Below, one piece after another: positions 1 through 64,000 of a stretch of 64,000 nt of DNA. A program made the translations under genes and the position numbers. Under the pieces are notes generated by a model. It was not told where the DNA came from. It ran no database searches and was given only the letters and a program-made list of their open reading frames with translations. Origin of the DNA: an uncultured Christensenella sp. Its GTDB lineage: Bacteria > Bacillota > Clostridia > Christensenellales > UBA1242. Position 1 is the first letter of the stretch; each line of letters opens with the position of its first letter. The stretch is from the NCBI GenBank assembly GCA_949282135.1, contig CASDOR010000006.1, positions 1 through 64,000 of the forward strand. The letters are read 5' to 3'.

Positions 1-465
1 AAGGTTTTTTTGTGCCTGCTTTTTTGGTGTAACATCATAGTTTTCATTGTAGTAAAACACACACAGGTCACTATCATCTATCATGGCTTTATTGCGTTCT
101 ATGTAACTTGCTCGACCTGCAACAAGCCTAGTTTTATGATGAACTTCTTCTTCAAACCCACGCAAATGTATCTCTTCACCAAGTACACTTGAAAACTTTT
201 TTTCTAAAGAAACCCTTTCTCTTTCAAGTACACAGCTTTCACTAATGCATGTGTAACGTATTCGGCGAATACTAGGCACACTACTCATAAAACTAGTTAC
301 CACCTCATAACAAATAGAGTCAAATTCGCTGTTGCTTCCAAATAAAAACTCCAGCACGCCCTCTTGCTTAGTTAAATCTTTAACAACCCTTTTAACTTCT
401 TCAAATACTTTCTCTTTATTTTCAACTTTTCTATGACCTATAAAACAAACTTTGTATGATTTCAT
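1..465 (-). CDS. SLOG-fold family protein, C-terminus cut by window edge
   Basis: An open frame runs leftward from the ATG at 465 off the window start, giving 155 residues. The N-terminus has a short beta strand and a GHR motif (residues 10-12), a GSNSEFD stretch (43-49) in the place of the SLOG nucleotide-binding turn, and a conserved-looking block around YIERN and MIDDSD (121-133). This pattern is known from SLOG/DUF1273-like proteins, which bind nucleotides or nucleotide-derived ligands. A GAGGT ribosome site lies 6 bases before the ATG and a good promoter lies upstream. It is divergent from the XRE cluster on the plus strand. The family call is fairly safe; the function is unknown. Confidence 0.65.
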   Translation of the reverse strand, partial: MKSYKVCFIGHRKVENKEKVFEEVKRVVKDLTKQEGVLEFLFGSNSEFDSICYEVVTSFMSSVPSIRRIRYTCISESCVLERERVSLEKKFSSVLGEEIHLRGFEEEVHHKTRLVAGRASYIERNKAMIDDSDLCVFYYNENYDVTPKKQAQKNL

Positions 466-497
466 AATATACCTCAAATATGTAGTTATACATACCT

Positions 498-525
498 ATT
501 ATATTTATAAGTGATAAAATATCAA
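498..525 (-). promoter_or_regulatory. SigA-type promoter of the SLOG gene
   Basis: On the minus strand TTGATA (520-525) and TATAAT (498-503) are separated by 16 bases, about 33 bases upstream of the SLOG start codon. A TAGTTATA half site (483-490) lies just downstream and matches half of the palindrome at 1000-1017. Confidence 0.55.
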
Positions 526-614
526 AACGATTATGTAGAATTACCTACCGAAATTATAAAAATAACTTTGTTAAAATTTGTTGTAGTGTAAATAAATACT
601 AAAAAGGTGTTTTT

Positions 615-860
615 ATGAATATTTGTAAAGCGGTTGGATTAAGGATTTCAAATTTACTTGTGCAAAAGAATATGACTTTATATAGGTTGGAGCAAAAATC
701 GGGGATACTGCATGGGACTATGATGTGCATAATGAATGAAAGAAACAAAAACGTAACACTAAAAACAATAATGCAATTAGCTCGCGGTTTTGATATGTCG
801 TTAATTGAATTTTTAAACGACAAAATATTTACGGATAATAAGGAATTAGAGATTGATTAA
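615..860 (+). CDS. Small XRE-type HTH regulator (paralogue 1)
   Basis: This 81-residue protein is almost entirely one lambda-repressor-like helix-turn-helix domain. It shares the pattern AV.LRIS.LL, then M-x-x-Y-x-L, then SG, then FDM..-EFL with the proteins at 1028 and 1749, so the three are paralogues. An AAAAAGGTG ribosome site precedes the ATG. It is the first of four consecutive HTH genes, each with its own intergenic gap, which suggests separate transcription. It probably binds DNA as a dimer; the target is unknown. Such 70-80 residue regulators are common in gut Firmicutes. Confidence 0.8.
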   Translation: MNICKAVGLRISNLLVQKNMTLYRLEQKSGILHGTMMCIMNERNKNVTLKTIMQLARGFDMSLIEFLNDKIFTDNKELEID

Positions 861-999
861 AATAGTAATGTTGAATGATAGATTAAAAAAATAGAGTTAT
901 TGCTTTAAAACCAATCAAAGAATAGATAAAACAAGCCTTAATAAGAGTAAGTTGTAGTCTATCATTTGAGAGTAGAAAAAAAGGAAAAATTAATACAAT

Positions 1000-1017
1000 A
1001 TAGTTATATATAACTAT
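1000..1017. promoter_or_regulatory. Perfect 18-bp palindrome before an XRE gene, candidate operator
   Basis: The sequence ATAGTTATA followed by its exact reverse complement spans 1000-1017 and ends directly at the GAGGTG ribosome site of the next XRE gene. A palindrome at this place is typical of an autoregulatory operator. This is an inference; AT-rich DNA can make palindromes by chance. Confidence 0.4.
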
Positions 1018-1027
1018 GAGGTGTTAC

Positions 1028-1270
1028 ATGAACACAGTAAATAGAGCGGTTGCACTTAGAATTTCAGAATTACTTAGAAAAAAGGGAATGACGCAGTATA
1101 GACTTGCATTAAATAGTGGTGTTACACATTCAACACTTAAAAATATTATGCATGAGACAATAAAAGATAATTTACTCTCAACAGTTATACAAATTGCTGG
1201 AGGCTTTGATATGACTGTGAGCGAGTTTTTAGATAGCCCACTATTTTTAGAAGATAATTTAAAGATTTAA
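1028..1270 (+). CDS. Small XRE-type HTH regulator (paralogue 2)
   Basis: The protein has 80 residues from the ATG at 1028. An upstream in-frame ATG at 1016 was rejected because the GAGGTG ribosome site (1018-1023) lies between the two ATGs and fits only the second. The single HTH domain has the same layout as the genes at 615 and 1749, including MTQYRLALNSG in the recognition region and GFDMTVSEFLD near the end. The palindrome at 1000-1017 touches its ribosome site and could be its own binding site. The target is unknown. Confidence 0.8.
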   Translation: MNTVNRAVALRISELLRKKGMTQYRLALNSGVTHSTLKNIMHETIKDNLLSTVIQIAGGFDMTVSEFLDSPLFLEDNLKI

Positions 1271-1321
1271 AAAATCCTATTATATTGAAAATAAAACAAA
1301 CTCTAATGAGAAGGGGTTAAA

Positions 1322-1621
1322 ATGGAGATAAAAGAAATTTTAACAAGAATAGGTTATTTAAGAAATAAAGCTAATTTATCAGCAAGGGAAGTAAGCCTGA
1401 GAATGAATATGAGTCCTCAGTATGTTGCTCAACTTGAAAGTGGAAGAATTGTTTTAACAGTTGAAAAACTTTTAAAGATACTAGAAATTTGCAATTTTCC
1501 AATAGATAGATTTTTTAGTAATAATATTGAAGATTATAATTTAGACAAAGAACTTGTAAGTCTTATAGATGCTCTTCCAACAAACAAAAAGAAAAACATT
1601 ATTGAATTTATAAAAAAGTAA
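1322..1621 (+). CDS. XRE-type HTH regulator, different subfamily
   Basis: The 99-residue protein is a classical HTH_3 domain: LRNKANLSAREVS, then MSPQYVAQLESGR, then TVEKLLKILEIC (about residues 13-57), followed by a short helical tail. The S-P-x-Y-V-x-x-L-E-S-G-R signature is that of repressor-type XRE domains and differs from its three neighbours. An AGAAGGGG ribosome site precedes the ATG. It starts about 50 bases after the previous stop, so it may share a transcript with the gene at 1028. Confidence 0.8.
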   Translation: MEIKEILTRIGYLRNKANLSAREVSLRMNMSPQYVAQLESGRIVLTVEKLLKILEICNFPIDRFFSNNIEDYNLDKELVSLIDALPTNKKKNIIEFIKK

Positions 1622-1748
1622 TGCATTTTAATATTAATATAAGGTAAGGTGTGGTGTAATGAGTAAAAATTAAAAATATTTTAATTTCCTCAAAAACTCT
1701 TTTACACATGCTCGTCTGTTAAAATGCTGACGAGGAGACTAACAAAGT

Positions 1749-1991
1749 ATGAAACTACAAAAAGCAGTTGCATTAAGAATGACAAATTTACTTAGAAAGA
1801 ATAATATGTCTCAGTACGCATTAAGTATGAGTTCTGGTTTGTCAAAACAAGCCATTGCAAATATTGTAAATGAAAAATATGAGAGCATAAAATTTGATAC
1901 AGTGATAAAAATTGCAGATGGTTTTAATATGACTTTAAAAGAGTTTATAGACGATAAGTTGTTTGATAGAGAAAATTTAGATATTGATTAA
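1749..1991 (+). CDS. Small XRE-type HTH regulator (paralogue 3)
   Basis: This 80-residue single HTH domain is closest to the genes at 615 and 1028 (AVALRMTNLL at the start, LFDRENLDID at the end). Its ribosome site GACGAGGAGA (1729-1738) overlaps the right arm of a small inverted repeat, CTCGTC at 1711-1716 and GACGAG at 1729-1734, which could mask translation initiation. It is followed by a clear terminator. The regulated genes are unknown. Confidence 0.8.
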   Translation: MKLQKAVALRMTNLLRKNNMSQYALSMSSGLSKQAIANIVNEKYESIKFDTVIKIADGFNMTLKEFIDDKLFDRENLDID

Positions 1992-2023
1992 ACACATTGT
2001 AATAGGTTTTAGTTTGTCTTTTT

Positions 2024-2057
2024 ACTAGTTCAAATTTGGTTTGGGCTAGTTTTTTTA
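2024..2057 (+). terminator. Rho-independent terminator after the XRE cluster
   Basis: ACTAGTTCAAA pairs with TTTGGGCTAGT (with G-U pairs) and is followed by a run of T, 30 bases after the last XRE gene. Confidence 0.7.
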
Positions 2058-2076
2058 TAAAAAGTATGTTTTTTTC

Positions 2077-2105
2077 TTGTCAATTTGCACAAATAAATTT
2101 ATAAT
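2077..2105 (+). promoter_or_regulatory. SigA-type promoter of trxB
   Basis: TTGTCA (2077-2082), a 17-base spacer and TATAAT (2100-2105) lie about 105 bases upstream of trxB, just after the XRE-cluster terminator. Confidence 0.7.
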
Positions 2106-2209
2106 GTATTTATGATTTTGAATTTTTTAATACTAAAAGGCATTTTGTAATTTTTAAGCATACTTAAAATTAGTATTACAACACAAAATAATAAGTAGGA
2201 GAGTTTGAC

Positions 2210-3136
2210 ATGGAAAATATTTATGACGTTTTAATAATTGGCGGTGGGCCAGGGGGTATGACAGCAGGAATTTACGCAAAACGTGCAGGGCTAAATGTTG
2301 CAATAATTGAAAAAGGTATGCCTGGAGGGGCTATTGTCAACACTCCTGAAGTGTCAAATTACACAGGCTTTACAAAAATTGATGGTTTTAATCTAGCGAC
2401 TAAGATGTTTGAACATGTAAATAGTTTAGATATTCCAGTCATTTTTGAAGAAGTAAAGACCTTAAAGCTTTCTAAAGACATAAAAGAAGTAATTTGCTAT
2501 GAAAACACATATGAAACTCGAAGTGTTATTCTTGCCTTTGGTGCAAGTGTTAGAAAACTCAATGTCGAGGGAGAACAAAAACTTCTTGGCAAAGGTGTTA
2601 GCTATTGTGCGACTTGTGATGGGGCACTTTATAAAGGCGAAAATGTGGCACTTGTTGGGGGAGGCAATACAGCACTAGAGGATGCACTTTATTTATCAAA
2701 TCTAGCAAAAAAAGTTTATCTTATTCATAGAAGGGATGAGTTCCGTGGTGAAGAATATTTATCAAAACAAGTGAGAGATAAAGAAAATATAGAGCTTGTT
2801 TTAAACAGTGTTGTATCTCGCGTAAGTGGAGAAAATAAGATTGAGAGCATAGAAGTTACAAATAAGGAAACAAAAGAAACACAAACTCTAATAGTTGATG
2901 GTCTTTTTGTTTGTATTGGTAGAGGTCCAGATACTGATATGATTGAGGATGACATTAAAAAAGATGCATCTGGCTACATTGTAACAGACGAATATATGCG
3001 TACAAACATTGAGGGTGTTTTTGCGATAGGTGACATAAGAAACACACCTTTAAGACAAATTGTGACCGCCTGTTCGGACGGTGCAATTGCGGCAACAAAA
3101 GCATTTGAATATGTTTTACGGGCACGAAAAAAGTAA
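2210..3136 (+). CDS. trxB: Thioredoxin reductase
   Basis: TrxB passes electrons from NADPH through FAD to thioredoxin in the cytoplasm. The 308-residue length is typical. The FAD-binding GGGPGG motif is at residues 11-16, the redox-active CATC pair at 133-136, and the NADPH-binding GGGNTA at 150-155; the C-terminal GDIRNTPLRQ block contacts FAD. The start has a GTAGGAGAG ribosome site. It is followed 15 bases later by ung, so the two are probably cotranscribed from the promoter at 2077. Confidence 0.95.
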   Translation: MENIYDVLIIGGGPGGMTAGIYAKRAGLNVAIIEKGMPGGAIVNTPEVSNYTGFTKIDGFNLATKMFEHVNSLDIPVIFEEVKTLKLSKDIKEVICYENTYETRSVILAFGASVRKLNVEGEQKLLGKGVSYCATCDGALYKGENVALVGGGNTALEDALYLSNLAKKVYLIHRRDEFRGEEYLSKQVRDKENIELVLNSVVSRVSGENKIESIEVTNKETKETQTLIVDGLFVCIGRGPDTDMIEDDIKKDASGYIVTDEYMRTNIEGVFAIGDIRNTPLRQIVTACSDGAIAATKAFEYVLRARKK

Positions 3137-3151
3137 AAATTCGAGGTAAAA

Positions 3152-3826
3152 ATGTTCTATATTACAAAAAATTGGTATGAATTACTAAAAAACGAGTTTA
3201 GTAAAGATTACTTTAAAAATTTACAAAAATTTTTAGATAATGAGTATAAAACAAAGACAATTTATCCAAAAGATAAAAATGTTTTTAACGCACTAAATCT
3301 AACTAAGTTTAAAGACATAAAAGTAGTGATTATTGGACAAGATCCATATATAAATGAGGGACAGGCACATGGACTTTGTTTTTCTGTCCAAAGTGGCGAG
3401 CTTCCACCTAGTCTTAAAAACATATTTAAAGAGATTTATGAAGAGCTTGGATTTAATCCACCAAAAAATAATGGTAACTTGACAAAATGGGCAAAACAAG
3501 GTGTGTTACTTCTTAACAGTATTTTGACGGTTGAAAAAGGGAAGAGTTTAAGTCATAAAAACAAGGGCTGGGAAAAATTTACGCACAAGGTAATAGAGCT
3601 AGTTAGCCTTAGAAATGAACCTGTTGTCTTTATGCTTTGGGGAGCAAACGCAAAGGCACTTGTAAGTGATATTGATTTAAGTATGCATAAGGTTTTATAT
3701 GCAGCACATCCAAGTCCACTTTCTGCAAATAATGGTTTTTTTGGTTGTGGGCATTTTAAGGAATGTAATAAATTCCTAAAAGAAACCGGCAGAGAAGAAA
3801 TCGACTGGCAAATAGAAAATGTTTGA
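3152..3826 (+). CDS. ung: Uracil-DNA glycosylase, family 1
   Basis: Ung removes uracil from DNA as the first step of base excision repair. The 224-residue protein carries both family-1 signatures: GQDPY at residues 62-66, with the catalytic Asp64 inside it, and HPSPLS at 186-191, whose His takes part in catalysis. The start has a CGAGGT ribosome site directly downstream of trxB. No odd features are seen. Confidence 0.95.
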   Translation: MFYITKNWYELLKNEFSKDYFKNLQKFLDNEYKTKTIYPKDKNVFNALNLTKFKDIKVVIIGQDPYINEGQAHGLCFSVQSGELPPSLKNIFKEIYEELGFNPPKNNGNLTKWAKQGVLLLNSILTVEKGKSLSHKNKGWEKFTHKVIELVSLRNEPVVFMLWGANAKALVSDIDLSMHKVLYAAHPSPLSANNGFFGCGHFKECNKFLKETGREEIDWQIENV

Positions 3827-3963
3827 TATTTTAGTTAAAATAATGCTTACAAATAGTATGCAAAAAAGTTTTTATGCTGTATAATGAGAATAAGACAAGA
3901 GATGATTTTTTGAGTTAAAGACTAATTTTTAAGAAGAATAATGTCCGATAAAAGGAAAAAGAT

Positions 3964-5580
3964 ATGACACAAGCAGTTGATTTAAGGGAACAAAAAGAAC
4001 AAAACAAAAAAGAATTTTTTACAATTATGCGTGAGATTTTAAATAGTAGCTATGCGTTGCTTGCAGTTTCTTTTTTAGTTGTACTTGCTTGGGCACTTGC
4101 TTTTCCATATGTTTCAATTTTTATGCTTGTGCTGTACGAAGTTTGTGTTTTCATTTTTTGTTCAGATAATCCAAAGGCATGTCTTCTTCCGATAGTTTCT
4201 ATTTCTTATATGTTGACGACCACTCAGTTTTCTGCGGGGGCTTGGATTTATTTTGCGTGTGCTATTGCTATTTGTGTAATTACTATTGGTATTTATATTT
4301 TTACGCAAATGTTTAAGTATGGTAAAAAACCTGTCCGTGGTAAAATGTGGATTTTTTTTCTCATTGCTGGAGTTGGTAATGTTCTTGCCGGTATTGTTGG
4401 ACATTTTGACTTTCTTACTTTTGTGATTGTTATTGCTATGTCACTACTTGTCTATGCAATTTATTGGTTTTGCCTTAACTTTTTATCAGATTATAAGGAA
4501 TATTTTGCAAAAGTTTTGATTTTCCTCGCACTTATAATTTCGGCAGAAGTCTTTATTGCCTATACTCGAGTAGAAGATTTGATGTACGCACTTCAAAATA
4601 AGGTGATTATAATCGGTACTGGTGGAATGGGGGAAGTCAATGTCGGGGCGAGCTTTATCTTGCTAGGTGTTTTGTCTTGTTTTTATTTAGCGAAAAACAA
4701 CAAAAAAGATTATTTGTTTGTCTTACTTGCATTTCTTTTTGACATGGTCATTTTCTTTACTCATTGTAGAATTGCTTTGTTTATTTGTGCTATTCTTTCT
4801 ATTATTTACTTCTTTATTATTGCTCATTCTTCTCCAAATAAAAAAATTTTATATATTGGTGTTTTAGTTGTCGCAGTAGTAGCAATTGTGTTTGTTCTGA
4901 TATTTTTTGATGAAATAAAAAATATTGTTTCTTATTATATAGGCAAGGGGTTTGGTGATAATGGAAGAGACCAAACTTGGGGCTGGTCGTGGGAACAATT
5001 TTTATCAAGCCCAATCTTTGGAATTGGTTTTGTTACTAGAGACCCTTTTGTGCTAGGTGGGGGTGTGCCAGGACTTATTAATTATGGTGGCTGGTCACTT
5101 GTGAATCCACATAACTTTATTTTGCATTTCTTGACTTGTACGGGTGTTGTAGGTTTGCTACTAAATGCTCCTTTTTACATAAAAAAATACCGCGAGGTAT
5201 TTAGAAATTTTAATCAATTTAAAATATTTGTTCTTATGTGCTATATATCTACAATTATCGTTGCTTTCTTTGATCCAACTCCTATGACGCACCCTTTTTA
5301 CGTTTTTATATCTGCAATTTTAATTGCTCTTGTTGAAAGAGATAACTATATAGAAAGAGAAGAAAATAATAAGCTAGGTAATAAAGACAATAACAAGACT
5401 AGTAATGAAGACAATAACAAGACAAGTAATGAGGAAAATAAAGATAAGGCAAGCGGATTAGAAGGGAAGAGTGAAGAATCTCAAACTGAAAGCTTTGATA
5501 AGATAAGGCAAGACTCAGATGTGGTTAAAAGTGAAGTTGAAAATACCACACATAATGATAAGAAGGAAGCTACCACTTAG
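3964..5580 (+). CDS. O-antigen-ligase/polymerase-like membrane protein
   Basis: A 538-residue polytopic membrane protein with about ten to eleven hydrophobic segments. A large loop near residues 335-385 has the order GRDQTWGWSW, SPIFGIGF, then NPHNF followed by a CTGVVGLLL helix. This matches the Wzy_C/WaaL O-antigen ligase-like family, whose members join or polymerise surface glycans. The last 90 residues are hydrophilic, rich in Asn, Lys and Glu, with short repeats such as NKTSNEDN, encoded by about 24-bp DNA repeats (5370-5450). The gene stands alone with no glycan genes around it. A TATAAT (3880-3885) may be part of its promoter, but no good -35 was found. The substrate is unknown. Confidence 0.7.
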   Translation: MTQAVDLREQKEQNKKEFFTIMREILNSSYALLAVSFLVVLAWALAFPYVSIFMLVLYEVCVFIFCSDNPKACLLPIVSISYMLTTTQFSAGAWIYFACAIAICVITIGIYIFTQMFKYGKKPVRGKMWIFFLIAGVGNVLAGIVGHFDFLTFVIVIAMSLLVYAIYWFCLNFLSDYKEYFAKVLIFLALIISAEVFIAYTRVEDLMYALQNKVIIIGTGGMGEVNVGASFILLGVLSCFYLAKNNKKDYLFVLLAFLFDMVIFFTHCRIALFICAILSIIYFFIIAHSSPNKKILYIGVLVVAVVAIVFVLIFFDEIKNIVSYYIGKGFGDNGRDQTWGWSWEQFLSSPIFGIGFVTRDPFVLGGGVPGLINYGGWSLVNPHNFILHFLTCTGVVGLLLNAPFYIKKYREVFRNFNQFKIFVLMCYISTIIVAFFDPTPMTHPFYVFISAILIALVERDNYIEREENNKLGNKDNNKTSNEDNNKTSNEENKDKASGLEGKSEESQTESFDKIRQDSDVVKSEVENTTHNDKKEATT

Positions 5581-5642
5581 GTTTAAAAACAGTGTTTTAG
5601 CTATGAAAGTAATGTTTTAGGTTTAAAAGTAGAATTTTAGTT

Positions 5643-5918
5643 ATGTCGTCAAGCGAGATAAAAAACGTTGTAAGTTTAAAAAATGAGTTTAATTTAAGTA
5701 ATGAGGACTATTTTAAAATTATTGAAGAAGCCTTTTTATATAAGCATTTATCTTGTGCTAGAATTCAAAGAGTTTTAAGTAAATATTCTGTAACCATTAG
5801 GTTTATGGAAAAGTTAATAGAGTACAAATTTTCTTTAGATTGTAGTAATAATTATAAAGTTTTAGCAAATTATAGTGATATTGAAAAAATTAAAAAATTG
5901 ACTTTTGATTTTAATTAA
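5643..5918 (+). CDS. Small hypothetical protein, possible FtsK-gamma-like winged helix
   Basis: The 91-residue protein is not recognised with certainty. Residues 37-65 (SCARIQRVLSKY, then a MEKLIEY helix) resemble the FtsK gamma winged-helix pattern, S-x-x-x-L-Q-R with a spaced Y/A and a closing amphipathic helix. A DNA-binding role would follow if this is right. No strong ribosome site is seen before the ATG; the upstream bases repeat a TTTTAGnTATG/TTTTAGGTTTAAAA theme three times. It ends at the terminator shared with the SRP RNA gene on the other strand. Confidence 0.45.
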   Translation: MSSSEIKNVVSLKNEFNLSNEDYFKIIEEAFLYKHLSCARIQRVLSKYSVTIRFMEKLIEYKFSLDCSNNYKVLANYSDIEKIKKLTFDFN

Positions 5919-5921
5919 ATT

Positions 5922-5980
5922 AAAAAAATACTCTCTAGAAATTTGGAAAGTCCCAAAAATCAAGAGAGTATTTTTATTTT
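5922..5980. terminator. Bidirectional terminator between SRP RNA and the 91-residue gene
   Basis: AAAAATACTCTCT (5924-5936) pairs with AGAGAGTATTTTT (5963-5975) with A and T runs on the two outer sides, so it can terminate both the plus-strand gene and the minus-strand SRP RNA. The loop is long, about 27 bases, and has a short inner stem. Confidence 0.65.
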
Positions 5981-5984
5981 TTGG

Positions 5985-6259
5985 TAGGAAGTGCATTTTG
6001 CTTTGTGACAACTTGTCAAGTAGTATGATATATTCAAAACTCAGCCAAAGCTTCCTTGTGGCACACGCTTAGGTCCACTTAATGCTGCTACCGTCAGGTC
6101 CTGACATGGTTCATGGTTAAGTGTTGCACAAGACCTTGACTTCAACGTTATTAAACATACCGCTTGCTTAACAAGAGTTGCCCCGAGGCAAACCTTCAGC
6201 CCTACTGTAGTGGATTGTAGGTAAAAGGGCACCACTAGCTCCCCACCTAGCACTTCCTA
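5985..6259 (-). ncRNA. ffs: Signal recognition particle RNA, large type with Alu domain
   Basis: Read on the minus strand, the apical SRP helix is clear: AACCAUGUCAGGACC, loop UGAC, GGUAGCAGCAUUAAGUGG, then the GUGUGCCAC region. The two ends close with a perfect 10-bp helix (5985-5994 with 6250-6259). The 275-nt size and the GGUGCC/AGGCAA motifs near the 5' end show the large SRP RNA with an Alu-like domain, as in Bacillus scRNA. It binds Ffh and targets membrane proteins to the translocon. The tetraloop is UGAC rather than the usual GGAA, and the pair below it is A-U where U-A is usual, so the stem is kept. Promoter and terminator are both visible. Confidence 0.92.
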
Positions 6260-6265
6260 GTTAGG

Positions 6266-6294
6266 ATTATATAAAAGATTTTAAAAAAAATCAA
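6266..6294 (-). promoter_or_regulatory. SigA promoter of the SRP RNA
   Basis: On the minus strand TTGATT (6289-6294), 17 bases, TATAAT (6266-6271). The predicted start at about 6259 coincides with the 5' end of the closing helix, which supports both calls. Confidence 0.8.
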
Positions 6295-6324
6295 GGAGAT
6301 TTATCGAGAAGTATAATAAATGTT

Positions 6325-6353
6325 TTGATTTTTTACACAAAAGATGCTAAAAT
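6325..6353 (+). promoter_or_regulatory. SigA promoter of the HEPN-like/CBS gene
   Basis: TTGATT (6325-6330), a 17-base spacer and TAAAAT (6348-6353), 24 bases before the start codon and divergent from the SRP RNA promoter. Confidence 0.65.
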
Positions 6354-6377
6354 TTGCTATGTTTGGAGTGATATATT

Positions 6378-7112
6378 ATGCCTAGTAACAGAAATGAAAA
6401 GACGAATGCTGAAAGATTCATCTCTGCATATAACCAAATTGACTATGCACTTCGCACAATCTACGGATTTAAAAGAAGTATAAGTTATGCGGATTTGATT
6501 AGAAAGAGTGTTCCACTTAATAGTGTAGTTAGAAAATATGAGGATGAACTCATAGACTATGGTAGACTTAGAAATTCTATTGTACATAAAACTAATCCTA
6601 ATTATGTGATTGCTGAACCTCATATTGAAGTTGTAGAGGACTTTGAAAAGATAGCAAAGATTATTACAACTCCGCCTCTAGCAATTGATAAGGTGTGCAA
6701 ACACCAAGTAAAGATTTGTGACAGTAGCATTAAACTTAAAAATCTTATAGGTCTAATGTCGCATGATGGCTACAAAAACATCCCAGTTTATGATGGGAAC
6801 ATATTAAAAGGGGTGGCAATAGGGCTTAATATTTTAGAAATTATAGGAGACAAGATTCTTCAGGGAGAAAATATTGAGGAGTTTTTAGAACGCACTCCCG
6901 TCAGCCAAGTTTTATCTACGATTGAAGATACAAAATATTTTAGAGTCTGCGACAAACATCTTACAATTGAAACCGCTCTTAATAATTTTTACTTGAATAG
7001 ACGCTTGCAAATCATTATAATAACAGAGCATGGTGCTTTAAACGAACGACCTCTTGGGGTTGTTACCATTGCTGATATACTTGATATGAATGCAATTATA
7101 GAAAATTATTAG
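6378..7112 (+). CDS. HEPN-like domain fused to CBS domains
   Basis: The 244-residue protein has two parts. Residues 1-95 are helical and carry YGRLRNSIVH (61-70). R-N-x3-H after a long helix is the signature of HEPN domains, many of which are RNases. Residues 105-244 form a CBS pair (IGLMSHDGYKNIPVYDG and RPLGVVTIADILDM), a fold that binds adenine nucleotides. The simplest reading is a HEPN-type effector or RNA-binding domain controlled by a nucleotide sensor. A GGAG ribosome site lies before the ATG. A 12-base gap to the YcxB-like gene and that gene's overlap with ileS suggest one operon. Nuclease activity is inference. Confidence 0.6.
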   Translation: MPSNRNEKTNAERFISAYNQIDYALRTIYGFKRSISYADLIRKSVPLNSVVRKYEDELIDYGRLRNSIVHKTNPNYVIAEPHIEVVEDFEKIAKIITTPPLAIDKVCKHQVKICDSSIKLKNLIGLMSHDGYKNIPVYDGNILKGVAIGLNILEIIGDKILQGENIEEFLERTPVSQVLSTIEDTKYFRVCDKHLTIETALNNFYLNRRLQIIIITEHGALNERPLGVVTIADILDMNAIIENY

Positions 7113-7124
7113 AAAGGGAATAGT

Positions 7125-7637
7125 ATGATAAAAAGTAAAACTGTCTACACAAAAGAGCTTCTTGACGAATTTTCAAATTATATTATTAAGAAGAATAAGA
7201 GTTTGATTGTGATCTACGTTTGTGCGGCAATAATTCTTGCGTGTTCAATTGCCATGTTTTGTTTAAGCGAAATTGTTGATGGTATTTTGTATGCGATTAT
7301 TGGAGTGTTTTTTGCGTGCTATGGTCTTGTTCTTAAAGTAGTACTTCAAACTTCACAAAAAAAAGTTTATGGTAACTTTGAGGAATATGAATTTTATGAT
7401 GACTATATGCTTATTAAGACTTATACAAGTACAGGCGAACATTTATCAAGCGGAACTATGAATTATGAGTATATTTACAAAGTTTACGTCAACAAGTCTA
7501 GGACATATATTTTGATTAGCAAATACAATGCTTACATTATTGATAAAAACAATTTTAAAAATGAAGATGAATATAACGAAGTTTTAAATAAATTAACAAA
7601 TAAATTTAATGAAACAATGCTTAAGGAGAAAAAATGA
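7125..7637 (+). CDS. YcxB-like membrane protein
   Basis: The 170-residue protein has two adjacent transmembrane helices (about residues 28-47 and 50-70) and a soluble C-terminal part with alternating beta strands (EFYDDYMLIKTY, MNYEYIYKVYV, TYILISKYNAYII). This layout fits the YcxB-like family (PF14317), whose function is not established. An AAAGGG ribosome site precedes the ATG. It overlaps the ileS start by 4 bases, so translation is probably coupled. Confidence 0.55.
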   Translation: MIKSKTVYTKELLDEFSNYIIKKNKSLIVIYVCAAIILACSIAMFCLSEIVDGILYAIIGVFFACYGLVLKVVLQTSQKKVYGNFEEYEFYDDYMLIKTYTSTGEHLSSGTMNYEYIYKVYVNKSRTYILISKYNAYIIDKNNFKNEDEYNEVLNKLTNKFNETMLKEKK

Positions 7638-10600
7638 AAAAAGAGAGTAGTAAACCAAATTTTATAGCAAATGAAAAGGAAATGTTAAAGTTTTGGAGTG
7701 AAAATAAATGTTTTGACAAACTTGTCGAAAAAAATAAAGGGCATAAGAGATTTAAGTTTCTTGATGGTCCAATTACAGCAAATAATAGATGCGGTGTCCA
7801 CCATATCTGGGGTAGGACTTTAAAGGACATTACAATTAAATATAATGCAATGAAAGGTTACGACCAAATGTACCAAAATGGGTTTGACGCACAAGGTATG
7901 TGGGTTGAAGTGAATGTTGAAAAGGAACTAGGCCTCAATGGTAAGCCTGAAATTGTAAATTATGGTATTGACAACTTTACAAATAAATGCATGGAAAGAG
8001 TGCAGTATTTTGCAAATGAAATTACTAATCAATCAATTCGTATGGGGCAGTGGATGGATTGGAAGAATAGCTATTTTACAAATACTGACAACAACATTTT
8101 GGCAATTTGGCATTTTCTTAAAGTTTGTCATGAGAAAAACTATATTGTTAAGAAAAACCGTCCTATGGCATGGTGCCCAAGATGTGGGACTTCTCTTTCT
8201 GAACATGAAATGGCAGGCAGTTATCACGATGTGACACATACCGCAATTTTTGCTAAATTTCCTGTCATTGGTAAAGACTTTAAAATGCTTGCATGGACAA
8301 CTACTCCTTGGACTTTAAGTGCAAATACAGCACTTGCAGTTAATCCTGAGTTTGACTATGTAAAGATATATTTAAAAGAAAGTAAAGACACGGTAGTACT
8401 TTGTCGTGATACTTTAAAAGTTATTAAGGAAGACTATGAAGTTTTAGACGAGTTTAAGGGCGAAAAACTCGTTGGACTGAAATATGAGACTTGTTTCCCA
8501 GAACTTCCAGAACAAAATTTTGAACATACAATTCTCCCTTGGGATGAAGTAGATAAGGTTGAGGGAAGCGGAGTCGTGCATATTGCACCAGGATGCGGGG
8601 CAGAGGACTTTGAGCTTGGTAAAAAATACAATTTAAAAGAATATTGCCCAATAGATGAGCAAGGTGTTATGTTAGATAATACTGGTTTTTTAAGTGGCAA
8701 AAAGACTACTGACGTTGTCGACCTTGTGATAAATAGATTAAAGAGTGATAATAAACTTTACTATGCACATAAGTACACGCATAGCTATCCTTATTGCTGG
8801 AGATGTAAAACCGATCTTGTATACAAACTAATTTCAACTTGGTATATTGCACTTGATGACCTTAGACCAAAACTACTTAGTGCGGTTGACGAAGTTACGT
8901 TCCAACCTGAATATGGCAGAAAAAGAATGACTGACTGGCTTAATAATATGGGGGACTGGAATATTTCTAGAAGTAGGTTTTATGGACTTCCACTTCCATT
9001 CTACGTTTGTCCTAAATGTGGGAAGTTACATGTTATAGGTAGTCTCGAGGAACTTTCTCGTCTTGCAGTTAATAGTGAGGCAATTGCTCGAATACCAAAT
9101 CTTCATAGACCTTGGATTGATGACATTAAAATTAAGTGTCAAAATTGTGGTGAAACAGTAGAAAGAATAAAGGAAGTAGGGGATTGCTGGCTTGACGCTG
9201 GTATTACACCTTTTAGTACAAAGAAATACTTTGAAGATAAGGAGTTCTTTAAAAATAATTTCCCAAGTGACTATGTGTGTGAGATGGTAGAGCAGATTAA
9301 ACTTTGGTTCTACTCAATGCTTGTCATGAGTGTGGTTTTGACAGGGCGCGCACCATATAAAAAGATTGTCACACACCAATATGTTAAAGACGAAAATGGT
9401 AATGAATTCCATAAAAGCGGTGGGAATGCACTTGATAGTGACGTTGTCGCAGATAAGGTTGGAGCTGACACTATTAGGTATCTTTATGCTGGGGCAAATA
9501 TTACAAATGATATGCGTTTTGGCTTTACTTTAACTGACGAGGCAAGAAGAAAGCTAATGAATTTCTGGAATGCGTACGTGTTTTATAATACTTATGCTTG
9601 TATTGACAATCCAGATGTTGAGAATTTTAAACTAGATTATAAAAATTTAACTCTTACTGACAGGTGGCTTCTTGAAAAAATTAATAAGTTTATTCGTGAT
9701 AGTGATGCAAGTTTTAGCGAGCATAAGAGTTATCTTGTTGTCAAAGATTTTGAAAATTTAGTGGATGAGGTCACAAACTTTTATATTCGTGTTAATCGTA
9801 AAAGATTTTGGAAGAGTGATGACAAAAAAGACCAAATGACTGCTTATACTTGTCTTTATAAAGCACTTAAAGCAATGCTTCAAGTTATGGCACCTATTAT
9901 ACCTTTTATGACCGACTATATTTGGCAGAATTTAGTTAGAAGTACAGAAAAGAATGCTGAAATAAGTGTACTTCTAAGTGATTTCCCAAAAGAAATTGAA
10001 GGTGTTAAAGAAAGTGGAGTAATTGACGATGTGTCAAAAGCTCGTGAAGTTATTGCTATGGCGATGAGGCTTAGGAATGAAAAGGGATTAAAAATCAAAC
10101 AGCCACTTAGAACAATGTATATTTTAGCAAATGCCGACTTTGAGAAAGCAGTTGTCAATCTAATGGATATTGTAAAGGACGAACTTAATATTAAAAATAT
10201 TGAGTTTGAGAAAAATACCGACAAATTTAATATTCCATATCTTACAGTTAATTTCAAGACTGCAGGTAGTGTATTAAAAGGCGAAGTGCAGGCTCTTAAA
10301 AATTATGTTTTAGGATTAAATGAGTCTAGCATGAGAGGTCTTGTTGAAATGTATAGAGAGGGAGAAGTCGAAGTACCTAAATTTGGAAAACTAAGTAGTG
10401 ACCTCTTTATGCTAAATTTAAAACCAAAAGAAGAATTTGTCATTTTGACAGAAAATAATGTTACTTTAGTTTTAGATACAACTCTTGATAAAGCTTTGAT
10501 GCTTGAAGGGGCTTATAGGGAACTTGTAAGGACTGCTCAAGTTTTAAGAAAAGAGGCAGATTTTAATATTGAAGACAGGATTGAAATGGATGTTGTGTCT

Positions 10601-10765
10601 ACCTCAAATTTTATAAGAGAAGTAGTTGAAAAATATAAAGATACAATAAAACAAGAAGTTTTAGTGAAAAAATTTAATGAAAATATTCCTGCACCAGATA
10701 TTGAAAAAGAGGTTGATATTGCAGATAATAAAGTAATTCTAAAATTAAAAAGAATCAGAGGATAG
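7634..10765 (+). CDS. ileS: Isoleucyl-tRNA synthetase, variant-signature type
   Basis: IleRS charges tRNA-Ile. The 1043-residue protein has the class I core, the CP1 editing region with TTPWTLSANTALAV, and the tRNA-binding C-terminus. The HIGH-type signature is HHIWGR (56-61) inside NNRCGVHHIWGRTLKDI, and the KMSKS-type loop reads FHKSGGN (about 592-598). Both differ from the standard bacterial enzyme but match a recognised divergent branch. Cys pairs CPRCG, CPKCG and CQNCG suggest bound zinc. No T-box leader is visible; the gene starts inside the preceding CDS with an AAGGAGAAAA ribosome site. Whether the genome holds a second ileS is unknown. Confidence 0.88.
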   Translation: MKKESSKPNFIANEKEMLKFWSENKCFDKLVEKNKGHKRFKFLDGPITANNRCGVHHIWGRTLKDITIKYNAMKGYDQMYQNGFDAQGMWVEVNVEKELGLNGKPEIVNYGIDNFTNKCMERVQYFANEITNQSIRMGQWMDWKNSYFTNTDNNILAIWHFLKVCHEKNYIVKKNRPMAWCPRCGTSLSEHEMAGSYHDVTHTAIFAKFPVIGKDFKMLAWTTTPWTLSANTALAVNPEFDYVKIYLKESKDTVVLCRDTLKVIKEDYEVLDEFKGEKLVGLKYETCFPELPEQNFEHTILPWDEVDKVEGSGVVHIAPGCGAEDFELGKKYNLKEYCPIDEQGVMLDNTGFLSGKKTTDVVDLVINRLKSDNKLYYAHKYTHSYPYCWRCKTDLVYKLISTWYIALDDLRPKLLSAVDEVTFQPEYGRKRMTDWLNNMGDWNISRSRFYGLPLPFYVCPKCGKLHVIGSLEELSRLAVNSEAIARIPNLHRPWIDDIKIKCQNCGETVERIKEVGDCWLDAGITPFSTKKYFEDKEFFKNNFPSDYVCEMVEQIKLWFYSMLVMSVVLTGRAPYKKIVTHQYVKDENGNEFHKSGGNALDSDVVADKVGADTIRYLYAGANITNDMRFGFTLTDEARRKLMNFWNAYVFYNTYACIDNPDVENFKLDYKNLTLTDRWLLEKINKFIRDSDASFSEHKSYLVVKDFENLVDEVTNFYIRVNRKRFWKSDDKKDQMTAYTCLYKALKAMLQVMAPIIPFMTDYIWQNLVRSTEKNAEISVLLSDFPKEIEGVKESGVIDDVSKAREVIAMAMRLRNEKGLKIKQPLRTMYILANADFEKAVVNLMDIVKDELNIKNIEFEKNTDKFNIPYLTVNFKTAGSVLKGEVQALKNYVLGLNESSMRGLVEMYREGEVEVPKFGKLSSDLFMLNLKPKEEFVILTENNVTLVLDTTLDKALMLEGAYRELVRTAQVLRKEADFNIEDRIEMDVVSTSNFIREVVEKYKDTIKQEVLVKKFNENIPAPDIEKEVDIADNKVILKLKRIRG

Positions 10766-10770
10766 ATTTT

Positions 10771-11457
10771 ATGTGTGATGTAATTTATGAGGATAATCAT
10801 CTTTTAGTTGCTGTTAAGCCTCAAAATGTTCCGGTGCAACTTGATAGTTCAAATGACGAGGATTTTTTAACTATTCTTAAAAATTATCTTAAAAAAGAAC
10901 ATAATAAGCCAGGGAATGTCTATTTGGGTCTTGTTCATAGACTTGATAGACCAACTGGCGGTGTTATGGTTTTTGCTAAGACCTCAAAGTGTGCTGAAAG
11001 ACTAACTAATCAAATTAAGAATAGAGAAATAGAGAAAACTTATTTTGCGGTTTTAAATGGCGTTCCAAAAGACAGACGTGGTAGACTTACAAATTACCTA
11101 AAGAAAAACGAAAAAGAAAACACGGTTAGTATTGTGCCACAATTTAGCGAAGGGGCAAAAGAGGCAATACTTGACTATGAGATCTTAGACAGTAAAAATG
11201 GTAAAAGTCTTGTTAAAATAAACCTCGAAACTGGAAGAAGTCATCAAATTAGAGTTCAAATGGCGGGCATTAATTGTAGTGTTGTGGGAGACCAAAAGTA
11301 TGGGGAAGAAAAAGAAAAATGTAAGCTTGCACTTTTTTCTGTCCAAATAAAACTAATTCATCCAGTTAGTAAAAAGGTTTATACTTTTAGAGTCCCACCA
11401 CCATATGACGAATATCCTTGGAATATGTTTAATGTTTCTAAATATTTGTTATTGTAA
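10771..11457 (+). CDS. RluA-family RNA pseudouridine synthase
   Basis: The 228-residue protein has the RluA-family catalytic motif HRLDRPTGG (about 56-64) with the essential Asp, and the RSHQIRVQMA motif later. There is no N-terminal S4 domain, unlike the paralogue at 20452. It isomerises uridine to pseudouridine in rRNA or tRNA; the target site cannot be told. The start follows ileS by 5 bases with an AGAGGA ribosome site. A terminator lies 150 bases downstream. Confidence 0.85.
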   Translation: MCDVIYEDNHLLVAVKPQNVPVQLDSSNDEDFLTILKNYLKKEHNKPGNVYLGLVHRLDRPTGGVMVFAKTSKCAERLTNQIKNREIEKTYFAVLNGVPKDRRGRLTNYLKKNEKENTVSIVPQFSEGAKEAILDYEILDSKNGKSLVKINLETGRSHQIRVQMAGINCSVVGDQKYGEEKEKCKLALFSVQIKLIHPVSKKVYTFRVPPPYDEYPWNMFNVSKYLLL

Positions 11458-11610
11458 TATGTATTTAAAAGTAGTAAGCTTCATTGCTTAGTTTTATAAA
11501 TTTATTATAGTTTGCTTAATTTTTACGCTTTTTTAATTTCAATTGCTTACTTTTTTATAATTATTTTGTATCTTTTTGTTGTGTTTGTTAAAGTTTAAGC
11601 TGTAAAAAAA

Positions 11611-11653
11611 TATCACAGGTTATGTAGTTATAATACCTGTGATAATTTTTTAT
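11611..11653. terminator. Hairpin terminator
   Basis: TATCACAGGT (11611-11620) pairs perfectly with ACCTGTGATA (11635-11644). A-rich bases before and T-rich bases after allow termination from either strand. Confidence 0.7.
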
Positions 11654-11689
11654 TATCTTTTAATAAAAATTGACTTTTATCTTACTTTT

Positions 11690-11925
11690 TTGGCAAATTT
11701 TTAATTAGTTAAATATTAAATTACTTTTTTTGCTAATTAAATAGTTAAATATTTAATTACTTATTTTGCTAATTAATTAGTTAAATATTAAATTACTTAT
11801 TCTGCTATTTATTTAGTTATTAATGTTGCTATTTAATAAAGATACTTAATAAAGATATTTAATAAAGTTATTTAACCTAGCCATTTAACCTAGTTTTTTA
11901 ACTTAGTTTTTAACCTAGTTAACGT
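11690..11925. repeat. Degenerate AT-rich direct repeats
   Basis: The phrases TTAGTTAAATATTAAATTACT and TTTTGCTAATTAA recur about every 46 bases at 11700-11810, then AATAAAGATA-type and TTAACCTAG-type short repeats follow to 11925. The copies are imperfect. No DnaA boxes were seen. Confidence 0.5.
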
Positions 11926-12069
11926 AATTATCTAATTTAATTAATGTGGCTGTTTTGTTTTTTGTTTTTATTTTTAATTAATTAATTAATTTATTTATAA
12001 ATTATTATGTTAGCTCATTTGTCATGTTAACTTATTTGTGGTTTTAAAAAGTTAAATTATGATATAAAG

Positions 12070-13641
12070 CTAGTTGTCACTTACAAGTGCTTCGGTAGTT
12101 AGCATAGTGCGTACTATGCTACTTGCATTAGTTAGGGCACAAATTGATACTTTTGCTGGGTCAATTATTCCAAGAGCGTACATATTTCCAAATTTGTTAT
12201 TAAGTGCGTCAAAACCATAACTTATCATTTTTTTTGAGTTTATTTTCTTAAATACAAGTGCTGGATTTATTCCTGCATTTTCAAGTATTTGAGTTATAGG
12301 GGCTGTAAGTGTTTTAATAACAATGTCATAGCCTGCCATTATTTCTTTGTTTTTTTCTTTTGATTTTGCTTTTTCAACTACTTTTGCACATTTATATAAG
12401 CTCACTCCACCACCTGGAAGTATGCCAAGTGAAAGGGCAGAGTTCGTTGCAGAAATAGCATCTTCAATCCTTAGTTTTTTCTCTTTTTGCTCAATATCAC
12501 TATTAGCACCAACTAAAATACTTGCAATTCCGCCAGTTAGATTTGAAAGCCTTTTAATTAATTGTTCTTTGTCATAGTCTATATTTGTGCTGGCTATTTC
12601 GCTCTTTATTAAATTTATTCTTTTACTTAGCCTATCTTTATCTTTTGTGTTTGAAATAATAAGAGTATTGTCTTTTGTAATCTTAACATGTTTTGCCTCT
12701 CCTAAATTTTGAAGCGTAACACTTGTTAAACTCATGCCTTTTTGAGAAGACACCACCTCGGTATTTGTTAGAGCTGCAATATCTTCTAAAATTGCGAGTT
12801 TCTTATCTCCGTATAAAGGTGCTTTAATAACACACGCACTAAATGTTTTTCTAAGAGTATTAACAATGATTGTTGATAATGCTTCATTTTCTATATCATC
12901 ACAAATTATAATTAGAGGTCTACTTGTGCTAATTATTTTTTCAAAGATACCAAGTAGCTCGTTAAAGTTGTTTATTTTTTTGTCGGTAATTAAAATGTAT
13001 GGGTTATCAAATTCTGTAATGCCTTTTTCTGCATTCGAAGCAAGATATGGGGAAAGGAGTCCAGAATTTATAGTCATGCCTTCTTGTTTAATAAGCTCAG
13101 TTTTATTTGTCTTAGAATCAAGAAGAGTAATATTACAGGTTGAGTTGTATTCATAAGCTTCTTTGATGAGCCTGCCTACTTCGCTAGAACCTGATGATAT
13201 AGTTGCAATATTTTCAATGTCTTTTGAATTTTTTATTGGTCTAGAATTTTTTTCGAGGTAGTCTACCGCAATTTTTGTCGCGTTATCAATTCCAATATTA
13301 AGTAATATTGGACTATAGTTTTTACTAGCATAATCAAGTCCCACTTCAAGCATTTTATCAGCTAAAACAATCGCTGTTGTAGTCCCATCTCCCGCGTCAT
13401 CATTTGTCTTTTGACAAACTTCTTTTATTAGTTTGCACCCCATGTTTTCAAATTCATCTTCAAGTGTAATTTCACGTGCAATTGTTACGCCATCATTTGT
13501 AATAAGTGGGGTAGAGTATTTTCTATCTAGTACAACATTTCTTCCTTTTGGACCTAAGGTAGTTTTGACTATACTCGCTATTTTTTTTGCACCAAGTCTT
13601 AATTTTTCACGTGCGTTTGTGCTTTCAATGATTTTTTTCAT
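12070..13641 (-). CDS. groEL: Chaperonin GroEL, divergent
   Basis: GroEL forms the double-ring folding chamber with GroES. The 523-residue protein keeps the ATP site (TLGPKGRNVVLD near 28-39 and GDGTTT at 84-89) and the LEDEFENMG region. It is about 20 residues shorter than usual and ends in ALVSDN with no GGM-rich tail. Many apical-domain positions differ from common GroEL. An AAAGGAGGA ribosome site precedes the ATG, and the gene overlaps groES by 4 bases. No CIRCE operator was found upstream, so HrcA control is not supported here. It could be the only GroEL or an extra copy. Confidence 0.85.
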   Translation of the reverse strand: MKKIIESTNAREKLRLGAKKIASIVKTTLGPKGRNVVLDRKYSTPLITNDGVTIAREITLEDEFENMGCKLIKEVCQKTNDDAGDGTTTAIVLADKMLEVGLDYASKNYSPILLNIGIDNATKIAVDYLEKNSRPIKNSKDIENIATISSGSSEVGRLIKEAYEYNSTCNITLLDSKTNKTELIKQEGMTINSGLLSPYLASNAEKGITEFDNPYILITDKKINNFNELLGIFEKIISTSRPLIIICDDIENEALSTIIVNTLRKTFSACVIKAPLYGDKKLAILEDIAALTNTEVVSSQKGMSLTSVTLQNLGEAKHVKITKDNTLIISNTKDKDRLSKRINLIKSEIASTNIDYDKEQLIKRLSNLTGGIASILVGANSDIEQKEKKLRIEDAISATNSALSLGILPGGGVSLYKCAKVVEKAKSKEKNKEIMAGYDIVIKTLTAPITQILENAGINPALVFKKINSKKMISYGFDALNNKFGNMYALGIIDPAKVSICALTNASSIVRTMLTTEALVSDN

Positions 13642-13913
13642 TTTTCCTCCTTTAAAATAAGTAAAATATCTTGTAAGTCTATTATTATGTAATCTTTGTT
13701 TTGAATTTTAACGTCTATTGCTGTGTGTTCTTCATAAATAAATTTGTCGCCAAGCCTTATATCTAGTGCTACATTTTCACCTTCTGGCAAACATATGACC
13801 TTAGCTCGTCTAACATTTGTTTCGCTACTTGCTAGACATATTCCACTTGTTGTTATGTTGTTATTAGCCAGTTTTTCAGCAAGTACCCTACTTCCAAGAA
13901 CTTTAAATTCCAT
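13638..13913 (-). CDS. groES: Co-chaperonin GroES, divergent
   Basis: The 91-residue protein fits the GroES fold: an N-terminal KVLGSRVLAEKL strand, a mobile-loop region with the TTSGICLAS segment, and the LGDKFIYEE strand. Sequence is diverged but length and gene order (groES-groEL) are right. An AAGGAGGA ribosome site precedes the ATG. It leads a two-gene operon whose promoter lies between 13914 and 14040; no CIRCE element is visible there. Confidence 0.8.
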   Translation of the reverse strand: MEFKVLGSRVLAEKLANNNITTSGICLASSETNVRRAKVICLPEGENVALDIRLGDKFIYEEHTAIDVKIQNKDYIIIDLQDILLILKEEK

Positions 13914-14043
13914 ATAATCCTCCTTTTTATCATATTGATAGATTAAAAAACATAAATTTATAATAAAAATTTAGCTATTTTTTCGCGTTTTTATTCTATC
14001 TAATTTAATTTTAAAATACATAAAGGACGGTTTTCAAAATTTA

Positions 14044-14841
14044 GTGCCAAAAATTTTTAGAAAATTTAAAAAAAGACATTTGAATAATCAAAATCACTCA
14101 AAAAAATATTCAATTTTATTTGTAATTTTGTTCATAATTTTGTTTTGTGTCATTATTTTTAACATTAGTGACATTATTTCAAGCCTTATTACTCAAGAAA
14201 AAAGTATTTTTTATAAAGATAAAATCGAGACAACCTCATTTACCGTTTATGCAGTGTCAGTTGGAGATTATGAGACTCTTGACGCAGCTAGTAGCGAAGC
14301 ACAAAAGGTTATAGCACAAGGTGGAATGGGAAAAGTTTATGAAAGTGGAGAGTATTATCTAATTGCTTCTATTTACCCAACTCTTATTGAAGCTCAAGAA
14401 ATAAGAGATAACTTGCGTGACTTAGGCTTTGACTCAAAAATTATTAATATTAATGTAAGAGAAGTATTTTATGATTATAAGGCTAAAGATAAAGAACTAA
14501 TAGTTAGCACAATAAACCTTTTTAGGAACACCTTCCTTGATTTATATGATTTGACATTAAAATTTGATAGTAGTGAAATTGATAGGCTAGACGCAGACGA
14601 ACAAATTGCCAGCTTATGTGCAAAGATAGCTAGCATTAGGTCTAGTTTCTTAGCAAATAAAAACATGCTTCAAGATGAAATTAATAGTGTAATTGCAAGC
14701 TCTTTAGATGCTTTGTATGATAATACCTACTCCTTGCTATATTTTACAGATAGTGATATATATTTTAGTTCCTATTTAAAGTGCGTTATGTATGAAAATG
14801 TAATTCTCGCAAAAAATGTGTCTAGTGCTTTTCATAAATAA
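14044..14841 (+). CDS. Membrane-anchored SPOR-like protein
   Basis: The 265-residue protein has a basic N-terminus, one transmembrane helix (about 24-46), then a region (about 65-135) with the SPOR-type beta-alpha-beta layout: FTVYAVSVGDYETLDAA, YYLIASIYPTLIEA, LRDLGFDSKIININ. SPOR domains bind denuded peptidoglycan, so a cell-wall or sporulation role is possible. The remainder is helical. The start is a GTG with only a weak AGGACGG site 13 bases upstream; no better start was found. It is divergent from groES. The exact family is not known. Confidence 0.55.
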   Translation: MPKIFRKFKKRHLNNQNHSKKYSILFVILFIILFCVIIFNISDIISSLITQEKSIFYKDKIETTSFTVYAVSVGDYETLDAASSEAQKVIAQGGMGKVYESGEYYLIASIYPTLIEAQEIRDNLRDLGFDSKIININVREVFYDYKAKDKELIVSTINLFRNTFLDLYDLTLKFDSSEIDRLDADEQIASLCAKIASIRSSFLANKNMLQDEINSVIASSLDALYDNTYSLLYFTDSDIYFSSYLKCVMYENVILAKNVSSAFHK

Positions 14842-14885
14842 AACTATATTGTTAAATAAAAATGTTGTAATGCTAGTAATTAATA

Positions 14886-15012
14886 AAATAGATAATAGAA
14901 TAGATAATAGAATAGATAATAAAACAGATAATAGAATAGATAATAGAATAGATAATAGAATAGATAATAGAATAGATAATAAAATAAAGAATAAAATAGA
15001 GAATAAAATAAA
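14886..15012. repeat. 12-bp tandem repeat, about ten copies
   Basis: The unit AATAGATAATAG is repeated about ten times with few changes, drifting at the right end to AATAAAATAGAG-like units. It starts 45 bases after the SPOR-like gene and ends 70 bases before the SDR gene. Because the unit is a multiple of three, one frame stays open and would encode an IDNR repeat, but there is no ribosome site. Confidence 0.85.
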
Positions 15013-15082
15013 CTACAAATAATAAAGTCCATTTTGACTTATTTTACTTGCTAAATTGGCACTTGTAAGGTAATATATACTT

Positions 15083-15922
15083 ATGGGTTTTAGTAGAGCA
15101 AATAAAGAAAAAAGAGTAGTTGTTATAACTGGTGCTTCTAGTGGAATTGGACTTGAACTCGCCAAACTTTACCTTGAACAAGGGGATGAAGTGATATGTG
15201 TTTCAAGGACAAATAAGGAGAATGCTCAGAATTTTTATAAATGTGATATTGGACTTGAAAGTGAGGTTAAGGACACTTTTGATAAGATTGCAAGAGACTA
15301 CAAAAAAATAGATTTGCTCATTAACAACGCAGGTTTTGGCTTGTCTGGGGTTTTAGAACTTACTCCAACTAGCGACATTAAAAATCTTTTTGACGTAAAT
15401 TTTTTTGGAGCTTTTTACGTGTATAAGTACGCACTTAAATACATGCCAAAAAAATCAAAAATAATTAATATTTCATCTGTATGTGCTTTTTTCCCTTTGC
15501 CATATAGAGGGGTTTATTGTGCAAGTAAATCAGCACTTAATTCCTTGTTTTTTTCGGCACGAATGGAGTGTAAAAACTTAGGCATACAAATTACAAATAT
15601 TTGCCCAGGTGACACAAAAACAAATTTTACAAAAAATCGTGTTAAGATACTATCTACTAACGAGAGGTATGAAGAAAGAATAAAAAATGCCACTCTATCT
15701 CTTGATAGCAGGGAAGATAAACGTATGAGTGCTACCTCTGTTGCAAAAAAAATTTATAAAATAGGTGAAAAGAAAAAATTACCAAGTTATAAAATTATTG
15801 GCTTTAAGTATAAAACGCTACTATTTTTTATGAGATTTTTACCATTTAATGCTTTGCTTTATTTTACTGAGAAGTATTTTGGTGGAAACAAACCAAACAA
15901 AGGAGGGGAGAAAAGTGGCTGA
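15083..15922 (+). CDS. Short-chain dehydrogenase/reductase
   Basis: A 279-residue classical SDR. The cofactor motif TGASSGIG lies at residues 16-23, NNAG at about 80-83, and the catalytic Ser, Tyr and Lys appear as NISSVCAF and YCASK. The C-terminus has an amphipathic or membrane-contacting stretch near LLFFMRFLPFNALLYF, seen in some lipid-acting SDRs. The substrate is unknown. It overlaps the next gene by 8 bases, and the next gene's AAAGGAGGGGAG site lies inside its end, so it is likely cotranscribed with the DAC-like cassette. Confidence 0.8.
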   Translation: MGFSRANKEKRVVVITGASSGIGLELAKLYLEQGDEVICVSRTNKENAQNFYKCDIGLESEVKDTFDKIARDYKKIDLLINNAGFGLSGVLELTPTSDIKNLFDVNFFGAFYVYKYALKYMPKKSKIINISSVCAFFPLPYRGVYCASKSALNSLFFSARMECKNLGIQITNICPGDTKTNFTKNRVKILSTNERYEERIKNATLSLDSREDKRMSATSVAKKIYKIGEKKKLPSYKIIGFKYKTLLFFMRFLPFNALLYFTEKYFGGNKPNKGGEKSG

Positions 15923-16955
15923 CAATCTATATTTTACAGAGGCGAAGGATACTGTTCTTAGGTTTATTGCTAAGGAGTATCCAACTATGCCAGAAAACCT
16001 TATTTCCATGCTTATAAATAGCTTTTATAAGTTTTGTAGTTATGAGGAAGAGGGGAGAGATATTAAGCCTAGAATTTTGTTTACTAGTAATATAGAACTA
16101 CTTGCTAAAAACATACCTAATTTTTTTAAATTGCACCTTTTTTCTGATGAAGATGAGCAGTATTTTAATTCAAGACTTAAGTCCCTTTTGATTTTTTGCT
16201 CAAATGATTGGACAACTTATATTGAGGTTAAAGACGGTGTGTTTAATTATGGAATATGTAAAGTCTTTAACAGCATAAAAGAAAAATCTTTATATAGCTT
16301 GATTTTTGAAAACGAGACACTCATGAACAATGAAAAGTTTAGTTTGATTTATCTTGACACAATGTCCTCTTATGCTATTGGACTTAGAGGAATAAGAGGT
16401 GGAAATATAATAATTAACTTTTCAATAAATGATTCAAACTTTTTAAATCGTGAAAATGTTATTAAAAGATTTGTCAACGCAAGCTTTTCAAAACTTAAAA
16501 CTACTAGAAACAAATTAAATGAAATTAAAATCTTGTATGAAAATATTTTAAAACGTGCAATAAATGATATTCATGGGGCGATTTGTGTCGTTGTAGATAA
16601 GGATTTTAAGGACACAAAAGGTTTTTTTAGTGATGGAATATGGCTTAATGAACCGATTGAATTTTCAAAAACTTTCCTAATGACAAGAAGTTATTCTGAG
16701 GCAAAACTCACAAATATTGCTGAACTTTTTATTTCAATGTTAAACTACGATGGTATTACTATTGTAGATAATGTAGGAAGAATTAGGGCATATAACGTCT
16801 TTATCAAGGCAGAAAAATACGCAAAAAAGAATATAATAGGTGGGGCGAGAAAACGGGCAGCGTATGCTGTTATTAACTCAAATATTAAAAAAATTGTTGG
16901 AGTATACTTCCACTCGCAAGATGGTGAAATCTTTTATGAGGAGGTAAAAAAATGA
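15915..16955 (+). CDS. Diadenylate-cyclase-like (DAC/DisA_N fold) protein with N-terminal sensor-like region
   Basis: The start is the GTG at 15915, set by the strong AAAGGAGGGGAG site; an upstream in-frame start lies inside the SDR gene. The 346-residue protein has an unknown N-terminal region (1-205) and a C-terminal region (about 213-346) that aligns by eye with CdaA/DisA catalytic domains: HGAICVVVD (220-228), GIWLN (241-245), NYDGITIVDNVGRIRAYNV (278-296), IIGGARKRAAY (307-317) and KKIVGVYFHSQDGEIF. The catalytic DGA is DGI (279-281) and RHR is RKR (312-314). It may make c-di-AMP or another nucleotide, or only bind one. It overlaps the next gene by ATGA. Confidence 0.6.
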   Translation: MADNLYFTEAKDTVLRFIAKEYPTMPENLISMLINSFYKFCSYEEEGRDIKPRILFTSNIELLAKNIPNFFKLHLFSDEDEQYFNSRLKSLLIFCSNDWTTYIEVKDGVFNYGICKVFNSIKEKSLYSLIFENETLMNNEKFSLIYLDTMSSYAIGLRGIRGGNIIINFSINDSNFLNRENVIKRFVNASFSKLKTTRNKLNEIKILYENILKRAINDIHGAICVVVDKDFKDTKGFFSDGIWLNEPIEFSKTFLMTRSYSEAKLTNIAELFISMLNYDGITIVDNVGRIRAYNVFIKAEKYAKKNIIGGARKRAAYAVINSNIKKIVGVYFHSQDGEIFYEEVKK

Positions 16956-18241
16956 ATATAACTTGGGACAATGATAAAAAGAAAACTAATATTAGTGACC
17001 TTGCATTTAAGGATTTAATTTCTGACCCCACAGAGTTATCTTCTTTAAATGTTGACGATAAGGACTTTATATTAACTTCGTTTAACGCAAAAATGTACAA
17101 TTATGTAGTTGAATATGTTTATAATAAGGCCGTAAAAAAATTGCAAGATAGTATTTTTAGACTGGGGGACGAGTTAATTGTAAATCTAATCCACTGGATA
17201 GATAGGACTTTTATTTCAAACTTCTTTGATATATTTGTTCTTAGACTTGCGTGTGATATTAACTTTATTTCAAAAGAAGAAAAACTTGTCATTTTGCAAA
17301 TTATTGAATATTTGCAAGGGAAGAAAGATTCCTTTAGTGACACTGAGGACATAAATAAAGAAAAAACGAAGTATTTTATTGTTTATTTGTATGAATCAAT
17401 ACTAAAAAGAGACTTTGACACAGTTATTAATAAAATAAATCAAATTATAGATGCTTTACAAACAAATCAAATAACAGTTGATGATGCGTCATATAAAGAA
17501 ATGCTTGAGGTTACAAATAAACATAAAAATATTCTTTTAAGGCTTATTTTTGCGATGGTTAAGGTTGAAATTTCAAAGGACAATAATAAAAGACTTAAAA
17601 CTTTAAGCCAAAATATGTCAAACTTAATTGTAGACCTTTGGGAAAGGACAAGTCTTAATGATAAAAAATTTTATTCATATTACTTAAAGACTTTATCGAC
17701 CGACTCTTCGGTTTATAAGGTACTCTCAGCTGTTTTAGGGAAGGTTAAGCTGATTGAGTTTACGACAGACATTAACATTGTGACAGATATACTTAAAAAT
17801 TGCCAAAGTATTTTGTCTTGTCATTATAGTGTAAACAATCAAAAAGACGAGACAGAGGGACTTATTAGGCTTCATGAGATAGAAGTTTACCCTAGATATT
17901 TCCTTCGTAGTGTTATTACTCCTTGTGTTGTTACTTTTCTTGGGGGTAATAATGGATATATTGGGACTTCAAGAGAAATTTCTAGTCAGATACTTGATGA
18001 AATAACAACTGAAAAATGGCTTTATTACTTTAAAAATTTCTTTTATCAAGACGATTTTATATTAACAACTTTAATTAATGTACCGGCATCTCTAAAGGAT
18101 TGGTGCGTAATTATAAAAAAATCAGGTGTTAGCGAAGAGGACATAGAGGACAAAGATATAAAAGAGTTAATTAAGTATTCTAAACAACAAAATTTTGACG
18201 AAATTAAGAGACTAGCTGAAAAAATTTACTATAAGGATTAA
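16952..18241 (+). CDS. Unknown protein coupled to the DAC-like gene
   Basis: The 429-residue protein is not recognised. It appears soluble and mostly helical, with no signal peptide or clear transmembrane segment. The central part (about 110-260) is rich in Lys, Asn and Ile helices. The last third contains a conserved-looking block around EIEVYPRYFLRSVITPCVV and LGGNNGYIG, then acidic helices. It overlaps the DAC-like gene by 4 bases (ATGA) with GAGGAGGT just upstream, so the two proteins are probably made together. A partner, target or regulator of the nucleotide domain is the natural guess, but nothing in the sequence proves it. Confidence 0.6.
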   Translation: MNITWDNDKKKTNISDLAFKDLISDPTELSSLNVDDKDFILTSFNAKMYNYVVEYVYNKAVKKLQDSIFRLGDELIVNLIHWIDRTFISNFFDIFVLRLACDINFISKEEKLVILQIIEYLQGKKDSFSDTEDINKEKTKYFIVYLYESILKRDFDTVINKINQIIDALQTNQITVDDASYKEMLEVTNKHKNILLRLIFAMVKVEISKDNNKRLKTLSQNMSNLIVDLWERTSLNDKKFYSYYLKTLSTDSSVYKVLSAVLGKVKLIEFTTDINIVTDILKNCQSILSCHYSVNNQKDETEGLIRLHEIEVYPRYFLRSVITPCVVTFLGGNNGYIGTSREISSQILDEITTEKWLYYFKNFFYQDDFILTTLINVPASLKDWCVIIKKSGVSEEDIEDKDIKELIKYSKQQNFDEIKRLAEKIYYKD

Positions 18242-18255
18242 AAGAGGATTTTTCT

Positions 18256-19167
18256 ATGATTAACATTAATGTTGAAGAGATAAATGAACTTGCGAAAGAG
18301 GACGCAAAAAAGGTTATAGAACTTGCTGAAAACTATTATCAAAATTTGCTTGTCGATGTGGCAGAAAAAATTGATAATTTGAATGTAAAAATCCTTCTTA
18401 TTTCTGGCCCTTCGTCTGCAGGCAAAACTACAACAAGTTTTAGGCTTCAAGAAGAGTTAAAAAAACATAATATTGCTTCACATGTTTTAAATATGGACGA
18501 CTTCTTTATTGATATGGATAAAATACCACTTAGAGAGGACGGCGAGCCTGATATTGAAAGTATTAATGCTTTAGATGTTGAGTGTATTAAAAAATGCCTA
18601 GGTGAAATACTTGATAAAAATGAGACTAAGACACCTCAGTTTGATTTTGTTTCGCATTCTAGACTTGATACTTGGGTTGATTGCAAATTAACCGGCAATG
18701 AAGTTATAATTATGGAGGGTATTCATGCCCACAATCCAAGTATTATTGACGGACTAAACAGTGAAAGAATTTATAAACTATACCTTGATTGTGATTCAAA
18801 GTTCTTTATAAAAGGAGAGGACACACTTTCTTCACGCGAAATACGACTTCTTAGAAGAATGGTAAGGGATGAAAGAGATAGAGGAGTAGATTACCTTGAA
18901 AGTATTGACATGTGGGATGACGTATGCAATGGGGAAGATAAAAATATTTTACCTTATAAGAGCTCTGCAAATTATGTGATTGATACAGTTTTTTCATATG
19001 AATTACTACTTTTTAAGTTTGTTACTGAAAATAAATTTAAGGCATATAAAGCAAATAAGGTTATTGCAAAGTATTTGGAAATTTTTGAAAACTGCGGAGT
19101 AATTAATGAAGATTTAGTGCCAGATAATAGTTTGTTACGTGAATTTATAGGTGAATTAAGCTTGTAA
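18256..19167 (+). CDS. Uridine-kinase-like nucleoside kinase
   Basis: The 303-residue protein has the Walker A motif GPSSAGKTT (about 54-62), then VLNMDDFFID, and an EGIHAHNP motif, as in the uridine kinase/PRK family. Later RRMVRDERDRG matches the lid region of uridine kinases. It lacks the N-terminal TGS/threonyl-synthetase-like domain that many clostridial homologues carry. It phosphorylates a nucleoside, probably uridine or cytidine. It follows the unknown DAC-partner gene by 14 bases with an AGAGGA site, so it may be in the same operon, and a terminator follows. Confidence 0.75.
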   Translation: MININVEEINELAKEDAKKVIELAENYYQNLLVDVAEKIDNLNVKILLISGPSSAGKTTTSFRLQEELKKHNIASHVLNMDDFFIDMDKIPLREDGEPDIESINALDVECIKKCLGEILDKNETKTPQFDFVSHSRLDTWVDCKLTGNEVIIMEGIHAHNPSIIDGLNSERIYKLYLDCDSKFFIKGEDTLSSREIRLLRRMVRDERDRGVDYLESIDMWDDVCNGEDKNILPYKSSANYVIDTVFSYELLLFKFVTENKFKAYKANKVIAKYLEIFENCGVINEDLVPDNSLLREFIGELSL

Positions 19168-19282
19168 ATTTCTAGTTTTAATATTTATTTTAAAATTATG
19201 AATGCCAAAAATAAGAAGTTTTAAAGAATTAAACTTGTATATATAATTTAATTTTACTTACAAATCTTATATTATAAATTTT

Positions 19283-19316
19283 AGAGCATTACTAAGATGT
19301 AGGTGCTCTTTTTTTA
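19283..19316 (+). terminator. Rho-independent terminator after the kinase operon
   Basis: AGAGCA (19283-19288) pairs with TGCTCT (19304-19309), followed by a run of seven T. Confidence 0.6.
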
Positions 19317-19358
19317 TATTTATGTTATAACTTTGTGCAAAACTACCAAACTATTGTT

Positions 19359-19386
19359 TTGCATAAAAATAATTCTATGCTAAAAT
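19359..19386 (+). promoter_or_regulatory. SigA-type promoter of sepF
   Basis: TTGCAT (19359-19364), a 16-base spacer and TAAAAT (19381-19386), 28 bases before the sepF start. Confidence 0.5.
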
Positions 19387-19413
19387 AGTTTTTATAAAAG
19401 GAAGTGTTTTATT

Positions 19414-19854
19414 ATGGGACTTTTTAATTCTATAATGAAGGGTATGGGATTTAGTTCTGATACAAAAACTCAAAAGCAAAGTAGTTCAAATAGTACCGAA
19501 GATAAATATAGCAATTTTGATAATGGACTTGCTAATTCTTTTGTTGTAAATGAATTTAATAACGAGGAAGAAAATCTTGACACAACAGATTTATCAAGTG
19601 GAATGGCAAAAAATTTAATAATTTATGCACCAAAAGATAATAATGATATACGCCTTCTTGTTGAGTGTTTAAGAAGAAAAGAGGCTTGTATTGTAAATCT
19701 AGGTAAACTTAATGCTTCTGATGCTGACAAAATATTGCAGTTTATAAGTGGGGCAGTTTATGCTTTAAAGGGTAGTATTAAAAGGTTGCAAGGGGATTTG
19801 TTTTTGATGGTGCCAGAGGGTATTAACATTATGACACAATCAAATAAAACATAA
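19414..19854 (+). CDS. sepF: Cell division protein SepF
   Basis: SepF anchors and aligns FtsZ filaments at the membrane. The 146-residue protein has the typical N-terminal amphipathic helix (MGLFNSIMKGMGF), an Asn/Ser-rich linker, and the SepF/DUF552 domain from about residue 65 (LIIYAPKDNNDIRLLVECLRR, then VNLGKLNASDADKILQFISGAVYALKG). The AAAGGAAGTG ribosome site is good. It is next to lspA and rluD, as in many Firmicutes where sepF lies just upstream of this group. Confidence 0.92.
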   Translation: MGLFNSIMKGMGFSSDTKTQKQSSSNSTEDKYSNFDNGLANSFVVNEFNNEEENLDTTDLSSGMAKNLIIYAPKDNNDIRLLVECLRRKEACIVNLGKLNASDADKILQFISGAVYALKGSIKRLQGDLFLMVPEGINIMTQSNKT

Positions 19855-19871
19855 GGATTTAAGTTTAAAAT

Positions 19872-20408
19872 ATGAAAAAGCCTATTATCTTAAAAATTAT
19901 ACTTATAAGTCTTGCTATTGCCATTGACCTAATCACAAAAGCACTTTTATTTAATGTTGATAAAACTTTAATTCCGGGCTTTATTTCATCAAGGGATGTA
20001 GGTGGAGTTTTAAATACTGGCGGTGCATGGGGCATACTTGGTGACAGTACCATCTTTCTTATAATTATTACAGTAATTTTTATTGGAATTTTTATTTTCT
20101 TTGATTATAAATGGAAAATTAAAACTAGCATTTATACCATTTCAATCTCTTTCATAGTTGGTGGTGCAATTGGAAATTTAATTGATAGAATTTTTCTTGG
20201 AGGAGTAAGAGATTTTTTATATTTTGAGTTCTATCCAAGCTTCCCAACCTTTAATGTCGCAGATTCATTTTTATGTATAGGCATAATATTGATGCTTATT
20301 TATATCTTCTTTTTTTCAAGTAAGGATTTTAAAGAAAAAGAAAGAAATAGTGCTTTAGATATAAAAAATTCTAGTGAAAACCAAGACGACAATTTGGCAC
20401 AAAAATAG
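19872..20408 (+). CDS. lspA: Lipoprotein signal peptidase II
   Basis: LspA cleaves signal peptides from diacylated prolipoproteins in the membrane. The 178-residue protein has four transmembrane helices and the two catalytic Asp motifs GNLIDRIFLGGVRDF and FNVADSFLCIG. The N-terminal motif IAIDLITKA also fits. A short hydrophilic Asn/Asp-rich tail follows the last helix. It starts 17 bases after sepF. Confidence 0.93.
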   Translation: MKKPIILKIILISLAIAIDLITKALLFNVDKTLIPGFISSRDVGGVLNTGGAWGILGDSTIFLIIITVIFIGIFIFFDYKWKIKTSIYTISISFIVGGAIGNLIDRIFLGGVRDFLYFEFYPSFPTFNVADSFLCIGIILMLIYIFFFSSKDFKEKERNSALDIKNSSENQDDNLAQK

Positions 20409-20451
20409 CTTTATTTTAACTTAAAAATACCGATTATATAAGGAATAAATT

Positions 20452-21384
20452 ATGGAAGAGAGTTTTGTAGTTTTACAAGGAAATGGAGAGGTAAGACTTG
20501 ATAAGTTTTTGACCGAAAAACTTGATATTACAAGAAGTTATATAAAAACACTTATTGATAGTGGCAAAGTACTTGTCAATAATAAAAAGGTTAAAGCTGG
20601 ACATATTTTACAGGTTAATGATGAAGTTAAAGCAGAAATTCCATGTCCTGAAAACATAAACTTACAGCCTGAAAATATAGATATTGATATTGTATACGAG
20701 GATGATGACTTGGTTGTAATTAATAAGCCTCAAGGCATGGTTGTCCATCCAGCAAGTAGTGTTAAAAGTGGTACACTTGTTAATGCACTTTTGTATCATA
20801 TTAAAAATTTAAGTGGGATTAATGGAAAAATTAGACCTGGTATAGTGCACAGAATTGATAAGGACACTTCAGGACTTTTAGTTGTTGCAAAAAATGACAA
20901 TGCACATTTAATTTTACAAAAGCAAATTCAAGAAAAAACTTGCAAGAGGTATTATCTGGCAGTCACTTATGGAAAATTTAAAAATGAAAGTGGAGAGATA
21001 GAAAATTATCTTGCAAGAGGGAGTGTAAAATACGAAAAATTTTTTGTTGTCCCAAGTAACAAAGGGAAGTATGCTAAAACTTTGTATGAAGTTTTATCTT
21101 ATAACGAAGGTTTTTCGCTTTTAAAGTTCGAACTTAAAACTGGCAGGACTCACCAAATTCGTGTACATAGTAGTTATCTTGGACATCCAATTGTTGGGGA
21201 TAAGTTGTACGGCAGAAAAGATGAAAAGTTTGACTTAAATGGGCAACTCCTTCATGCTTATAAACTAGAATTTGTTCATCCCGTGCTCAATAAAAAGATG
21301 ACATTTGTTTGCCCACTTCCAAAATATTTTAGCGACTTTTTAATTAAACATAACTTAGGTGAAGTTGACGTAGAAAATATTTAG
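20452..21384 (+). CDS. rluD: 23S rRNA pseudouridine synthase, RluD type
   Basis: The 310-residue protein has an N-terminal S4 RNA-binding domain (RLDKFLTEKLDITRSYIKTLIDSGKVLVN, about 15-45 in parts) and the RluA-family catalytic motif HRIDKDTSGL near residue 143 with the essential Asp. Together these define the RluC/RluD type, and the place after lspA is the usual one for rluD (ylyB). It makes pseudouridines in 23S rRNA. The ribosome site is TAAGGA. Confidence 0.88.
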   Translation: MEESFVVLQGNGEVRLDKFLTEKLDITRSYIKTLIDSGKVLVNNKKVKAGHILQVNDEVKAEIPCPENINLQPENIDIDIVYEDDDLVVINKPQGMVVHPASSVKSGTLVNALLYHIKNLSGINGKIRPGIVHRIDKDTSGLLVVAKNDNAHLILQKQIQEKTCKRYYLAVTYGKFKNESGEIENYLARGSVKYEKFFVVPSNKGKYAKTLYEVLSYNEGFSLLKFELKTGRTHQIRVHSSYLGHPIVGDKLYGRKDEKFDLNGQLLHAYKLEFVHPVLNKKMTFVCPLPKYFSDFLIKHNLGEVDVENI

Positions 21385-21739
21385 TTTTTATTGTGTAATT
21401 TTTAATTTTTATCTATGTTCATATTTTTTAATTCTAATTTCCTTTAACACTAATTTGTTTTAATAGTAATTTATTTTAATAGTAATTTATTTTAATAGTA
21501 ATTTATTTTAACACTAATTTCCTTTAACACTAATTTGCTTTAAATTTTATTGACATTTAGGTGTAGTGTTTGATTTTAATTTAAAGAGAATTTTTACATA
21601 TTTTTTTTTAATTTATTTGAATTTTTATTCTAAAACCTAACAAAAAATAATTCAAAATGTCAATTATTTGTTTGACGAGTTTGATAAAAAAAACTAATAT
21701 GTTATTTGTAGGAGATTAGTAGAAAAAAAGGAAAATAAT
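21385..21739. other. Intergenic, AT-rich with short tandem repeats
   Basis: The gap between rluD and the small membrane proteins holds the 18-bp repeats listed below and then poly-T rich DNA. No ORF and no convincing terminator were seen. Confidence 0.5.
21440..21545. repeat. 18-bp tandem repeats
   Basis: A unit close to TTTTAATAGTAATTTATT is repeated about six times. Outer copies read TTTAACACTAATTTCCTT or TTAACACTAATTTGCTT, inner copies are identical. No coding sense is apparent. Confidence 0.7.
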
Positions 21740-22003
21740 ATGAAGCCTAGATGGTTTATCAATTTGCTTGCATATATTGCAGTTATTCTTATTTGTATTT
21801 CACTAGTAGTGAGCTTTTTGTCTAGAAAAGTATTTAATTTACCTAGTGAAGTGAGCTTTTGGTGTAACAATATAGCAATGTATTTAGGCATAATTGTCAC
21901 TGTTTCATCTGCATTTATGTATGCCTCAAGCAAAAGAAATGGCATTTTTAAAATGATTTTGTTCTTCCTCGTGGTTGCAATAGTTATTTTTCTATTTTTG
22001 TAA
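21740..22003 (+). CDS. Small membrane protein, unknown
   Basis: The 87-residue protein has three hydrophobic segments (about 8-27, 44-62 and 69-87) and little else. It has a good AAAGGA ribosome site and is followed 8 bases later by a second membrane protein, so the pair is probably one operon. No family was recognised. Confidence 0.6.
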   Translation: MKPRWFINLLAYIAVILICISLVVSFLSRKVFNLPSEVSFWCNNIAMYLGIIVTVSSAFMYASSKRNGIFKMILFFLVVAIVIFLFL

Positions 22004-22011
22004 AAGGGAAT

Positions 22012-22395
22012 ATGAAGGACTTTATTAAAAAAAATCTTGTAGTTATTATACTTTTTTTAATTGCAATAGTGTGCTACGCGCTTGTTGTTGTGTCGACTGT
22101 GTTTTTACCTATTGCTGCTTTTTTTACTGGTGTTCCTATGATAATTCTAGCAATAAATTCGAAAAAAAAATACAATAGATTAAGTGAAGAAAGTAAATCA
22201 AATAAACAAGTTTTTGATGCGACTGACATAGACTATGATGAGGATGTTTATTATATAGGAACAAGTCAAAATAAAAAAGAAATCAAAGGGATTGTTTCGC
22301 GTTTTAACGCACTTTCACCTGTAATTATTTGCTGGATACTTGCTGTCTCCTTTCTTTTCTTTAGTTTTATAAGTGCCATAGACTTGTTTTTATAA
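22012..22395 (+). CDS. Small membrane protein, unknown
   Basis: The 127-residue protein has two N-terminal hydrophobic segments (about 9-25 and 29-47), a hydrophilic middle with YNRLSEESKSNKQ and an acidic DIDYDEDVYY stretch, and one C-terminal hydrophobic segment (about 104-127). An AAAGGGA ribosome site precedes the ATG. It pairs with the preceding small membrane protein. Function unknown. Confidence 0.6.
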   Translation: MKDFIKKNLVVIILFLIAIVCYALVVVSTVFLPIAAFFTGVPMIILAINSKKKYNRLSEESKSNKQVFDATDIDYDEDVYYIGTSQNKKEIKGIVSRFNALSPVIICWILAVSFLFFSFISAIDLFL

Positions 22396-22778
22396 ATCAA
22401 AAAAAACAATAATCTAAAATTAATTTTAGTTCTAAAAAAATACTTTGACAATCAAAAAAAATGTAAAAAAAGTCTAAAATTAAAAACAAATACAAAAAAA
22501 GATTTTTTAAAATAGGCACAAAAATCCTTTTAAAACGACCTAAAAAATACTATTATTGATTTTCATATATTATTTCATATATTGAATAGATTATGGTAAG
22601 ATTATTTTTTAATTGTCTATATCATAGTTATCATAATTGTTTTAAAATAAGCAAAATAAATGAGTTTTGTAATATTTTGTCTTGTAGTACCAAAAAATTT
22701 GGCATTTGTTATTGTGTTTTTTTTGTGTGTTTGCTATAATTACTGTAGACTTAGAAGTTTTAGAATTAGGAGAGAAAA
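22396..22778. other. Intergenic, A/T-rich, tig promoter region
   Basis: The gap holds several A-runs, a small TCTAAAATTAATTTTAGT inverted repeat (22413-22430) and the promoter of tig. No gene was seen. Confidence 0.5.
22712..22740 (+). promoter_or_regulatory. SigA-type promoter of tig
   Basis: TTGTGT (22712-22717), a 17-base spacer and TATAAT (22735-22740), 38 bases before the start codon. Confidence 0.6.
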
Positions 22779-24065
22779 ATGAAGTATACAAAAAAGTTAT
22801 TAGAAGATAAAAGAATAGAGTTTACAATTAATGTAAATAAAAATGAGTGGGAAGAGGCTCTTGAAAATGCTTATAAAGAAAATAAAGGCAAATATAATAT
22901 TCAAGGCTTTAGAAAAGGGCATGCACCAAGAAAGGTTATTGAAAAAACTTACGGTGACACTGTTTTTTATGATGATGCAATTAATAATGCCTTTTATAGA
23001 TATTATTTTGAGATTTTGTCAAAAGAAAAAGAAGTTGAACCTGTTACAAATCCAGATATTAGAGTAAGCAAAATTGACGATAATGGTTTGGAACTTGTAG
23101 TGACAATTATTCCTAAACCAGAGGTAACTCTTGGCGAATATACTGGGCTTGAAATTGAGAAAAAGCAAGTCAAAGTAAGCAAAGAAGAAGTAAGTCACGA
23201 GCTTGAGCACATGAGAGAGTCAAGGGTTAAATTTGTAAGTGTTGATAGAGAAGTTAAAAATGGGGATGTTGCGACAATTGACTTTGAGGGGAGTATTGGC
23301 AATGTAAAATTTGAAGGTGGTAGTGCAACAGACTTTGACCTTGAGATTGGCTCTAAGAGTTTTATTGACAATTTTGAAGACCAAATTGTTGGACTTAAAA
23401 AAGGAGACACAAAAGATGTTAAGGTTACTTTCCCTGAAAATTATCATGTCGACACTTTAAAAGGTAAGCCAGCAGTCTTTAAGGTTACTGTTAAGGACGT
23501 GAAGGAAAAGGTTTATCCAGAACTTAACGATACCTTTGCTGATGAAGTTAGTGAATTTTCGACATTAAAAGAACTTGAAGAAGACACAAAAAAGAAGTTA
23601 AAAGAAAGAAAAGAAAAGGAAGAGGCTTCTCAAAGAGAAAGTAAACTTATAGAAAAAATAGTCGACAATGCAAGTGTAGAAATCCCTCAAATTATGGTTG
23701 ATGAGCAAGTTGATGACTTTATAAAAGATTTTGAATATAGACTTTCTTATCAAGGACTTAGCCTTGACGGATATTTAAAATACGCAAACACAACTCTTGA
23801 CGATCTTAGAAAATCAAGAATTGAAGACGCAAGAAAAACAGTCAAGACTAGACTTGTTTTAGAAAAAATTATGGTAAAAGAAAAACTTGATATAACCGAT
23901 GAGGACATTGTAAATAAATTTAGTGAACATGCACCTGATAAAAAGACGGTTACTATTGAGGACGTAAGAAAGACTATGGGAGAAGAGCAGTTTAATTATT
24001 TTGCAAATAGTTTACTACTTAGTAAGCTTATGACTTTCTTAAAATCAAAAAATAAATTAGATTAA
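22779..24065 (+). CDS. tig: Trigger factor
   Basis: Trigger factor is the ribosome-bound chaperone that meets nascent chains. The 428-residue protein has the N-terminal ribosome-binding signature GFRKGHAPRKVIEK (about 47-60), a middle FKBP-type prolyl isomerase domain (GDVATIDFEG, GSKSFIDNFEDQIVGLKKGD, TFPENYH) and a long helical C-terminus. It is followed by clpP and clpX in the common tig-clpP-clpX order. The ribosome site is TAGGAGAG. Confidence 0.95.
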   Translation: MKYTKKLLEDKRIEFTINVNKNEWEEALENAYKENKGKYNIQGFRKGHAPRKVIEKTYGDTVFYDDAINNAFYRYYFEILSKEKEVEPVTNPDIRVSKIDDNGLELVVTIIPKPEVTLGEYTGLEIEKKQVKVSKEEVSHELEHMRESRVKFVSVDREVKNGDVATIDFEGSIGNVKFEGGSATDFDLEIGSKSFIDNFEDQIVGLKKGDTKDVKVTFPENYHVDTLKGKPAVFKVTVKDVKEKVYPELNDTFADEVSEFSTLKELEEDTKKKLKERKEKEEASQRESKLIEKIVDNASVEIPQIMVDEQVDDFIKDFEYRLSYQGLSLDGYLKYANTTLDDLRKSRIEDARKTVKTRLVLEKIMVKEKLDITDEDIVNKFSEHAPDKKTVTIEDVRKTMGEEQFNYFANSLLLSKLMTFLKSKNKLD

Positions 24066-24264
24066 TTCTTTGTTAGCATTTAGTTTAAGTTGCGTTTTAC
24101 TTTATAATGCTTTTTAACTAAACTGACAATTTAGATTAATAAATAGAATTAAAATTTAGGTTTGATATCAAAATTGAGGTTTTAGACAAAAATTTAAGGC
24201 TTATACTTAAAATTGTTGTTTAAGACTAAGATTATTACATAATAATTAAAAAGGAGCAATAATT

Positions 24265-24873
24265 ATGAGCGAAGAAAAAAATGTATTAATACCTATGGTC
24301 GTTGACCAAACGAGCACAGGAGAGAGAAGTTATGATATTTACTCAAGACTACTTGAGGATAGAATTATATTTTTGACAGGAGAGATTACCGACCAATCAG
24401 CAAATATTGTAGTCGCACAACTCATCTATCTCGAGGGTAAAAATCCAGACAAAGATATCCATCTTTATATTAACTCCCCTGGAGGAAGTGTTAGTGCTGG
24501 TTTTGCAATTTATGATACTATCAAGTACATTAAGTGTGACGTGGTGACAATTTGCGTAGGGCTTGCTGCAAGTATGGGGGCATTTCTTCTTGCAAGTGGT
24601 ACAAAAGGTAAGAGATATGCACTTCCAAATAGTGAAATTATGATTCACCAACCTCTTGGAGGAATGCAAGGGCAAGCAAGTGATATTGAAATTCACTCAA
24701 GGCACATTTTAAGGACAAAGAAAAAACTTAATCAAATTTTAAGCGAAGTGACAGGACAGCCACTTGAAAAAATCGAAAAAGATACTGACAGAGATAACTT
24801 TATGACTGCTGACGAAGCTAAAAAATACGGACTTGTTGATGATATATTCTATACAAGAAAGAAAAGTAAATAA
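24265..24873 (+). CDS. clpP: ATP-dependent Clp protease proteolytic subunit
   Basis: ClpP is the serine peptidase that degrades proteins fed by ClpX and ClpC. The 202-residue protein has catalytic Ser103 in [10 protein letters not shown], His128 in [10 protein letters not shown] and an Asp in the [13 protein letters not shown] region, plus the [11 protein letters not shown] strand motif (70-79). An AAAGGAGC ribosome site precedes the ATG. It is about 200 bases from tig and 50 bases before clpX. Confidence 0.96.
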
Positions 24874-24922
24874 GAAAGAAACTTACGATAGAGATAATTA
24901 GGTTTTTAAGAGGAGATAAGAC

Positions 24923-26200
24923 ATGAAAAAAGACTTATTTTGTTCTTTCTGTGGCAAGTCACAGGCAATGACTAAGAAGATTATTGCTAGTCCTGACGGA
25001 GAGAGTTTTATTTGTGACGAGTGTATTGACATTTGTAAAGAGATTATAAAGCAAGAAAAAATAGAAAAGGAAGAAGTAGCAATTGATTTGCCTTTGCCTC
25101 ATGAGATAAAAGACAAGCTTGACGATTTTATTATAGGTCAAGATGAGGCAAAAATGGTCTTGTCAGTTGCAGTTTATAATCACTATAAAAGAATTAACTA
25201 CAACAGCAAGATAAAGGCTGAAAAAAGAGAAGGGGAACAACCTATTGAACTTGAAAAGAGCAATGTTTTACTCATTGGTCCAACTGGTTGCGGGAAGACT
25301 TTACTTGCTAAAACTTTAGCAAAAATTCTAAAAGTGCCTTTTGCTAGCTGTGATGCAACGACACTAACTGAGGCAGGCTATGTTGGAGATGACGTTGAAA
25401 ATATTCTTTTAAAACTTATTCAAAATGCTGATTATGACATTTCAAAGGCTGAACGAGGCATTGTTTACATTGATGAAATAGATAAAATTGCAAGAAAAAG
25501 TGAAAACAGGTCTATTACTCGTGACGTTTCAGGGGAGGGAGTACAGCAGGCACTTCTTAAGATTCTTGAAAGCACTGTCGCAAGTGTACCTCCTCAAGGG
25601 GGGAGAAAGCATCCTCAGCAAGAAACAATTTCAATAGATACGACAAATATTTTGTTTATTTGTGGTGGTGCTTTTGTTGGTCTTGACAAAATCATTGAAA
25701 AAAGAAAGTCGACTGTTTCTCTTGGATTTGGGGCAAAGGTTGATAATTTGACTAAAGACGAGGAAACTTATAATTTGTTAAAGGACGTTCAGCCTCAGGA
25801 TTTGAATAAATTTGGTTTGATTCCAGAGTTTGTTGGGAGACTTCCTATAACAGTTGCACTCCACGATTTATCAGAAGAGGCACTTGTTCAAATAATGGTT
25901 GCTCCAAAAAATTCTATCACAAAGCAGTATAAGAAAATGTTTGATATGGATGGGATTAACCTTATCTTTAAGGATGAGGCAATAAAAGCTGTAGCAAAAC
26001 GTGCTATGAAACTCAAAACTGGAGCAAGAGGATTAAGGACAATTCTTGAAGATAGCATGCTTAAACTTATGTATACAGCTCCAGGAGACAAGACTATTGA
26101 CAGTATTGTTATAAATGAGCCTTTTATTGAAAAAGGTGATTCTCCAGAATATATAAGAAAGAATAACGAGACGGTGCAAAAGACAGAAGAGAGTGCATAA
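24923..26200 (+). CDS. clpX: Clp protease ATP-binding subunit ClpX
   Basis: ClpX unfolds substrates for ClpP. The 425-residue protein has the N-terminal zinc-binding domain (CSFCGK at 8-13 and CDECI at about 33-37), Walker [16 protein letters not shown] (about 119), Walker [10 protein letters not shown], and the RKHPQQE pore region, then the GFGAKV ClpP-contact loop. The ribosome site is AGAGGAGA. No odd features were seen. Confidence 0.96.
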
Positions 26201-26229
26201 GAAAAAAAGGACAAAAAAGGGAAAAGAAG

Positions 26230-26811
26230 ATGCTTATAAAACAGGCGGAGTTTGTTAAAAGTGTAGCTGATAATAATTTTTATCAAAGTGATATGAGTGA
26301 GATTGCTTTTGTTGGGAGAAGCAATGTAGGCAAGTCATCACTTATAAATTTTATCACGAATAGAAAAAAACTTGCTAAAACTTCGTCTACTCCTGGGAAA
26401 ACTAAACTTATTAATTACTTTATTATTAATAATTCCTTTTTACTTGTTGATTTGCCGGGTTATGGGTATGCAGAGGTTAGTAAAAAAGAAAAAACTAACT
26501 GGGCAAAATATTTAGAAGAGTATTTAAGGACTTCAAAAAATTTAAAGTGCGTTTATCTACTTCTTGATATTCGCCGAACTCCTACAAATCAAGACGAGCA
26601 AATGTTAGAGTTTTTGTACTTTAATAGAATACCTTGTAAGGTTGTGGTGACAAAAATTGATACCTTGTCAAGGTCGCAAGTTGCAAGTCACTTAATTATA
26701 ATTTGTAATAAATTAGGCCTTAATAAGGAAGATATTATTGTTACGTCTTCTTGGGACAAAAAAGGTCTTGATGCATTACTAAAAGATATTGAACACTATG
26801 TATCAAGTTGA
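26230..26811 (+). CDS. ysxC: Ribosome biogenesis GTP-binding protein EngB/YsxC
   Basis: The 193-residue GTPase is needed for 50S subunit assembly. Motifs are G1 GRSNVGKSSLINF (about 33), G2 with SSTPGKT, G3 DLPGYGYAEVS, and G4 VTKIDTLSRS. Its place after clpX is usual for Firmicutes (clpX-lonA-ysxC, here without lonA). An AAAAGGGAAAAG site precedes the ATG. It ends the tig-clpPX-engB block. Confidence 0.94.
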   Translation: MLIKQAEFVKSVADNNFYQSDMSEIAFVGRSNVGKSSLINFITNRKKLAKTSSTPGKTKLINYFIINNSFLLVDLPGYGYAEVSKKEKTNWAKYLEEYLRTSKNLKCVYLLLDIRRTPTNQDEQMLEFLYFNRIPCKVVVTKIDTLSRSQVASHLIIICNKLGLNKEDIIVTSSWDKKGLDALLKDIEHYVSS

Positions 26812-26966
26812 CATTTTTGAGATTAAAGTTAGGCTAACGTTTATGAGACAGTCATTAAATTAACTTTTATAAGACAAAAAAGGGTATAATTTGGCTATTT
26901 TTTACGTCTTTAAAACAATTTGAGTTATTTAATCTAGTCAAAATAATTGGTTAAAAAACAATTTAA

Positions 26967-27248
26967 CGTAGTGAAAATAATAAGAATACCTGTTAGGATA
27001 AACATTTTAAAAATAGCTTAACGTAGTGAAAATAACAAAAATGCCTGTCAGGGTACACGTTTTAAAAATAGGTTATCGTAGTGAAATAAGAAGAGTACCA
27101 GTCAGGTTACACGTTTTAAAAATAGTTTATCGTAGTGAAATAAGAAGAGTACCAGACAGGGTACACGTTTTAAAAATAGTCTATCGTAGTGAAATAAGAA
27201 GAGTACCAGACAGGGTAAACGTTTTAAAAATAGCTTAACGTAGTGAAA
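26967..27248. repeat. 54/55-bp tandem repeat, five copies plus a partial
   Basis: Each copy starts with CGTAGTGAAA and contains AGAGTACCAG, ACAGGGTACACGTTTTAA and AAATAG. Copies start at 26967, 27022, 27077, 27131, 27185 and 27239 (partial), so the period is 55, 55, 54, 54, 54. The last copies are nearly identical and the first is most diverged, which fits expansion from the right. There are no unique spacers, so it is not a CRISPR. Confidence 0.9.
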
Positions 27249-27254
27249 ACAAGT

Positions 27255-27344
27255 GCCAACGGAAGTGAAAATTTTATAAATATAAAATTTTCTGAAAAAA
27301 CTTTGTTTTTTCTTAAGCGGTTTCACCGCTTAACTTCCGTTGGC
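27255..27344. other. Perfect four-stem (cloverleaf) inverted-repeat structure
   Basis: An outer 12-bp stem (27255-27266 with 27333-27344, GCCAACGGAAGT and its complement) encloses three perfect hairpins packed end to end: a 12-bp stem at 27267-27292, a 7-bp stem at 27294-27312 and a 9-bp stem at 27313-27333. All pairs are Watson-Crick. A T-rich stretch (GTTTTTATTTTG) follows, so termination of a plus-strand RNA is possible. It is not a tRNA: no T-arm or anticodon pattern. It could be a structured RNA, a composite terminator or an element end. Confidence 0.6.
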
Positions 27345-27784
27345 GTTTTTATTTTGTCGTTTTAAATAAGATGTCTTTTTTATCTATTTTAGCTAACTCC
27401 ACTAATTTAGCTAGCTGTTTTTTTCTCTGCCTTTAATTTGCAATTATAACTATTTTTTTAGTGACTATAAGCTGTGACTGACAAGACCAGTTTTTTATGA
27501 CTACTCCTTTGTTAATTTAACAAATAAAATTATTTTTGCATATTATCTTGTAGTTAAAGAATACATACTTTAAATTTTTAAAGAAAAGTGCTTTAACTGA
27601 TTTAAAAACAAAATAAACTGTTAAAAGAAGTATCAAACTTTACATATATAGTTAAAATTTTAGATGTTCTAGTTCAAGCTTTTAAAGTTTATTTTAAGAA
27701 GGCTTTTACTTGTGAAAAAAAATTTTTTCGTAAGAAAAGTTCATTTAAGATAATCAAGAAGAAAAAAGGAGGGTATTATTTTAA

Positions 27785-28435
27785 ATGTCATTTTATACAT
27801 GTAATCGAACGGGTAATTGTCCAGGTGCAGTTTCTGGTAATCCACTAAATGGAATTTGTGAAAAAGCATGTATTCAAGTAGATAAAGTACTTGATGCTGG
27901 AATGAGACAAATACAAGAAAGTAACGTTCAAGTAACACTTACAAATCAGACTCCACCAAATCCTGTAACACCACTTACATTTGTTAGTGCTGTGACAAAT
28001 GGGGACACTACAATCACAAATTTAGTAGTTGAAAGACTAACAGATAAGCCAAATTTTGCGAGAGTTAGTTTTGATGCAAATGTTCCAATTATTGTAACAT
28101 ATACCGATGCAAACGGGGTAACTGGAACAGGAACTTCTACTTTAGTTATTCCAAACGATATTGTGCTATTTATTCCACAACCATCAATTGTTCCTTATAG
28201 AATTGAGGTCTTTGGTGCAATGTCAAGTCCAATAGGTACTTATGTTTCAGGTTCTACTTTCTCAATTAGTGCTTGCGTAACACTTATTACACGTGTTCTT
28301 GTTAGGTCTGAAGTGTTAGTACCAAGTTACGGATATTGTGCTCCACCACCAGCTCAGGAATTTTCTCAAGAAATTTGTAGCGGTGTGTTTGAACTGCCAA
28401 TTTTCCCAACTGCGATACAAAATCAACGTATTTAA
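27785..28435 (+). CDS. Cys-containing protein of possible spore-coat type
   Basis: The 216-residue protein has no signal peptide. Its N-terminus has spaced cysteines (CNRTGNC, GICEKAC), then a helix (VDKVLDAGMRQIQES), a Pro/Thr linker (TPPNPVTPLTF), and beta-rich repeats to the end, closing with APPPAQEFSQEICSG. The protein resembles proteins I associate with clostridial spore coats, but no named family was established. A strong AAGGAGGG ribosome site precedes the ATG, with 8 bases of spacing. It stands alone between long non-coding regions and has its own terminator. Confidence 0.5.
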   Translation: MSFYTCNRTGNCPGAVSGNPLNGICEKACIQVDKVLDAGMRQIQESNVQVTLTNQTPPNPVTPLTFVSAVTNGDTTITNLVVERLTDKPNFARVSFDANVPIIVTYTDANGVTGTGTSTLVIPNDIVLFIPQPSIVPYRIEVFGAMSSPIGTYVSGSTFSISACVTLITRVLVRSEVLVPSYGYCAPPPAQEFSQEICSGVFELPIFPTAIQNQRI

Positions 28436-28931
28436 AGCACAAAAACCACACTAATTTACTTCCACTATTAATTTAATAAATCGAAAAATAATTAAAATGA
28501 ATTTATGTTTTGTAGCTTTGTGTAAGAATAAATCATTTATGATAGGCTTTAAAGCAAGCAATTTAAAAGAAAAATTATTCATTATACAAAACGCCTTTAA
28601 AAAACATGCACTCTAACAAAACTAGAGTGTATGTTTTTTTTAAAAGTAGAGAGTGTATATCTTTAAAAAAAGTCTAATTATTTATCTCTAAAAACTGACG
28701 CATAGTTAAAATTAAAATGATACGAGCTTCTATTATTTTAAATTATTTTTTAAAGTTTTGCTTTTTTAGATATTTATGATACAATATTACATAACTTTAA
28801 AGTTGTTTTTATTTTTAGATAGTTTTACTTTAGTTTGTCTTTTTATTTGTAAGCTCATATTAAGGTAAGTTTTTAGCTATTCTATAAAAGCAATTTTTAT
28901 TAATATTTAGAACAAAAAAGGTGATTATAGT
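28436..28931. other. Intergenic, AT-rich
   Basis: The gap holds the terminator at 28601-28642 and otherwise AT-rich DNA without a recognisable gene or RNA. Confidence 0.5.
28601..28642 (+). terminator. Rho-independent terminator
   Basis: AAAACATGCACTCTA pairs with TAGAGTGTATGTTTT around a 7-base loop and is followed by T8. It lies 165 bases after the coat-like gene. Confidence 0.8.
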
Positions 28932-29606
28932 TTGAAAGTTTTTGCTATTTCAGATTTACATTTGTCGATAAATAATCCAAAGCCTATGGATATCTTTGGA
29001 CCAGTTTGGGATAATTATCTTGATAAGATTATTTTAGATTGGAAGAGTAAGGTAGGTAAGGAGGATGTTGTTTTACTTGCTGGTGACCATAGCTGGGCAA
29101 TGAAACTAGAGGATGCGACTAGCGACCTAGAATTTATCTCATCTCTTCCAGGAATAAAAATACTTATTCGTGGTAATCATGATTATTGGTGGAGTGCTAT
29201 AGGTAAGGTAAGAAGTAAACTTCCTCAAAATATGTACGCACTTCAAAATGATAGTTTAAAAATTGGAAACTACATTTTTTGCGGTACAAGGGGTTGGTCA
29301 CTTGATGATGAAAAACTAGTTAGTAGGGAACTTATTAGACTTGAGATGTCACTAAAAGATGCAATAAAAAAAAGAACAGAAAATGAAAAGATAATTTGTA
29401 TGTTACATTTTCCACCCTTTGATAAATTCTATAATGAAACCGAATTTACTAAACTAATTGAAAAATATAATGTCGACTTTGTAGTTTATGGTCATTTACA
29501 TTTACCATCAAATAAAAATGCTAAAAAGGTCATTATTCATAATAATGTTAAATATTTTTTAACCTCATGTGACATATTAAATAATACTTTAACTGAAATT
29601 ATATAA
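28932..29606 (+). CDS. Metallophosphoesterase
   Basis: The 224-residue protein is a calcineurin-like phosphoesterase: DLHLS near residue 7, LAGDHSW at about 50, RGNHDYWW at about 80, and the C-terminal FVVYGHLHLPS with the metal-binding GHxH. The start is a TTG with an AAAGGTG site 8 bases upstream. It is a single gene, close to a family of small cytosolic phosphoesterases of unknown substrate in Firmicutes. A terminator follows. Confidence 0.85.
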   Translation: MKVFAISDLHLSINNPKPMDIFGPVWDNYLDKIILDWKSKVGKEDVVLLAGDHSWAMKLEDATSDLEFISSLPGIKILIRGNHDYWWSAIGKVRSKLPQNMYALQNDSLKIGNYIFCGTRGWSLDDEKLVSRELIRLEMSLKDAIKKRTENEKIICMLHFPPFDKFYNETEFTKLIEKYNVDFVVYGHLHLPSNKNAKKVIIHNNVKYFLTSCDILNNTLTEII

Positions 29607-29820
29607 TTATTTTTATAACTTGATTTTAAATTCTTTTAAATTATTTTAACTAAGCTAAAGCTTGCCTTAATTAATTTTAAATTAATTCTAAGCCAATTTT
29701 AAACTAATTCTAACTTAAGCCTAAACTAATTTTTAGCTAATTTTATAGCTAAATTTTAATGTTAATTTATAACTAAATCCTAGTATTTATACGTTTTACT
29801 AGTAAATATATAAGCTTTTT

Positions 29821-29857
29821 ACTCATGACTTTGTTTAAAAAAGTCATGAGTTTTTTA
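29821..29857 (+). terminator. Rho-independent terminator
   Basis: A perfect 11-bp stem (ACTCATGACTT with AAGTCATGAGT, 9-base loop) followed by T6. Confidence 0.85.
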
Positions 29858-29957
29858 TTGTTTCGTAATTTGTAATTATCATACTTTTTCTTACTTAAAT
29901 ACTTTAAAGGTGGTCAAAAATACTAGTCAAAATGCACAAATTTTATAAAAATGGGCA

Positions 29958-29999
29958 TAAAGTGGTTAAAAGTGGTTGGAAGTGGTCAAAAATTATGAT
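29958..29999 (+). promoter_or_regulatory. MraZ operator boxes over the mraZ promoter
   Basis: Three direct repeats of AAAGTGGTT type (AAAGTGGTTA, AAAGTGGTTG, GAAGTGGTCA) occur every 10 bases from 29959 to 29988. The -10 is TATGAT (29994-29999). MraZ is known to bind three or more such boxes with TGGG- or GTGG-like cores and to repress its own operon. The boxes cover the -35 position. A related AAAGGTGGTCA lies at 29905-29915. Confidence 0.85.
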
Positions 30000-30033
30000 A
30001 AAATGAGGCTCGTAGAAGGAGGGGACTATAAAG

Positions 30034-30465
30034 TTGTTCTTAGGTGAGTATGATTATAAAATAGATAATAAGAACAGGTTTCGACTTCCATCAAAATTCA
30101 AAAAAGAGATAGAGGGTAATCTTGTCCTCACAAAAGGAAATGATGGATGTATTTTTATACTCACTGCCGAGGAATTTAAGGCTTTAGTTAAAAAGTCTAG
30201 CGAACTTCCAATGTTTGATAGCAGTTTGCAAAGACCTCTTAGACTTTTGTATTCGTCTGCTAGCGAACTTGAAGAGGACAATCAAGGTAGATACCTTCTT
30301 CCAAGTAATCTCAAAAATTATGCTAAGATAGATAAGGATGTTGTTTTTGTTGGGGTTGGCACACGTATTGAGATGTGGAGTAAAGACGCGTGGGAACAAT
30401 ATTCTATGCGTGAAGATGAAAGTTTTGACGATTTAGTTAAAGGGCTTAGCGATTATGGAATTTAA
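30034..30465 (+). CDS. mraZ: Transcriptional regulator MraZ
   Basis: MraZ is the autorepressor at the head of the division and cell-wall (dcw) cluster. The 143-residue protein has two AbrB-like repeats: FLGEYDYKIDNKNRFRLPSKF near the start and the second around EDNQGRYLLPSNL. The start is a TTG with an AGAAGGAGGGG site. It overlaps rsmH by 11 bases. Confidence 0.95.
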   Translation: MFLGEYDYKIDNKNRFRLPSKFKKEIEGNLVLTKGNDGCIFILTAEEFKALVKKSSELPMFDSSLQRPLRLLYSSASELEEDNQGRYLLPSNLKNYAKIDKDVVFVGVGTRIEMWSKDAWEQYSMREDESFDDLVKGLSDYGI

Positions 30466-31390
30466 ACATGTGCCAATAATGCTAGACGAATGTGTGCTAG
30501 GGCTAAATATTAAAGAAGATGGTGTGTATGTAGATGCGACAATAGGTGGGGCTGGACATTCTATAGAAATTGCAAAACGACTAAATCAAAATGGAGTACT
30601 TATAGGTATTGATAAAGACGAGACTGCTGTTTCGGTAAGTAAACAAAGACTAAAAGACGCAAAGTGCAAAGTTATTATTGTTCATGACGATTTTAGAAAC
30701 ATAAAAAGCATACTTGAAAATCTTAACATAAAAAAAGTTGATGGTATTTTAGCTGACTTAGGTGTATCAAGTTATCAGATTGACGAGGCAAGTCGCGGAT
30801 TTAGTTATAATAAAGATGCAGGACTTGATATGAGGATGGACAAGACCTCGAGTTTAGATGCAGAAAAAGTTGTCAATACTTATTCAGAAAAAGACCTTGT
30901 CAAAATTCTTTTTGAATATGGAGAGGAGAGATACGCAAGACAAATTGTAAGAAATATCATAAAACATAGACAAATAAAACCTATAAAAACAACCTTAGAA
31001 CTAAGAAAAATTATTGAAGAAAGCGTGCCTAGTTTTGAACTTCACAAAGGTGGAAGTGTTGCTAAAAAAACTTTTCAGGCTCTTAGAATAGAAGTAAATC
31101 ATGAATTAGACGCTTTAGGAAAACTTCTTGATGACATGATTGGACTTTTAAATAAGAATGGAAGAATATGCATAATAACTTTTCACTCACTCGAAGATAG
31201 GCTTGTTAAAAACAAATTTAGTGTAGAAAGTAGGGATTGTATATGTGATAAGTCACTTCCAATTTGTGTTTGTCATCATAAAAAAAATATTAAGATTATT
31301 ACAAAAAAACCTATTGTACCGGGGGAAGAAGAGCTTAAATTAAATTCTAGAAGTAGTTCAAGTAAGCTTAGAATTGCAGAAAAAATATAG
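30455..31390 (+). CDS. rsmH: 16S rRNA (cytosine1402-N4)-methyltransferase
   Basis: RsmH (MraW) methylates C1402 of 16S rRNA. The 311-residue protein has the SAM-binding DATIGGAGHS motif (about 27-36), GIDKDETAV, and the family motifs LADLGVSSYQ and ITFHSLEDRLVK. Cys-rich RDCICDKSLPICVC is also typical. It overlaps mraZ and is followed by the FtsL-position gene. Confidence 0.95.
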   Translation: MEFKHVPIMLDECVLGLNIKEDGVYVDATIGGAGHSIEIAKRLNQNGVLIGIDKDETAVSVSKQRLKDAKCKVIIVHDDFRNIKSILENLNIKKVDGILADLGVSSYQIDEASRGFSYNKDAGLDMRMDKTSSLDAEKVVNTYSEKDLVKILFEYGEERYARQIVRNIIKHRQIKPIKTTLELRKIIEESVPSFELHKGGSVAKKTFQALRIEVNHELDALGKLLDDMIGLLNKNGRICIITFHSLEDRLVKNKFSVESRDCICDKSLPICVCHHKKNIKIITKKPIVPGEEELKLNSRSSSSKLRIAEKI

Positions 31391-31399
31391 GAGGGAAAA

Positions 31400-31972
31400 A
31401 TGGAAAATAAGTCAAGAAATGAGATTTTACTTGAGGAAAAAGTAGACCAAATAGACGATATAAATTTTGATAAAATTTATGACGTTGATGAAGTTGCTGA
31501 GACAAATATAGACAATTTTGACAGTGAAATCATAATAAATGACGAGGAAATCTCAAATAAAAACTCTAAAAACGATGATATTACTTTTTCAATGGAAATT
31601 AAGCCTAACGAGTTTTTAGATACATTCCAAATTGGTCAAGAAGCAAAGATAAAGGCTAGACAAAAAGAAAAAACAAATAATAAACCACTAATTTTTGCTT
31701 TTACTTCTATAATGGCTCTTCTATGCATATTATTTGTATATAATTTGTTTGTGATTAACTCTCTAAGTTTTGCTGCTGGTGAAGCACATGCAACATATAA
31801 TTATACAAATAATGCTAGTGAGACTGAAGAAAACGACTATATCACTTTTAGTAATAATAGTAAAATTGAAATTGAAGACTATTACACAGAAAGTCGCGAA
31901 AAGGAATTACAAACAAATTGGTTTGATAGTGTACTCGATGGGCTGAATAATTTGTTTGGAGGGAAATATTAA
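31400..31972 (+). CDS. Unknown membrane protein at the FtsL position of the dcw cluster
   Basis: The 190-residue protein has an acidic, disordered-looking cytoplasmic part (1-90), one transmembrane helix (about 96-118), and a short, acidic and Asn-rich extracellular part (119-190). The single-pass topology and the place between rsmH and the PBP gene are those of ftsL, but no long coiled coil or FtsL sequence pattern is visible, and the cytoplasmic part is much longer than in FtsL. The AGGAGGG ribosome site is good. It could be a fast-diverging FtsL equivalent. Confidence 0.55.
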   Translation: MENKSRNEILLEEKVDQIDDINFDKIYDVDEVAETNIDNFDSEIIINDEEISNKNSKNDDITFSMEIKPNEFLDTFQIGQEAKIKARQKEKTNNKPLIFAFTSIMALLCILFVYNLFVINSLSFAAGEAHATYNYTNNASETEENDYITFSNNSKIEIEDYYTESREKELQTNWFDSVLDGLNNLFGGKY

Positions 31973-33869
31973 AGTAAAAGTAGAATATTCAACATTGTCA
32001 CTACAAAAGAGGTTATTATCATTTATCTTGATAGTAGCCTTTATTTTTTTTATATTATTTGCGCGTCTTTTCTATCTTCAAATATCAGCCTCAAAACCTA
32101 TGCAAATTCGTGCGGTTGAACAGTGGGTGAGAATGTTGCCATTGACTGCAAAACGTGGACAAATTTTAGATTCAAACGGAAACATTTTATCAATTAGTTA
32201 TACTACATATGACGTTTATATTAGGTCTAGAGAAGTTAAAGATGCTGTAAAAGTATCAAGTTATCTTAGCACCATACTTGATATGAACTTTGAAGATGTT
32301 TATAAACGTGCTATGAACACCGCTGTCTCAGAAAATTTAGTTAAACTACAAATAAGTGAAAATACTGCAAAGTTAATTGTAGAAAAAAATTTTGATGGAG
32401 TGTATGTTGCCGAAAACATACAAAGATACTACCCATATGAAAATTCACTTTCACAGGTCATAGGCTTTTTGACAGCTGATAGTGTGGGGCAAGCAGGACT
32501 TGAAAGCTTTTATCACGACATATTAAAGGGAAAGGACGGAAAATATCTAACTCAAAGTGATGTTAGGGGGCTAACTCTTAATCCGTCACTTAACTACTAT
32601 GTTGAAGCAATAGATGGTCTAGATATAAAACTAAATGTAGATATAAATATACAAAATATTCTAGAAAACACTTTAAATCAAATTGTCATGGACCATAATC
32701 CAAAATCTGCCTCAGCAATCATAATGGACCCAAGTACAAGTAAAATTTTAGGTCTTGCCATTACGCCAAGTTTTGACCTAAACAATGTGCCACGTGATGA
32801 CGTGTCAACACTTATGAAATTGTCAAAAAATATTACAGTTACTGACGTTTATGAGCCGGGGTCGACTTTTAAAATATTCACACTTGCCTGTGCTTTAAGT
32901 GAGGGATTGACTAGTCTTGATGAACATTTTTACTGCCCAGGTTATAGAATAGTAGATGGGGAAAGAATTAAATGTTGGAAAACAACTGGGCACGAGGACC
33001 AAACACTTATTGAGGCGATACAAAATTCTTGTAACTGTTGCTTTATGGATTTAGGACTTAGGGTAGGAAAGGAAAAATTATATGACTATTTAAAATCTTT
33101 TGGTATAGGCAGTAAAACAGGCGTAGATATTGACGGAGAGAGTAGTGGACTACTGCTTGGTGATAGTTTGGTTAAAAATGTAGACCTCGCCCGTATTGCT
33201 TTTGGGCAAACAGTTGCAGTAACTGAGCTTCAATTACTAAATTCATTTTGCTCAATAATTAATGGCGGAAGTCTTAACACTCCAAGTCTACTTAATTCTT
33301 ATTTAGATAACGGAAGCGAAGTATATCAAAATCATACACTTTCTAAAAAAGTTACTTTGTCATGTGAAATATCAGATTTAATTAGATATCTACTTGAAGA
33401 GGCTTTAAGTAAAACTGGAGAAATGACTTTTATAGAAGGCTATCATATAGCAGGCAAAACCGGTACGGCACAAAAATATGGAGAGAATGGGGCAATTTCA
33501 CAGGGTAAGTATGTTTCTAGCTTCTTTGGTTTTATAAATGAAGAAGAGGCGAGTTATGCTTTGCTTTTGTGCGTTGATGAACCAAGTTCCGGTATGTATT
33601 ATGGCAGTGTTGTCGCAAAACCTTACGCAAAGACAATTTTTGAACAAATAATAGATTATAAAAATATTGAGAAATCAGACGAGAGCATTGTGTCAGAAAA
33701 AATAATAACCAAAGACTTTGTGGGTATGAGTGTTAGCAAGGCTTCAGCTTTACTTGACACGCTTAAGCTCTACTATGAAGTAGATGGCGAGGGAGACAAA
33801 GTAATTAGTCAATTCCCACTTGGGGGAACTGAAATTGACGAGTCTGCCACAATACTTTTAAAGACATAA
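31956..33869 (+). CDS. Class B penicillin-binding protein with C-terminal PASTA domain
   Basis: A transpeptidase of the FtsI/SpoVD group that crosslinks peptidoglycan. It has one N-terminal transmembrane helix, a dimerisation domain, and the catalytic motifs STFK (about 303), SCN (about 358) and KTGT (about 503). A PASTA domain (VGMSVSKASALLDTLKLYYEV on) ends it, as in SpoVD. The start is uncertain: TTG at 31956 is the first possible codon but has no ribosome site, while GGAGGG (31958-31963) points to an ATT at 31968 overlapping the previous stop. It may serve division, sporulation or both. Confidence 0.88.
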   Translation: MEGNIKVKVEYSTLSLQKRLLSFILIVAFIFFILFARLFYLQISASKPMQIRAVEQWVRMLPLTAKRGQILDSNGNILSISYTTYDVYIRSREVKDAVKVSSYLSTILDMNFEDVYKRAMNTAVSENLVKLQISENTAKLIVEKNFDGVYVAENIQRYYPYENSLSQVIGFLTADSVGQAGLESFYHDILKGKDGKYLTQSDVRGLTLNPSLNYYVEAIDGLDIKLNVDINIQNILENTLNQIVMDHNPKSASAIIMDPSTSKILGLAITPSFDLNNVPRDDVSTLMKLSKNITVTDVYEPGSTFKIFTLACALSEGLTSLDEHFYCPGYRIVDGERIKCWKTTGHEDQTLIEAIQNSCNCCFMDLGLRVGKEKLYDYLKSFGIGSKTGVDIDGESSGLLLGDSLVKNVDLARIAFGQTVAVTELQLLNSFCSIINGGSLNTPSLLNSYLDNGSEVYQNHTLSKKVTLSCEISDLIRYLLEEALSKTGEMTFIEGYHIAGKTGTAQKYGENGAISQGKYVSSFFGFINEEEASYALLLCVDEPSSGMYYGSVVAKPYAKTIFEQIIDYKNIEKSDESIVSEKIITKDFVGMSVSKASALLDTLKLYYEVDGEGDKVISQFPLGGTEIDESATILLKT

Positions 33870-34107
33870 AGCAAAAAAGAAATATCTTAAAACTCTTTTA
33901 GTTTTAAGAAAAAAATAATAAAGTACTAATAAAAAAGTGTATTTCAAGTTTAAAACAAAAACTAAAAATTACTGACAAAAATTTACTCCAAGTTTAAAAT
34001 AAAAGTTTTAATTGATTATTAAAATTTTAAAGTAATGTTAAGGAATAAATTAATATAATATTAGTGGCTTTAGTTTGTTTTATAAAAAAATAAAAAGTGA
34101 GGTAATT

Positions 34108-35538
34108 ATGAGATTAATAGACCTTTTTAAAGAAAAAGAGATTTTAGATTTTAGGGGAGATACGAACACAGAAATATTATCTTTGTCACAAAAGGCAGAT
34201 AAAAAATGTGAAAGAGGATTATTCTTTTGCATAAAAGGAATTAGTGGTGATGGGCATGATTACATTTTAAAGGCCATCAAAAATGGATGTGTCGCACTCG
34301 TGGTAGAAAGATTTGTTGATAGTGAATTACCTCAGATTTTAGTTAAAAAAGTGCGAAATATTATGCCAGTACTATGCAATAGATTTTATAATAACATTAC
34401 AAAAAAGCTTACCTTTATAGGTATTACTGGCACAAATGGAAAAACTACAACTAGTGAAATTGTATATAACATGCTTTTACTTGATGGTAAGAAGGCAGGA
34501 CTTATTGGAACAAATGGAATAAAGTTTAATGGAGACATCTTCAAAACTCATATGACTACACCTGATACTGTTGATTTGTTTTATTATCTAAATTTGATGA
34601 TGATTAGTGGTATTAAGTATGTTGTAATGGAGGTTTCCGCACATGCAATTAGTCTAAAAAAATTAGAGGGTATTAAGTTTGAAATTGGAGCAATAACAAA
34701 CATATCCGAGGACCATCTTGATTATTTTCATACAATGAAGGATTATTCTTTAACAAAACTCAAGTTTCTTAAGAAAAAATACTGTAAAGTAAGCTTAATT
34801 AATGTTGATGATGAAGTGACAAAACTTTTCACAAAGGTTAAAGGAATAAATTATGTTACATATGGAATAATTAACCCAGCAAAAGTTTTTGCGTGTGACG
34901 AAGTGCAGGAAACAAATGGTATAAAATTTCTTATGAATATTTTTGATAATGTTTTTGATGTAAATTTAAAACTTATTGGAAGATTTAATGTTTATAACGC
35001 ACTTCTTGCAAGCTCTATTGCCAAAATGCTTGGGGTGTCAAACTATGCTATTATAAAAACATTAAATAATCTAAAGCAGGTTGATGGGAGAATGAATGTT
35101 TACTATCTAAAAAATGGGGCAACTGCTGTTATAGATTACGCTCATACTCCGGATGGACTTGAAAAGGTGTTAAAAGAACTTAAAAGTTTATGCGTGGGCA
35201 AACTAATTGTTGTTTTTGGTTGTGGAGGCAATAGAGATAAAATCAAAAGACCTATTATGGGAAAAATTGCAAGTCAATATGCAGATGAAATTATAATCAC
35301 AAATGATAATAGTCGTGATGAAGATAAGCTCATTATTGCAAAAGATATAATAAAGGGAATAGAGGGAAATTTTAGGCTAGAACTAGATAGAGCAAAAGCA
35401 ATTAATTTAGCATTTAATATAAGTCAAGACAAAGACATCATTTTACTTGCAGGCAAAGGGGCTGAAGATTACATGGAGATAAAAGGCAAAAGAATACCTT
35501 TTAGTGATAAAAATGAGATTCTAAAGTATATTAAGTAG
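34108..35538 (+). CDS. murE: UDP-MurNAc-tripeptide ligase
   Basis: MurE adds the third amino acid, usually meso-diaminopimelate, to UDP-MurNAc-Ala-Glu. The ATG at 34108 has a GTGAGGT site; the earlier in-frame TTG at 34075 has none. The 476-residue protein has the P-loop TGTNGKTTTSE, the EVSAHAI motif, and the C-terminal loop DNSRDED where diaminopimelate-specific enzymes usually read DNPR. The Pro to Ser change is small, and Arg is kept, so diaminopimelate is still likely. It is 238 bases from the PBP gene. Confidence 0.92.
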   Translation: MRLIDLFKEKEILDFRGDTNTEILSLSQKADKKCERGLFFCIKGISGDGHDYILKAIKNGCVALVVERFVDSELPQILVKKVRNIMPVLCNRFYNNITKKLTFIGITGTNGKTTTSEIVYNMLLLDGKKAGLIGTNGIKFNGDIFKTHMTTPDTVDLFYYLNLMMISGIKYVVMEVSAHAISLKKLEGIKFEIGAITNISEDHLDYFHTMKDYSLTKLKFLKKKYCKVSLINVDDEVTKLFTKVKGINYVTYGIINPAKVFACDEVQETNGIKFLMNIFDNVFDVNLKLIGRFNVYNALLASSIAKMLGVSNYAIIKTLNNLKQVDGRMNVYYLKNGATAVIDYAHTPDGLEKVLKELKSLCVGKLIVVFGCGGNRDKIKRPIMGKIASQYADEIIITNDNSRDEDKLIIAKDIIKGIEGNFRLELDRAKAINLAFNISQDKDIILLAGKGAEDYMEIKGKRIPFSDKNEILKYIK

Positions 35539-35629
35539 TGAAATTAAATAAAATAATTTTATAGAGAGCAAAAAAAAGGTTATTTAATATTATTTTTTGC
35601 TTTTTTAATAAAATTTGATTGAGGTTAAA

Positions 35630-36619
35630 ATGTATTATATCATTTTTTTACTTGCTTTTTTAGTTAGTGTTATTATTGCTCCACTTTACATAAAATTTGC
35701 TAGAAAAAAGAAAATTGGACAAAACATACTCGAATATGTAGACGAGCATAAATTAAAACAGGGAACTCCTACTATGGGCGGGGTTATTTTTATAATTCCA
35801 ACAATAATAGTAAGTTTGTTTTTTTTAAAATCAAATGTAACAATTCCTCTTCTTTGTCTTAGTGTCTTTTTAGCTTACTCAGTTGTCGGTTTTCTTGATG
35901 ATTACATTAAAATAAAATTTAAGCGAAATTTGGGACTTAGACCATATCAAAAAATTATTTTTCAGCTTTTAATTGCCTTAATTGTTGCTATTTTTTTATA
36001 CAAGCATGAGTTACTTAGAGGTGTTTATATTCCTTTTACAACTTTTAAGGTTGATTTTGGATGGCTTGTCATTCCTTATGTTATTCTTGTTTTTCTTGCA
36101 ACTACTAATAGTGTTAATTTAACAGACGGACTTGATGGACTAGCTGGCGGAGTAAGTTGCGTATTTTTTGTTTGCATTTCTCTAATTAGTGTTTTGTATC
36201 TTGGGCATGTGTCTGAGCTTCAAGGAGAGTATATTACTCAAATGCAAAATCTAAATGTAATAGGTTTTGCTGTGTCAGGTAGTTTACTTGGCTTTTTAAT
36301 CTTTAATTTTTACCCAGCAAAGATTTTTATGGGAGATACAGGCTCGCTTGGGCTTGGTGCTTTAATTGCTTCAATTTGTCTTATGAATGGGACAAGCTTA
36401 TATATACCTATTCTAGGATTTTTGTTTGTCTTGTCATCTCTTTCTGTCATAATTCAAGTTTTGTATTACAAGAAAACAAAAAAGAGAATTTTTTTAATGG
36501 CTCCATTTCACCATCATCTCGAACATAAAGGCATGTATGAAACGAAAATTGTTTTCATATATATAGTACTAACAATACTTATAGGGGTATCCATTATAGG
36601 TTTGTTAGGAGTTTTATGA
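35630..36619 (+). CDS. mraY: Phospho-MurNAc-pentapeptide transferase
   Basis: MraY makes lipid I at the inner membrane. The ATG at 35630 has a GAGG site; the TTG at 35615 does not. The 329-residue protein has ten hydrophobic helices, GTPTMGGVIF, the catalytic pair in GFLDDYIK, NLTDGLDGLAG, and the FHHHLE motif near the end. It overlaps murD by 4 bases (ATGA). Confidence 0.95.
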   Translation: MYYIIFLLAFLVSVIIAPLYIKFARKKKIGQNILEYVDEHKLKQGTPTMGGVIFIIPTIIVSLFFLKSNVTIPLLCLSVFLAYSVVGFLDDYIKIKFKRNLGLRPYQKIIFQLLIALIVAIFLYKHELLRGVYIPFTTFKVDFGWLVIPYVILVFLATTNSVNLTDGLDGLAGGVSCVFFVCISLISVLYLGHVSELQGEYITQMQNLNVIGFAVSGSLLGFLIFNFYPAKIFMGDTGSLGLGALIASICLMNGTSLYIPILGFLFVLSSLSVIIQVLYYKKTKKRIFLMAPFHHHLEHKGMYETKIVFIYIVLTILIGVSIIGLLGVL

Positions 36620-37950
36620 ATTATTTAATTTATGGATTAAGTAAAAGTGGAAAGTCATGTGTGCGTCTACTAAACATAAAAGACAATGTCTTATATTTAT
36701 TTGACGATGATAGAAGTGTTCTTGAAAATGCAAAAAGAGAGTATGCTAGTTTTAACAATGTAAAAGTTTTAAGGGAAATTAGTGAGATTACACTTCAAAT
36801 TGTTGATGAAATAATAGTTAGTCCGTCAATTAGCAAAAATAATAAAATAATTTTAGGGGCGAGGGAAATAGGTGTTCCTGTTATATCTGAGCTTGAGCTT
36901 GGGGCAAGGTTATTTAAAGGTACTCTTGTTGCAATAACTGGTACAAACGGAAAGACAACCACAGTAGAACTTGTTTATCACATTTTAAAAACCGCTGAAA
37001 AGGAAGTGGAAAAGGTAGGTAATGTTGGCATACCAATTACAAGTAAAATAGACTCCCACACTAAGAAAAGTATTTTTGTGTGCGAGGTGAGTAGTTTTCA
37101 ACTAGAACATGTATCAAAACTTCATGCTCATATTAGTGCAATTTTAAATATTACACCAGACCATCTCAATAGATATGATAGTTTTAGTGACTATGCAAAC
37201 ACAAAATTAAATATAACAATAAACCAAACTAAAAAGGATTACTTAGTTTTATCAAGCGACCAAAACGTTAAAGGTGAGGCAAAAATATTTAGATTTGGGA
37301 GAAAAGCACCAAACTCTTGTTTTATAAAAGATGGCTATTTTGTTTTTAAGAGAAAATTTTTCCAAAAAAAGATATGTAAAGTAAGTACCTGTGAGGTACA
37401 TGGACAGCATAACTTAGAAAATATAATGACTGCAATTTTAATTGCTAAGCTACTCAAAATAAAAAATAAATACATAATTTCAGCACTTAAAACCTTTAAA
37501 TTTTTGAGTCACCGTGGTGAAAAGGTAAAAGAAATCAATGATATCTCATTTTATGACGACAGTAAGGCTACAAACGTTGATGCTACACTTAAAGCTCTAG
37601 ACACTTTTAAAGATAAGCAAAATTTTATTCTTATTCTAGGTGGAAGTGACAAAAATTACTCCTATGATGAAATTTTCCGCCACCTGCCAAAATCTATCAA
37701 AAAGATTATTGCCATGGGAGACGTTTGTGACAAAATTTATAGAACATGGAAAGACTTAAAAATAAATGTTCCGCTTGAAAGAGTAGATAGCCTAAAAGAA
37801 GCGGTAATGATAGCATGTGAAGACTTAAGAAAAGATGAGGCTCTTCTTCTTTCTCCTGCAAGTGCAAGTTTAAATGAATTTAAAAATTATAGTGAAAGAG
37901 GTGACTTCTTCAAAAAATATGTAGAGGAATATTATGAAGGGGAAAAATAA
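36616..37950 (+). CDS. murD: UDP-MurNAc-L-alanine--D-glutamate ligase
   Basis: MurD adds D-Glu to UDP-MurNAc-Ala. The 444-residue protein has the P-loop TGTNGKTTTVELV, the EVSSFQLEHV motif, the N-x-x-x-D-H-L-x-R motif (NITPDHLNRY), and the C-terminal DDSKATNVDATLKAL and LLSPASASLNEF blocks that are MurD-specific. It overlaps mraY and ftsW. Confidence 0.95.
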   Translation: MNYLIYGLSKSGKSCVRLLNIKDNVLYLFDDDRSVLENAKREYASFNNVKVLREISEITLQIVDEIIVSPSISKNNKIILGAREIGVPVISELELGARLFKGTLVAITGTNGKTTTVELVYHILKTAEKEVEKVGNVGIPITSKIDSHTKKSIFVCEVSSFQLEHVSKLHAHISAILNITPDHLNRYDSFSDYANTKLNITINQTKKDYLVLSSDQNVKGEAKIFRFGRKAPNSCFIKDGYFVFKRKFFQKKICKVSTCEVHGQHNLENIMTAILIAKLLKIKNKYIISALKTFKFLSHRGEKVKEINDISFYDDSKATNVDATLKALDTFKDKQNFILILGGSDKNYSYDEIFRHLPKSIKKIIAMGDVCDKIYRTWKDLKINVPLERVDSLKEAVMIACEDLRKDEALLLSPASASLNEFKNYSERGDFFKKYVEEYYEGEK

Positions 37951-39139
37951 ACTAAATTCTAAACTAAAAACAAGTAAAGCAGGCATTACAATACTTGTTA
38001 TTACAATTTTTCTAGTCCTTTTTGGTGTCCTTATGGTGTATAGTGCAAGCTACTACTTTTGTGAAAAAACGTATAACAATAAATTTTTCTATTTGATTAA
38101 GCAGGCTGTGGGGTTTGTAATCGGTTTATGTTTTATGTTAATACTAAGAAATATAGACTATAATAAACTAAAAAAATTTGGACTTGTGTCTATAATTATA
38201 AGTGTTATTTTGCTTTTGCTCGTTTTTATTCCAGGTATTGGGGTAGAAAATTATGGGGCTAAAAGGTGGCTAAACTTACCAGGCTTTACTCTTCAGCCAA
38301 GTGAAATTGCTAAGTTTTCTTTTGTGCTTTTTGCTAGCATTTATTTGTCAAAAAAGCACACCGAAGTAAAAAATTTTAAAACTCTAATACCAGTTTTACT
38401 TGTTGGGGGAGCTTTTTGTTTGCTTATTATACTTGAGCCTAATATGTCAATTACTATGTGCGTTGGTCTTGTGCTACTATTTATGCTTTTCATTGGTGGG
38501 GCATCTTTTAAACATTTTTTAGTACTTAGTGTGCCCCTTATAATTCTCGTTCCAATTCTTATTATAATAGAACCATATAGGCTTGATAGACTGCTTGCTT
38601 TTATAAACCCATGGGCTAGTCCTCAGGGAGAAGGGTATCAATTAATTCAATCCTTTTTCTCAATCTCAAATGGAGGGCTTTTTGGAGTAGGTCTTTTTAA
38701 CTCTAGACAAAAATATCTTTTCTTACCTTTTGCAGAAAGTGATTTTATTTTTGCAGTTATTGCCGAAGAATTTGGTCTAATTGGTGCTGTTTTACTACTT
38801 AGCTTATATTTTGTTCTTATTGCTTGTGGTATCAAAATTGCAATTAATGCAAAAAACAGGTTTGGGGCTTATCTTTCAAGCGGAATTGTAGGAATAATCT
38901 GTGTCCAAACCATTTTAAATGTCGCAGTTGTAACCGGTCTTATTCCACCAACAGGGCTTCCACTCCCATTTATTAGTATGGGGAGTACTTCAATAGTGGT
39001 CTTTATGTCTGGTATTGGAGTACTTCTTAGTATTGATAGACAAAATAACCTTCGTGAGGTCATGGCACCAAAGCCTCAGGATGAAAATCTATTTTCATTT
39101 AAAAAGAAAAACAGCAAACTTGTAAATAAGCCAAATTAG
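37934..39139 (+). CDS. ftsW: SEDS glycosyltransferase FtsW/SpoVE
   Basis: The SEDS protein polymerises glycan strands with its partner PBP. The 401-residue protein has about ten transmembrane helices and the family signatures GAKRWLNLPGFTLQPSE, ILEPNMS, and GLIPPTGLPLPFISMGSTS. Only one SEDS gene is seen here, next to one class B PBP gene, so it may serve division (FtsW) or sporulation (SpoVE). It overlaps murD by 17 bases. Confidence 0.9.
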   Translation: MKGKNKLNSKLKTSKAGITILVITIFLVLFGVLMVYSASYYFCEKTYNNKFFYLIKQAVGFVIGLCFMLILRNIDYNKLKKFGLVSIIISVILLLLVFIPGIGVENYGAKRWLNLPGFTLQPSEIAKFSFVLFASIYLSKKHTEVKNFKTLIPVLLVGGAFCLLIILEPNMSITMCVGLVLLFMLFIGGASFKHFLVLSVPLIILVPILIIIEPYRLDRLLAFINPWASPQGEGYQLIQSFFSISNGGLFGVGLFNSRQKYLFLPFAESDFIFAVIAEEFGLIGAVLLLSLYFVLIACGIKIAINAKNRFGAYLSSGIVGIICVQTILNVAVVTGLIPPTGLPLPFISMGSTSIVVFMSGIGVLLSIDRQNNLREVMAPKPQDENLFSFKKKNSKLVNKPN

Positions 39140-39264
39140 AAAAATTAAAATACAAATTAAAATAAGTCAGCTATGATATAGAAAGACGGTTAGAACTTTT
39201 TTCTTCCTTGTCACATAAAAATATTTATTTCCATAAAATGTTTATGTAATTTCAAGGAGAAAAA

Positions 39265-40515
39265 ATGGATAAGTTTTTAGTCACAGGAGGAAAAAGCTTA
39301 GAGGGCGTGATAAACGTTCCAAAAGCAAAAAATTCATATTTAGCTTTGCTTTCAGCTTGCGTTCTATGCAATGGTGAAGTAACCTTAAAGGATTGTCCTA
39401 TGTTTTCTGACATAAATAAAATGTTAGAAATCCTATCTAGGCTTGGTGCGAGCATTAAAAGAGAGGGGAAAGATGTTATAATTGACGCACGAAGTATTTC
39501 TAGCTATGAAGTCCCAAAAGTGTTAGCGCGTCATGTACGTTCTTCAATTTTTTTACTTGGGCCAATAATTGGTAGATTACATAAGGCACGTGTTTCATAT
39601 CCGGGAGGATGCGATATAGGGCTTAGACCTATAGACCTACATTTAAAAGGACTAAGGGCTCTAAATGTCGATATTCAAGAAAAATATGGGGAAATTAATT
39701 GTGAGTGTGATAAACTTATGGGAAATGATATTCACCTCGACTATCCGAGTGTTGGGGCAACAGAAAATATCATGATGGCTGGAGTGTATGCAAAAGGCAT
39801 AACCAGAATTTACAATCCAGCAAAAGAACCAGAAATTGTCGACCTACAAAACTTTATTAATTCAATGGGCGGAAAAGTTAAGGGGGCTGGAAGTGACGTC
39901 ATTGAAATTGAGGGGGTCGAAAGCTTGTCATCATGTGTTTACACACCTATGCCAGACAGAATAATAGCTGGAACTTACCTACTTGCGACCGCCGCGGCAA
40001 AGGGAGACGTGACGATAAAAAATGTCGTACCTTGTCATATTTACTCGCTTACGTCAAAACTTAAAGAAGCAGGCTTTGAAATAACTCAAAAAGATGATAA
40101 CATAAGGCTTGTTTCAAGGGGAAGATACCAAAGTTTTGGTAAAATAGACACTATGCCATATCCTGGCTTTCCAACCGACCTACAACCTCAAGCACTCGTT
40201 TTGCAAACAGTTAGTAAAGGCATATGCGTGATTACTGAAAATTTGTTTGAGACTAGACTTAAACATGTGCCAGAACTTATTAAAATGGGGGCAAATATTA
40301 AAGTTAAAGATAGGACAGCAATTGTGACTGGAGTTGAAAATCTTTACGCAGCAGAGGTCAGTGCCACCGATTTAAGGGCTGGTGCGTCTCTTACAATTGC
40401 AGGACTTGTTGCTCGTGGGCAGACTATAATTACTGACGTACATAATATAGATAGAGGATATGAAAACCTAGAAGTCGCGTTATCTTCACTTGGAGCAGAT
40501 ATAAAACGAATTTAA
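39265..40515 (+). CDS. murA: UDP-GlcNAc 1-carboxyvinyltransferase
   Basis: MurA makes the first committed peptidoglycan precursor, adding enolpyruvate to UDP-GlcNAc, and is the target of fosfomycin. The 416-residue protein has KAKNSYLALLSACVLC in place of the KNAALP motif, the active-site Cys in YPGGCDIGLRPIDLH, and DLRAGASL and RGYENLEVAL at the end. The Cys means the enzyme is expected to be fosfomycin-sensitive. An AAGGAG site precedes the ATG. Confidence 0.93.
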   Translation: MDKFLVTGGKSLEGVINVPKAKNSYLALLSACVLCNGEVTLKDCPMFSDINKMLEILSRLGASIKREGKDVIIDARSISSYEVPKVLARHVRSSIFLLGPIIGRLHKARVSYPGGCDIGLRPIDLHLKGLRALNVDIQEKYGEINCECDKLMGNDIHLDYPSVGATENIMMAGVYAKGITRIYNPAKEPEIVDLQNFINSMGGKVKGAGSDVIEIEGVESLSSCVYTPMPDRIIAGTYLLATAAAKGDVTIKNVVPCHIYSLTSKLKEAGFEITQKDDNIRLVSRGRYQSFGKIDTMPYPGFPTDLQPQALVLQTVSKGICVITENLFETRLKHVPELIKMGANIKVKDRTAIVTGVENLYAAEVSATDLRAGASLTIAGLVARGQTIITDVHNIDRGYENLEVALSSLGADIKRI

Positions 40516-40531
40516 AGAGGACTTAAGCATT

Positions 40532-41374
40532 ATGAAAAAAAGACGCCTTATGGTAATTGTTAGCATTATGCTTGTTTTTGTTGTTCTGCTTTCTTTTTCT
40601 TCAAAACTTTTTGAGCTAAAATATGTTGAGATTCAATTCGTAGACGAGCTAGGGGACAAGGTGAGTGTTGAAAATAATCTTGTTTATTCTTCTCCGTCTA
40701 AAATAAATGAGGTTATATCTTCAACCTCTTTTGACTACGGAACATTGCTTTTTCTAATTAATAAGAATAGTTATATTTGGGAACTAGAAAGAGAAAATCC
40801 ATATATTAAAATTGTAGATATTGAAGCAATATTTCCAAATAAACTAATTTTAACTGCAAGAGAACGCAAAGGTCTTTTTTATTTTTGCTCTAAAAATTTA
40901 TTTTATTCCCTTGATGACGACTTTAAAATTCTTAGTATAAAAGACACAAATTCCGCTTTTGTAGAACTAAAATTTGTTAATAATAGTAATGTCGAAACGA
41001 CTTTTTTTGACTTTTTTGGTATTAGTGAAGGGGCATACGAAGAAGGGCTTTTTATATATGAAAACAATCTTGTCTTTAGTGCATTAAAAAATTTTTATAG
41101 CATTATAAATTCTATTTTTGGTTATGAGTTTTTTTACAATATTTCAAAGGTCACAATCTATGAAAAAGGGGAAGATAACGCAGATATAAGAGTTTCTACA
41201 ACCTCTCCTTATGGGGTGGCGGTTGAGGTTCGAGACATCTTAGATAATTTTGACGAGAAATTTATTAAGGTTCTAAATGCTTTTAAGACTCTTGAAAATA
41301 TAGAACAAATCAAGACTACTTACGGGAGACTTACTATTGATAAATTCCTAAATTGTTACTGGTATAATTTGTAA
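40532..41374 (+). CDS. FtsQ/DivIB-like division protein
   Basis: The 280-residue protein has a basic start, one transmembrane helix (about 5-24), and an extracellular part that begins with a POTRA-like domain (IWELERENPYIKIVDIEAIFPNKLILTARERKGLFYF), the typical FtsQ/DivIB pattern. It starts 16 bases after murA at the end of the dcw cluster, which is the expected place. It probably recruits later division proteins. Sequence is diverged. Confidence 0.75.
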   Translation: MKKRRLMVIVSIMLVFVVLLSFSSKLFELKYVEIQFVDELGDKVSVENNLVYSSPSKINEVISSTSFDYGTLLFLINKNSYIWELERENPYIKIVDIEAIFPNKLILTARERKGLFYFCSKNLFYSLDDDFKILSIKDTNSAFVELKFVNNSNVETTFFDFFGISEGAYEEGLFIYENNLVFSALKNFYSIINSIFGYEFFYNISKVTIYEKGEDNADIRVSTTSPYGVAVEVRDILDNFDEKFIKVLNAFKTLENIEQIKTTYGRLTIDKFLNCYWYNL

Positions 41375-41469
41375 TGTATTTTTTTAATAAAAAGGGCAGA
41401 AAATACTATTGTTAGGATTAAGAATCTTTTTTACTTTATTCTAACAAAAAGAGAAGGAGGTGCTTATAT

Positions 41470-41562
41470 ATGGCAAGCAAGTCAAATAAGGCTGAAAAGA
41501 ACAAATCAAGGACTTCAAATAGCTCTAGCAGTAATTCAAGTACAAAAAACCGCGATAGATAG
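41470..41562 (+). CDS. 30-residue Ser/Asn/Lys-rich small protein
   Basis: An ATG at 41470 follows a near-perfect AGAAGGAGGTG site with 8 bases of spacing and opens a 30-codon frame that stops at TAG. The peptide has K-x-x-K repeats and a run of Ser and Asn (SNSSSSNSS) and ends RDR. It has no hydrophobic segment and could be an intrinsically disordered, nucleic-acid or spore-related small protein. The strong ribosome site and the terminator downstream support expression; no family is known to me. The 5' region has an inverted repeat, TTGTTAG (41409-41415) with CTAACAA (41442-41448). Confidence 0.6.
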   Translation: MASKSNKAEKNKSRTSNSSSSNSSTKNRDR

Positions 41563-41635
41563 TTTAAGTCTCGCTTTAGTTTTTAAAGCCTTTTAAGAAG
41601 AATGCTTTTATAAAAAGTAACTACTTCTTAAACCC

Positions 41636-41679
41636 AAAAAAAGTGAAAAGAAAAATTATTCTTTTCACTTTTTATTTTT
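41636..41679 (+). terminator. Rho-independent terminator
   Basis: AAAAAGTGAAAAG (41638-41650) pairs with CTTTTCACTTTTT (41661-41673), followed by more T. Confidence 0.75.
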
Positions 41680-41689
41680 GTCAAAACTT

Positions 41690-41820
41690 TTTTTATTTTA
41701 CCAGAATACTTCTCATTTTTGCCAAAATACTTTTTATTTTTTGTTAAAATACTTCTTCTTATTCTTGCCAAAAATACTTTTTATTTTTTGTTAAAATACT
41801 TCTTATTCTTGTCAAAACAT
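41690..41820. repeat. Direct repeats with AAAATACTT core
   Basis: Alternating units CTTGCCAAAATACTTTTTA and TTTGTTAAAATACTTCTTA recur in series, with a combined period of about 51 bases over 2.5 cycles. No coding sense or stable hairpin was seen. Confidence 0.6.
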
Positions 41821-42013
41821 AAAAAAGTGGGGAAGAGTTAGTAGTCCTTTTAGCTCTTTTTATTTTGTCTAAGTAAAAAAGACAAGAAGTGTTGTTAGCC
41901 TTAAATATTTTCTTTTTTAGTCACAAAAATGCTTAATTAATCATAAAAATAACTAAGGTAAGGCGTGCAAAAATTATTACATACAAAATTTTTTAAAAAT
42001 ACTAAAAATCTTC

Positions 42014-42042
42014 TTGACTAACAAAAAACATTTTGGTATATT
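42014..42042 (+). promoter_or_regulatory. SigA promoter of the tRNA cluster
   Basis: TTGACT (42014-42019), a 17-base spacer and TATATT (42037-42042), 36 bases before tRNA-Gly. Confidence 0.75.
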
Positions 42043-42078
42043 ACTAGAGTACTTTGAAAATAAGTATGTGAGAATTTT

Positions 42079-42153
42079 GCGGGGGTGGCTCAGTGGTAGA
42101 GCGTCACCTTGCCAAGGTGAACGTCGCGGGTTCGAATCCCGTCCTCCGCTCCA
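42079..42153 (+). tRNA. tRNA-Gly (GCC)
   Basis: A complete cloverleaf with acceptor GCGGGGG/CCTCCGC (one G-U pair), GCC anticodon at 42111-42113, a GGTTCGAATCC T-arm and an encoded CCA end. Confidence 0.97.
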
Positions 42154-42167
42154 ACTTTTTATTTTGC

Positions 42168-42244
42168 GGGAGCATAGCTCAGTTGGTTAGAGCACTTGCC
42201 TTACAAGCAAGGGGTCATAGGTTCGAGTCCTATTGTTCCCACCA
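42168..42244 (+). tRNA. tRNA-Val (TAC)
   Basis: A complete cloverleaf with acceptor GGGAGCA/TGTTCCC, anticodon TAC at 42202-42204, AGGTTCGAGTCCT T-arm and an encoded CCA. It lies 14 bases after tRNA-Gly in the same transcript. Confidence 0.97.
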
Positions 42245-42256
42245 AAAAGGATATGT

Positions 42257-42330
<74 letters not shown>

Positions 42331-42543
42331 TTTCCTAGATGTAGATTTTAATTGCATAGTCCTTTTAGATTATATTAAAAATAAGAAAGTGTACAAACTC
42401 TAATTAAAAAGTCATCTTTGGTATTCAATGTTTTTGAGTTTATCAAGTTGCTTTTTTAATTAAGGTATTGTAAACATTAAAGACAAAACAATTTACTTCT
42501 AAGTTAAGCCTTTATCAATATTTATTTTAATTTTGATACATGT

Positions 42544-42629
42544 GCCGAAGTGGTGGAATGGTAGACACAAGGGACTTAAAATCCCTCGGGGGCAACTCCG
42601 TGCCGGTTCGAGTCCGGCCTCCGGCACCA
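42544..42629 (+). tRNA. tRNA-Leu (TAA)
   Basis: An 86-base class II tRNA with anticodon TAA, a variable arm (CGGGGGCAACTCCG), GCCGGTTCGAGTCCGGC T-arm and an encoded CCA. The acceptor stem GCCGAAG/CTCCGGC has an A-C mismatch at pair 5-68. It lies 213 bases after tRNA-Cys and just before an integrase remnant. Confidence 0.95.
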
Positions 42630-42676
42630 GATAAATATCTCTAATGTTCGCTAAATTAAAGGCATTTATCAATTTT

Positions 42677-42716
42677 GACTATTTTAAGTGTAACAGACTT
42701 AAAATAGTCTTTTTTT
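42677..42716 (+). terminator. Rho-independent terminator of the tRNA cluster
   Basis: A perfect 13-bp stem (GACTATTTTAAGT with ACTTAAAATAGTC, 7-base loop) followed by T7. Confidence 0.9.
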
Positions 42717-42739
42717 ATCAAAAACCCAACTTTTCGTTA

Positions 42740-42787
42740 AAAATTGGGGTCAAAATTGGGGTCAAAATTGGGGTCAAAATTCTGGGT
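42740..42787. repeat. 12-bp tandem repeat at the integrase 3' end
   Basis: AAAATTGGGGTC is repeated three times in tandem from 42740, followed by a partial fourth copy that contains the integrase stop codon. On the minus strand the units carry an in-frame TGA in one frame and read Phe-Asp-Pro-Asn in another. Confidence 0.8.
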
Positions 42788-43022
42788 ATAAATTATTATA
42801 TAATTTAACTATGTCATTTTTCGTAATTGAAGGGTCTAAATGCGTATAAATATCGTTAGTCATTACAATCGAACTGTGCCCAAGGTATGCTTGTCTCTGC
42901 TTGTCCGGAACGCCTAAGTAATAAAGGTTAGTAGAGAATGTATGCCTAGTGTTATGTAGTGTTTTGTTTTTTATACCTATAATAAAGTAAAAATAATCTA
43001 GTGATATATAGAGCATATTCAA
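42774..43022 (-). pseudogene. Tyrosine recombinase (integrase) C-terminal remnant
   Basis: The 82-codon frame has the C-terminal catalytic core of a phage or ICE-type tyrosine integrase: HNTRHTFSTNLYYLG (catalytic His and Arg), then AYLGHSS and MTNDIYTH with the second His and the nucleophile Tyr. The N-terminal 250-300 residues are gone, and the first 15 codons are not integrase-like. It lies 145 bases downstream of tRNA-Leu, a common integration target. So it is a scar of a lost mobile element. Confidence 0.8.
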
Positions 43023-43201
43023 ATCTCACTAGATTTTTTCTTTTATTGTAATATTTTTATGCAAAAACTACTCTAAATTTTAATTCTAAATGCTCTTTTT
43101 TAAGTAATATTTAAAACAAGTAAGGATGACTCGTGAAAAAACAATTATCACAAACAAAGTTTTTACCTTCAAAAAAAACTAAAAAAACCTTAAAAAAGTT
43201 G

Positions 43202-43252
43202 TTGACAGAAAAAAATAATAGTTGTAACATATAAAGGTCAAAGAAAGTCAAA
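43202..43252 (+). promoter_or_regulatory. Promoter and CtsR operator of ctsR-clpC
   Basis: TTGACA (43202-43207), 17 bases, TAACAT (43225-43230). GGTCAAA (43236-43242), 3 bases, AGTCAAA (43246-43252) is the known CtsR heptad direct repeat and sits at the transcription start, as expected for repression. Confidence 0.9.
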
Positions 43253-43271
43253 CTTTTAAAAGGAGAATTAA

Positions 43272-43736
43272 ATGGCAACAATAAGTGATGTTATAGAAAA
43301 TTTTATTTTGTCGACTCTCGGCACAAATAATGACCTAAATTTGTCTAGAAACGAACTTGCTGGTTATTTTAATTGTGCTCCAAGTCAGATAAATTATGTT
43401 TTGACAACTCGTTTTAACTTAAATAGAGGTTTTATTATTCAAAGTCAGCGGGGAGGTGGCGGTTATATTAGAATAGTTAGAATAAAAGACTTTGACGATA
43501 ACTATATTCATAAAGTTATTGATAGTATTGGAGATGAAATAAACTTTAATGAGGCAAGATTTATTCTTGAAGATTTGATGAATAAAAAATTTTTAACTCC
43601 GTCTCAAGCAAAAACGACTTTGTATGCAGTGTCTGTCAAAGCTCTCACAAATCCAATTAAGCTTGAAGGAAAGTTAAGGGCAAATATTCTAAAAAATGTT
43701 TTTATTAATATATTAAAGGAGAAAGAGAATGAATAA
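43272..43736 (+). CDS. ctsR: Transcriptional repressor CtsR
   Basis: CtsR is the heat-sensitive repressor of clp genes. The 154-residue protein has the winged-helix NELAGYFNCAPSQINYVLTTRF (about 26-47) and the heat-sensing glycine loop QSQRGGGGYIRI, then a C-terminal dimer domain. It is preceded by its own operator and overlaps clpC by 8 bases. McsA and McsB, usually between ctsR and clpC, are absent here. Confidence 0.95.
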   Translation: MATISDVIENFILSTLGTNNDLNLSRNELAGYFNCAPSQINYVLTTRFNLNRGFIIQSQRGGGGYIRIVRIKDFDDNYIHKVIDSIGDEINFNEARFILEDLMNKKFLTPSQAKTTLYAVSVKALTNPIKLEGKLRANILKNVFINILKEKENE

Positions 43737-46194
43737 TTTTATTAAATTTTCGGAAAGTGCACAGAGAATGCTAAACTTCGCGGGTGAAATTACAAAAAAA
43801 CTAAAAGGCAACCAAATAGACTCAGAACATTTACTATACGGGATTTTATCAATTCCTTCATCACTTGCGTGCAGAATGTTAAAAGACCAAAATGTAACAA
43901 AAGAGAAGCTAGTTGAAAAATTAACTCAGCCAGGCTACAATCCTAATTTGTCCCCTGATAAGCTAGAGCTTACTCCAAGGAGCAAAAATATTTTAGTTAC
44001 AGCATCAAATATTGCATACAAACTTGGTCATAATTTCTTGAGTGTTGAGCACTTCTTAATAGGAATTCTATATAATGAAGATTGCTTTGCGTATAAGCTC
44101 TTAAATAGTTATTTTAATGTAGACACTTTAAACTTAAGAGAAAGAATTTATGATGAGCTTAAAAATGCGGACATAGATAGCATTGACAAAAACTACAAAA
44201 GGGTAGACGAAAATCAAAACGGAGAAAAAAGTACTCTTCCAGACAACCTTCTTGAATTTGGCTACGATGTAACACTTAAGGCAAGACAGGGTAAAATGGA
44301 CCCTATTATAGGAAGAGACAAAGAAATTGAAAGAATAATTGAAATTTTATGTAGAAAGACCAAAAACAATCCTATTCTAATTGGTGAAGCGGGAGTCGGT
44401 AAGACTGCTGTTGTAGAAGGGCTTGCACAGGCGATTGTTAAGAATAGAGTTCCTCAAGAGCTTGCAAATAAAACAATATTTGCTCTTGATATGGGGTCAC
44501 TCATGGCAGGGACAAAGTTTAGAGGAGAACTTGAGCAAAGGCTAAAGGACGCAATAGAAACCATTACAAAAGACAGAAATATTATTGTTTTTATTGATGA
44601 AATCCACACTCTTGCAATGGCTGGGAGTGAGAAGGGAGATATTAATCCTAGTGATATGTTAAAGCCATATCTAGCACGTGGCGAACTTCAAACTATAGGT
44701 GCTACAACGACAGACGAGTATAGAAAGTTTATTGAAAAAGATAAGGCACTTGAAAGACGTTTCCAACCAATTATGGTAAATCCACCAAGTATTGACGAAA
44801 CAATTTTAATTCTTAGAGGCTTAAAAGATAGTTACGAGGCTTTTCATAAAATTCAAATAACTGATGAGGCAATAATTGCAGCTGCCAAGTTATCTGATAG
44901 GTATATTATGGATAGAAGTTTGCCTGATAAGGCTATTGACCTTATTGACGAGGCAAGTAGTAGAGTCAGAGTAAGTGGTACTATGAAACCAAAAAGCTTA
45001 CAAGAAATGGAGGATAAGTTTAAAGAAATTCACAGAAACTACCAGGAAGCACTTGTCCAACATAATTATGAGAAGTCGACTAAACTTGCAAGTGACCTAA
45101 ACGAAATGTATGCAGAACTTAAAAAAGAGCAAGATAAGTACAATCTTTCAAAACCAAAAAGTGAGCCAAGAATAACAGAAAAAGATATAGCAGAAGTTGT
45201 CGCACGTTGGACTGGTATTCCTGTCAGCAAGATAACAGAGAGTGAAAAAGAAAAATTATTAAAACTTGAAGAGGTTATTCACAAACGTGTTGTTGGGCAA
45301 GACGAAGCAGTTAGTGCTGTTTGCCGTGCAATTCGTAGGTCAAGAGTAGGACTTCAAGATAGTAAAAGACCTATTGGCTCCTTCCTTTTCTTAGGGCAAA
45401 CTGGCGTTGGTAAAACAGAACTTTGTAAAGCACTAGCTGAGGCAATGTTTGATGACGAGAATAATATAATAAGAATAGACATGAGTGAGTACATGGAAAG
45501 CTATTCTGTGTCAAAACTTATTGGTGCACCTCCAGGATATGTCGGACACGATGATGGCGGACAACTTACAGAGCTAGTCAGACGTAAACCATATTCAGTT
45601 GTTCTATTTGACGAAATTGAAAAAGCACATCCAGACGTATTTAATATTCTTCTTCAGGTTCTTGACGATGGAAGACTAACAGATAGTCATGGCAGAACAG
45701 TAAACTTCAAAAACACAATTATTATTATGACAAGTAACTGTGGGGTAAGCGAAATTAATTCTCACACCTCACAATTAGGGTTTAATAATCTAGGATTTAC
45801 AACAGACAATCCAGACTATGCACAAATGAAAGAAATAATTATGAATAGTGTCAGAAAGAAGTTTAAGCCAGAATTTTTAAATAGAATTGACGTGATAACT
45901 GTTTTCCATAGCTTAACAGAAAAAGATTTAACAAATATTGCAAAAATTATGCTTAGCAACCTAAGTAAAAAACTTAAAGAAAAGGACATTAATATTAAAT
46001 TTACTGAAGGGGCACTAAAGTATTTGGTCGAAAAGGGAACAAGTTCAGAATACGGAGCAAGACCTCTTAAAAGACTTATTCAAACAGATATTGAAGACGA
46101 ACTCACAGATGCACTTTTGTCAGGTGAAATTAGGAATAATAACGTAGTTGTGACTGTTCAAAATGACAAACTTAAATTCCAAATGGGAAAATAG
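43729..46194 (+). CDS. clpC: ATP-dependent Clp protease ATP-binding subunit ClpC
   Basis: ClpC is an AAA+ unfoldase that works with ClpP. The 821-residue protein has two Clp-N repeats, D1 Walker A GEAGVGKT (about 222-229) and Walker B VFIDEIHTL, a middle region with a UVR-like helix pair (ALVQHNYEKSTKLASDL), and D2 Walker A GQTGVGKT with VVLFDEIEKAHPDV. It has the KRPIGSFLF and APPGYVGHDDGG blocks. It shares the CtsR-controlled operon. Confidence 0.95.
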   Translation: MNNFIKFSESAQRMLNFAGEITKKLKGNQIDSEHLLYGILSIPSSLACRMLKDQNVTKEKLVEKLTQPGYNPNLSPDKLELTPRSKNILVTASNIAYKLGHNFLSVEHFLIGILYNEDCFAYKLLNSYFNVDTLNLRERIYDELKNADIDSIDKNYKRVDENQNGEKSTLPDNLLEFGYDVTLKARQGKMDPIIGRDKEIERIIEILCRKTKNNPILIGEAGVGKTAVVEGLAQAIVKNRVPQELANKTIFALDMGSLMAGTKFRGELEQRLKDAIETITKDRNIIVFIDEIHTLAMAGSEKGDINPSDMLKPYLARGELQTIGATTTDEYRKFIEKDKALERRFQPIMVNPPSIDETILILRGLKDSYEAFHKIQITDEAIIAAAKLSDRYIMDRSLPDKAIDLIDEASSRVRVSGTMKPKSLQEMEDKFKEIHRNYQEALVQHNYEKSTKLASDLNEMYAELKKEQDKYNLSKPKSEPRITEKDIAEVVARWTGIPVSKITESEKEKLLKLEEVIHKRVVGQDEAVSAVCRAIRRSRVGLQDSKRPIGSFLFLGQTGVGKTELCKALAEAMFDDENNIIRIDMSEYMESYSVSKLIGAPPGYVGHDDGGQLTELVRRKPYSVVLFDEIEKAHPDVFNILLQVLDDGRLTDSHGRTVNFKNTIIIMTSNCGVSEINSHTSQLGFNNLGFTTDNPDYAQMKEIIMNSVRKKFKPEFLNRIDVITVFHSLTEKDLTNIAKIMLSNLSKKLKEKDINIKFTEGALKYLVEKGTSSEYGARPLKRLIQTDIEDELTDALLSGEIRNNNVVVTVQNDKLKFQMGK

Positions 46195-46204
46195 TTAAAA
46201 ACAT

Positions 46205-46233
46205 TTGAGGTTAAATTAAAATTTTGCTAAAAT
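46205..46233 (+). promoter_or_regulatory. SigA-type promoter of hpf
   Basis: TTGAGG (46205-46210), 17 bases, TAAAAT (46228-46233), 22 bases before the start codon. Confidence 0.6.
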
Positions 46234-46255
46234 AAGATAAGGAAAGGAGAAGTAT

Positions 46256-46783
46256 ATGAAAATAGAAATCAATTCAAAAAATTATAATGTTTCTGAAAAA
46301 CTCAAAGATATCATTGAAAGAAAGGTTAATAAATTAGATAAATACTTTAATGACGATGCAGTAGCAAAAGTTAATTGCAAAATGGAAGGTCAAGCTTGCA
46401 AACTTGAACTTACTGTAAGAAGTCGAGGACTTTTCTATAGGGCAGAGGTTACAGGCGACAATATGTATGAAAATATTGACCTTGCTCTTCCAAAGGTTGA
46501 AAGACAAATTGTAAAATATGGTGATAAGTTCTTTGCTAGACTCAAAAAAGATTCACTTAATAAGGATTATCTTTTCTTTGATGAGGCTCCTATTTTTGAA
46601 AAGCCTGAAGTTGTTAGGAAGAAGAGTTTTGAACTAGAACCTATTAGTGTCGAAGATGCTCAAGTTTTCCTTGATACAATAGATAATAACTTCTATATTT
46701 TCTTAAATCGTGAAACTGGTAGGGTAAATGTTTTGTATAGAAGAAATGATGGCAATCTCGGATTGATTGAAGCAATATATTAA
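46256..46783 (+). CDS. hpf: Ribosome hibernation promoting factor, long form
   Basis: Long HPF pairs 70S ribosomes into inactive 100S dimers. The 175-residue protein has the N-terminal S30Ae domain (NVSEKLKDIIERKVNKLDKYF, then an AEVTGDNMYENIDLALPKVERQI segment) and the C-terminal dimerisation domain (SFELEPISVEDAQVFLDTIDNNFYIFLNRETGRVNVLYRRNDGNLGLIEA in parts). The AAGGAGA ribosome site is good. It has its own promoter and terminator. Confidence 0.94.
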   Translation: MKIEINSKNYNVSEKLKDIIERKVNKLDKYFNDDAVAKVNCKMEGQACKLELTVRSRGLFYRAEVTGDNMYENIDLALPKVERQIVKYGDKFFARLKKDSLNKDYLFFDEAPIFEKPEVVRKKSFELEPISVEDAQVFLDTIDNNFYIFLNRETGRVNVLYRRNDGNLGLIEAIY

Positions 46784-47163
46784 GATAAATTTGATAATAA
46801 TAAATAAAATAAAAAACATCTCAAAAAAATTAGTTTGGGATGTTTTTTTGTCTTAATAACAACTTAATTAATTTTATTAAATGATGTTTTTTTGTTTTAA
46901 AAGCAACTTAATTAATTTTATTAAATGATGATATGATAAAAAATTTAATTACAAATATATAAGACTTTAAGCTTGCAAAACTTAAATTTACAGTTGTTTT
47001 GTAGTGATTTTTTAAAGTTTAGCATTATTAAAGTTGTTTTTTAATAAAAAGGTGATTTGTTATTGTGATTTACTTAAATAAAACATTAATTTTTGATATA
47101 ACACGTATCAGTGTAAATATTTTTATCAAAAGGTAATAGGTATAAAATTTAAAGCTATCAAAT
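46784..47163. other. Intergenic between convergent genes
   Basis: It contains the hpf terminator and a direct repeat: ACAACTTAATTAATTTTATT (46860-46879) followed by AATGATG recurs at 46905-46931. No gene was seen. Confidence 0.5.
46811..46849 (+). terminator. Rho-independent terminator of hpf
   Basis: AAACATCTCAAA pairs with TTTGGGATGTTT (with a U-G pair) and is followed by T-rich DNA. Confidence 0.85.
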
Positions 47164-48354
47164 TTATTTTTTAAGTAAATTTAATTCTCCCATAACACGA
47201 GCAATGATATCTGTCGCACGTTCTATTTGTTCGTCAGTCAGTGTTGCCATATAACTAGTCCTAATTATGCTTTGACCAATAGGAACAGCAGGGGAGATGA
47301 CTGGATTTACATAAACACCGTTTTCAAAAAGCTTTTTACAAGCAATAAAGGTCGTTTCATTGTCATAGGTGTTAATTGGTATAATTGGGGCCTCAGAATC
47401 TCTTATGTCAACACCTTTTTCTTTTAGTCTACGTCTAGCAAGATTTGCTATGTCGTTAAGTCTCTTAATTCTTTCTGGCTCTCTTTTTATAATTTTAAGA
47501 GCAGTCCTTGCACATTCTACACTGGCTGGGGTAATTGACGCACAAAAAACGTATGGTCGAGAGTTGTGCTTAACGTAATTACAAACTTCACGACTTGCAA
47601 CCATGTAACCGCCAATAGAAGCAAGGCTCTTTGAAAAAGTGCCCATAATAATGTCTACTTCATTTTCAAGGTTAAAATGAGATGCAGTCCCTCTGCCACC
47701 TTTTCCAATTACTCCTAAAGCATGTGCATCATCAACCATTACTCTTGCATTATATTTTTTTGCAAGGCTTACTATTTCAGGGAGTTTACAAATATCTCCA
47801 CCCATACTAAAAACCCCATCAGTTATAATAAGCTTTCCAGCATCAAGAGGAATTGATTTTAATTGTCTTTCAAGGTCCTCCATATCACTATGATTATACC
47901 TAAGTAACTTTTTTGCATAACTTAATTTACATCCGTCATAAATACTTGCGTGATTTTCTTTGTCTCCAATTATGTAATCATTCCTTCCAACAATGCAACT
48001 TATAATCCCAAGATTTGTCTGAAATCCGGTACTAAATGTTACACAATCCTCTTTGTTTAGAAATTCTGCGAGCTCCTTTTCAAGTGAGAGGTGGAGTTTT
48101 GTCGTTCCATTTAAAAACCTAGAGCCGGAACATCCGGACCCAAAAGTCTCTAGTGCCTTAACCCCAGCTTCAATTATCTCAGGATGCGAGGTAAGCCCTA
48201 AGTAATTGTTGGAACCAAGCATTATCTCGTTTTTTCCTTCCATGACGACTTCAGTATCTTGTTTTGTCTCAAGTGCGTGAAAATAAGGGTAAATATCTTG
48301 CTTGACAAGCTCGTCAACTATGGTAAATTCCTTGCATTTATCAAATAAATCCAT
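47164..48354 (-). CDS. Alpha-oxoamine synthase, closest in pattern to serine palmitoyltransferase
   Basis: The 396-residue protein is a PLP-dependent alpha-oxoamine synthase. Motifs are MLGSNNYLGLTSHP (45-58), GSGCSGSRFLNGT (72-84), STGFQTN (108-114), NHASIYDG (134-141), VMVDDAHALG (205-214) and the PLP lysine in GTFSKS (Lys242). RPYVFCASITP and GVYVNPVISPAVP match bacterial serine palmitoyltransferase better than KBL or BioF, as far as I recall those sequences. It would join serine and an acyl-CoA to start sphingolipid synthesis, but glycine C-acetyltransferase or a related role cannot be excluded. It stands alone with an AAGGAGA site. Confidence 0.7.
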   Translation of the reverse strand: MDLFDKCKEFTIVDELVKQDIYPYFHALETKQDTEVVMEGKNEIMLGSNNYLGLTSHPEIIEAGVKALETFGSGCSGSRFLNGTTKLHLSLEKELAEFLNKEDCVTFSTGFQTNLGIISCIVGRNDYIIGDKENHASIYDGCKLSYAKKLLRYNHSDMEDLERQLKSIPLDAGKLIITDGVFSMGGDICKLPEIVSLAKKYNARVMVDDAHALGVIGKGGRGTASHFNLENEVDIIMGTFSKSLASIGGYMVASREVCNYVKHNSRPYVFCASITPASVECARTALKIIKREPERIKRLNDIANLARRRLKEKGVDIRDSEAPIIPINTYDNETTFIACKKLFENGVYVNPVISPAVPIGQSIIRTSYMATLTDEQIERATDIIARVMGELNLLKK

Positions 48355-48573
48355 TGTAAGTTCTCCTTAAACAATAAAAACTAATTAAGTATATCACTAT
48401 AAAAAAAATTAGTCATTTAATTTTTTATAATAAACTAATTTTTTTGAGTACTTAATTTACTTCCATACAAAAAAAGAAAAAAAATAAAAAGCTAAACTAA
48501 AACATTTTCTTATTCATGTCATATACACTTTTTTATGTAAAAAAAATTTTTTTGTATTTTTTGCATAAATTTA

Positions 48574-48602
48574 TTTTGTTTTTTTTAAAAAAAATGTATA
48601 AT
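48574..48602 (+). promoter_or_regulatory. Promoter of the ABC gene, possibly leaderless
   Basis: TATAAT (48597-48602) ends 8 bases before the ATG; the best -35 is the weak TTTTGT (48574-48579) with 17 spacing. The transcript would begin within 0-3 bases of the start codon. Confidence 0.5.
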
Positions 48603-48610
48603 AAGTACGT

Positions 48611-49264
48611 ATGATTTCATTAGCAAGTGTTTATAAAAGATATACGAGAGAATATTACGCATTGTCAAATATCACTTTTGAGGTGAAACGTGGTGAAATT
48701 TTAGCACTAGTTGGACCAAAAGATAGTGGTAAAACGTGTATTATGCGTATTTTAGCAGGTATTGAAAAACCAGACAAAGGGGAAGTATATATAAAAAATT
48801 TCCCACTTGATAAAATAGATTATTCCTTAGATGTCTCTATGGGCTACTTGCCATATAAGACTATATTTTTTGAAAAAAAGACCGTGTATGACAATCTTAA
48901 ATATGTTCTTGAAATTAGAAAGACTGAAAAAAGTTTGATTGAAGAAAAAATAAATCAAGCCGTAATTGATTTTAGGTTAGAGAGTATTATTAATACCAAA
49001 GTAGAAAAGTTGACAAATTTTGAAAGATATCTTGTTAGCATTGCAAGACTTAGTTTTAGAAAACTTGAAATTGTTCTTATAGATAATATTTTTGAAGAAT
49101 TATCAAATGCTGAAAATAAAGAACTCTTTAAGCTTTTTAAAAAATATTTTTTTAAACCAAATACCACAATTGTAATTGCAACAAGTGACGAGGCACTAGC
49201 ACGTAGTGTTACAAATCATATCATTTACTTAAAATATGGGGCAATAGAAAAAGAAGAAGAATAA
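48611..49264 (+). CDS. Degenerate ABC-type ATPase
   Basis: The 217-residue protein aligns with ABC ATPase subunits: Walker A GPKDSGKT (35-42) is intact. The signature LSGGQ reads LTNFE (134-138). The Walker B region VLIDN (155-159) has Asn where the catalytic Glu should follow. It therefore may bind but not efficiently hydrolyse ATP. It is short and there is no permease gene next to it. It has no ribosome site and the -10 box lies just before the ATG, so the mRNA is likely leaderless. A PucR-type HTH gene follows 18 bases later, suggesting a regulatory pair. Confidence 0.7.
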   Translation: MISLASVYKRYTREYYALSNITFEVKRGEILALVGPKDSGKTCIMRILAGIEKPDKGEVYIKNFPLDKIDYSLDVSMGYLPYKTIFFEKKTVYDNLKYVLEIRKTEKSLIEEKINQAVIDFRLESIINTKVEKLTNFERYLVSIARLSFRKLEIVLIDNIFEELSNAENKELFKLFKKYFFKPNTTIVIATSDEALARSVTNHIIYLKYGAIEKEEE

Positions 49265-49282
49265 GAGGACTGTGTAGAAAAA

Positions 49283-49675
49283 ATGGGTAGGAAAAAATTA
49301 ATTGTTTGTAATTTATCGTTTGATGAAAATGACACAATAGAAAGTAAGATTTTAAAAATGTTTTCGCCTGAAAATCTTATTAATTGTTTTTCTGAAAAAA
49401 ATTATGAGTCTTATAAAAAGGTTATAGACCATAAAAATATTCAAATGATACTGAACGATCCAGAACTTATGGAGACTATCTATGCTTTTTTTGAAAACAA
49501 TCTAAATACTTCCGTTACAAGTGCTAAAACGTTTATGCATAGAAATACCTTAAACTACAGATTAGATAAGGTTAAGAAACTTACAGGTCTTAATCTTAAA
49601 CTATTTGAACATGCGGTAGTCTTTAAAAATCTAATTATAATAAACGACATAATAAAAACTTTTGAATTAAACTAA
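49283..49675 (+). CDS. PucR-type C-terminal HTH protein
   Basis: The 130-residue protein has the PucR/CdaR C-terminal HTH in its second half: LMETIYAFFENNLNTSVTSAKTFMHRNTLNYRLDKVKKLTGLNL (about 70-115, shown in part by the MHRNTLNYRL signature). It lacks the usual large sensory N-terminus; its first 60 residues are short and not recognised. An AGAGGA site precedes it. It probably regulates transcription, possibly together with the degenerate ATPase. Confidence 0.8.
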   Translation: MGRKKLIVCNLSFDENDTIESKILKMFSPENLINCFSEKNYESYKKVIDHKNIQMILNDPELMETIYAFFENNLNTSVTSAKTFMHRNTLNYRLDKVKKLTGLNLKLFEHAVVFKNLIIINDIIKTFELN

Positions 49676-49676
49676 T

Positions 49677-49707
49677 AAAGACCTAACTTAGGTCTTTTAT
49701 TTTTTTA
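49677..49707. terminator. Bidirectional terminator of convergent genes
   Basis: AAAGACCT (49677-49684) pairs with AGGTCTTT (49690-49697), followed by TATTTTTTT. It overlaps the last codons of the minus-strand gene. Confidence 0.75.
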
Positions 49708-50084
49708 AATTTATCAATGTTTTTTGATTTTGAGCTTGAGTCCTCTTTAATTGTTTTATTGTTACTTAGCAGTGTTGAGATTAAATTTGTACCATTTTGA
49801 CCACTCGTAGAAGCTAGACTTGTAAGTAAAGACGACATCATATTGTTGTCAAGCCCCTTTTGCCCCAACATAGATAAAAGACTTGGAAGTAAATTATTAT
49901 TAGAGATACCACCTAAAAAATTATTATTTGGTAGATTATTTAAATTATTATTCTGCTCCTGATAACTTTTAAGATAATTATTCATATTAGAGTTATTACT
50001 AGCTCCTCTTTTATTATGTACCTCTTCATCAAGCATTGTTTCAGGATAGCCTAGACTATAAAGAATGTTTGTTTGTTCGTCCAT
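49683..50084 (-). CDS. Asn-rich hypothetical protein
   Basis: The 133-residue protein is rich in Asn, Leu and Ser. It begins with a short ordered-looking segment (NILYSLGYPETMLDEEV), then NNxNNxL-type low complexity (30-65), and a hydrophobic Leu-Ser region (LLPSLLSMLGQ, SSLLTSLAST). No cysteine, no signal peptide. An AGAGGT site precedes the ATG. Function unknown; it could be a spore-associated or disordered protein. Its stop lies in the convergent terminator. Confidence 0.55.
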   Translation of the reverse strand: MDEQTNILYSLGYPETMLDEEVHNKRGASNNSNMNNYLKSYQEQNNNLNNLPNNNFLGGISNNNLLPSLLSMLGQKGLDNNMMSSLLTSLASTSGQNGTNLISTLLSNNKTIKEDSSSKSKNIDKFKKIKDLS

Positions 50085-50228
50085 TTAGACCTCTACTTTA
50101 CTATTTTGTTAAAGTAGTATATGATTATAATTTGTAATTTTGTGATGCACGTTAAAAATTTTTTTTACATATAATACCAAAGACATTAGTCAAAATGTAT
50201 TCTTGTATTATATGATAAAGGGAAAAGT

Positions 50229-50552
50229 ATGAAGGATAATTTGTTTGATTTTGCTGATAAAAATTTTGAGGAAAATAAAAAAGACGAGAAACTCACAGAA
50301 GAACTTAAAAAGCGGGCTGAAAATATTGATAAAACCACTAAGGAAAATATAAATAATCTCTATAATAAATACAAAAATTATAGCGAGCAAGATTTGTTGA
50401 ATGAATTTCTAACAACATCAAAAGACAAAATAAAAGATGGCAGCCTTTCAAAAGAAAAACTTGAGGGCACAATAAATACACTTTCTCCATATATTACAAG
50501 TGAGCAAAAGTCGTTTTTAGATAATTTGATAAAGAAACTAGAAGATGATTAA
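50229..50552 (+). CDS. Hypothetical protein before the subtilase
   Basis: The 107-residue protein is highly charged, mostly helical and soluble (KDEKLTEELKKRAENIDKT, then NEFLTTSKDKIKDG). It overlaps the subtilase gene by 8 bases, so translation is probably coupled. The spacing and coupling suggest a partner such as a propeptide or inhibitor made separately, but this is only a guess. An AAAGGG site precedes the ATG. Confidence 0.6.
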   Translation: MKDNLFDFADKNFEENKKDEKLTEELKKRAENIDKTTKENINNLYNKYKNYSEQDLLNEFLTTSKDKIKDGSLSKEKLEGTINTLSPYITSEQKSFLDNLIKKLEDD

Positions 50553-51702
50553 TATTTATAATAAAATTTGTCCTGAGCTCATGAAAGCTGTCAGAATAAA
50601 AAGTAAAGATGAGACTAGTAGTTGTATAGTCTATGCTAATGAATATAGGAAACTCAAAAAAGAAGTTGAAAAACTAAATGTTAATTTTTACGAATATCCT
50701 TTTATTAATGCAATAGGCGTGGACTTAACTCAAAAACAAATTATTAAATTTGCTAAAACTAGTGTCGTTGGCTTTATTTCTAAACAAACTAAGGTATCCG
50801 CACAAATAAATGTTGCTAAAAAGATTTTAAATGTAGATAATCTAAATGTAAAAGAAAACTTTGATTACTCAATAGCAATAATAGATACGGGCATAAATCC
50901 GCATGTTGATTTTTGCTTGCCTAAAAATCGTATAATTAAGTTTGTTGACCTAATTAATAATAAAAAAGAGCCTTATGATGACAATGGTCATGGTACATAT
51001 GTAGCAAGCATTGCATGTGGCAACGGCTTTGCTGGGGCAAGAAAATATAGCGGAATTGCACCAAATGCTAAAATTATTTCAATTAAAGCCCTTGAGGAAA
51101 ATGGCGAGGCAGGAGCATACAAAATACTAGAAGCAATGCAATGGGTAAGCGATAACTTTAGAAAATATAACATTAGAGTTGTTTGTATGAGTTTTGGTAG
51201 CAATCCCCTTGGACGAAATGATCCACTTGTAATAGGTGCAGAAATGCTTTGGAATATGGGAATAGTTGTCGTTGCCGCCGCCGGTAATAGCGGACCTGAA
51301 AATTACACAATAAAAGCCCCCGGTTATTCAAGTAAAATTATAACTGTAGGTGGGCTTGATGACCAAAGAGACGAACAAGAAAACTTCAATTACTCGCAAT
51401 TTAAAATAGCAAGTTTTTCGTCACGTGGACCCGCTGGTATGTTTTTTAAGCCAGATTTAATAGCACCAGCAGTAAATATAATAGGAGCATGTTTTAATAC
51501 AAAAACAGGGGATTTTTATGCCAAAATGAGCGGAACAAGTGTTGCCACTCCAATGATTGCAGGAATATCTCTTCTTATTATTTCAAAATATCCAAATATA
51601 ACTCCAGACCAACTAAAAATACGTCTACTTAGAAGTTGCAGAGCTATTACTCACAATAAAAATGAGGAAGGTTTTGGTCTTTTAGTATTAGATAAGTTTT
51701 AA
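50545..51702 (+). CDS. Subtilisin-like serine protease (S8), cytoplasmic type
   Basis: A 385-residue subtilase with the catalytic triad Asp114 (IIDTGINPH), His149 (DDNGHGTYVAS) and Ser332 (MSGTSVATP). There is no signal peptide, so it probably acts in the cytoplasm, forespore or mother cell. Residues 1-95 look like an I9-type propeptide or intramolecular inhibitor (VYANEYRKLKKEVEKLNVNFYEYPFINAIGV in parts). It resembles AprX-type enzymes. The substrate is unknown. Confidence 0.85.
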   Translation: MINIYNKICPELMKAVRIKSKDETSSCIVYANEYRKLKKEVEKLNVNFYEYPFINAIGVDLTQKQIIKFAKTSVVGFISKQTKVSAQINVAKKILNVDNLNVKENFDYSIAIIDTGINPHVDFCLPKNRIIKFVDLINNKKEPYDDNGHGTYVASIACGNGFAGARKYSGIAPNAKIISIKALEENGEAGAYKILEAMQWVSDNFRKYNIRVVCMSFGSNPLGRNDPLVIGAEMLWNMGIVVVAAAGNSGPENYTIKAPGYSSKIITVGGLDDQRDEQENFNYSQFKIASFSSRGPAGMFFKPDLIAPAVNIIGACFNTKTGDFYAKMSGTSVATPMIAGISLLIISKYPNITPDQLKIRLLRSCRAITHNKNEEGFGLLVLDKF

Positions 51703-52005
51703 TTTTTAATAATTTTTGGCACAAATTTTGGCACAAAAATATGACGAAATAGGGGTAAAAAAGTAATTATTAGACAAAAGAAAAAATTAAAAAAACATTC
51801 TTAATTTGTTTGACAATGATTTTTTGCGACTTTATAATATAACTATAAATTATGAGAGTAGTGAGTAAGTAAGTTGTTGTATTTATTTTTTGCGTATTTG
51901 ATTTATTTCTCATAGTTTAAACTGCCTTTGATTTTTGCTTTAAAGCCTTTATTCTTTTTTATTTTTTAGACTATTAAATTTTAGTTTAATTGGATGGAGT
52001 TTTGT
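51703..52005. other. Intergenic with the ftsA promoter
   Basis: It contains a short direct repeat ATTTTTGGCACAA/ATTTTGGCACAAA (51711-51736), the consensus promoter and an approximately 160-base 5' leader with no ORF. Confidence 0.55.
51810..51838 (+). promoter_or_regulatory. Consensus SigA promoter of ftsA-ftsZ
   Basis: TTGACA (51810-51815), exactly 17 bases, TATAAT (51833-51838): a full consensus match. It lies 168 bases before the ftsA start codon. Confidence 0.85.
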
Positions 52006-53121
52006 ATGACTAGTAGGGAGGTTGTTATCCTTGATTTTGGAAGTCAAAAATTAAGTGTTCTAGTCGGATCACGAGATGTCAATAATACCATAAATGTCAA
52101 ATGTACATATCAAGAAAATTATGAGGGTTTTATGGATGGCGAGTTTATAGAACCAGATAAACTTGAAGAGGTGATTTTTTCTTGTATAAAAAATGTAGAA
52201 AAAATTTGTGACATGCGTATTAAAGACATTGTTGTCGGCATTCCAACAGAGTTTTGTTTTTGCCTATGTAAAAACGTCTCAAAAACCTTTCTAAAGCAAA
52301 AGAAAATTACCAAAAAAGACGTTGACCTTCTTTTTGACAGTGTTGAAATCCCTCTTAAAACTCACACGATAATCAATAAAGGTAGTGTCTATTATGTTTT
52401 AGGTGAAAGTAATAAAGTTAAAAATCCAATTGGACAAGTTGAAAGTAAAATTACCGCATGTTTATCTTTTATTTTAGCAGAAAACAATTTTTTAAATACA
52501 ATTTCAAAAATTCTTGCTAAAATTGGAGTTGATAATATTGATTTTGTTTGCTCAGCTTATGCACAGTCACTTTACTTATTTGATGAGGAGGAAAGAGACA
52601 AGTATGTATTAATGGTTGATTGTGGTTATATTACTACAACAGTAATGCTTGCAAGAGGAGAGGGGGTGCTAAACCTTACAAGTTTTTCTCTTGGTGGTGG
52701 CTTTATTTCAGCTGACCTTTCAAAATGCTTAAAGATTCCTTTTAGCGAAGCTGAGCAACTTCTAAAAAAGGTCGTACTTTGTATTGAGCCTGATGAGCTA
52801 GACACGTATGAAATCATGATAGATAGAAATGTTGTCCCTGTTTCAATGAAGGTTGCAAATGCGATTGTAGAAAGTAGAATTGAAATGATAGCACGTGCAA
52901 TTCAAAAATGTTTTAACTCTTGGCAATATAATTTTCCAGATTTTATTCCAATCCATTTGACAGGGGGAGGAATTTCGTTTATAAAAGGTGGTAAGGACTT
53001 ATTATCAAAAATGCTTGGTAAAAATATAGAAGTTGCACAAATACCATATAACATTACAACTAAAACAAATTTTTCATCGTGTATGGCAGTATTAAATTAT
53101 GCTTTAAATATTAAAAATTAA
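52006..53121 (+). CDS. ftsA: Cell division protein FtsA
   Basis: FtsA is the actin-like ATPase that tethers FtsZ to the membrane. The ATG at 52006 has a GGAG site 5 bases upstream; the ATG at 51994 does not. The 371-residue protein has the actin-fold phosphate loops (ILDFGSQKLSVLVG near the start, MVDCGYITTTVML in the middle) and the HLTGGGISFIKGG adenosine motif. The C-terminal membrane-targeting helix is not obvious. It precedes ftsZ by 15 bases. Confidence 0.85.
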   Translation: MTSREVVILDFGSQKLSVLVGSRDVNNTINVKCTYQENYEGFMDGEFIEPDKLEEVIFSCIKNVEKICDMRIKDIVVGIPTEFCFCLCKNVSKTFLKQKKITKKDVDLLFDSVEIPLKTHTIINKGSVYYVLGESNKVKNPIGQVESKITACLSFILAENNFLNTISKILAKIGVDNIDFVCSAYAQSLYLFDEEERDKYVLMVDCGYITTTVMLARGEGVLNLTSFSLGGGFISADLSKCLKIPFSEAEQLLKKVVLCIEPDELDTYEIMIDRNVVPVSMKVANAIVESRIEMIARAIQKCFNSWQYNFPDFIPIHLTGGGISFIKGGKDLLSKMLGKNIEVAQIPYNITTKTNFSSCMAVLNYALNIKN

Positions 53122-53136
53122 ATTTTGGAGGAGAAA

Positions 53137-54297
53137 ATGTATAACGCAAATAGTATTAGTCATGTAGCGAATATCAAGGTAGTAGGAATTGGTGGTGGCG
53201 GAAATAATGCCGTCAACAGAATGGTCGCAGCAAATGTGACCAGTGCTGAATTTGTCGCAATTAACACAGACAAACAGGCACTACTTATGAGCAAGGCAAC
53301 ACACAGGATTCAGATTGGGGAAAAACTCACTCGTGGACTTGGAGCTGGTGCTGACCCTGAAATTGGGCAAAAGGCAGCAGAAGAAAGTAAAGCAGTTATT
53401 AATGAAATGTTAAAAGGTTGTGACTTAGTATTTATCACTGCAGGTATGGGAGGTGGTACTGGTACTGGGGCTGCTCCTGTTGTCGCACAAATTGCTAAAG
53501 AACTTGATATTTTAACTATCGCTGTAGTTACAAAACCATTTGAGTTTGAGGGCAGACGTAGGATGGAAAATGCTGAAAAGGGCATTGCTAATCTTAAGAA
53601 ATTTGTTGATACTTTAGTCATTATTCCTAATGATAAACTACTTAAGATTGTACCAAAAGGCACTCCTATTGTGGAAGCTTTTAGATGTGCGGATGACGTT
53701 CTAAGGCAAGGTATACAAGGTATTTCTGATTTGATTGTAACTCCAAGCCTTATTAATCTTGACTTTGCTGATGTTAAAACAATTATGAAAGATAAAGGTC
53801 TTGCACATATGGGCATTGGTAGAGGAAAGGGCGAGACAAAGACTATAGATGCAGTTAGACAAGCGGTACAAAGCCCACTTCTTGAGACTAATATCGAGGG
53901 GGCAACAGGGATACTTCTTAATGTAAAAGGCGGTCTTGACTTGCCACTTGATGAAGTAAATGAGGCGGCAGAACTCGTCAGAGAAGTTGTTGACCCAAAT
54001 TGCAATATTATTTTTGGTGCTGGTGTGGATGAGGCTTTGAGCGAAGAAGTAGAAATTACTGTTATTGCAACAGGTTTTACACAAAGTAAAAGTGCTTTGC
54101 AAAATAAACAAGAGGAAACTCCAGAATTTAATATTCCAAGAATGAATTTTGATGATTATGTAGAAAATAATAGTGAAGAAGAGGAAGAGGAGGTTTTAGA
54201 GCAATCAAAACCTAGCATCCCATCTTCACGTATAAAGGTTGATGAAAGAAACGCGTCTATTCCAGCTTTCCTTGATAAACTTAGAAGGAATAGATAA
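53137..54297 (+). CDS. ftsZ: Cell division protein FtsZ
   Basis: FtsZ is the tubulin-like GTPase of the division ring. The ATG at 53137 follows a GGAGGAG site; an in-frame TTG at 53125 is not needed. The 386-residue protein has [12 protein letters not shown], the GTP-binding [13 protein letters not shown] motif, the [12 protein letters not shown] block and the T7 loop region ([12 protein letters not shown]). The acidic linker is followed by the conserved C-terminal peptide [12 protein letters not shown]. It is separated from the main dcw cluster by about 12 kb. Confidence 0.97.
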
Positions 54298-54698
54298 ATC
54301 TCAAAATAAATTTTTATTATAATTTTTATAAAACATCTTAATTTTGTTATTTAGACAAAAAAAATTTGTCTTAAAGCAATTTATTAGTAAGATGTTTTAT
54401 TTTTTGTTTAAATTTTTATATTTAAATCTTTTTATTTAAATCTTTTTGTTTAAATTAATTTGCTTTAACTGCTAAAAAATCAAATAAATAAAAAGATTTT
54501 TACTTAAAATATTTTGCGTAAATAAAATAATGTACACATATCTCTATCTGTTATTTTTAGGCATTTTTTAATTTGGTAGTAAGGCATTTTTATAATGAAT
54601 TTTTATAAAATTTAAAATCTTACAAAAGAAAGCATTTTATTTGATTTTTATTATTTTTTTTCTTATCAAAAACTTTTTTATTTTTTTAAACTTAAGAT
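54298..54698. other. Intergenic after ftsZ
   Basis: The gap has the nested terminator after ftsZ and AT-rich DNA. No Spo0A box was recognised before spoIIGA. Confidence 0.5.
54330..54404 (+). terminator. Nested hairpin terminator of ftsAZ
   Basis: AAAACATCTTA (54330-54340) pairs with TAAGATGTTTT (54388-54398), followed by ATTTTTTG; an inner TTAGACAAA/TTTGTCTTAA stem lies between. Confidence 0.7.
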
Positions 54699-55511
54699 AT
54701 GGAAATTTATATTGAAGATGCAATTTTACAAAATTTAATAATAAATTATACTTTACTTTCAATTAGTGAAAAAACCGTTTTACAAAAACAAAAGATACTA
54801 AGGACAATAGGTGTTTCAATTGTAGGCACACTATTTGCAGTCGCATTAACATTTTTTAATATACCAAGTATCTTTCAAATTATTATTAAGATTTTATCTG
54901 GACTCATAATGTGTTTGATGCTTATTGACAAAGTGGTTTTAAAAAAACTTGCTTTTCTTTTTTTTGTATTTCTGTCTTTTACTTTTTTAATGGGAGGACT
55001 TATAATTGCATTTGAAAATTTGTTTTCTATAAGTATAAATGGGCTTATTTCGGCACTCATTATTTTTGGTTTTTACATAATTTTAAAAAGTATTGTTAAG
55101 CAAATTTATAGAAAAAAACATCTAAACAATTTTTACTTTGATATAAAACTTGAAAACTCTGGTAAAAACTTTGATATAAAAGCCTACCTTGATAGTGGAA
55201 ATTTACTTCAGGATGATGAGACAGGGCTCCCAATTCTTATTATTAATTTTGAGACCTTTACAAAACTTTTTGGCGACAAAATCACTGTAATGGATTTTTT
55301 ACAAAAAAAGTTAGACCAAAAAATAAAAGGCCGGTATATTTCTTTTTCAACTGTTGGAGGTGAAGCCAAAATGTTTGTATGCAACATTGATAAAGTCTCT
55401 ACCTTAGAAAAAAATAAGCAAGAAAGACCTATAAATGTTCTTCTTGGAATAACAAATAATTATTTTAAAAATAAGGAATGCGAAGCATTACTTAGTCCAC
55501 TTGCCTTATAG
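54699..55511 (+). CDS. spoIIGA: Sporulation sigma-E factor-processing peptidase
   Basis: SpoIIGA is the membrane protease that removes the pro-sequence of SigE. The 270-residue protein has the N-terminal YIEDAILQNLIINY start and four to five transmembrane helices, then a soluble domain with the active-site Asp in AYLDSGNLLQDD (Asp near 165), an aspartyl-protease-like motif. No clear ribosome site precedes the ATG at 54699, so the start is less certain. The target, sigE, is 172 bases downstream. Confidence 0.9.
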   Translation: MEIYIEDAILQNLIINYTLLSISEKTVLQKQKILRTIGVSIVGTLFAVALTFFNIPSIFQIIIKILSGLIMCLMLIDKVVLKKLAFLFFVFLSFTFLMGGLIIAFENLFSISINGLISALIIFGFYIILKSIVKQIYRKKHLNNFYFDIKLENSGKNFDIKAYLDSGNLLQDDETGLPILIINFETFTKLFGDKITVMDFLQKKLDQKIKGRYISFSTVGGEAKMFVCNIDKVSTLEKNKQERPINVLLGITNNYFKNKECEALLSPLAL

Positions 55512-55683
55512 GTCTACTAAATTAAGAATTTTTCAGTTTAGGTTTAGTAAATCAAGAATTTGATGGTTTATAATTTATTAAGGAATGAATTTGCTGTATT
55601 TTTTAATGCGGTAAAAAGCTAATTACTTAAGAAGTTAGCATTTTATAGTTATTATTTTCTAAATTAAAGGAGGTATAGAAATT

Positions 55684-56412
55684 ATGAATTTACTTAAGAA
55701 GTTTCAAAAGATAATAAAAAAAATACTTAATATTGATTTGTTCCAAATCAAACAAAAGCTTGTTGCTTATGTAAGTAAAAGGGAAGTTCTTCCTAAAGCT
55801 CTTACAAATGAAGAAGAAGAGGTGCTCCTGCAAAGATTACGAAACAAAGACGAAACTGCAAGAAGCGAACTTATTGAACATAATTTAAGACTTGTGGTTT
55901 ATATTGCAAAAAAGTTTGAAAGCAGTGGGGCAGACATTGATGATTTAATTTCAGTTGGAGCAATAGGGCTTATTAAAGCTGTTCAAAGTTATGATGTCAG
56001 TAAAAATATAAAACTAGCAACGTACGCATCTCGTTGCATAGAAAATGAAATATTAATGTTCATTAGAAAGAAGACAAAACAAAATTACGAGGTAAGTCTT
56101 GACGAACCACTAAATTATGATAAAGATGGAAACGAATTATTACTTTCTGATATTCTAGAAAGCGAACCAGACGAAGTAAATAGCATGTTAGAAAAAAGCA
56201 GTGAGAACAAAATACTTTGGAATGCCATAAGAAAACTAAATGCAAGGGAACAAAAAATTATGGAACTACGGTTTGGCTTAAATGGAGATGAAGAAAGCAC
56301 GCAAAAAGAAGTGGCGGACATGCTTGGTATTTCACAAAGTTACATATCAAGAATTGAAAAGAAAATCTTATCAAGACTTAAAAAGGATTTAATTAAATCA
56401 AATATTAACTAA
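55684..56412 (+). CDS. sigE: RNA polymerase sigma-E factor (pro-form)
   Basis: SigE directs mother-cell transcription during early sporulation. The 242-residue protein begins with an amphipathic pro-sequence ([15 protein letters not shown]...), then regions 2 ([29 protein letters not shown]) and 4 ([21 protein letters not shown]). The AAAGGAGGT site is good. Its stop codon overlaps the end of sigG on the other strand by 8 bases. Confidence 0.95.
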
Positions 56413-57178
56413 AATTTTTTCTAATTTCAAGTAACGCATTTTTTTCTAGTCTACTTACTTGTGCTTGAGAGATGCCAACTTCACTACTAATTTCAACTTG
56501 CGTTTTTCCAATAAAATATCTTAACCATAAAATCTCTTTTTCCCGACTATTTAGCCCGTTTAAAGCCTCTTTTAGTGCCACATGCTCAATAAACTCATCA
56601 CTACTATTTTTATTATCTCCTATCTGATCCATCACCATAACCGTTTCATTACTGTCATTATATACAGGTTCATAAAGAGATACCGGCTCGGAAATCGCAT
56701 CTAAGGCATTTAATACATCTCGAATAGATAATCCTGCCTCTTTTGCAATTTCTTCAATTTTAGGGTCATTTGGAGTGTTATTTGCAAGTTTATCACGAGC
56801 TTGAAGAGCTTTGTACGCAATATCTCTTAGACTTCTGCTTACTCTAACACTTGAGTTATCTCTTAAAAATCTCCTTATTTCTCCTATTATCATTGGAACA
56901 GCATAGGTCGAAAATTTAACATTAAAGTTTTCGTCAAAGTTATCCATTGCCTTAATTAACCCAACAAAACCTACTTGAAAAATGTCGTCTACACTATTTT
57001 TGCTAATATTAAACCTCTTTACAATACTAAGAACTAATCTCATGTTTGAGTATAAAAAAAGTTGACGTGCCTCTTCGTCACCTTTTTTTAATCTTTTCAT
57101 TAGTTCAGACACTTCACTTGACTTTAATTTTGGCAGCTTAGACGTATTTATTCCGCATATATCAACTCTGTTTGACAT
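56405..57178 (-). CDS. sigG: RNA polymerase sigma-G factor
   Basis: SigG is the late forespore sigma factor. The 257-residue protein has the SigG-specific N-terminus [16 protein letters not shown], region 2 ([33 protein letters not shown]) and region 4 ([25 protein letters not shown]). A GGAGT site precedes the ATG. It is convergent to spoIIGA-sigE, whereas in Bacillus and most clostridia sigG follows in the same direction; its expression here cannot come from read-through of sigE. Confidence 0.95.
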
Positions 57179-57352
57179 TTCTTACTCCATAAATTAATTT
57201 CTAACTAAAAGTAGAGTGCCCAAGTAAAAAAGTAATTATTCAAAAAAATTATTAATTTTATGCGAAATTTGTTTTATTTTGACAAAATATTGCATACACA
57301 TAATTAATAATAATCAAAACTAATTAGTTTAATAGTCTAAAAGGAATATTAT

Positions 57353-57679
57353 ATGGAAACCTCTTTTACAGAACTTAGAAATAAGGAAGTTATAAATGTA
57401 CTAAGCGGTAGACAACTTGGGAACATAAATGATATTATCATTGACTTAACTCGAAATTGTGTCCTTGGATTTATGGTACCAGGCTGCAAATCTTTTTTTA
57501 GTTTTTTTAAGCCACCACAAGAAATATTTATTCCTTTTAATAATGTTTGTAAAATCGGAGAAGACGTTATTTTAGTAGAAGTTATTGAAGCCCCTGCAAA
57601 AAAGAAAAAAAATAAGTGCGTTAAAGTATTTGACGCAGGTTTGAAAGACGAAGAAGTAACAACTGAAGAGAAAAATTAG
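57353..57679 (+). CDS. YlmC/YmxH-family PRC-barrel protein
   Basis: The 108-residue protein has one PRC-barrel: ELRNKEVINVLSGRQLGNINDIIIDLTRNCVLGFMV (about 8-40 in parts), followed by a PPQEIFIPFNNVCKIGEDVILV strand pair. In many Firmicutes the ylmC/ymxH gene sits near sigE-sigG and is linked to sporulation, though the molecular role is unknown. The AAAGGA site is good. Confidence 0.85.
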   Translation: METSFTELRNKEVINVLSGRQLGNINDIIIDLTRNCVLGFMVPGCKSFFSFFKPPQEIFIPFNNVCKIGEDVILVEVIEAPAKKKKNKCVKVFDAGLKDEEVTTEEKN

Positions 57680-57826
57680 TTGTTTTATGTTTTAAAATTT
57701 GCTATCATATATTCTAGAAATAGTTTTTACGTATTGTTAAATGCTTTCATTACATTATTTGCTTTATTTTGTTAAATTTTAAGCATAGTCCAAAAGGTTA
57801 GCATTTTTTATAGTAGGAGAAGAAAA

Positions 57827-58273
57827 ATGAAATGTATTTTTTGTGGATATGAAGATAGCAAAGTTGTCGATTCAAGGTCGTCAGAGGATGGGAATTCAAT
57901 TAGACGTAGAAGGGAATGTTTGAAATGTGCTAAAAGATTTACTACATATGAAATGGTGGAGTCTACACCTGTACTTGTTATAAAAAATGATGGCTCAAGA
58001 CAAGCTTTTGATGCTCAAAAAATAAAGAGAGGCATTATAAAATCTTGTGAAAAAAGACCGGTTAGCATGAGTCAAATTGATGAGCTTGTAAGAGATATTG
58101 AAAAGCAGATTAATAATTCCTTACTTCAGGAAATTAAAAGCAGTGAAATTGGCGAAATGGTCATGGATAGGCTTAAAAAATTGGACGAAATTTCATATGT
58201 GCGTTTTGCTGCAGTGTATAGGAAATTTAAAGATATTACTACTTTTATTAATTTCCTCAATTCAGTGCAATAA
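57827..58273 (+). CDS. nrdR: Transcriptional repressor NrdR
   Basis: NrdR represses ribonucleotide reductase genes in response to dNTP and ATP levels. The 148-residue protein has the N-terminal zinc ribbon (CIFCGYED, CLKCAKRF) with the RRRREC motif, and the ATP-cone domain (VIKNDGSRQAFDAQKIKRGIIKSC). A GTAGGAGA site precedes the ATG. No NrdR box was recognised nearby. Confidence 0.95.
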   Translation: MKCIFCGYEDSKVVDSRSSEDGNSIRRRRECLKCAKRFTTYEMVESTPVLVIKNDGSRQAFDAQKIKRGIIKSCEKRPVSMSQIDELVRDIEKQINNSLLQEIKSSEIGEMVMDRLKKLDEISYVRFAAVYRKFKDITTFINFLNSVQ

Positions 58274-58353
58274 AAAGAGTTATAACTAAGTTTGTTTTAG
58301 TAAATTAAAATTGAAATTTAGTTTTTATTTTATTATTTAACCTTAATATTTGT

Positions 58354-58395
58354 AAAAGGTTGTTCATATTTATTTATTATGGACAACTTTTTTTA
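58354..58395 (+). promoter_or_regulatory. Terminator-like hairpin over the feoA start codon
   Basis: AAAAGGTTGTTCAT (58354-58367) pairs over 14 bp (two G-U pairs) with ATGGACAACTTTTT (58379-58392) around an 11-base loop, followed by T2. The feoA ATG lies inside the right arm. It is either the nrdR terminator or an attenuator of feoAB. Confidence 0.6.
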
Positions 58396-58615
58396 TTTAG
58401 ATAAAGGTGAAATAAACAAAAATTATAAAATAGTTGATATTAATGGAGGAGATAAAATTAAAAGAAGATTACTTGATTTAGGCTTTGTGGGGACAAACGT
58501 CAAAATACTTAGAAAGTCCTCTTTAAAAGGTGTTTTTTTAGTTGAACTCAGAAACTTTGTTTTAGCTATAAAAAGAAATGAAATCTCAAAAATTGTGGTG
58601 AAAAGTTATGAATAG
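58379..58615 (+). CDS. feoA: Ferrous iron transport protein A
   Basis: FeoA is a small SH3-like protein that supports FeoB. The 78-residue protein has the pattern LDKGEINKNYKIVDINGGDKIKRRLLDLGF near its start, then VGTNVKILRKSSLKGVFLVELRN. The start at 58379 aligns with the usual FeoA length but has no ribosome site and lies inside a hairpin, so translation may be regulated. It overlaps feoB by 8 bases. Confidence 0.85.
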   Translation: MDNFFYLDKGEINKNYKIVDINGGDKIKRRLLDLGFVGTNVKILRKSSLKGVFLVELRNFVLAIKRNEISKIVVKSYE

Positions 58616-60731
58616 TGATATAGTCCTTATTGGAAATCCAAATGTGGGGAAGACAACACTTTTTAATTTTCTTACAAAAAGCTTTGAACACACAGGCAAT
58701 TGGCATGGGGTAACAGTTGATAAAAAAGAAAAAAAGTTTGAATATGAAGGCAAAGCATATAATGTTGTTGACGTACCGGGATTATATTCTTTGACAAGTT
58801 TTAGTTTTGAAGAACAAGTTTCAATTGACTATTTACTTAAAAATGATAGTTATATAATAAATATTTGTGATGCAAATGTCTTAAATAGAAATCTATACCT
58901 AACCTTACAACTTCTTGAAATGGGCAAGAGCCCCATACTTGTAATTAATTTTGATAAAGAAATAAAGAAAAAAGGACTTGTCTATGATTATGATGCCTTA
59001 TCAAAAAAACTAAATCTAGATGTTGTAACTCATGACAAACTCCTTAAATCTAAAATTATTGATAAAATAAAAAACTTAAAACAAACTCCTATTAGACTCG
59101 AATACTTATCATATCTTCCTATTTCAAACGTTTTATCTATTTTAACCACAAAACAATTAAGTATGTTGAATGTAAAAAAAGAATTTATAGCAATCAAACT
59201 CCTTGAAAAAGACGAAAACTTAAAAAAATTATTAAATTTAACACCAGAACAAGAAAAAGCATTAGATAAAATTGTATTAAATAAAGATTATTTAACTTTA
59301 ATCGCAAAATTAAGATATGAGTACATTGATAGACTTATAAAAAGTATAACCGTAAAGGACGCTAAACTTACTTACGGGAAATTTAAGATTGACAAGCTTA
59401 TACTAAATAAATTTTTTGCTGTACCTTTATTTTTTCTTATATTATTTTCTATTTTTTTCTTAACTTTTTCTTCTGTTGGAGCTTTTTTGTCCGAAGGCTT
59501 AAATTACTTAATTGATAATTTTATAGGCGTTCCAATTACAAATTTACTAATAAAAATTAATGCTCCAGCATGGATAATAGGACTTTTTTCTAATGGAATA
59601 ATAGCTGGAGTAGGAGGTCTTTTAAGCTTTATACCTCAAATAGTACTTCTATTTCTCTTTTTATCACTTTTAGAAGAAAGTGGATATTTATCTAGACTTG
59701 CATTTTTATTTGAAGATTTGTTTTATAGGTTTGGATTAAGCGGTAAGAGTATATTTACAATTCTTATGAGCTTTGGCTGTACAACAAGTGCGGTTTTAAC
59801 ATCAAGGAACATAGAAGATAAGAATACAAAAATTAAAACTGCCATGATAAGCCCTTACATGAGTTGTAGTGCAAAGCTTCCAATTTATGCTGTAATTGGT
59901 GGGGCATTTTTTGGAAAAGGAAATATTCTTATAATTATCTCAATGTATATTCTAGGGGTAATTGTAGGGCTAATTATTTCAAATATACTTAGTAAAACAA
60001 TACTTAAAAGCAATGAAAGGTCTTTTATTCTTGAATTTCCACCTTATAGAAAACCTAGTTTTAAGCAAATTTTTATTGTTATTGTTCAAAATTGCAAGGC
60101 TTTTATCATTAAAGTGGCTACAATACTATTATCTTTCAGTGTAATTGTTTGGATTTTACAAAACTTTACCTTTAGATTTGAGTATATTCCGACTGGCAAT
60201 TCGGGCGTTAGTATGCTTCAAACTATTGGTGAATATCTATCTATAGTTTTTAGACCAATTGGTCTTGATAATTGGGGTATTGTCGTAAGTCTAATTGTTG
60301 GAATAATGGCAAAAGAAATGGTAGTTGGCACTATGGCTATAATTAACAAAATACCAAATTCTACTAATTTTAATTTAGACTTAGGACTTAGTTTTATTAC
60401 AAGCGGTTTTGTTATATCTTTTTCACCTTTAACCGCTTTTATAATGATTGTGTTTAGCTTGCTTTACATGCCATGCATTTCAACTATTGCAGTACTAAAA
60501 AAGGAAATTGGACTAAAATACACAATACTTACGTGTTTACTTCAATTTGTAGTCGCATATTTAATTTGTTTTATCATCTATCAAATTGCGGTAGGTAGCA
60601 TCCTTGCTAAAATCCTTATAAGTTTACTAGTAATAGTAGCAATTGTATTTCTATTTGTTTTGTCAAAGAAAATTACAAATAAAAAAAGTATTTGTGGTTT
60701 TGACTGCAAAAATTGTAAAAAACATTGCTAA
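58608..60731 (+). CDS. feoB: Ferrous iron transport protein B
   Basis: FeoB imports ferrous iron. The 707-residue protein has the N-terminal G domain (G1 GNPNVGKTTLF, G3 DVPGLYSL), a GDI-like helical part, and a polytopic membrane core with the two Gate-like segments (SCSAKLPIYA, MAKEMVVGTM). The C-terminus ends in CGFDCKNCKKHC, a cluster of cysteines possibly for iron. It overlaps feoA and is followed by der. Confidence 0.95.
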   Translation: MNSDIVLIGNPNVGKTTLFNFLTKSFEHTGNWHGVTVDKKEKKFEYEGKAYNVVDVPGLYSLTSFSFEEQVSIDYLLKNDSYIINICDANVLNRNLYLTLQLLEMGKSPILVINFDKEIKKKGLVYDYDALSKKLNLDVVTHDKLLKSKIIDKIKNLKQTPIRLEYLSYLPISNVLSILTTKQLSMLNVKKEFIAIKLLEKDENLKKLLNLTPEQEKALDKIVLNKDYLTLIAKLRYEYIDRLIKSITVKDAKLTYGKFKIDKLILNKFFAVPLFFLILFSIFFLTFSSVGAFLSEGLNYLIDNFIGVPITNLLIKINAPAWIIGLFSNGIIAGVGGLLSFIPQIVLLFLFLSLLEESGYLSRLAFLFEDLFYRFGLSGKSIFTILMSFGCTTSAVLTSRNIEDKNTKIKTAMISPYMSCSAKLPIYAVIGGAFFGKGNILIIISMYILGVIVGLIISNILSKTILKSNERSFILEFPPYRKPSFKQIFIVIVQNCKAFIIKVATILLSFSVIVWILQNFTFRFEYIPTGNSGVSMLQTIGEYLSIVFRPIGLDNWGIVVSLIVGIMAKEMVVGTMAIINKIPNSTNFNLDLGLSFITSGFVISFSPLTAFIMIVFSLLYMPCISTIAVLKKEIGLKYTILTCLLQFVVAYLICFIIYQIAVGSILAKILISLLVIVAIVFLFVLSKKITNKKSICGFDCKNCKKHC

Positions 60732-60770
60732 AAAGGTTTGTTTATGGTAAAATTTTCTAGAGGATAAAAA

Positions 60771-62102
60771 ATGAAACCTTTAGTTGCAATTGTTGGTAGA
60801 CCTAATGTCGGTAAAAGTACTTTCTTTAATAAGGTGTGTGGGAAGAGAATAAGTATTGTTGACGACATTGCTGGGGTCACAAGAGATAGAGTTTATGGAG
60901 ATGCTAGTTGGTGTGAAAATTACTTCACACTTATTGATACCGGCGGCATTGACTTTGAGAGTAAAGGGGAAATTGAAGAAAACATCTTAAACCAAGCACA
61001 AATTGCAATAGACCTAGCGGATGTCATTTTGTTTTTTGTTGACGGAAAAGCAGGGCTTGTGAACGCTGACAGACAAGTTGCAGATTATCTAATGAAGCAC
61101 ACAAAGAAAGACATAATAGTTGTAGTAAATAAGTTAGACAACTCTGAAATTGATAATCTTTATGACTTTTACGAGTTAGGTTTTAGTCGTGTTTTTCCAA
61201 TTTCTTCTGAACAGGGAAAGGGGCTTGGTGACCTTCTTGATGAAGTTGTAAGTTGTTTTAAAAGTAAAAACTTAAATACTACTTCTAACCTAGAAGCTAC
61301 AAAAATTGCAATAGTAGGTAAACCAAATGCAGGGAAGAGTAGCTTAATTAATAAACTACTTAATGAAAAAAGACTTGTAGTAAGTAAAATTGCTGGCACA
61401 ACAAGAGACGCCATAGATTCGCCTTTTAAATATAATGGGGAAGATTATGTTCTTATTGATACCGCAGGGATGCGAAAAAAGAATGCAATAGAGAAAGCAA
61501 GTATTGAGAGATATAGTATTCTTCGTACGATTGAGGCAATAAAGAGAGCCGACATAGTTGTTGTAATGATAGATGTTGAGGCTGGGATTACCGAACAAGA
61601 CATTAAAATAATTGGCTTTGTTCATGAAGAAAAAAAGCCTAGTTTAATCGTGCTTAATAAGTGGGATTTAATTGAAGATAAAGACGACAAAACGATTAAC
61701 AAATATAAAAAGCAACTTGATGAAGATTTAAAATTTATGGACTATTATGTACCTCTCTTTATTTCTGTTAAAACAGGGCAACGTGTAAATAAAATTATGG
61801 AAGAGGTAACTCGAATTAGAAATAATGCCTCTAAACGTATTACTACTGGGCAACTTAATGACATAATTCAAGGGGCAATTAGTCTAAAACAGCCACCAAG
61901 CAAAAATGGTCAAAGACTTAAAATTTTTTATGCAACTCAAACTGGAGTCAATCCTCCAAATTTTGTTATTTTTGTTAATGACAAAAATTTGATGCACTTT
62001 TCATATCTTAGGTATCTTGAAAACAATATTAGAAAAGCAGTTGATTTTAGTGGGACTCCAATAAACATAGTGATTAAAAATCGTTCTGAAAAGGAAGAAT
62101 AG
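60771..62102 (+). CDS. der: Ribosome biogenesis GTPase Der
   Basis: Der (EngA) has two GTPase domains and helps assemble the 50S subunit. The 443-residue protein has GRPNVGKSTF (about 8-17), DTGGID, then the second domain with GKPNAGKSSL (about 182-191), DTAGMRKK and NKWD, and the C-terminal KH-like domain. An AGAGGA site precedes the ATG. It is followed by plsY after 4 bases, a common pair. Confidence 0.96.
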   Translation: MKPLVAIVGRPNVGKSTFFNKVCGKRISIVDDIAGVTRDRVYGDASWCENYFTLIDTGGIDFESKGEIEENILNQAQIAIDLADVILFFVDGKAGLVNADRQVADYLMKHTKKDIIVVVNKLDNSEIDNLYDFYELGFSRVFPISSEQGKGLGDLLDEVVSCFKSKNLNTTSNLEATKIAIVGKPNAGKSSLINKLLNEKRLVVSKIAGTTRDAIDSPFKYNGEDYVLIDTAGMRKKNAIEKASIERYSILRTIEAIKRADIVVVMIDVEAGITEQDIKIIGFVHEEKKPSLIVLNKWDLIEDKDDKTINKYKKQLDEDLKFMDYYVPLFISVKTGQRVNKIMEEVTRIRNNASKRITTGQLNDIIQGAISLKQPPSKNGQRLKIFYATQTGVNPPNFVIFVNDKNLMHFSYLRYLENNIRKAVDFSGTPINIVIKNRSEKEE

Positions 62103-62106
62103 AAAT

Positions 62107-62814
62107 ATGGAGTGGTGGAAGTTTGTTATTTTGATTACTTGCTCTTACCTTATTGGAAACATATTCTTTGCAAGAATTATTAGTAAGGCAAAGCATTATG
62201 ATATAAATAAGGCAGGTAGCGGAAATCCAGGCACAATGAATATGCTTAGAAACCTCGGTTTTGGTATAGGCTTATTAACCTTAGTGCTTGACATGATGAA
62301 AGGAATAATCCCTGCACTCGCTGGCTACCTCCTCTTTGGTGGTGCGAGTGGCGGAATAAATGCTTATATAGGGTTATTTACTGGCGGATTATCGGCACTA
62401 ATTGGTAATATTTTTCCTGTTTTCTATAAGTTTAAGGGCGGGAAAGGTGCTGCTGTAGTTTATGGTATGTTCTGCGTCGCAAATCCACTACTAGGTGTAA
62501 TAATTTTTGCTGGTGGGTTTATTTTTCTTTTGATATTTGACTACGCATCACTTGTTTCATTTTTTATGATTACAATTTTCACCATATTTGAAGCTTACTC
62601 CCTCGGGATTTTAACAGGTAACGGAAATATCGTTTTAAGTTGTTTGTTATTTGCTATTTTCTGCCTAGTATTTTTTGCCCATAGGCAAAATATTGTTAGA
62701 CTTCTCACTGGTAAGGAAAACAAGGTAAATCTTAAAGAAAAAATTCAAAAATTGAATAAAAAGAAGCTTACAAAAGACCAAAAAGAAGAAATAAAACAAA
62801 AGGAAATAGGCTAA
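62107..62814 (+). CDS. plsY: Glycerol-3-phosphate acyltransferase PlsY
   Basis: PlsY makes lysophosphatidic acid from acyl-phosphate and glycerol-3-phosphate. The 235-residue membrane protein has the three conserved loops: AGSGNPGTMNMLRNLG, KFKGGKGAAVVYG, and the region around FAHRQNIVRLLTGKEN. The C-terminal Lys-rich tail (about 205-235) is longer than usual. It is coupled with der. Confidence 0.92.
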   Translation: MEWWKFVILITCSYLIGNIFFARIISKAKHYDINKAGSGNPGTMNMLRNLGFGIGLLTLVLDMMKGIIPALAGYLLFGGASGGINAYIGLFTGGLSALIGNIFPVFYKFKGGKGAAVVYGMFCVANPLLGVIIFAGGFIFLLIFDYASLVSFFMITIFTIFEAYSLGILTGNGNIVLSCLLFAIFCLVFFAHRQNIVRLLTGKENKVNLKEKIQKLNKKKLTKDQKEEIKQKEIG

Positions 62815-62840
62815 TTTTCATATTGTTTTATATATATTTT

Positions 62841-62878
62841 AAAAAGCTAAACCTAATATACAGATTAGCTTTTTAGTG
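62841..62878 (+). terminator. Rho-independent terminator of der-plsY
   Basis: AAAAGCTAA (62842-62850) pairs with TTAGCTTTT (62865-62873). Confidence 0.7.
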
Positions 62879-63047
62879 TTTATTTCTAAGTATGCTAGTT
62901 AATCTTTTAATACTTACTTTTACATTCTTTAAACTTGCCTCAAAGTTTTATTTTACTTTTTTAATTGTGGCTTATATATTCTTCAACAATTTTAAAATAA
63001 GCGGTCGCTATAAATAAATTAATTTAACTTTTTTTGACGAAATTTGC

Positions 63048-63080
63048 ATATGTGCCATAAACGTGGCATATATTTTTTTT
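63048..63080 (+). terminator. Second terminator-like hairpin before spoIVA
   Basis: A 10-bp stem (ATATGTGCCA with TGGCATATAT, one G-U pair, 6-base loop) followed by T7. It stands alone, 67 bases upstream of spoIVA. Confidence 0.65.
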
Positions 63081-63146
63081 AAGAAAACAAGAATGAAGTA
63101 AAATTTACTTACAGCATTTCTTGTAATAAATTTATTGGAGGAAAGT

Positions 63147-64000
63147 ATGAGCCCATATAAAATTTATGAAGATATTTCTCGCCGTACTAATGGTGATATT
63201 TACGTAGGTGTTGTAGGCCCAGTTAGGTGCGGAAAATCTTCTTTTATAACAAATTTTATAAATCAAATGGTTCTACCAAATATAAAAAATGAATTTGATA
63301 GAACACGTACAATAGACGAGTTGCCTCAAAGTGCAGAGGGAAAAACAATAATGACAACGCAACCAAGATTTGTGCCAAAAGATGGAGTAAAAATTAAAAT
63401 AGACAACATAGACCTCAAAGTAAGACTTGTTGACTGCGTTGGTTATACTGTAACAGGAGCGGAAGGCTTAACTGAAAATAATGCACCACGACTTATTAAA
63501 ACTCCTTGGAGTGATAGTCCCATGCCTTTTGAAGAGGCGGCAGAATATGGTACAAAAAAGGTAATAGAGGAACATTCAACAGTAGCAGTTGTTGTCTCAA
63601 CAGATGGTAGTTTTGGCGAGCTAGGGAGAAATAGTTTTGTAGACGCAGAACAGCGAATTATAAAAGAATTAAAACAAACAAATAAACCTTTTGTTGTAAT
63701 AATAAACACTACTCATCCAAACGATTCAAATACACTAAACTTATGCCAAGAATTAAGTAAAAAATACGAAACAAATGTTTTAGCAGTAGATGTTTTAAAT
63801 TTAGATAAAGAAAACATTGCAACTATTTTTGAAGAAATGCTAAAATCTTTCCCACTTTACTCTCTAAGGGTACGTATGCCAAAATGGATTCAAGCACTTC
63901 CTTTTGAGGACGATTTAATCCAAGAAATTGTACTTGAAAGCAAATCTATAGTAAACTCAGCCACAAAAATAGGGGAGATAAATAGTGTAGAAAAATCTTT
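63147..64000 (+). CDS. spoIVA: Stage IV sporulation protein A, cut by window end
   Basis: SpoIVA is the ATPase that polymerises into the basement layer of the spore coat. The frame opens at ATG 63147 with a TGGAGGAAAG site and runs off the window after 284 residues. Motifs are the Walker A VVGPVRCGKSSFI (about 22-34), NEFDRTRTIDELPQSAEGKTIMTT in parts, and VDCVGYTVTGAEG as Walker B-like. It carries Cys in place of the common Thr in GPVRTGKS. About half of the gene is missing. Confidence 0.97.
   Translation, partial: MSPYKIYEDISRRTNGDIYVGVVGPVRCGKSSFITNFINQMVLPNIKNEFDRTRTIDELPQSAEGKTIMTTQPRFVPKDGVKIKIDNIDLKVRLVDCVGYTVTGAEGLTENNAPRLIKTPWSDSPMPFEEAAEYGTKKVIEEHSTVAVVVSTDGSFGELGRNSFVDAEQRIIKELKQTNKPFVVIINTTHPNDSNTLNLCQELSKKYETNVLAVDVLNLDKENIATIFEEMLKSFPLYSLRVRMPKWIQALPFEDDLIQEIVLESKSIVNSATKIGEINSVEKS

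Follow-up and report, generated by a model that had tools for sequence, protein, structure and literature searches.

The locus analyzed here raises the question of what a protein resembling a diadenylate cyclase (DAC) does when it is encoded in tight coupling with a second gene in an uncultured Christensenella sp. Cyclases of the c-di-AMP type are known for their housekeeping roles. We analyzed a stretch of 64,000 nucleotides, referred to below as the window, from a metagenome-type assembly of 1.25 Mb. Its named near relatives are entered under Clostridia, Christensenella sp., or Christensenellaceae, and many of them come from gut, rumen, and other animal samples. An earlier interpretation made from the DNA letters (hereafter, the sequence-only reading) had placed a two-gene cassette at positions 15915–18241 of the window, and these coordinates were correct. 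The features of the locus are as follows.

15083..15922, plus strand: SDR-family oxidoreductase, upstream of gene 1, in a genus-wide operon
15915..16955, plus strand: gene 1, DAC-like protein of 346 aa with a GTG start (ORF, homolog, and structure comparison)
16749..16757, plus strand: codons D279-G280-I281, the site of the catalytic DGA motif of DACs (profile alignment)
16839..16862, plus strand: codons G309-G-A-R-K-R-A-A316, the site of the phosphate-binding GTRHRAA motif of DACs (profile alignment)
16952..18241, plus strand: gene 2, helical partner of 429 aa, a distant member of the PHROG 27609 family
18256..19167, plus strand: uridine-kinase/phosphoribulokinase-like protein, downstream of gene 2, in a genus-wide operon

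The GTG start of gene 1 is preceded by an AGGAGG-type ribosome site, which is kept across the genus. As the sequence-only reading had described, the junction of genes 1 and 2 is an ATGA overlap, the SDR gene (ending at 15922) overlaps the start of gene 1 by 8 bases, and the kinase-like gene starts at 18256, 14 bases past gene 2. The SDR gene is probably a chance companion of the DAC-like gene, because most other genera have no SDR gene at that place. Elsewhere in the window, a GroES/GroEL pair was seen on the minus strand (12070–13913); both proteins look diverged, and GroES, at 91 aa, is short.

To what extent gene 1 resembles DACs can be judged from both structure and sequence. An AlphaFold2 model built on 30 homologs (pLDDT 85.5) comprised an N-terminal alpha/beta domain (residues 1–190) and a C-terminal domain (about 190–346), and it is in this model that the C-terminal part has the DAC fold. 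When the model was submitted to Foldseek, the top 24 rows were all DisA, CdaA, DacA, or CdaM. VIA-align gave Z scores of 8.9–10.8 for all 40 DAC rows, over 116–125 residues within positions 180–346 of the model, and the best unrelated row had a Z of 3.2. At the sequence level, the Pfam DAC family (PF02457) was matched by nine of the 30 homologs (best E 5.4e-5) and was the sole family matched by more than two of them. A distant homolog from an unclassified metagenome-assembled genome (MAG; L159) matched it with an E of 4.6e-4 and 20.2 bits, against a curated cut-off of 27. Profile–profile alignment of the gene 1 family with DAC gave an E of 6e-4, compared with 0.12 for an unrelated helical profile used as a control, and paired DGI with DGA, ARKR with TRHR, and GGARKRAA with GTRHRAA. 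The gene 1 protein of the window, searched alone, had no match in Pfam, NCBIfam, PADLOC, or PHROGs, and its sequence had only chance matches in the PDB. The DAC resemblance is not a chance one. The sequence-only reading had claimed it for the C-terminus and had proposed a search for DAC matches as the check, and the claim is borne out both by the structural comparison, in which only DACs scored highly, and by the PF02457 matches among the homologs. We nevertheless refer to gene 1 as a DAC-fold relative and not as a “diadenylate cyclase,” because it falls below the Pfam cut-off and has neither DGA nor RHR.

In the window protein, the motifs are DGI (279–281), ARKR (311–314), GGARKRAA (309–316), and S-x-D-G (334–337). 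Among 73 distinct homologs, the DGA site read DGI in 70, DGA in two, and DGV in one, and GGAR[KRS]RA was present in all 73, as were the Asp at the catalytic position and both Arg residues. The alanine of DGA and the histidine of RHR, which were invariant in 27 canonical DACs, are replaced in gene 1, and the threonine of GTR has become alanine. The replacements of DGA by DGI and of RHR by RKR are thus as the sequence-only reading had described them, but they are not private damage in the window protein: because DGI is found in 70 of the 73 homologs and GGAR[KRS]RA in every one, they constitute a signature of the family, and decay in one genome was rejected as an explanation. The invariance of the Asp and both Arg residues indicates that selection keeps a nucleotide site. 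The model is weakest at residues 251–260 and 301–310 (block means near 60), close to the predicted site, so its fine geometry cannot be read from the model. By eye, S-x-D-G resembles the SEETG loop found in DACs, although it was not aligned with that loop in the mixed alignment. The N-terminal 190 residues contain an invariant Y-x-E-E (43–46), Trp, and Gly, and had no good fold match (best VIA row Z 3.2, within the whole-protein model); this domain could be a sensor. A link to DACNV was not confirmed: one of the 30 members matched it weakly (E 0.24), and a genome search gave no match, with the controls also silent.

Compared with canonical DACs (PF02457: DisA, CdaA/DacA, CdaS, and CdaM), gene 1 has the same fold over about 125 residues and shares the Asp-Gly of the DGA site and both arginines of RHR. 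It differs in having DGI for DGA, GGARKRAA for GTRHRAA, and a helical partner gene of its own, and also in its layout, in which the DAC domain is C-terminal and follows an unlike N-terminal domain of 190 residues, with no membrane helices. Whereas CdaA carries N-terminal membrane helices and is encoded in an operon with CdaR and GlmM, gene 1 has no membrane segment, and its neighbors are the SDR gene, the partner, and the kinase. In DisA, an N-terminal DAC domain is followed by a linker and a DNA-binding domain, whereas the DAC domain of gene 1 is C-terminal and reaches the end of the protein.

The partner encoded by gene 2 has an all-helical model (pLDDT 89.4) and no transmembrane segment. 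The sequence-only reading had recognized no family for it. The window protein searched alone had no match in NCBIfam, Pfam, PADLOC, or PHROGs; it is a distant member of an unnamed family, PHROG 27609, too diverged for a direct match. That family was matched by the partners in the Geobacter and prophage cassettes described below (E 1e-29 and 4e-22), and also by stand-alone relatives. Among the entries listed, Foldseek gave no confident PDB match for the partner fold (E at least 0.25), and the VIA Z scores of up to 8.8 to HEAT/ARM-like repeats lie in a range that, according to the tool’s own warning, may mean only a common helical arrangement. The stand-alone relatives (∼470 aa) were found on plasmids of Escherichia coli, Klebsiella, Lactococcus, Bacillus, Acinetobacter, Streptomyces, and Rhodococcus, and on viral contigs; 49 of 5,426 E. 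coli genomes had a match to at least 80% of such a relative. All 20 of the stand-alone relatives contained R-N-x5-H-P, a motif that, judged from its residues, looks like the HEPN RNase motif, and they matched HEPN and Abi_C weakly. This motif was missing from every cassette partner, including that of the window, and from a caspase-fused member. The cassette partner has no recognizable catalytic residues, and the HEPN motif R-x4-6-H was not found in it. The motif pattern suggests that the partner module may be toxic when it is alone, whereas next to an effector or a signal enzyme it may serve as sensor or adaptor. The stand-alone relatives on plasmids and prophages of many genera (L163–L168, L172–L186) are in themselves a candidate HEPN-type defense or toxin family. 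On the viral contig L171 (4194–6278 and 1018–4155), a partner relative is fused behind a caspase (Peptidase_C14) and adjoins a SIR2-linked prokaryotic Argonaute, a candidate new defense arrangement.

We examined how the pair is distributed in the family to which the window belongs. The partner lies directly downstream of the DAC-like gene in all 12 genomes of the genus, and the order SDR, DAC-like gene, partner, and kinase was seen in the eight genus contigs with clustered flanks (L100–L107). The pair is also present in three more of the family’s genera and, as described below, in every cassette outside the family, so that the sequence-only reading’s expectation of homologs with the same partner gene in other genomes was confirmed. 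The neighborhood is therefore conserved, but the coupling is not universal. Roughly half of the family’s genera carry the DAC-like gene, in a single copy each, and many of them keep it with no recognizable partner, which shows that the partner is not always needed. Partner-less DAC-like genes adjoin, for example, pheST-like or cardiolipin-synthase-like genes (named by sequence inspection only). In two genera, the DAC-like gene and the cardiolipin-synthase-like gene flank the partner; in others they adjoin each other, suggesting loss of the partner. Some partner-less DAC-like proteins (L018, L022, L025, L026, and similar ones) have charged, low-complexity C-terminal tails of 40–110 residues after the DAC domain, and others have no such tails.

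Most Firmicutes need a canonical diadenylate cyclase. PF02457 was missing from 58 of the 59 genomes of the window’s family (G000–G058), and the sole exception was on a contig of 3,184 bases in one genome, which is probably contamination; in other families of the order, it was present in 37 of the 40 sampled genomes. Both the canonical DAC and the DAC-like gene are missing from about half of the family’s genera, so the DAC-like gene is not essential to the family. The DAC-like sequences of the family form one clade (support 97/94), and a single acquisition is therefore sufficient to account for them, with long outside branches leaving the exact root unsure. Within the genus, gene 1 is the best-conserved protein of its neighborhood, with 76–93% identity, compared with 37–88% for the neighbors SPOR, Lsp, RluD, SepF, SDR, kinase, and partner. 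Its dN/dS was about 0.03–0.07 where dS, which is near saturation, could be estimated. These results show that the DAC-like gene is under strong, core-gene constraint in the genus. No c-di-AMP riboswitch was detected in the family or in the sampled rest of the order, and no convincing PstA was found in the family. Gene 1 is therefore not an obvious stand-in for CdaA, although it is under core-gene constraint.

Beyond the family, the pair is rare, absent from all 397 other genomes sampled in the phylum, but it was coupled in every case found (seven cassettes: L156, L157, L159, L160, L161, L162, and L169). In the tree, the nearest relatives of gene 1 outside the family are these plasmid, prophage, and MAG cassettes; for the contexts taken from MAGs, the usual risk of binning errors applies. 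The cassette of a Geobacter MAG adjoins a PD-Lambda-5-type pair. In the unclassified MAG (L159), the third gene directly after the pair encodes a SLATT_5 membrane effector (E 7e-35), and on a Vibrio plasmid an overlapping third gene encodes a 204-aa protein with membrane segments and is followed by a restriction–modification (R-M) system. A cassette on an Agrobacterium plasmid adjoins a CBASS-type oligonucleotide cyclase (E 9e-120) and a patatin, and in two related prophage contigs the pair lies between an XRE-ImmA gene and an integrase. A Desulfosporosinus MAG (L157) also carries the pair; some distance after this cassette, at 8579–9241, is a protein weakly like AbiGi (E 7e-4). An effector-like third gene was thus present in two of the seven outside cassettes, and none was present in the window. 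No relative of the Vibrio cassette was found in E. coli, phage genome records contained neither gene 1 nor the partner, and single-sequence searches of viral contigs gave no further mobile relatives.

The contexts invite comparison with known defense systems. A DAC was tied to phage defense by experiment only in 2026, in DS-2, which consists of a CBASS phospholipase, a cGAS, and a DAC, and in which DAC catalytic mutants lose phage defense (PMC13092281). The cassettes are like DS-2 in having a DAC-fold protein in a defense setting, and the Agrobacterium locus combines genes of these three kinds with the partner. DS-2, for its part, is described as three genes with no partner of the PHROG 27609 type, and the window has neither a phospholipase nor a CD-NTase. 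No DS-2-like E. coli record was seen among the canonical DACs on plasmids. CBASS combines a CD-NTase with an effector; among the scanned neighbors in the window there is no CD-NTase, which adjoins the pair only in the Agrobacterium relative. The SLATT_5 gene directly after the pair in L159 recalls SLATT-effector conflict systems (CBASS-like or reverse-transcriptase-linked), but that operon has no CD-NTase or reverse transcriptase; the DAC-like protein would take the role of signal enzyme. The window has no SLATT gene.

The explanation that we favor, and to which we give about an even chance, is that the cassette is a sensor-gated dinucleotide-signaling module of phage-defense origin that was domesticated as a core gene in the window’s lineage. 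It builds directly on the DAC fold of gene 1 and its fixed motifs, on conservation of the coupling, on the defense-type contexts, and on the single family clade and strong constraint; from these we infer the catalysis, its product, sensing by the N-terminus and partner, the link to an effector, and the function in defense. Gene 1 would be a DAC-fold nucleotidyltransferase, two copies of which, placed face to face like those of DisA and CdaA, would link a pair of NTPs to form a cyclic dinucleotide. Its pocket is altered but fixed, with DGI, GGAR-x-RA, no Thr, and no invariant His, and this suggests that the product or the choice of base differs from that of plain c-di-AMP. Sensing of a trigger and gating of the cyclase would fall to the N-terminal domain together with the helical partner. 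In the mobile cassettes, the target of the signal would be an effector, for instance the SLATT protein or the small membrane protein that the third gene encodes. Within the window’s family, the pair would have been acquired once, the canonical DAC lost, the DAC-like protein placed under strong constraint, and the partner dropped by several sublineages. Some findings weigh against parts of this explanation. The DGA alanine, the RHR histidine, and the GTR threonine have been replaced, and a nucleotide-binding protein that is not an enzyme would show equal conservation of the Asp and Arg residues; an effector-like third gene accompanies only two of the seven outside cassettes and is missing from the window; roughly half of the family’s genera do without either a DAC or the DAC-like gene; the core-gene constraint in the window’s lineage is unlike that of a typical fast-evolving defense gene; and PADLOC recognizes neither protein.

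The main rival to a synthase is a DAC fold that only binds. As a catalytically dead receptor, gene 1 would bind a nucleotide signal, either a phage- or host-made dinucleotide or the NTP level, and would switch the partner. The loss of the DGA alanine and the RHR histidine fits this, as do the absence of a canonical DAC from the lineage and a kept pocket that binding alone could explain; the partner could in principle be the effector, given that its relatives carry the HEPN-like motif or a caspase fusion. However, the catalytic-position Asp and both Arg residues are invariant in all 73 homologs, two natural members still have DGA, and the cassette partner has neither the HEPN-like motif nor recognizable catalytic residues. 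In DS-2, moreover, defense needed the DAC catalytic residues (PMC13092281). We consider a receptor possible but rather unlikely.

A housekeeping role, in which gene 1 makes c-di-AMP in place of the CdaA that the lineage has lost and is regulated by the partner, would agree with the near-complete absence of canonical DACs from the family (58 of 59 genomes, against presence in 37 of 40 from other families of the order) and with a single-copy gene that is the most conserved of its neighborhood in the genus. We hold it to be improbable, for about half of the genera have neither protein, no convincing PstA occurs in the family, neither CdaR nor GlmM lies beside gene 1, and the nearest outside relatives are plasmid, prophage, and MAG cassettes. 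The absence of c-di-AMP riboswitches from the family also counts against it, although this is a weak point, since they are equally absent from the sampled rest of the order. Still harder to credit is a toxin–antitoxin-like pair: as a degenerate HEPN-type module, the partner would be the toxin or its scaffold, and the DAC-like protein would control it. The tight overlap of the genes and the stand-alone relatives on plasmids and prophages, with their R-N-x5-H-P and weak HEPN and Abi_C matches, would suit such a pair. That motif is missing from all cassette partners, however, and the DAC-like gene stands alone in many genera, which is unexpected for a controller with no toxin.

Returning to the domesticated signaling module, a more far-reaching form of it, which we offer only tentatively and regard as doubtful, is an immune system with a DAC-fold synthase in place of a CD-NTase. 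It would use a non-standard cyclic dinucleotide, gating by a helical pseudo-HEPN protein, and SLATT or other membrane effectors, and one small-genome gut family that gave up c-di-AMP would have domesticated it as a core regulatory gene. A role for a DAC in defense is already known from DS-2 (PMC13092281), and the cassette of a divergent DAC-fold protein and its partner is a variant set apart from DS-2 by description. If the signaling module is what we propose, a divergent DAC-fold family with a dedicated partner, spread over several phyla and on plasmids and prophages, would represent a new signal and gating principle in bacterial immunity. Its fixation in a lineage with no canonical DAC would then be a natural test of how a defense cyclase becomes a core gene, and the same lineage would also show how these Firmicutes live without c-di-AMP.
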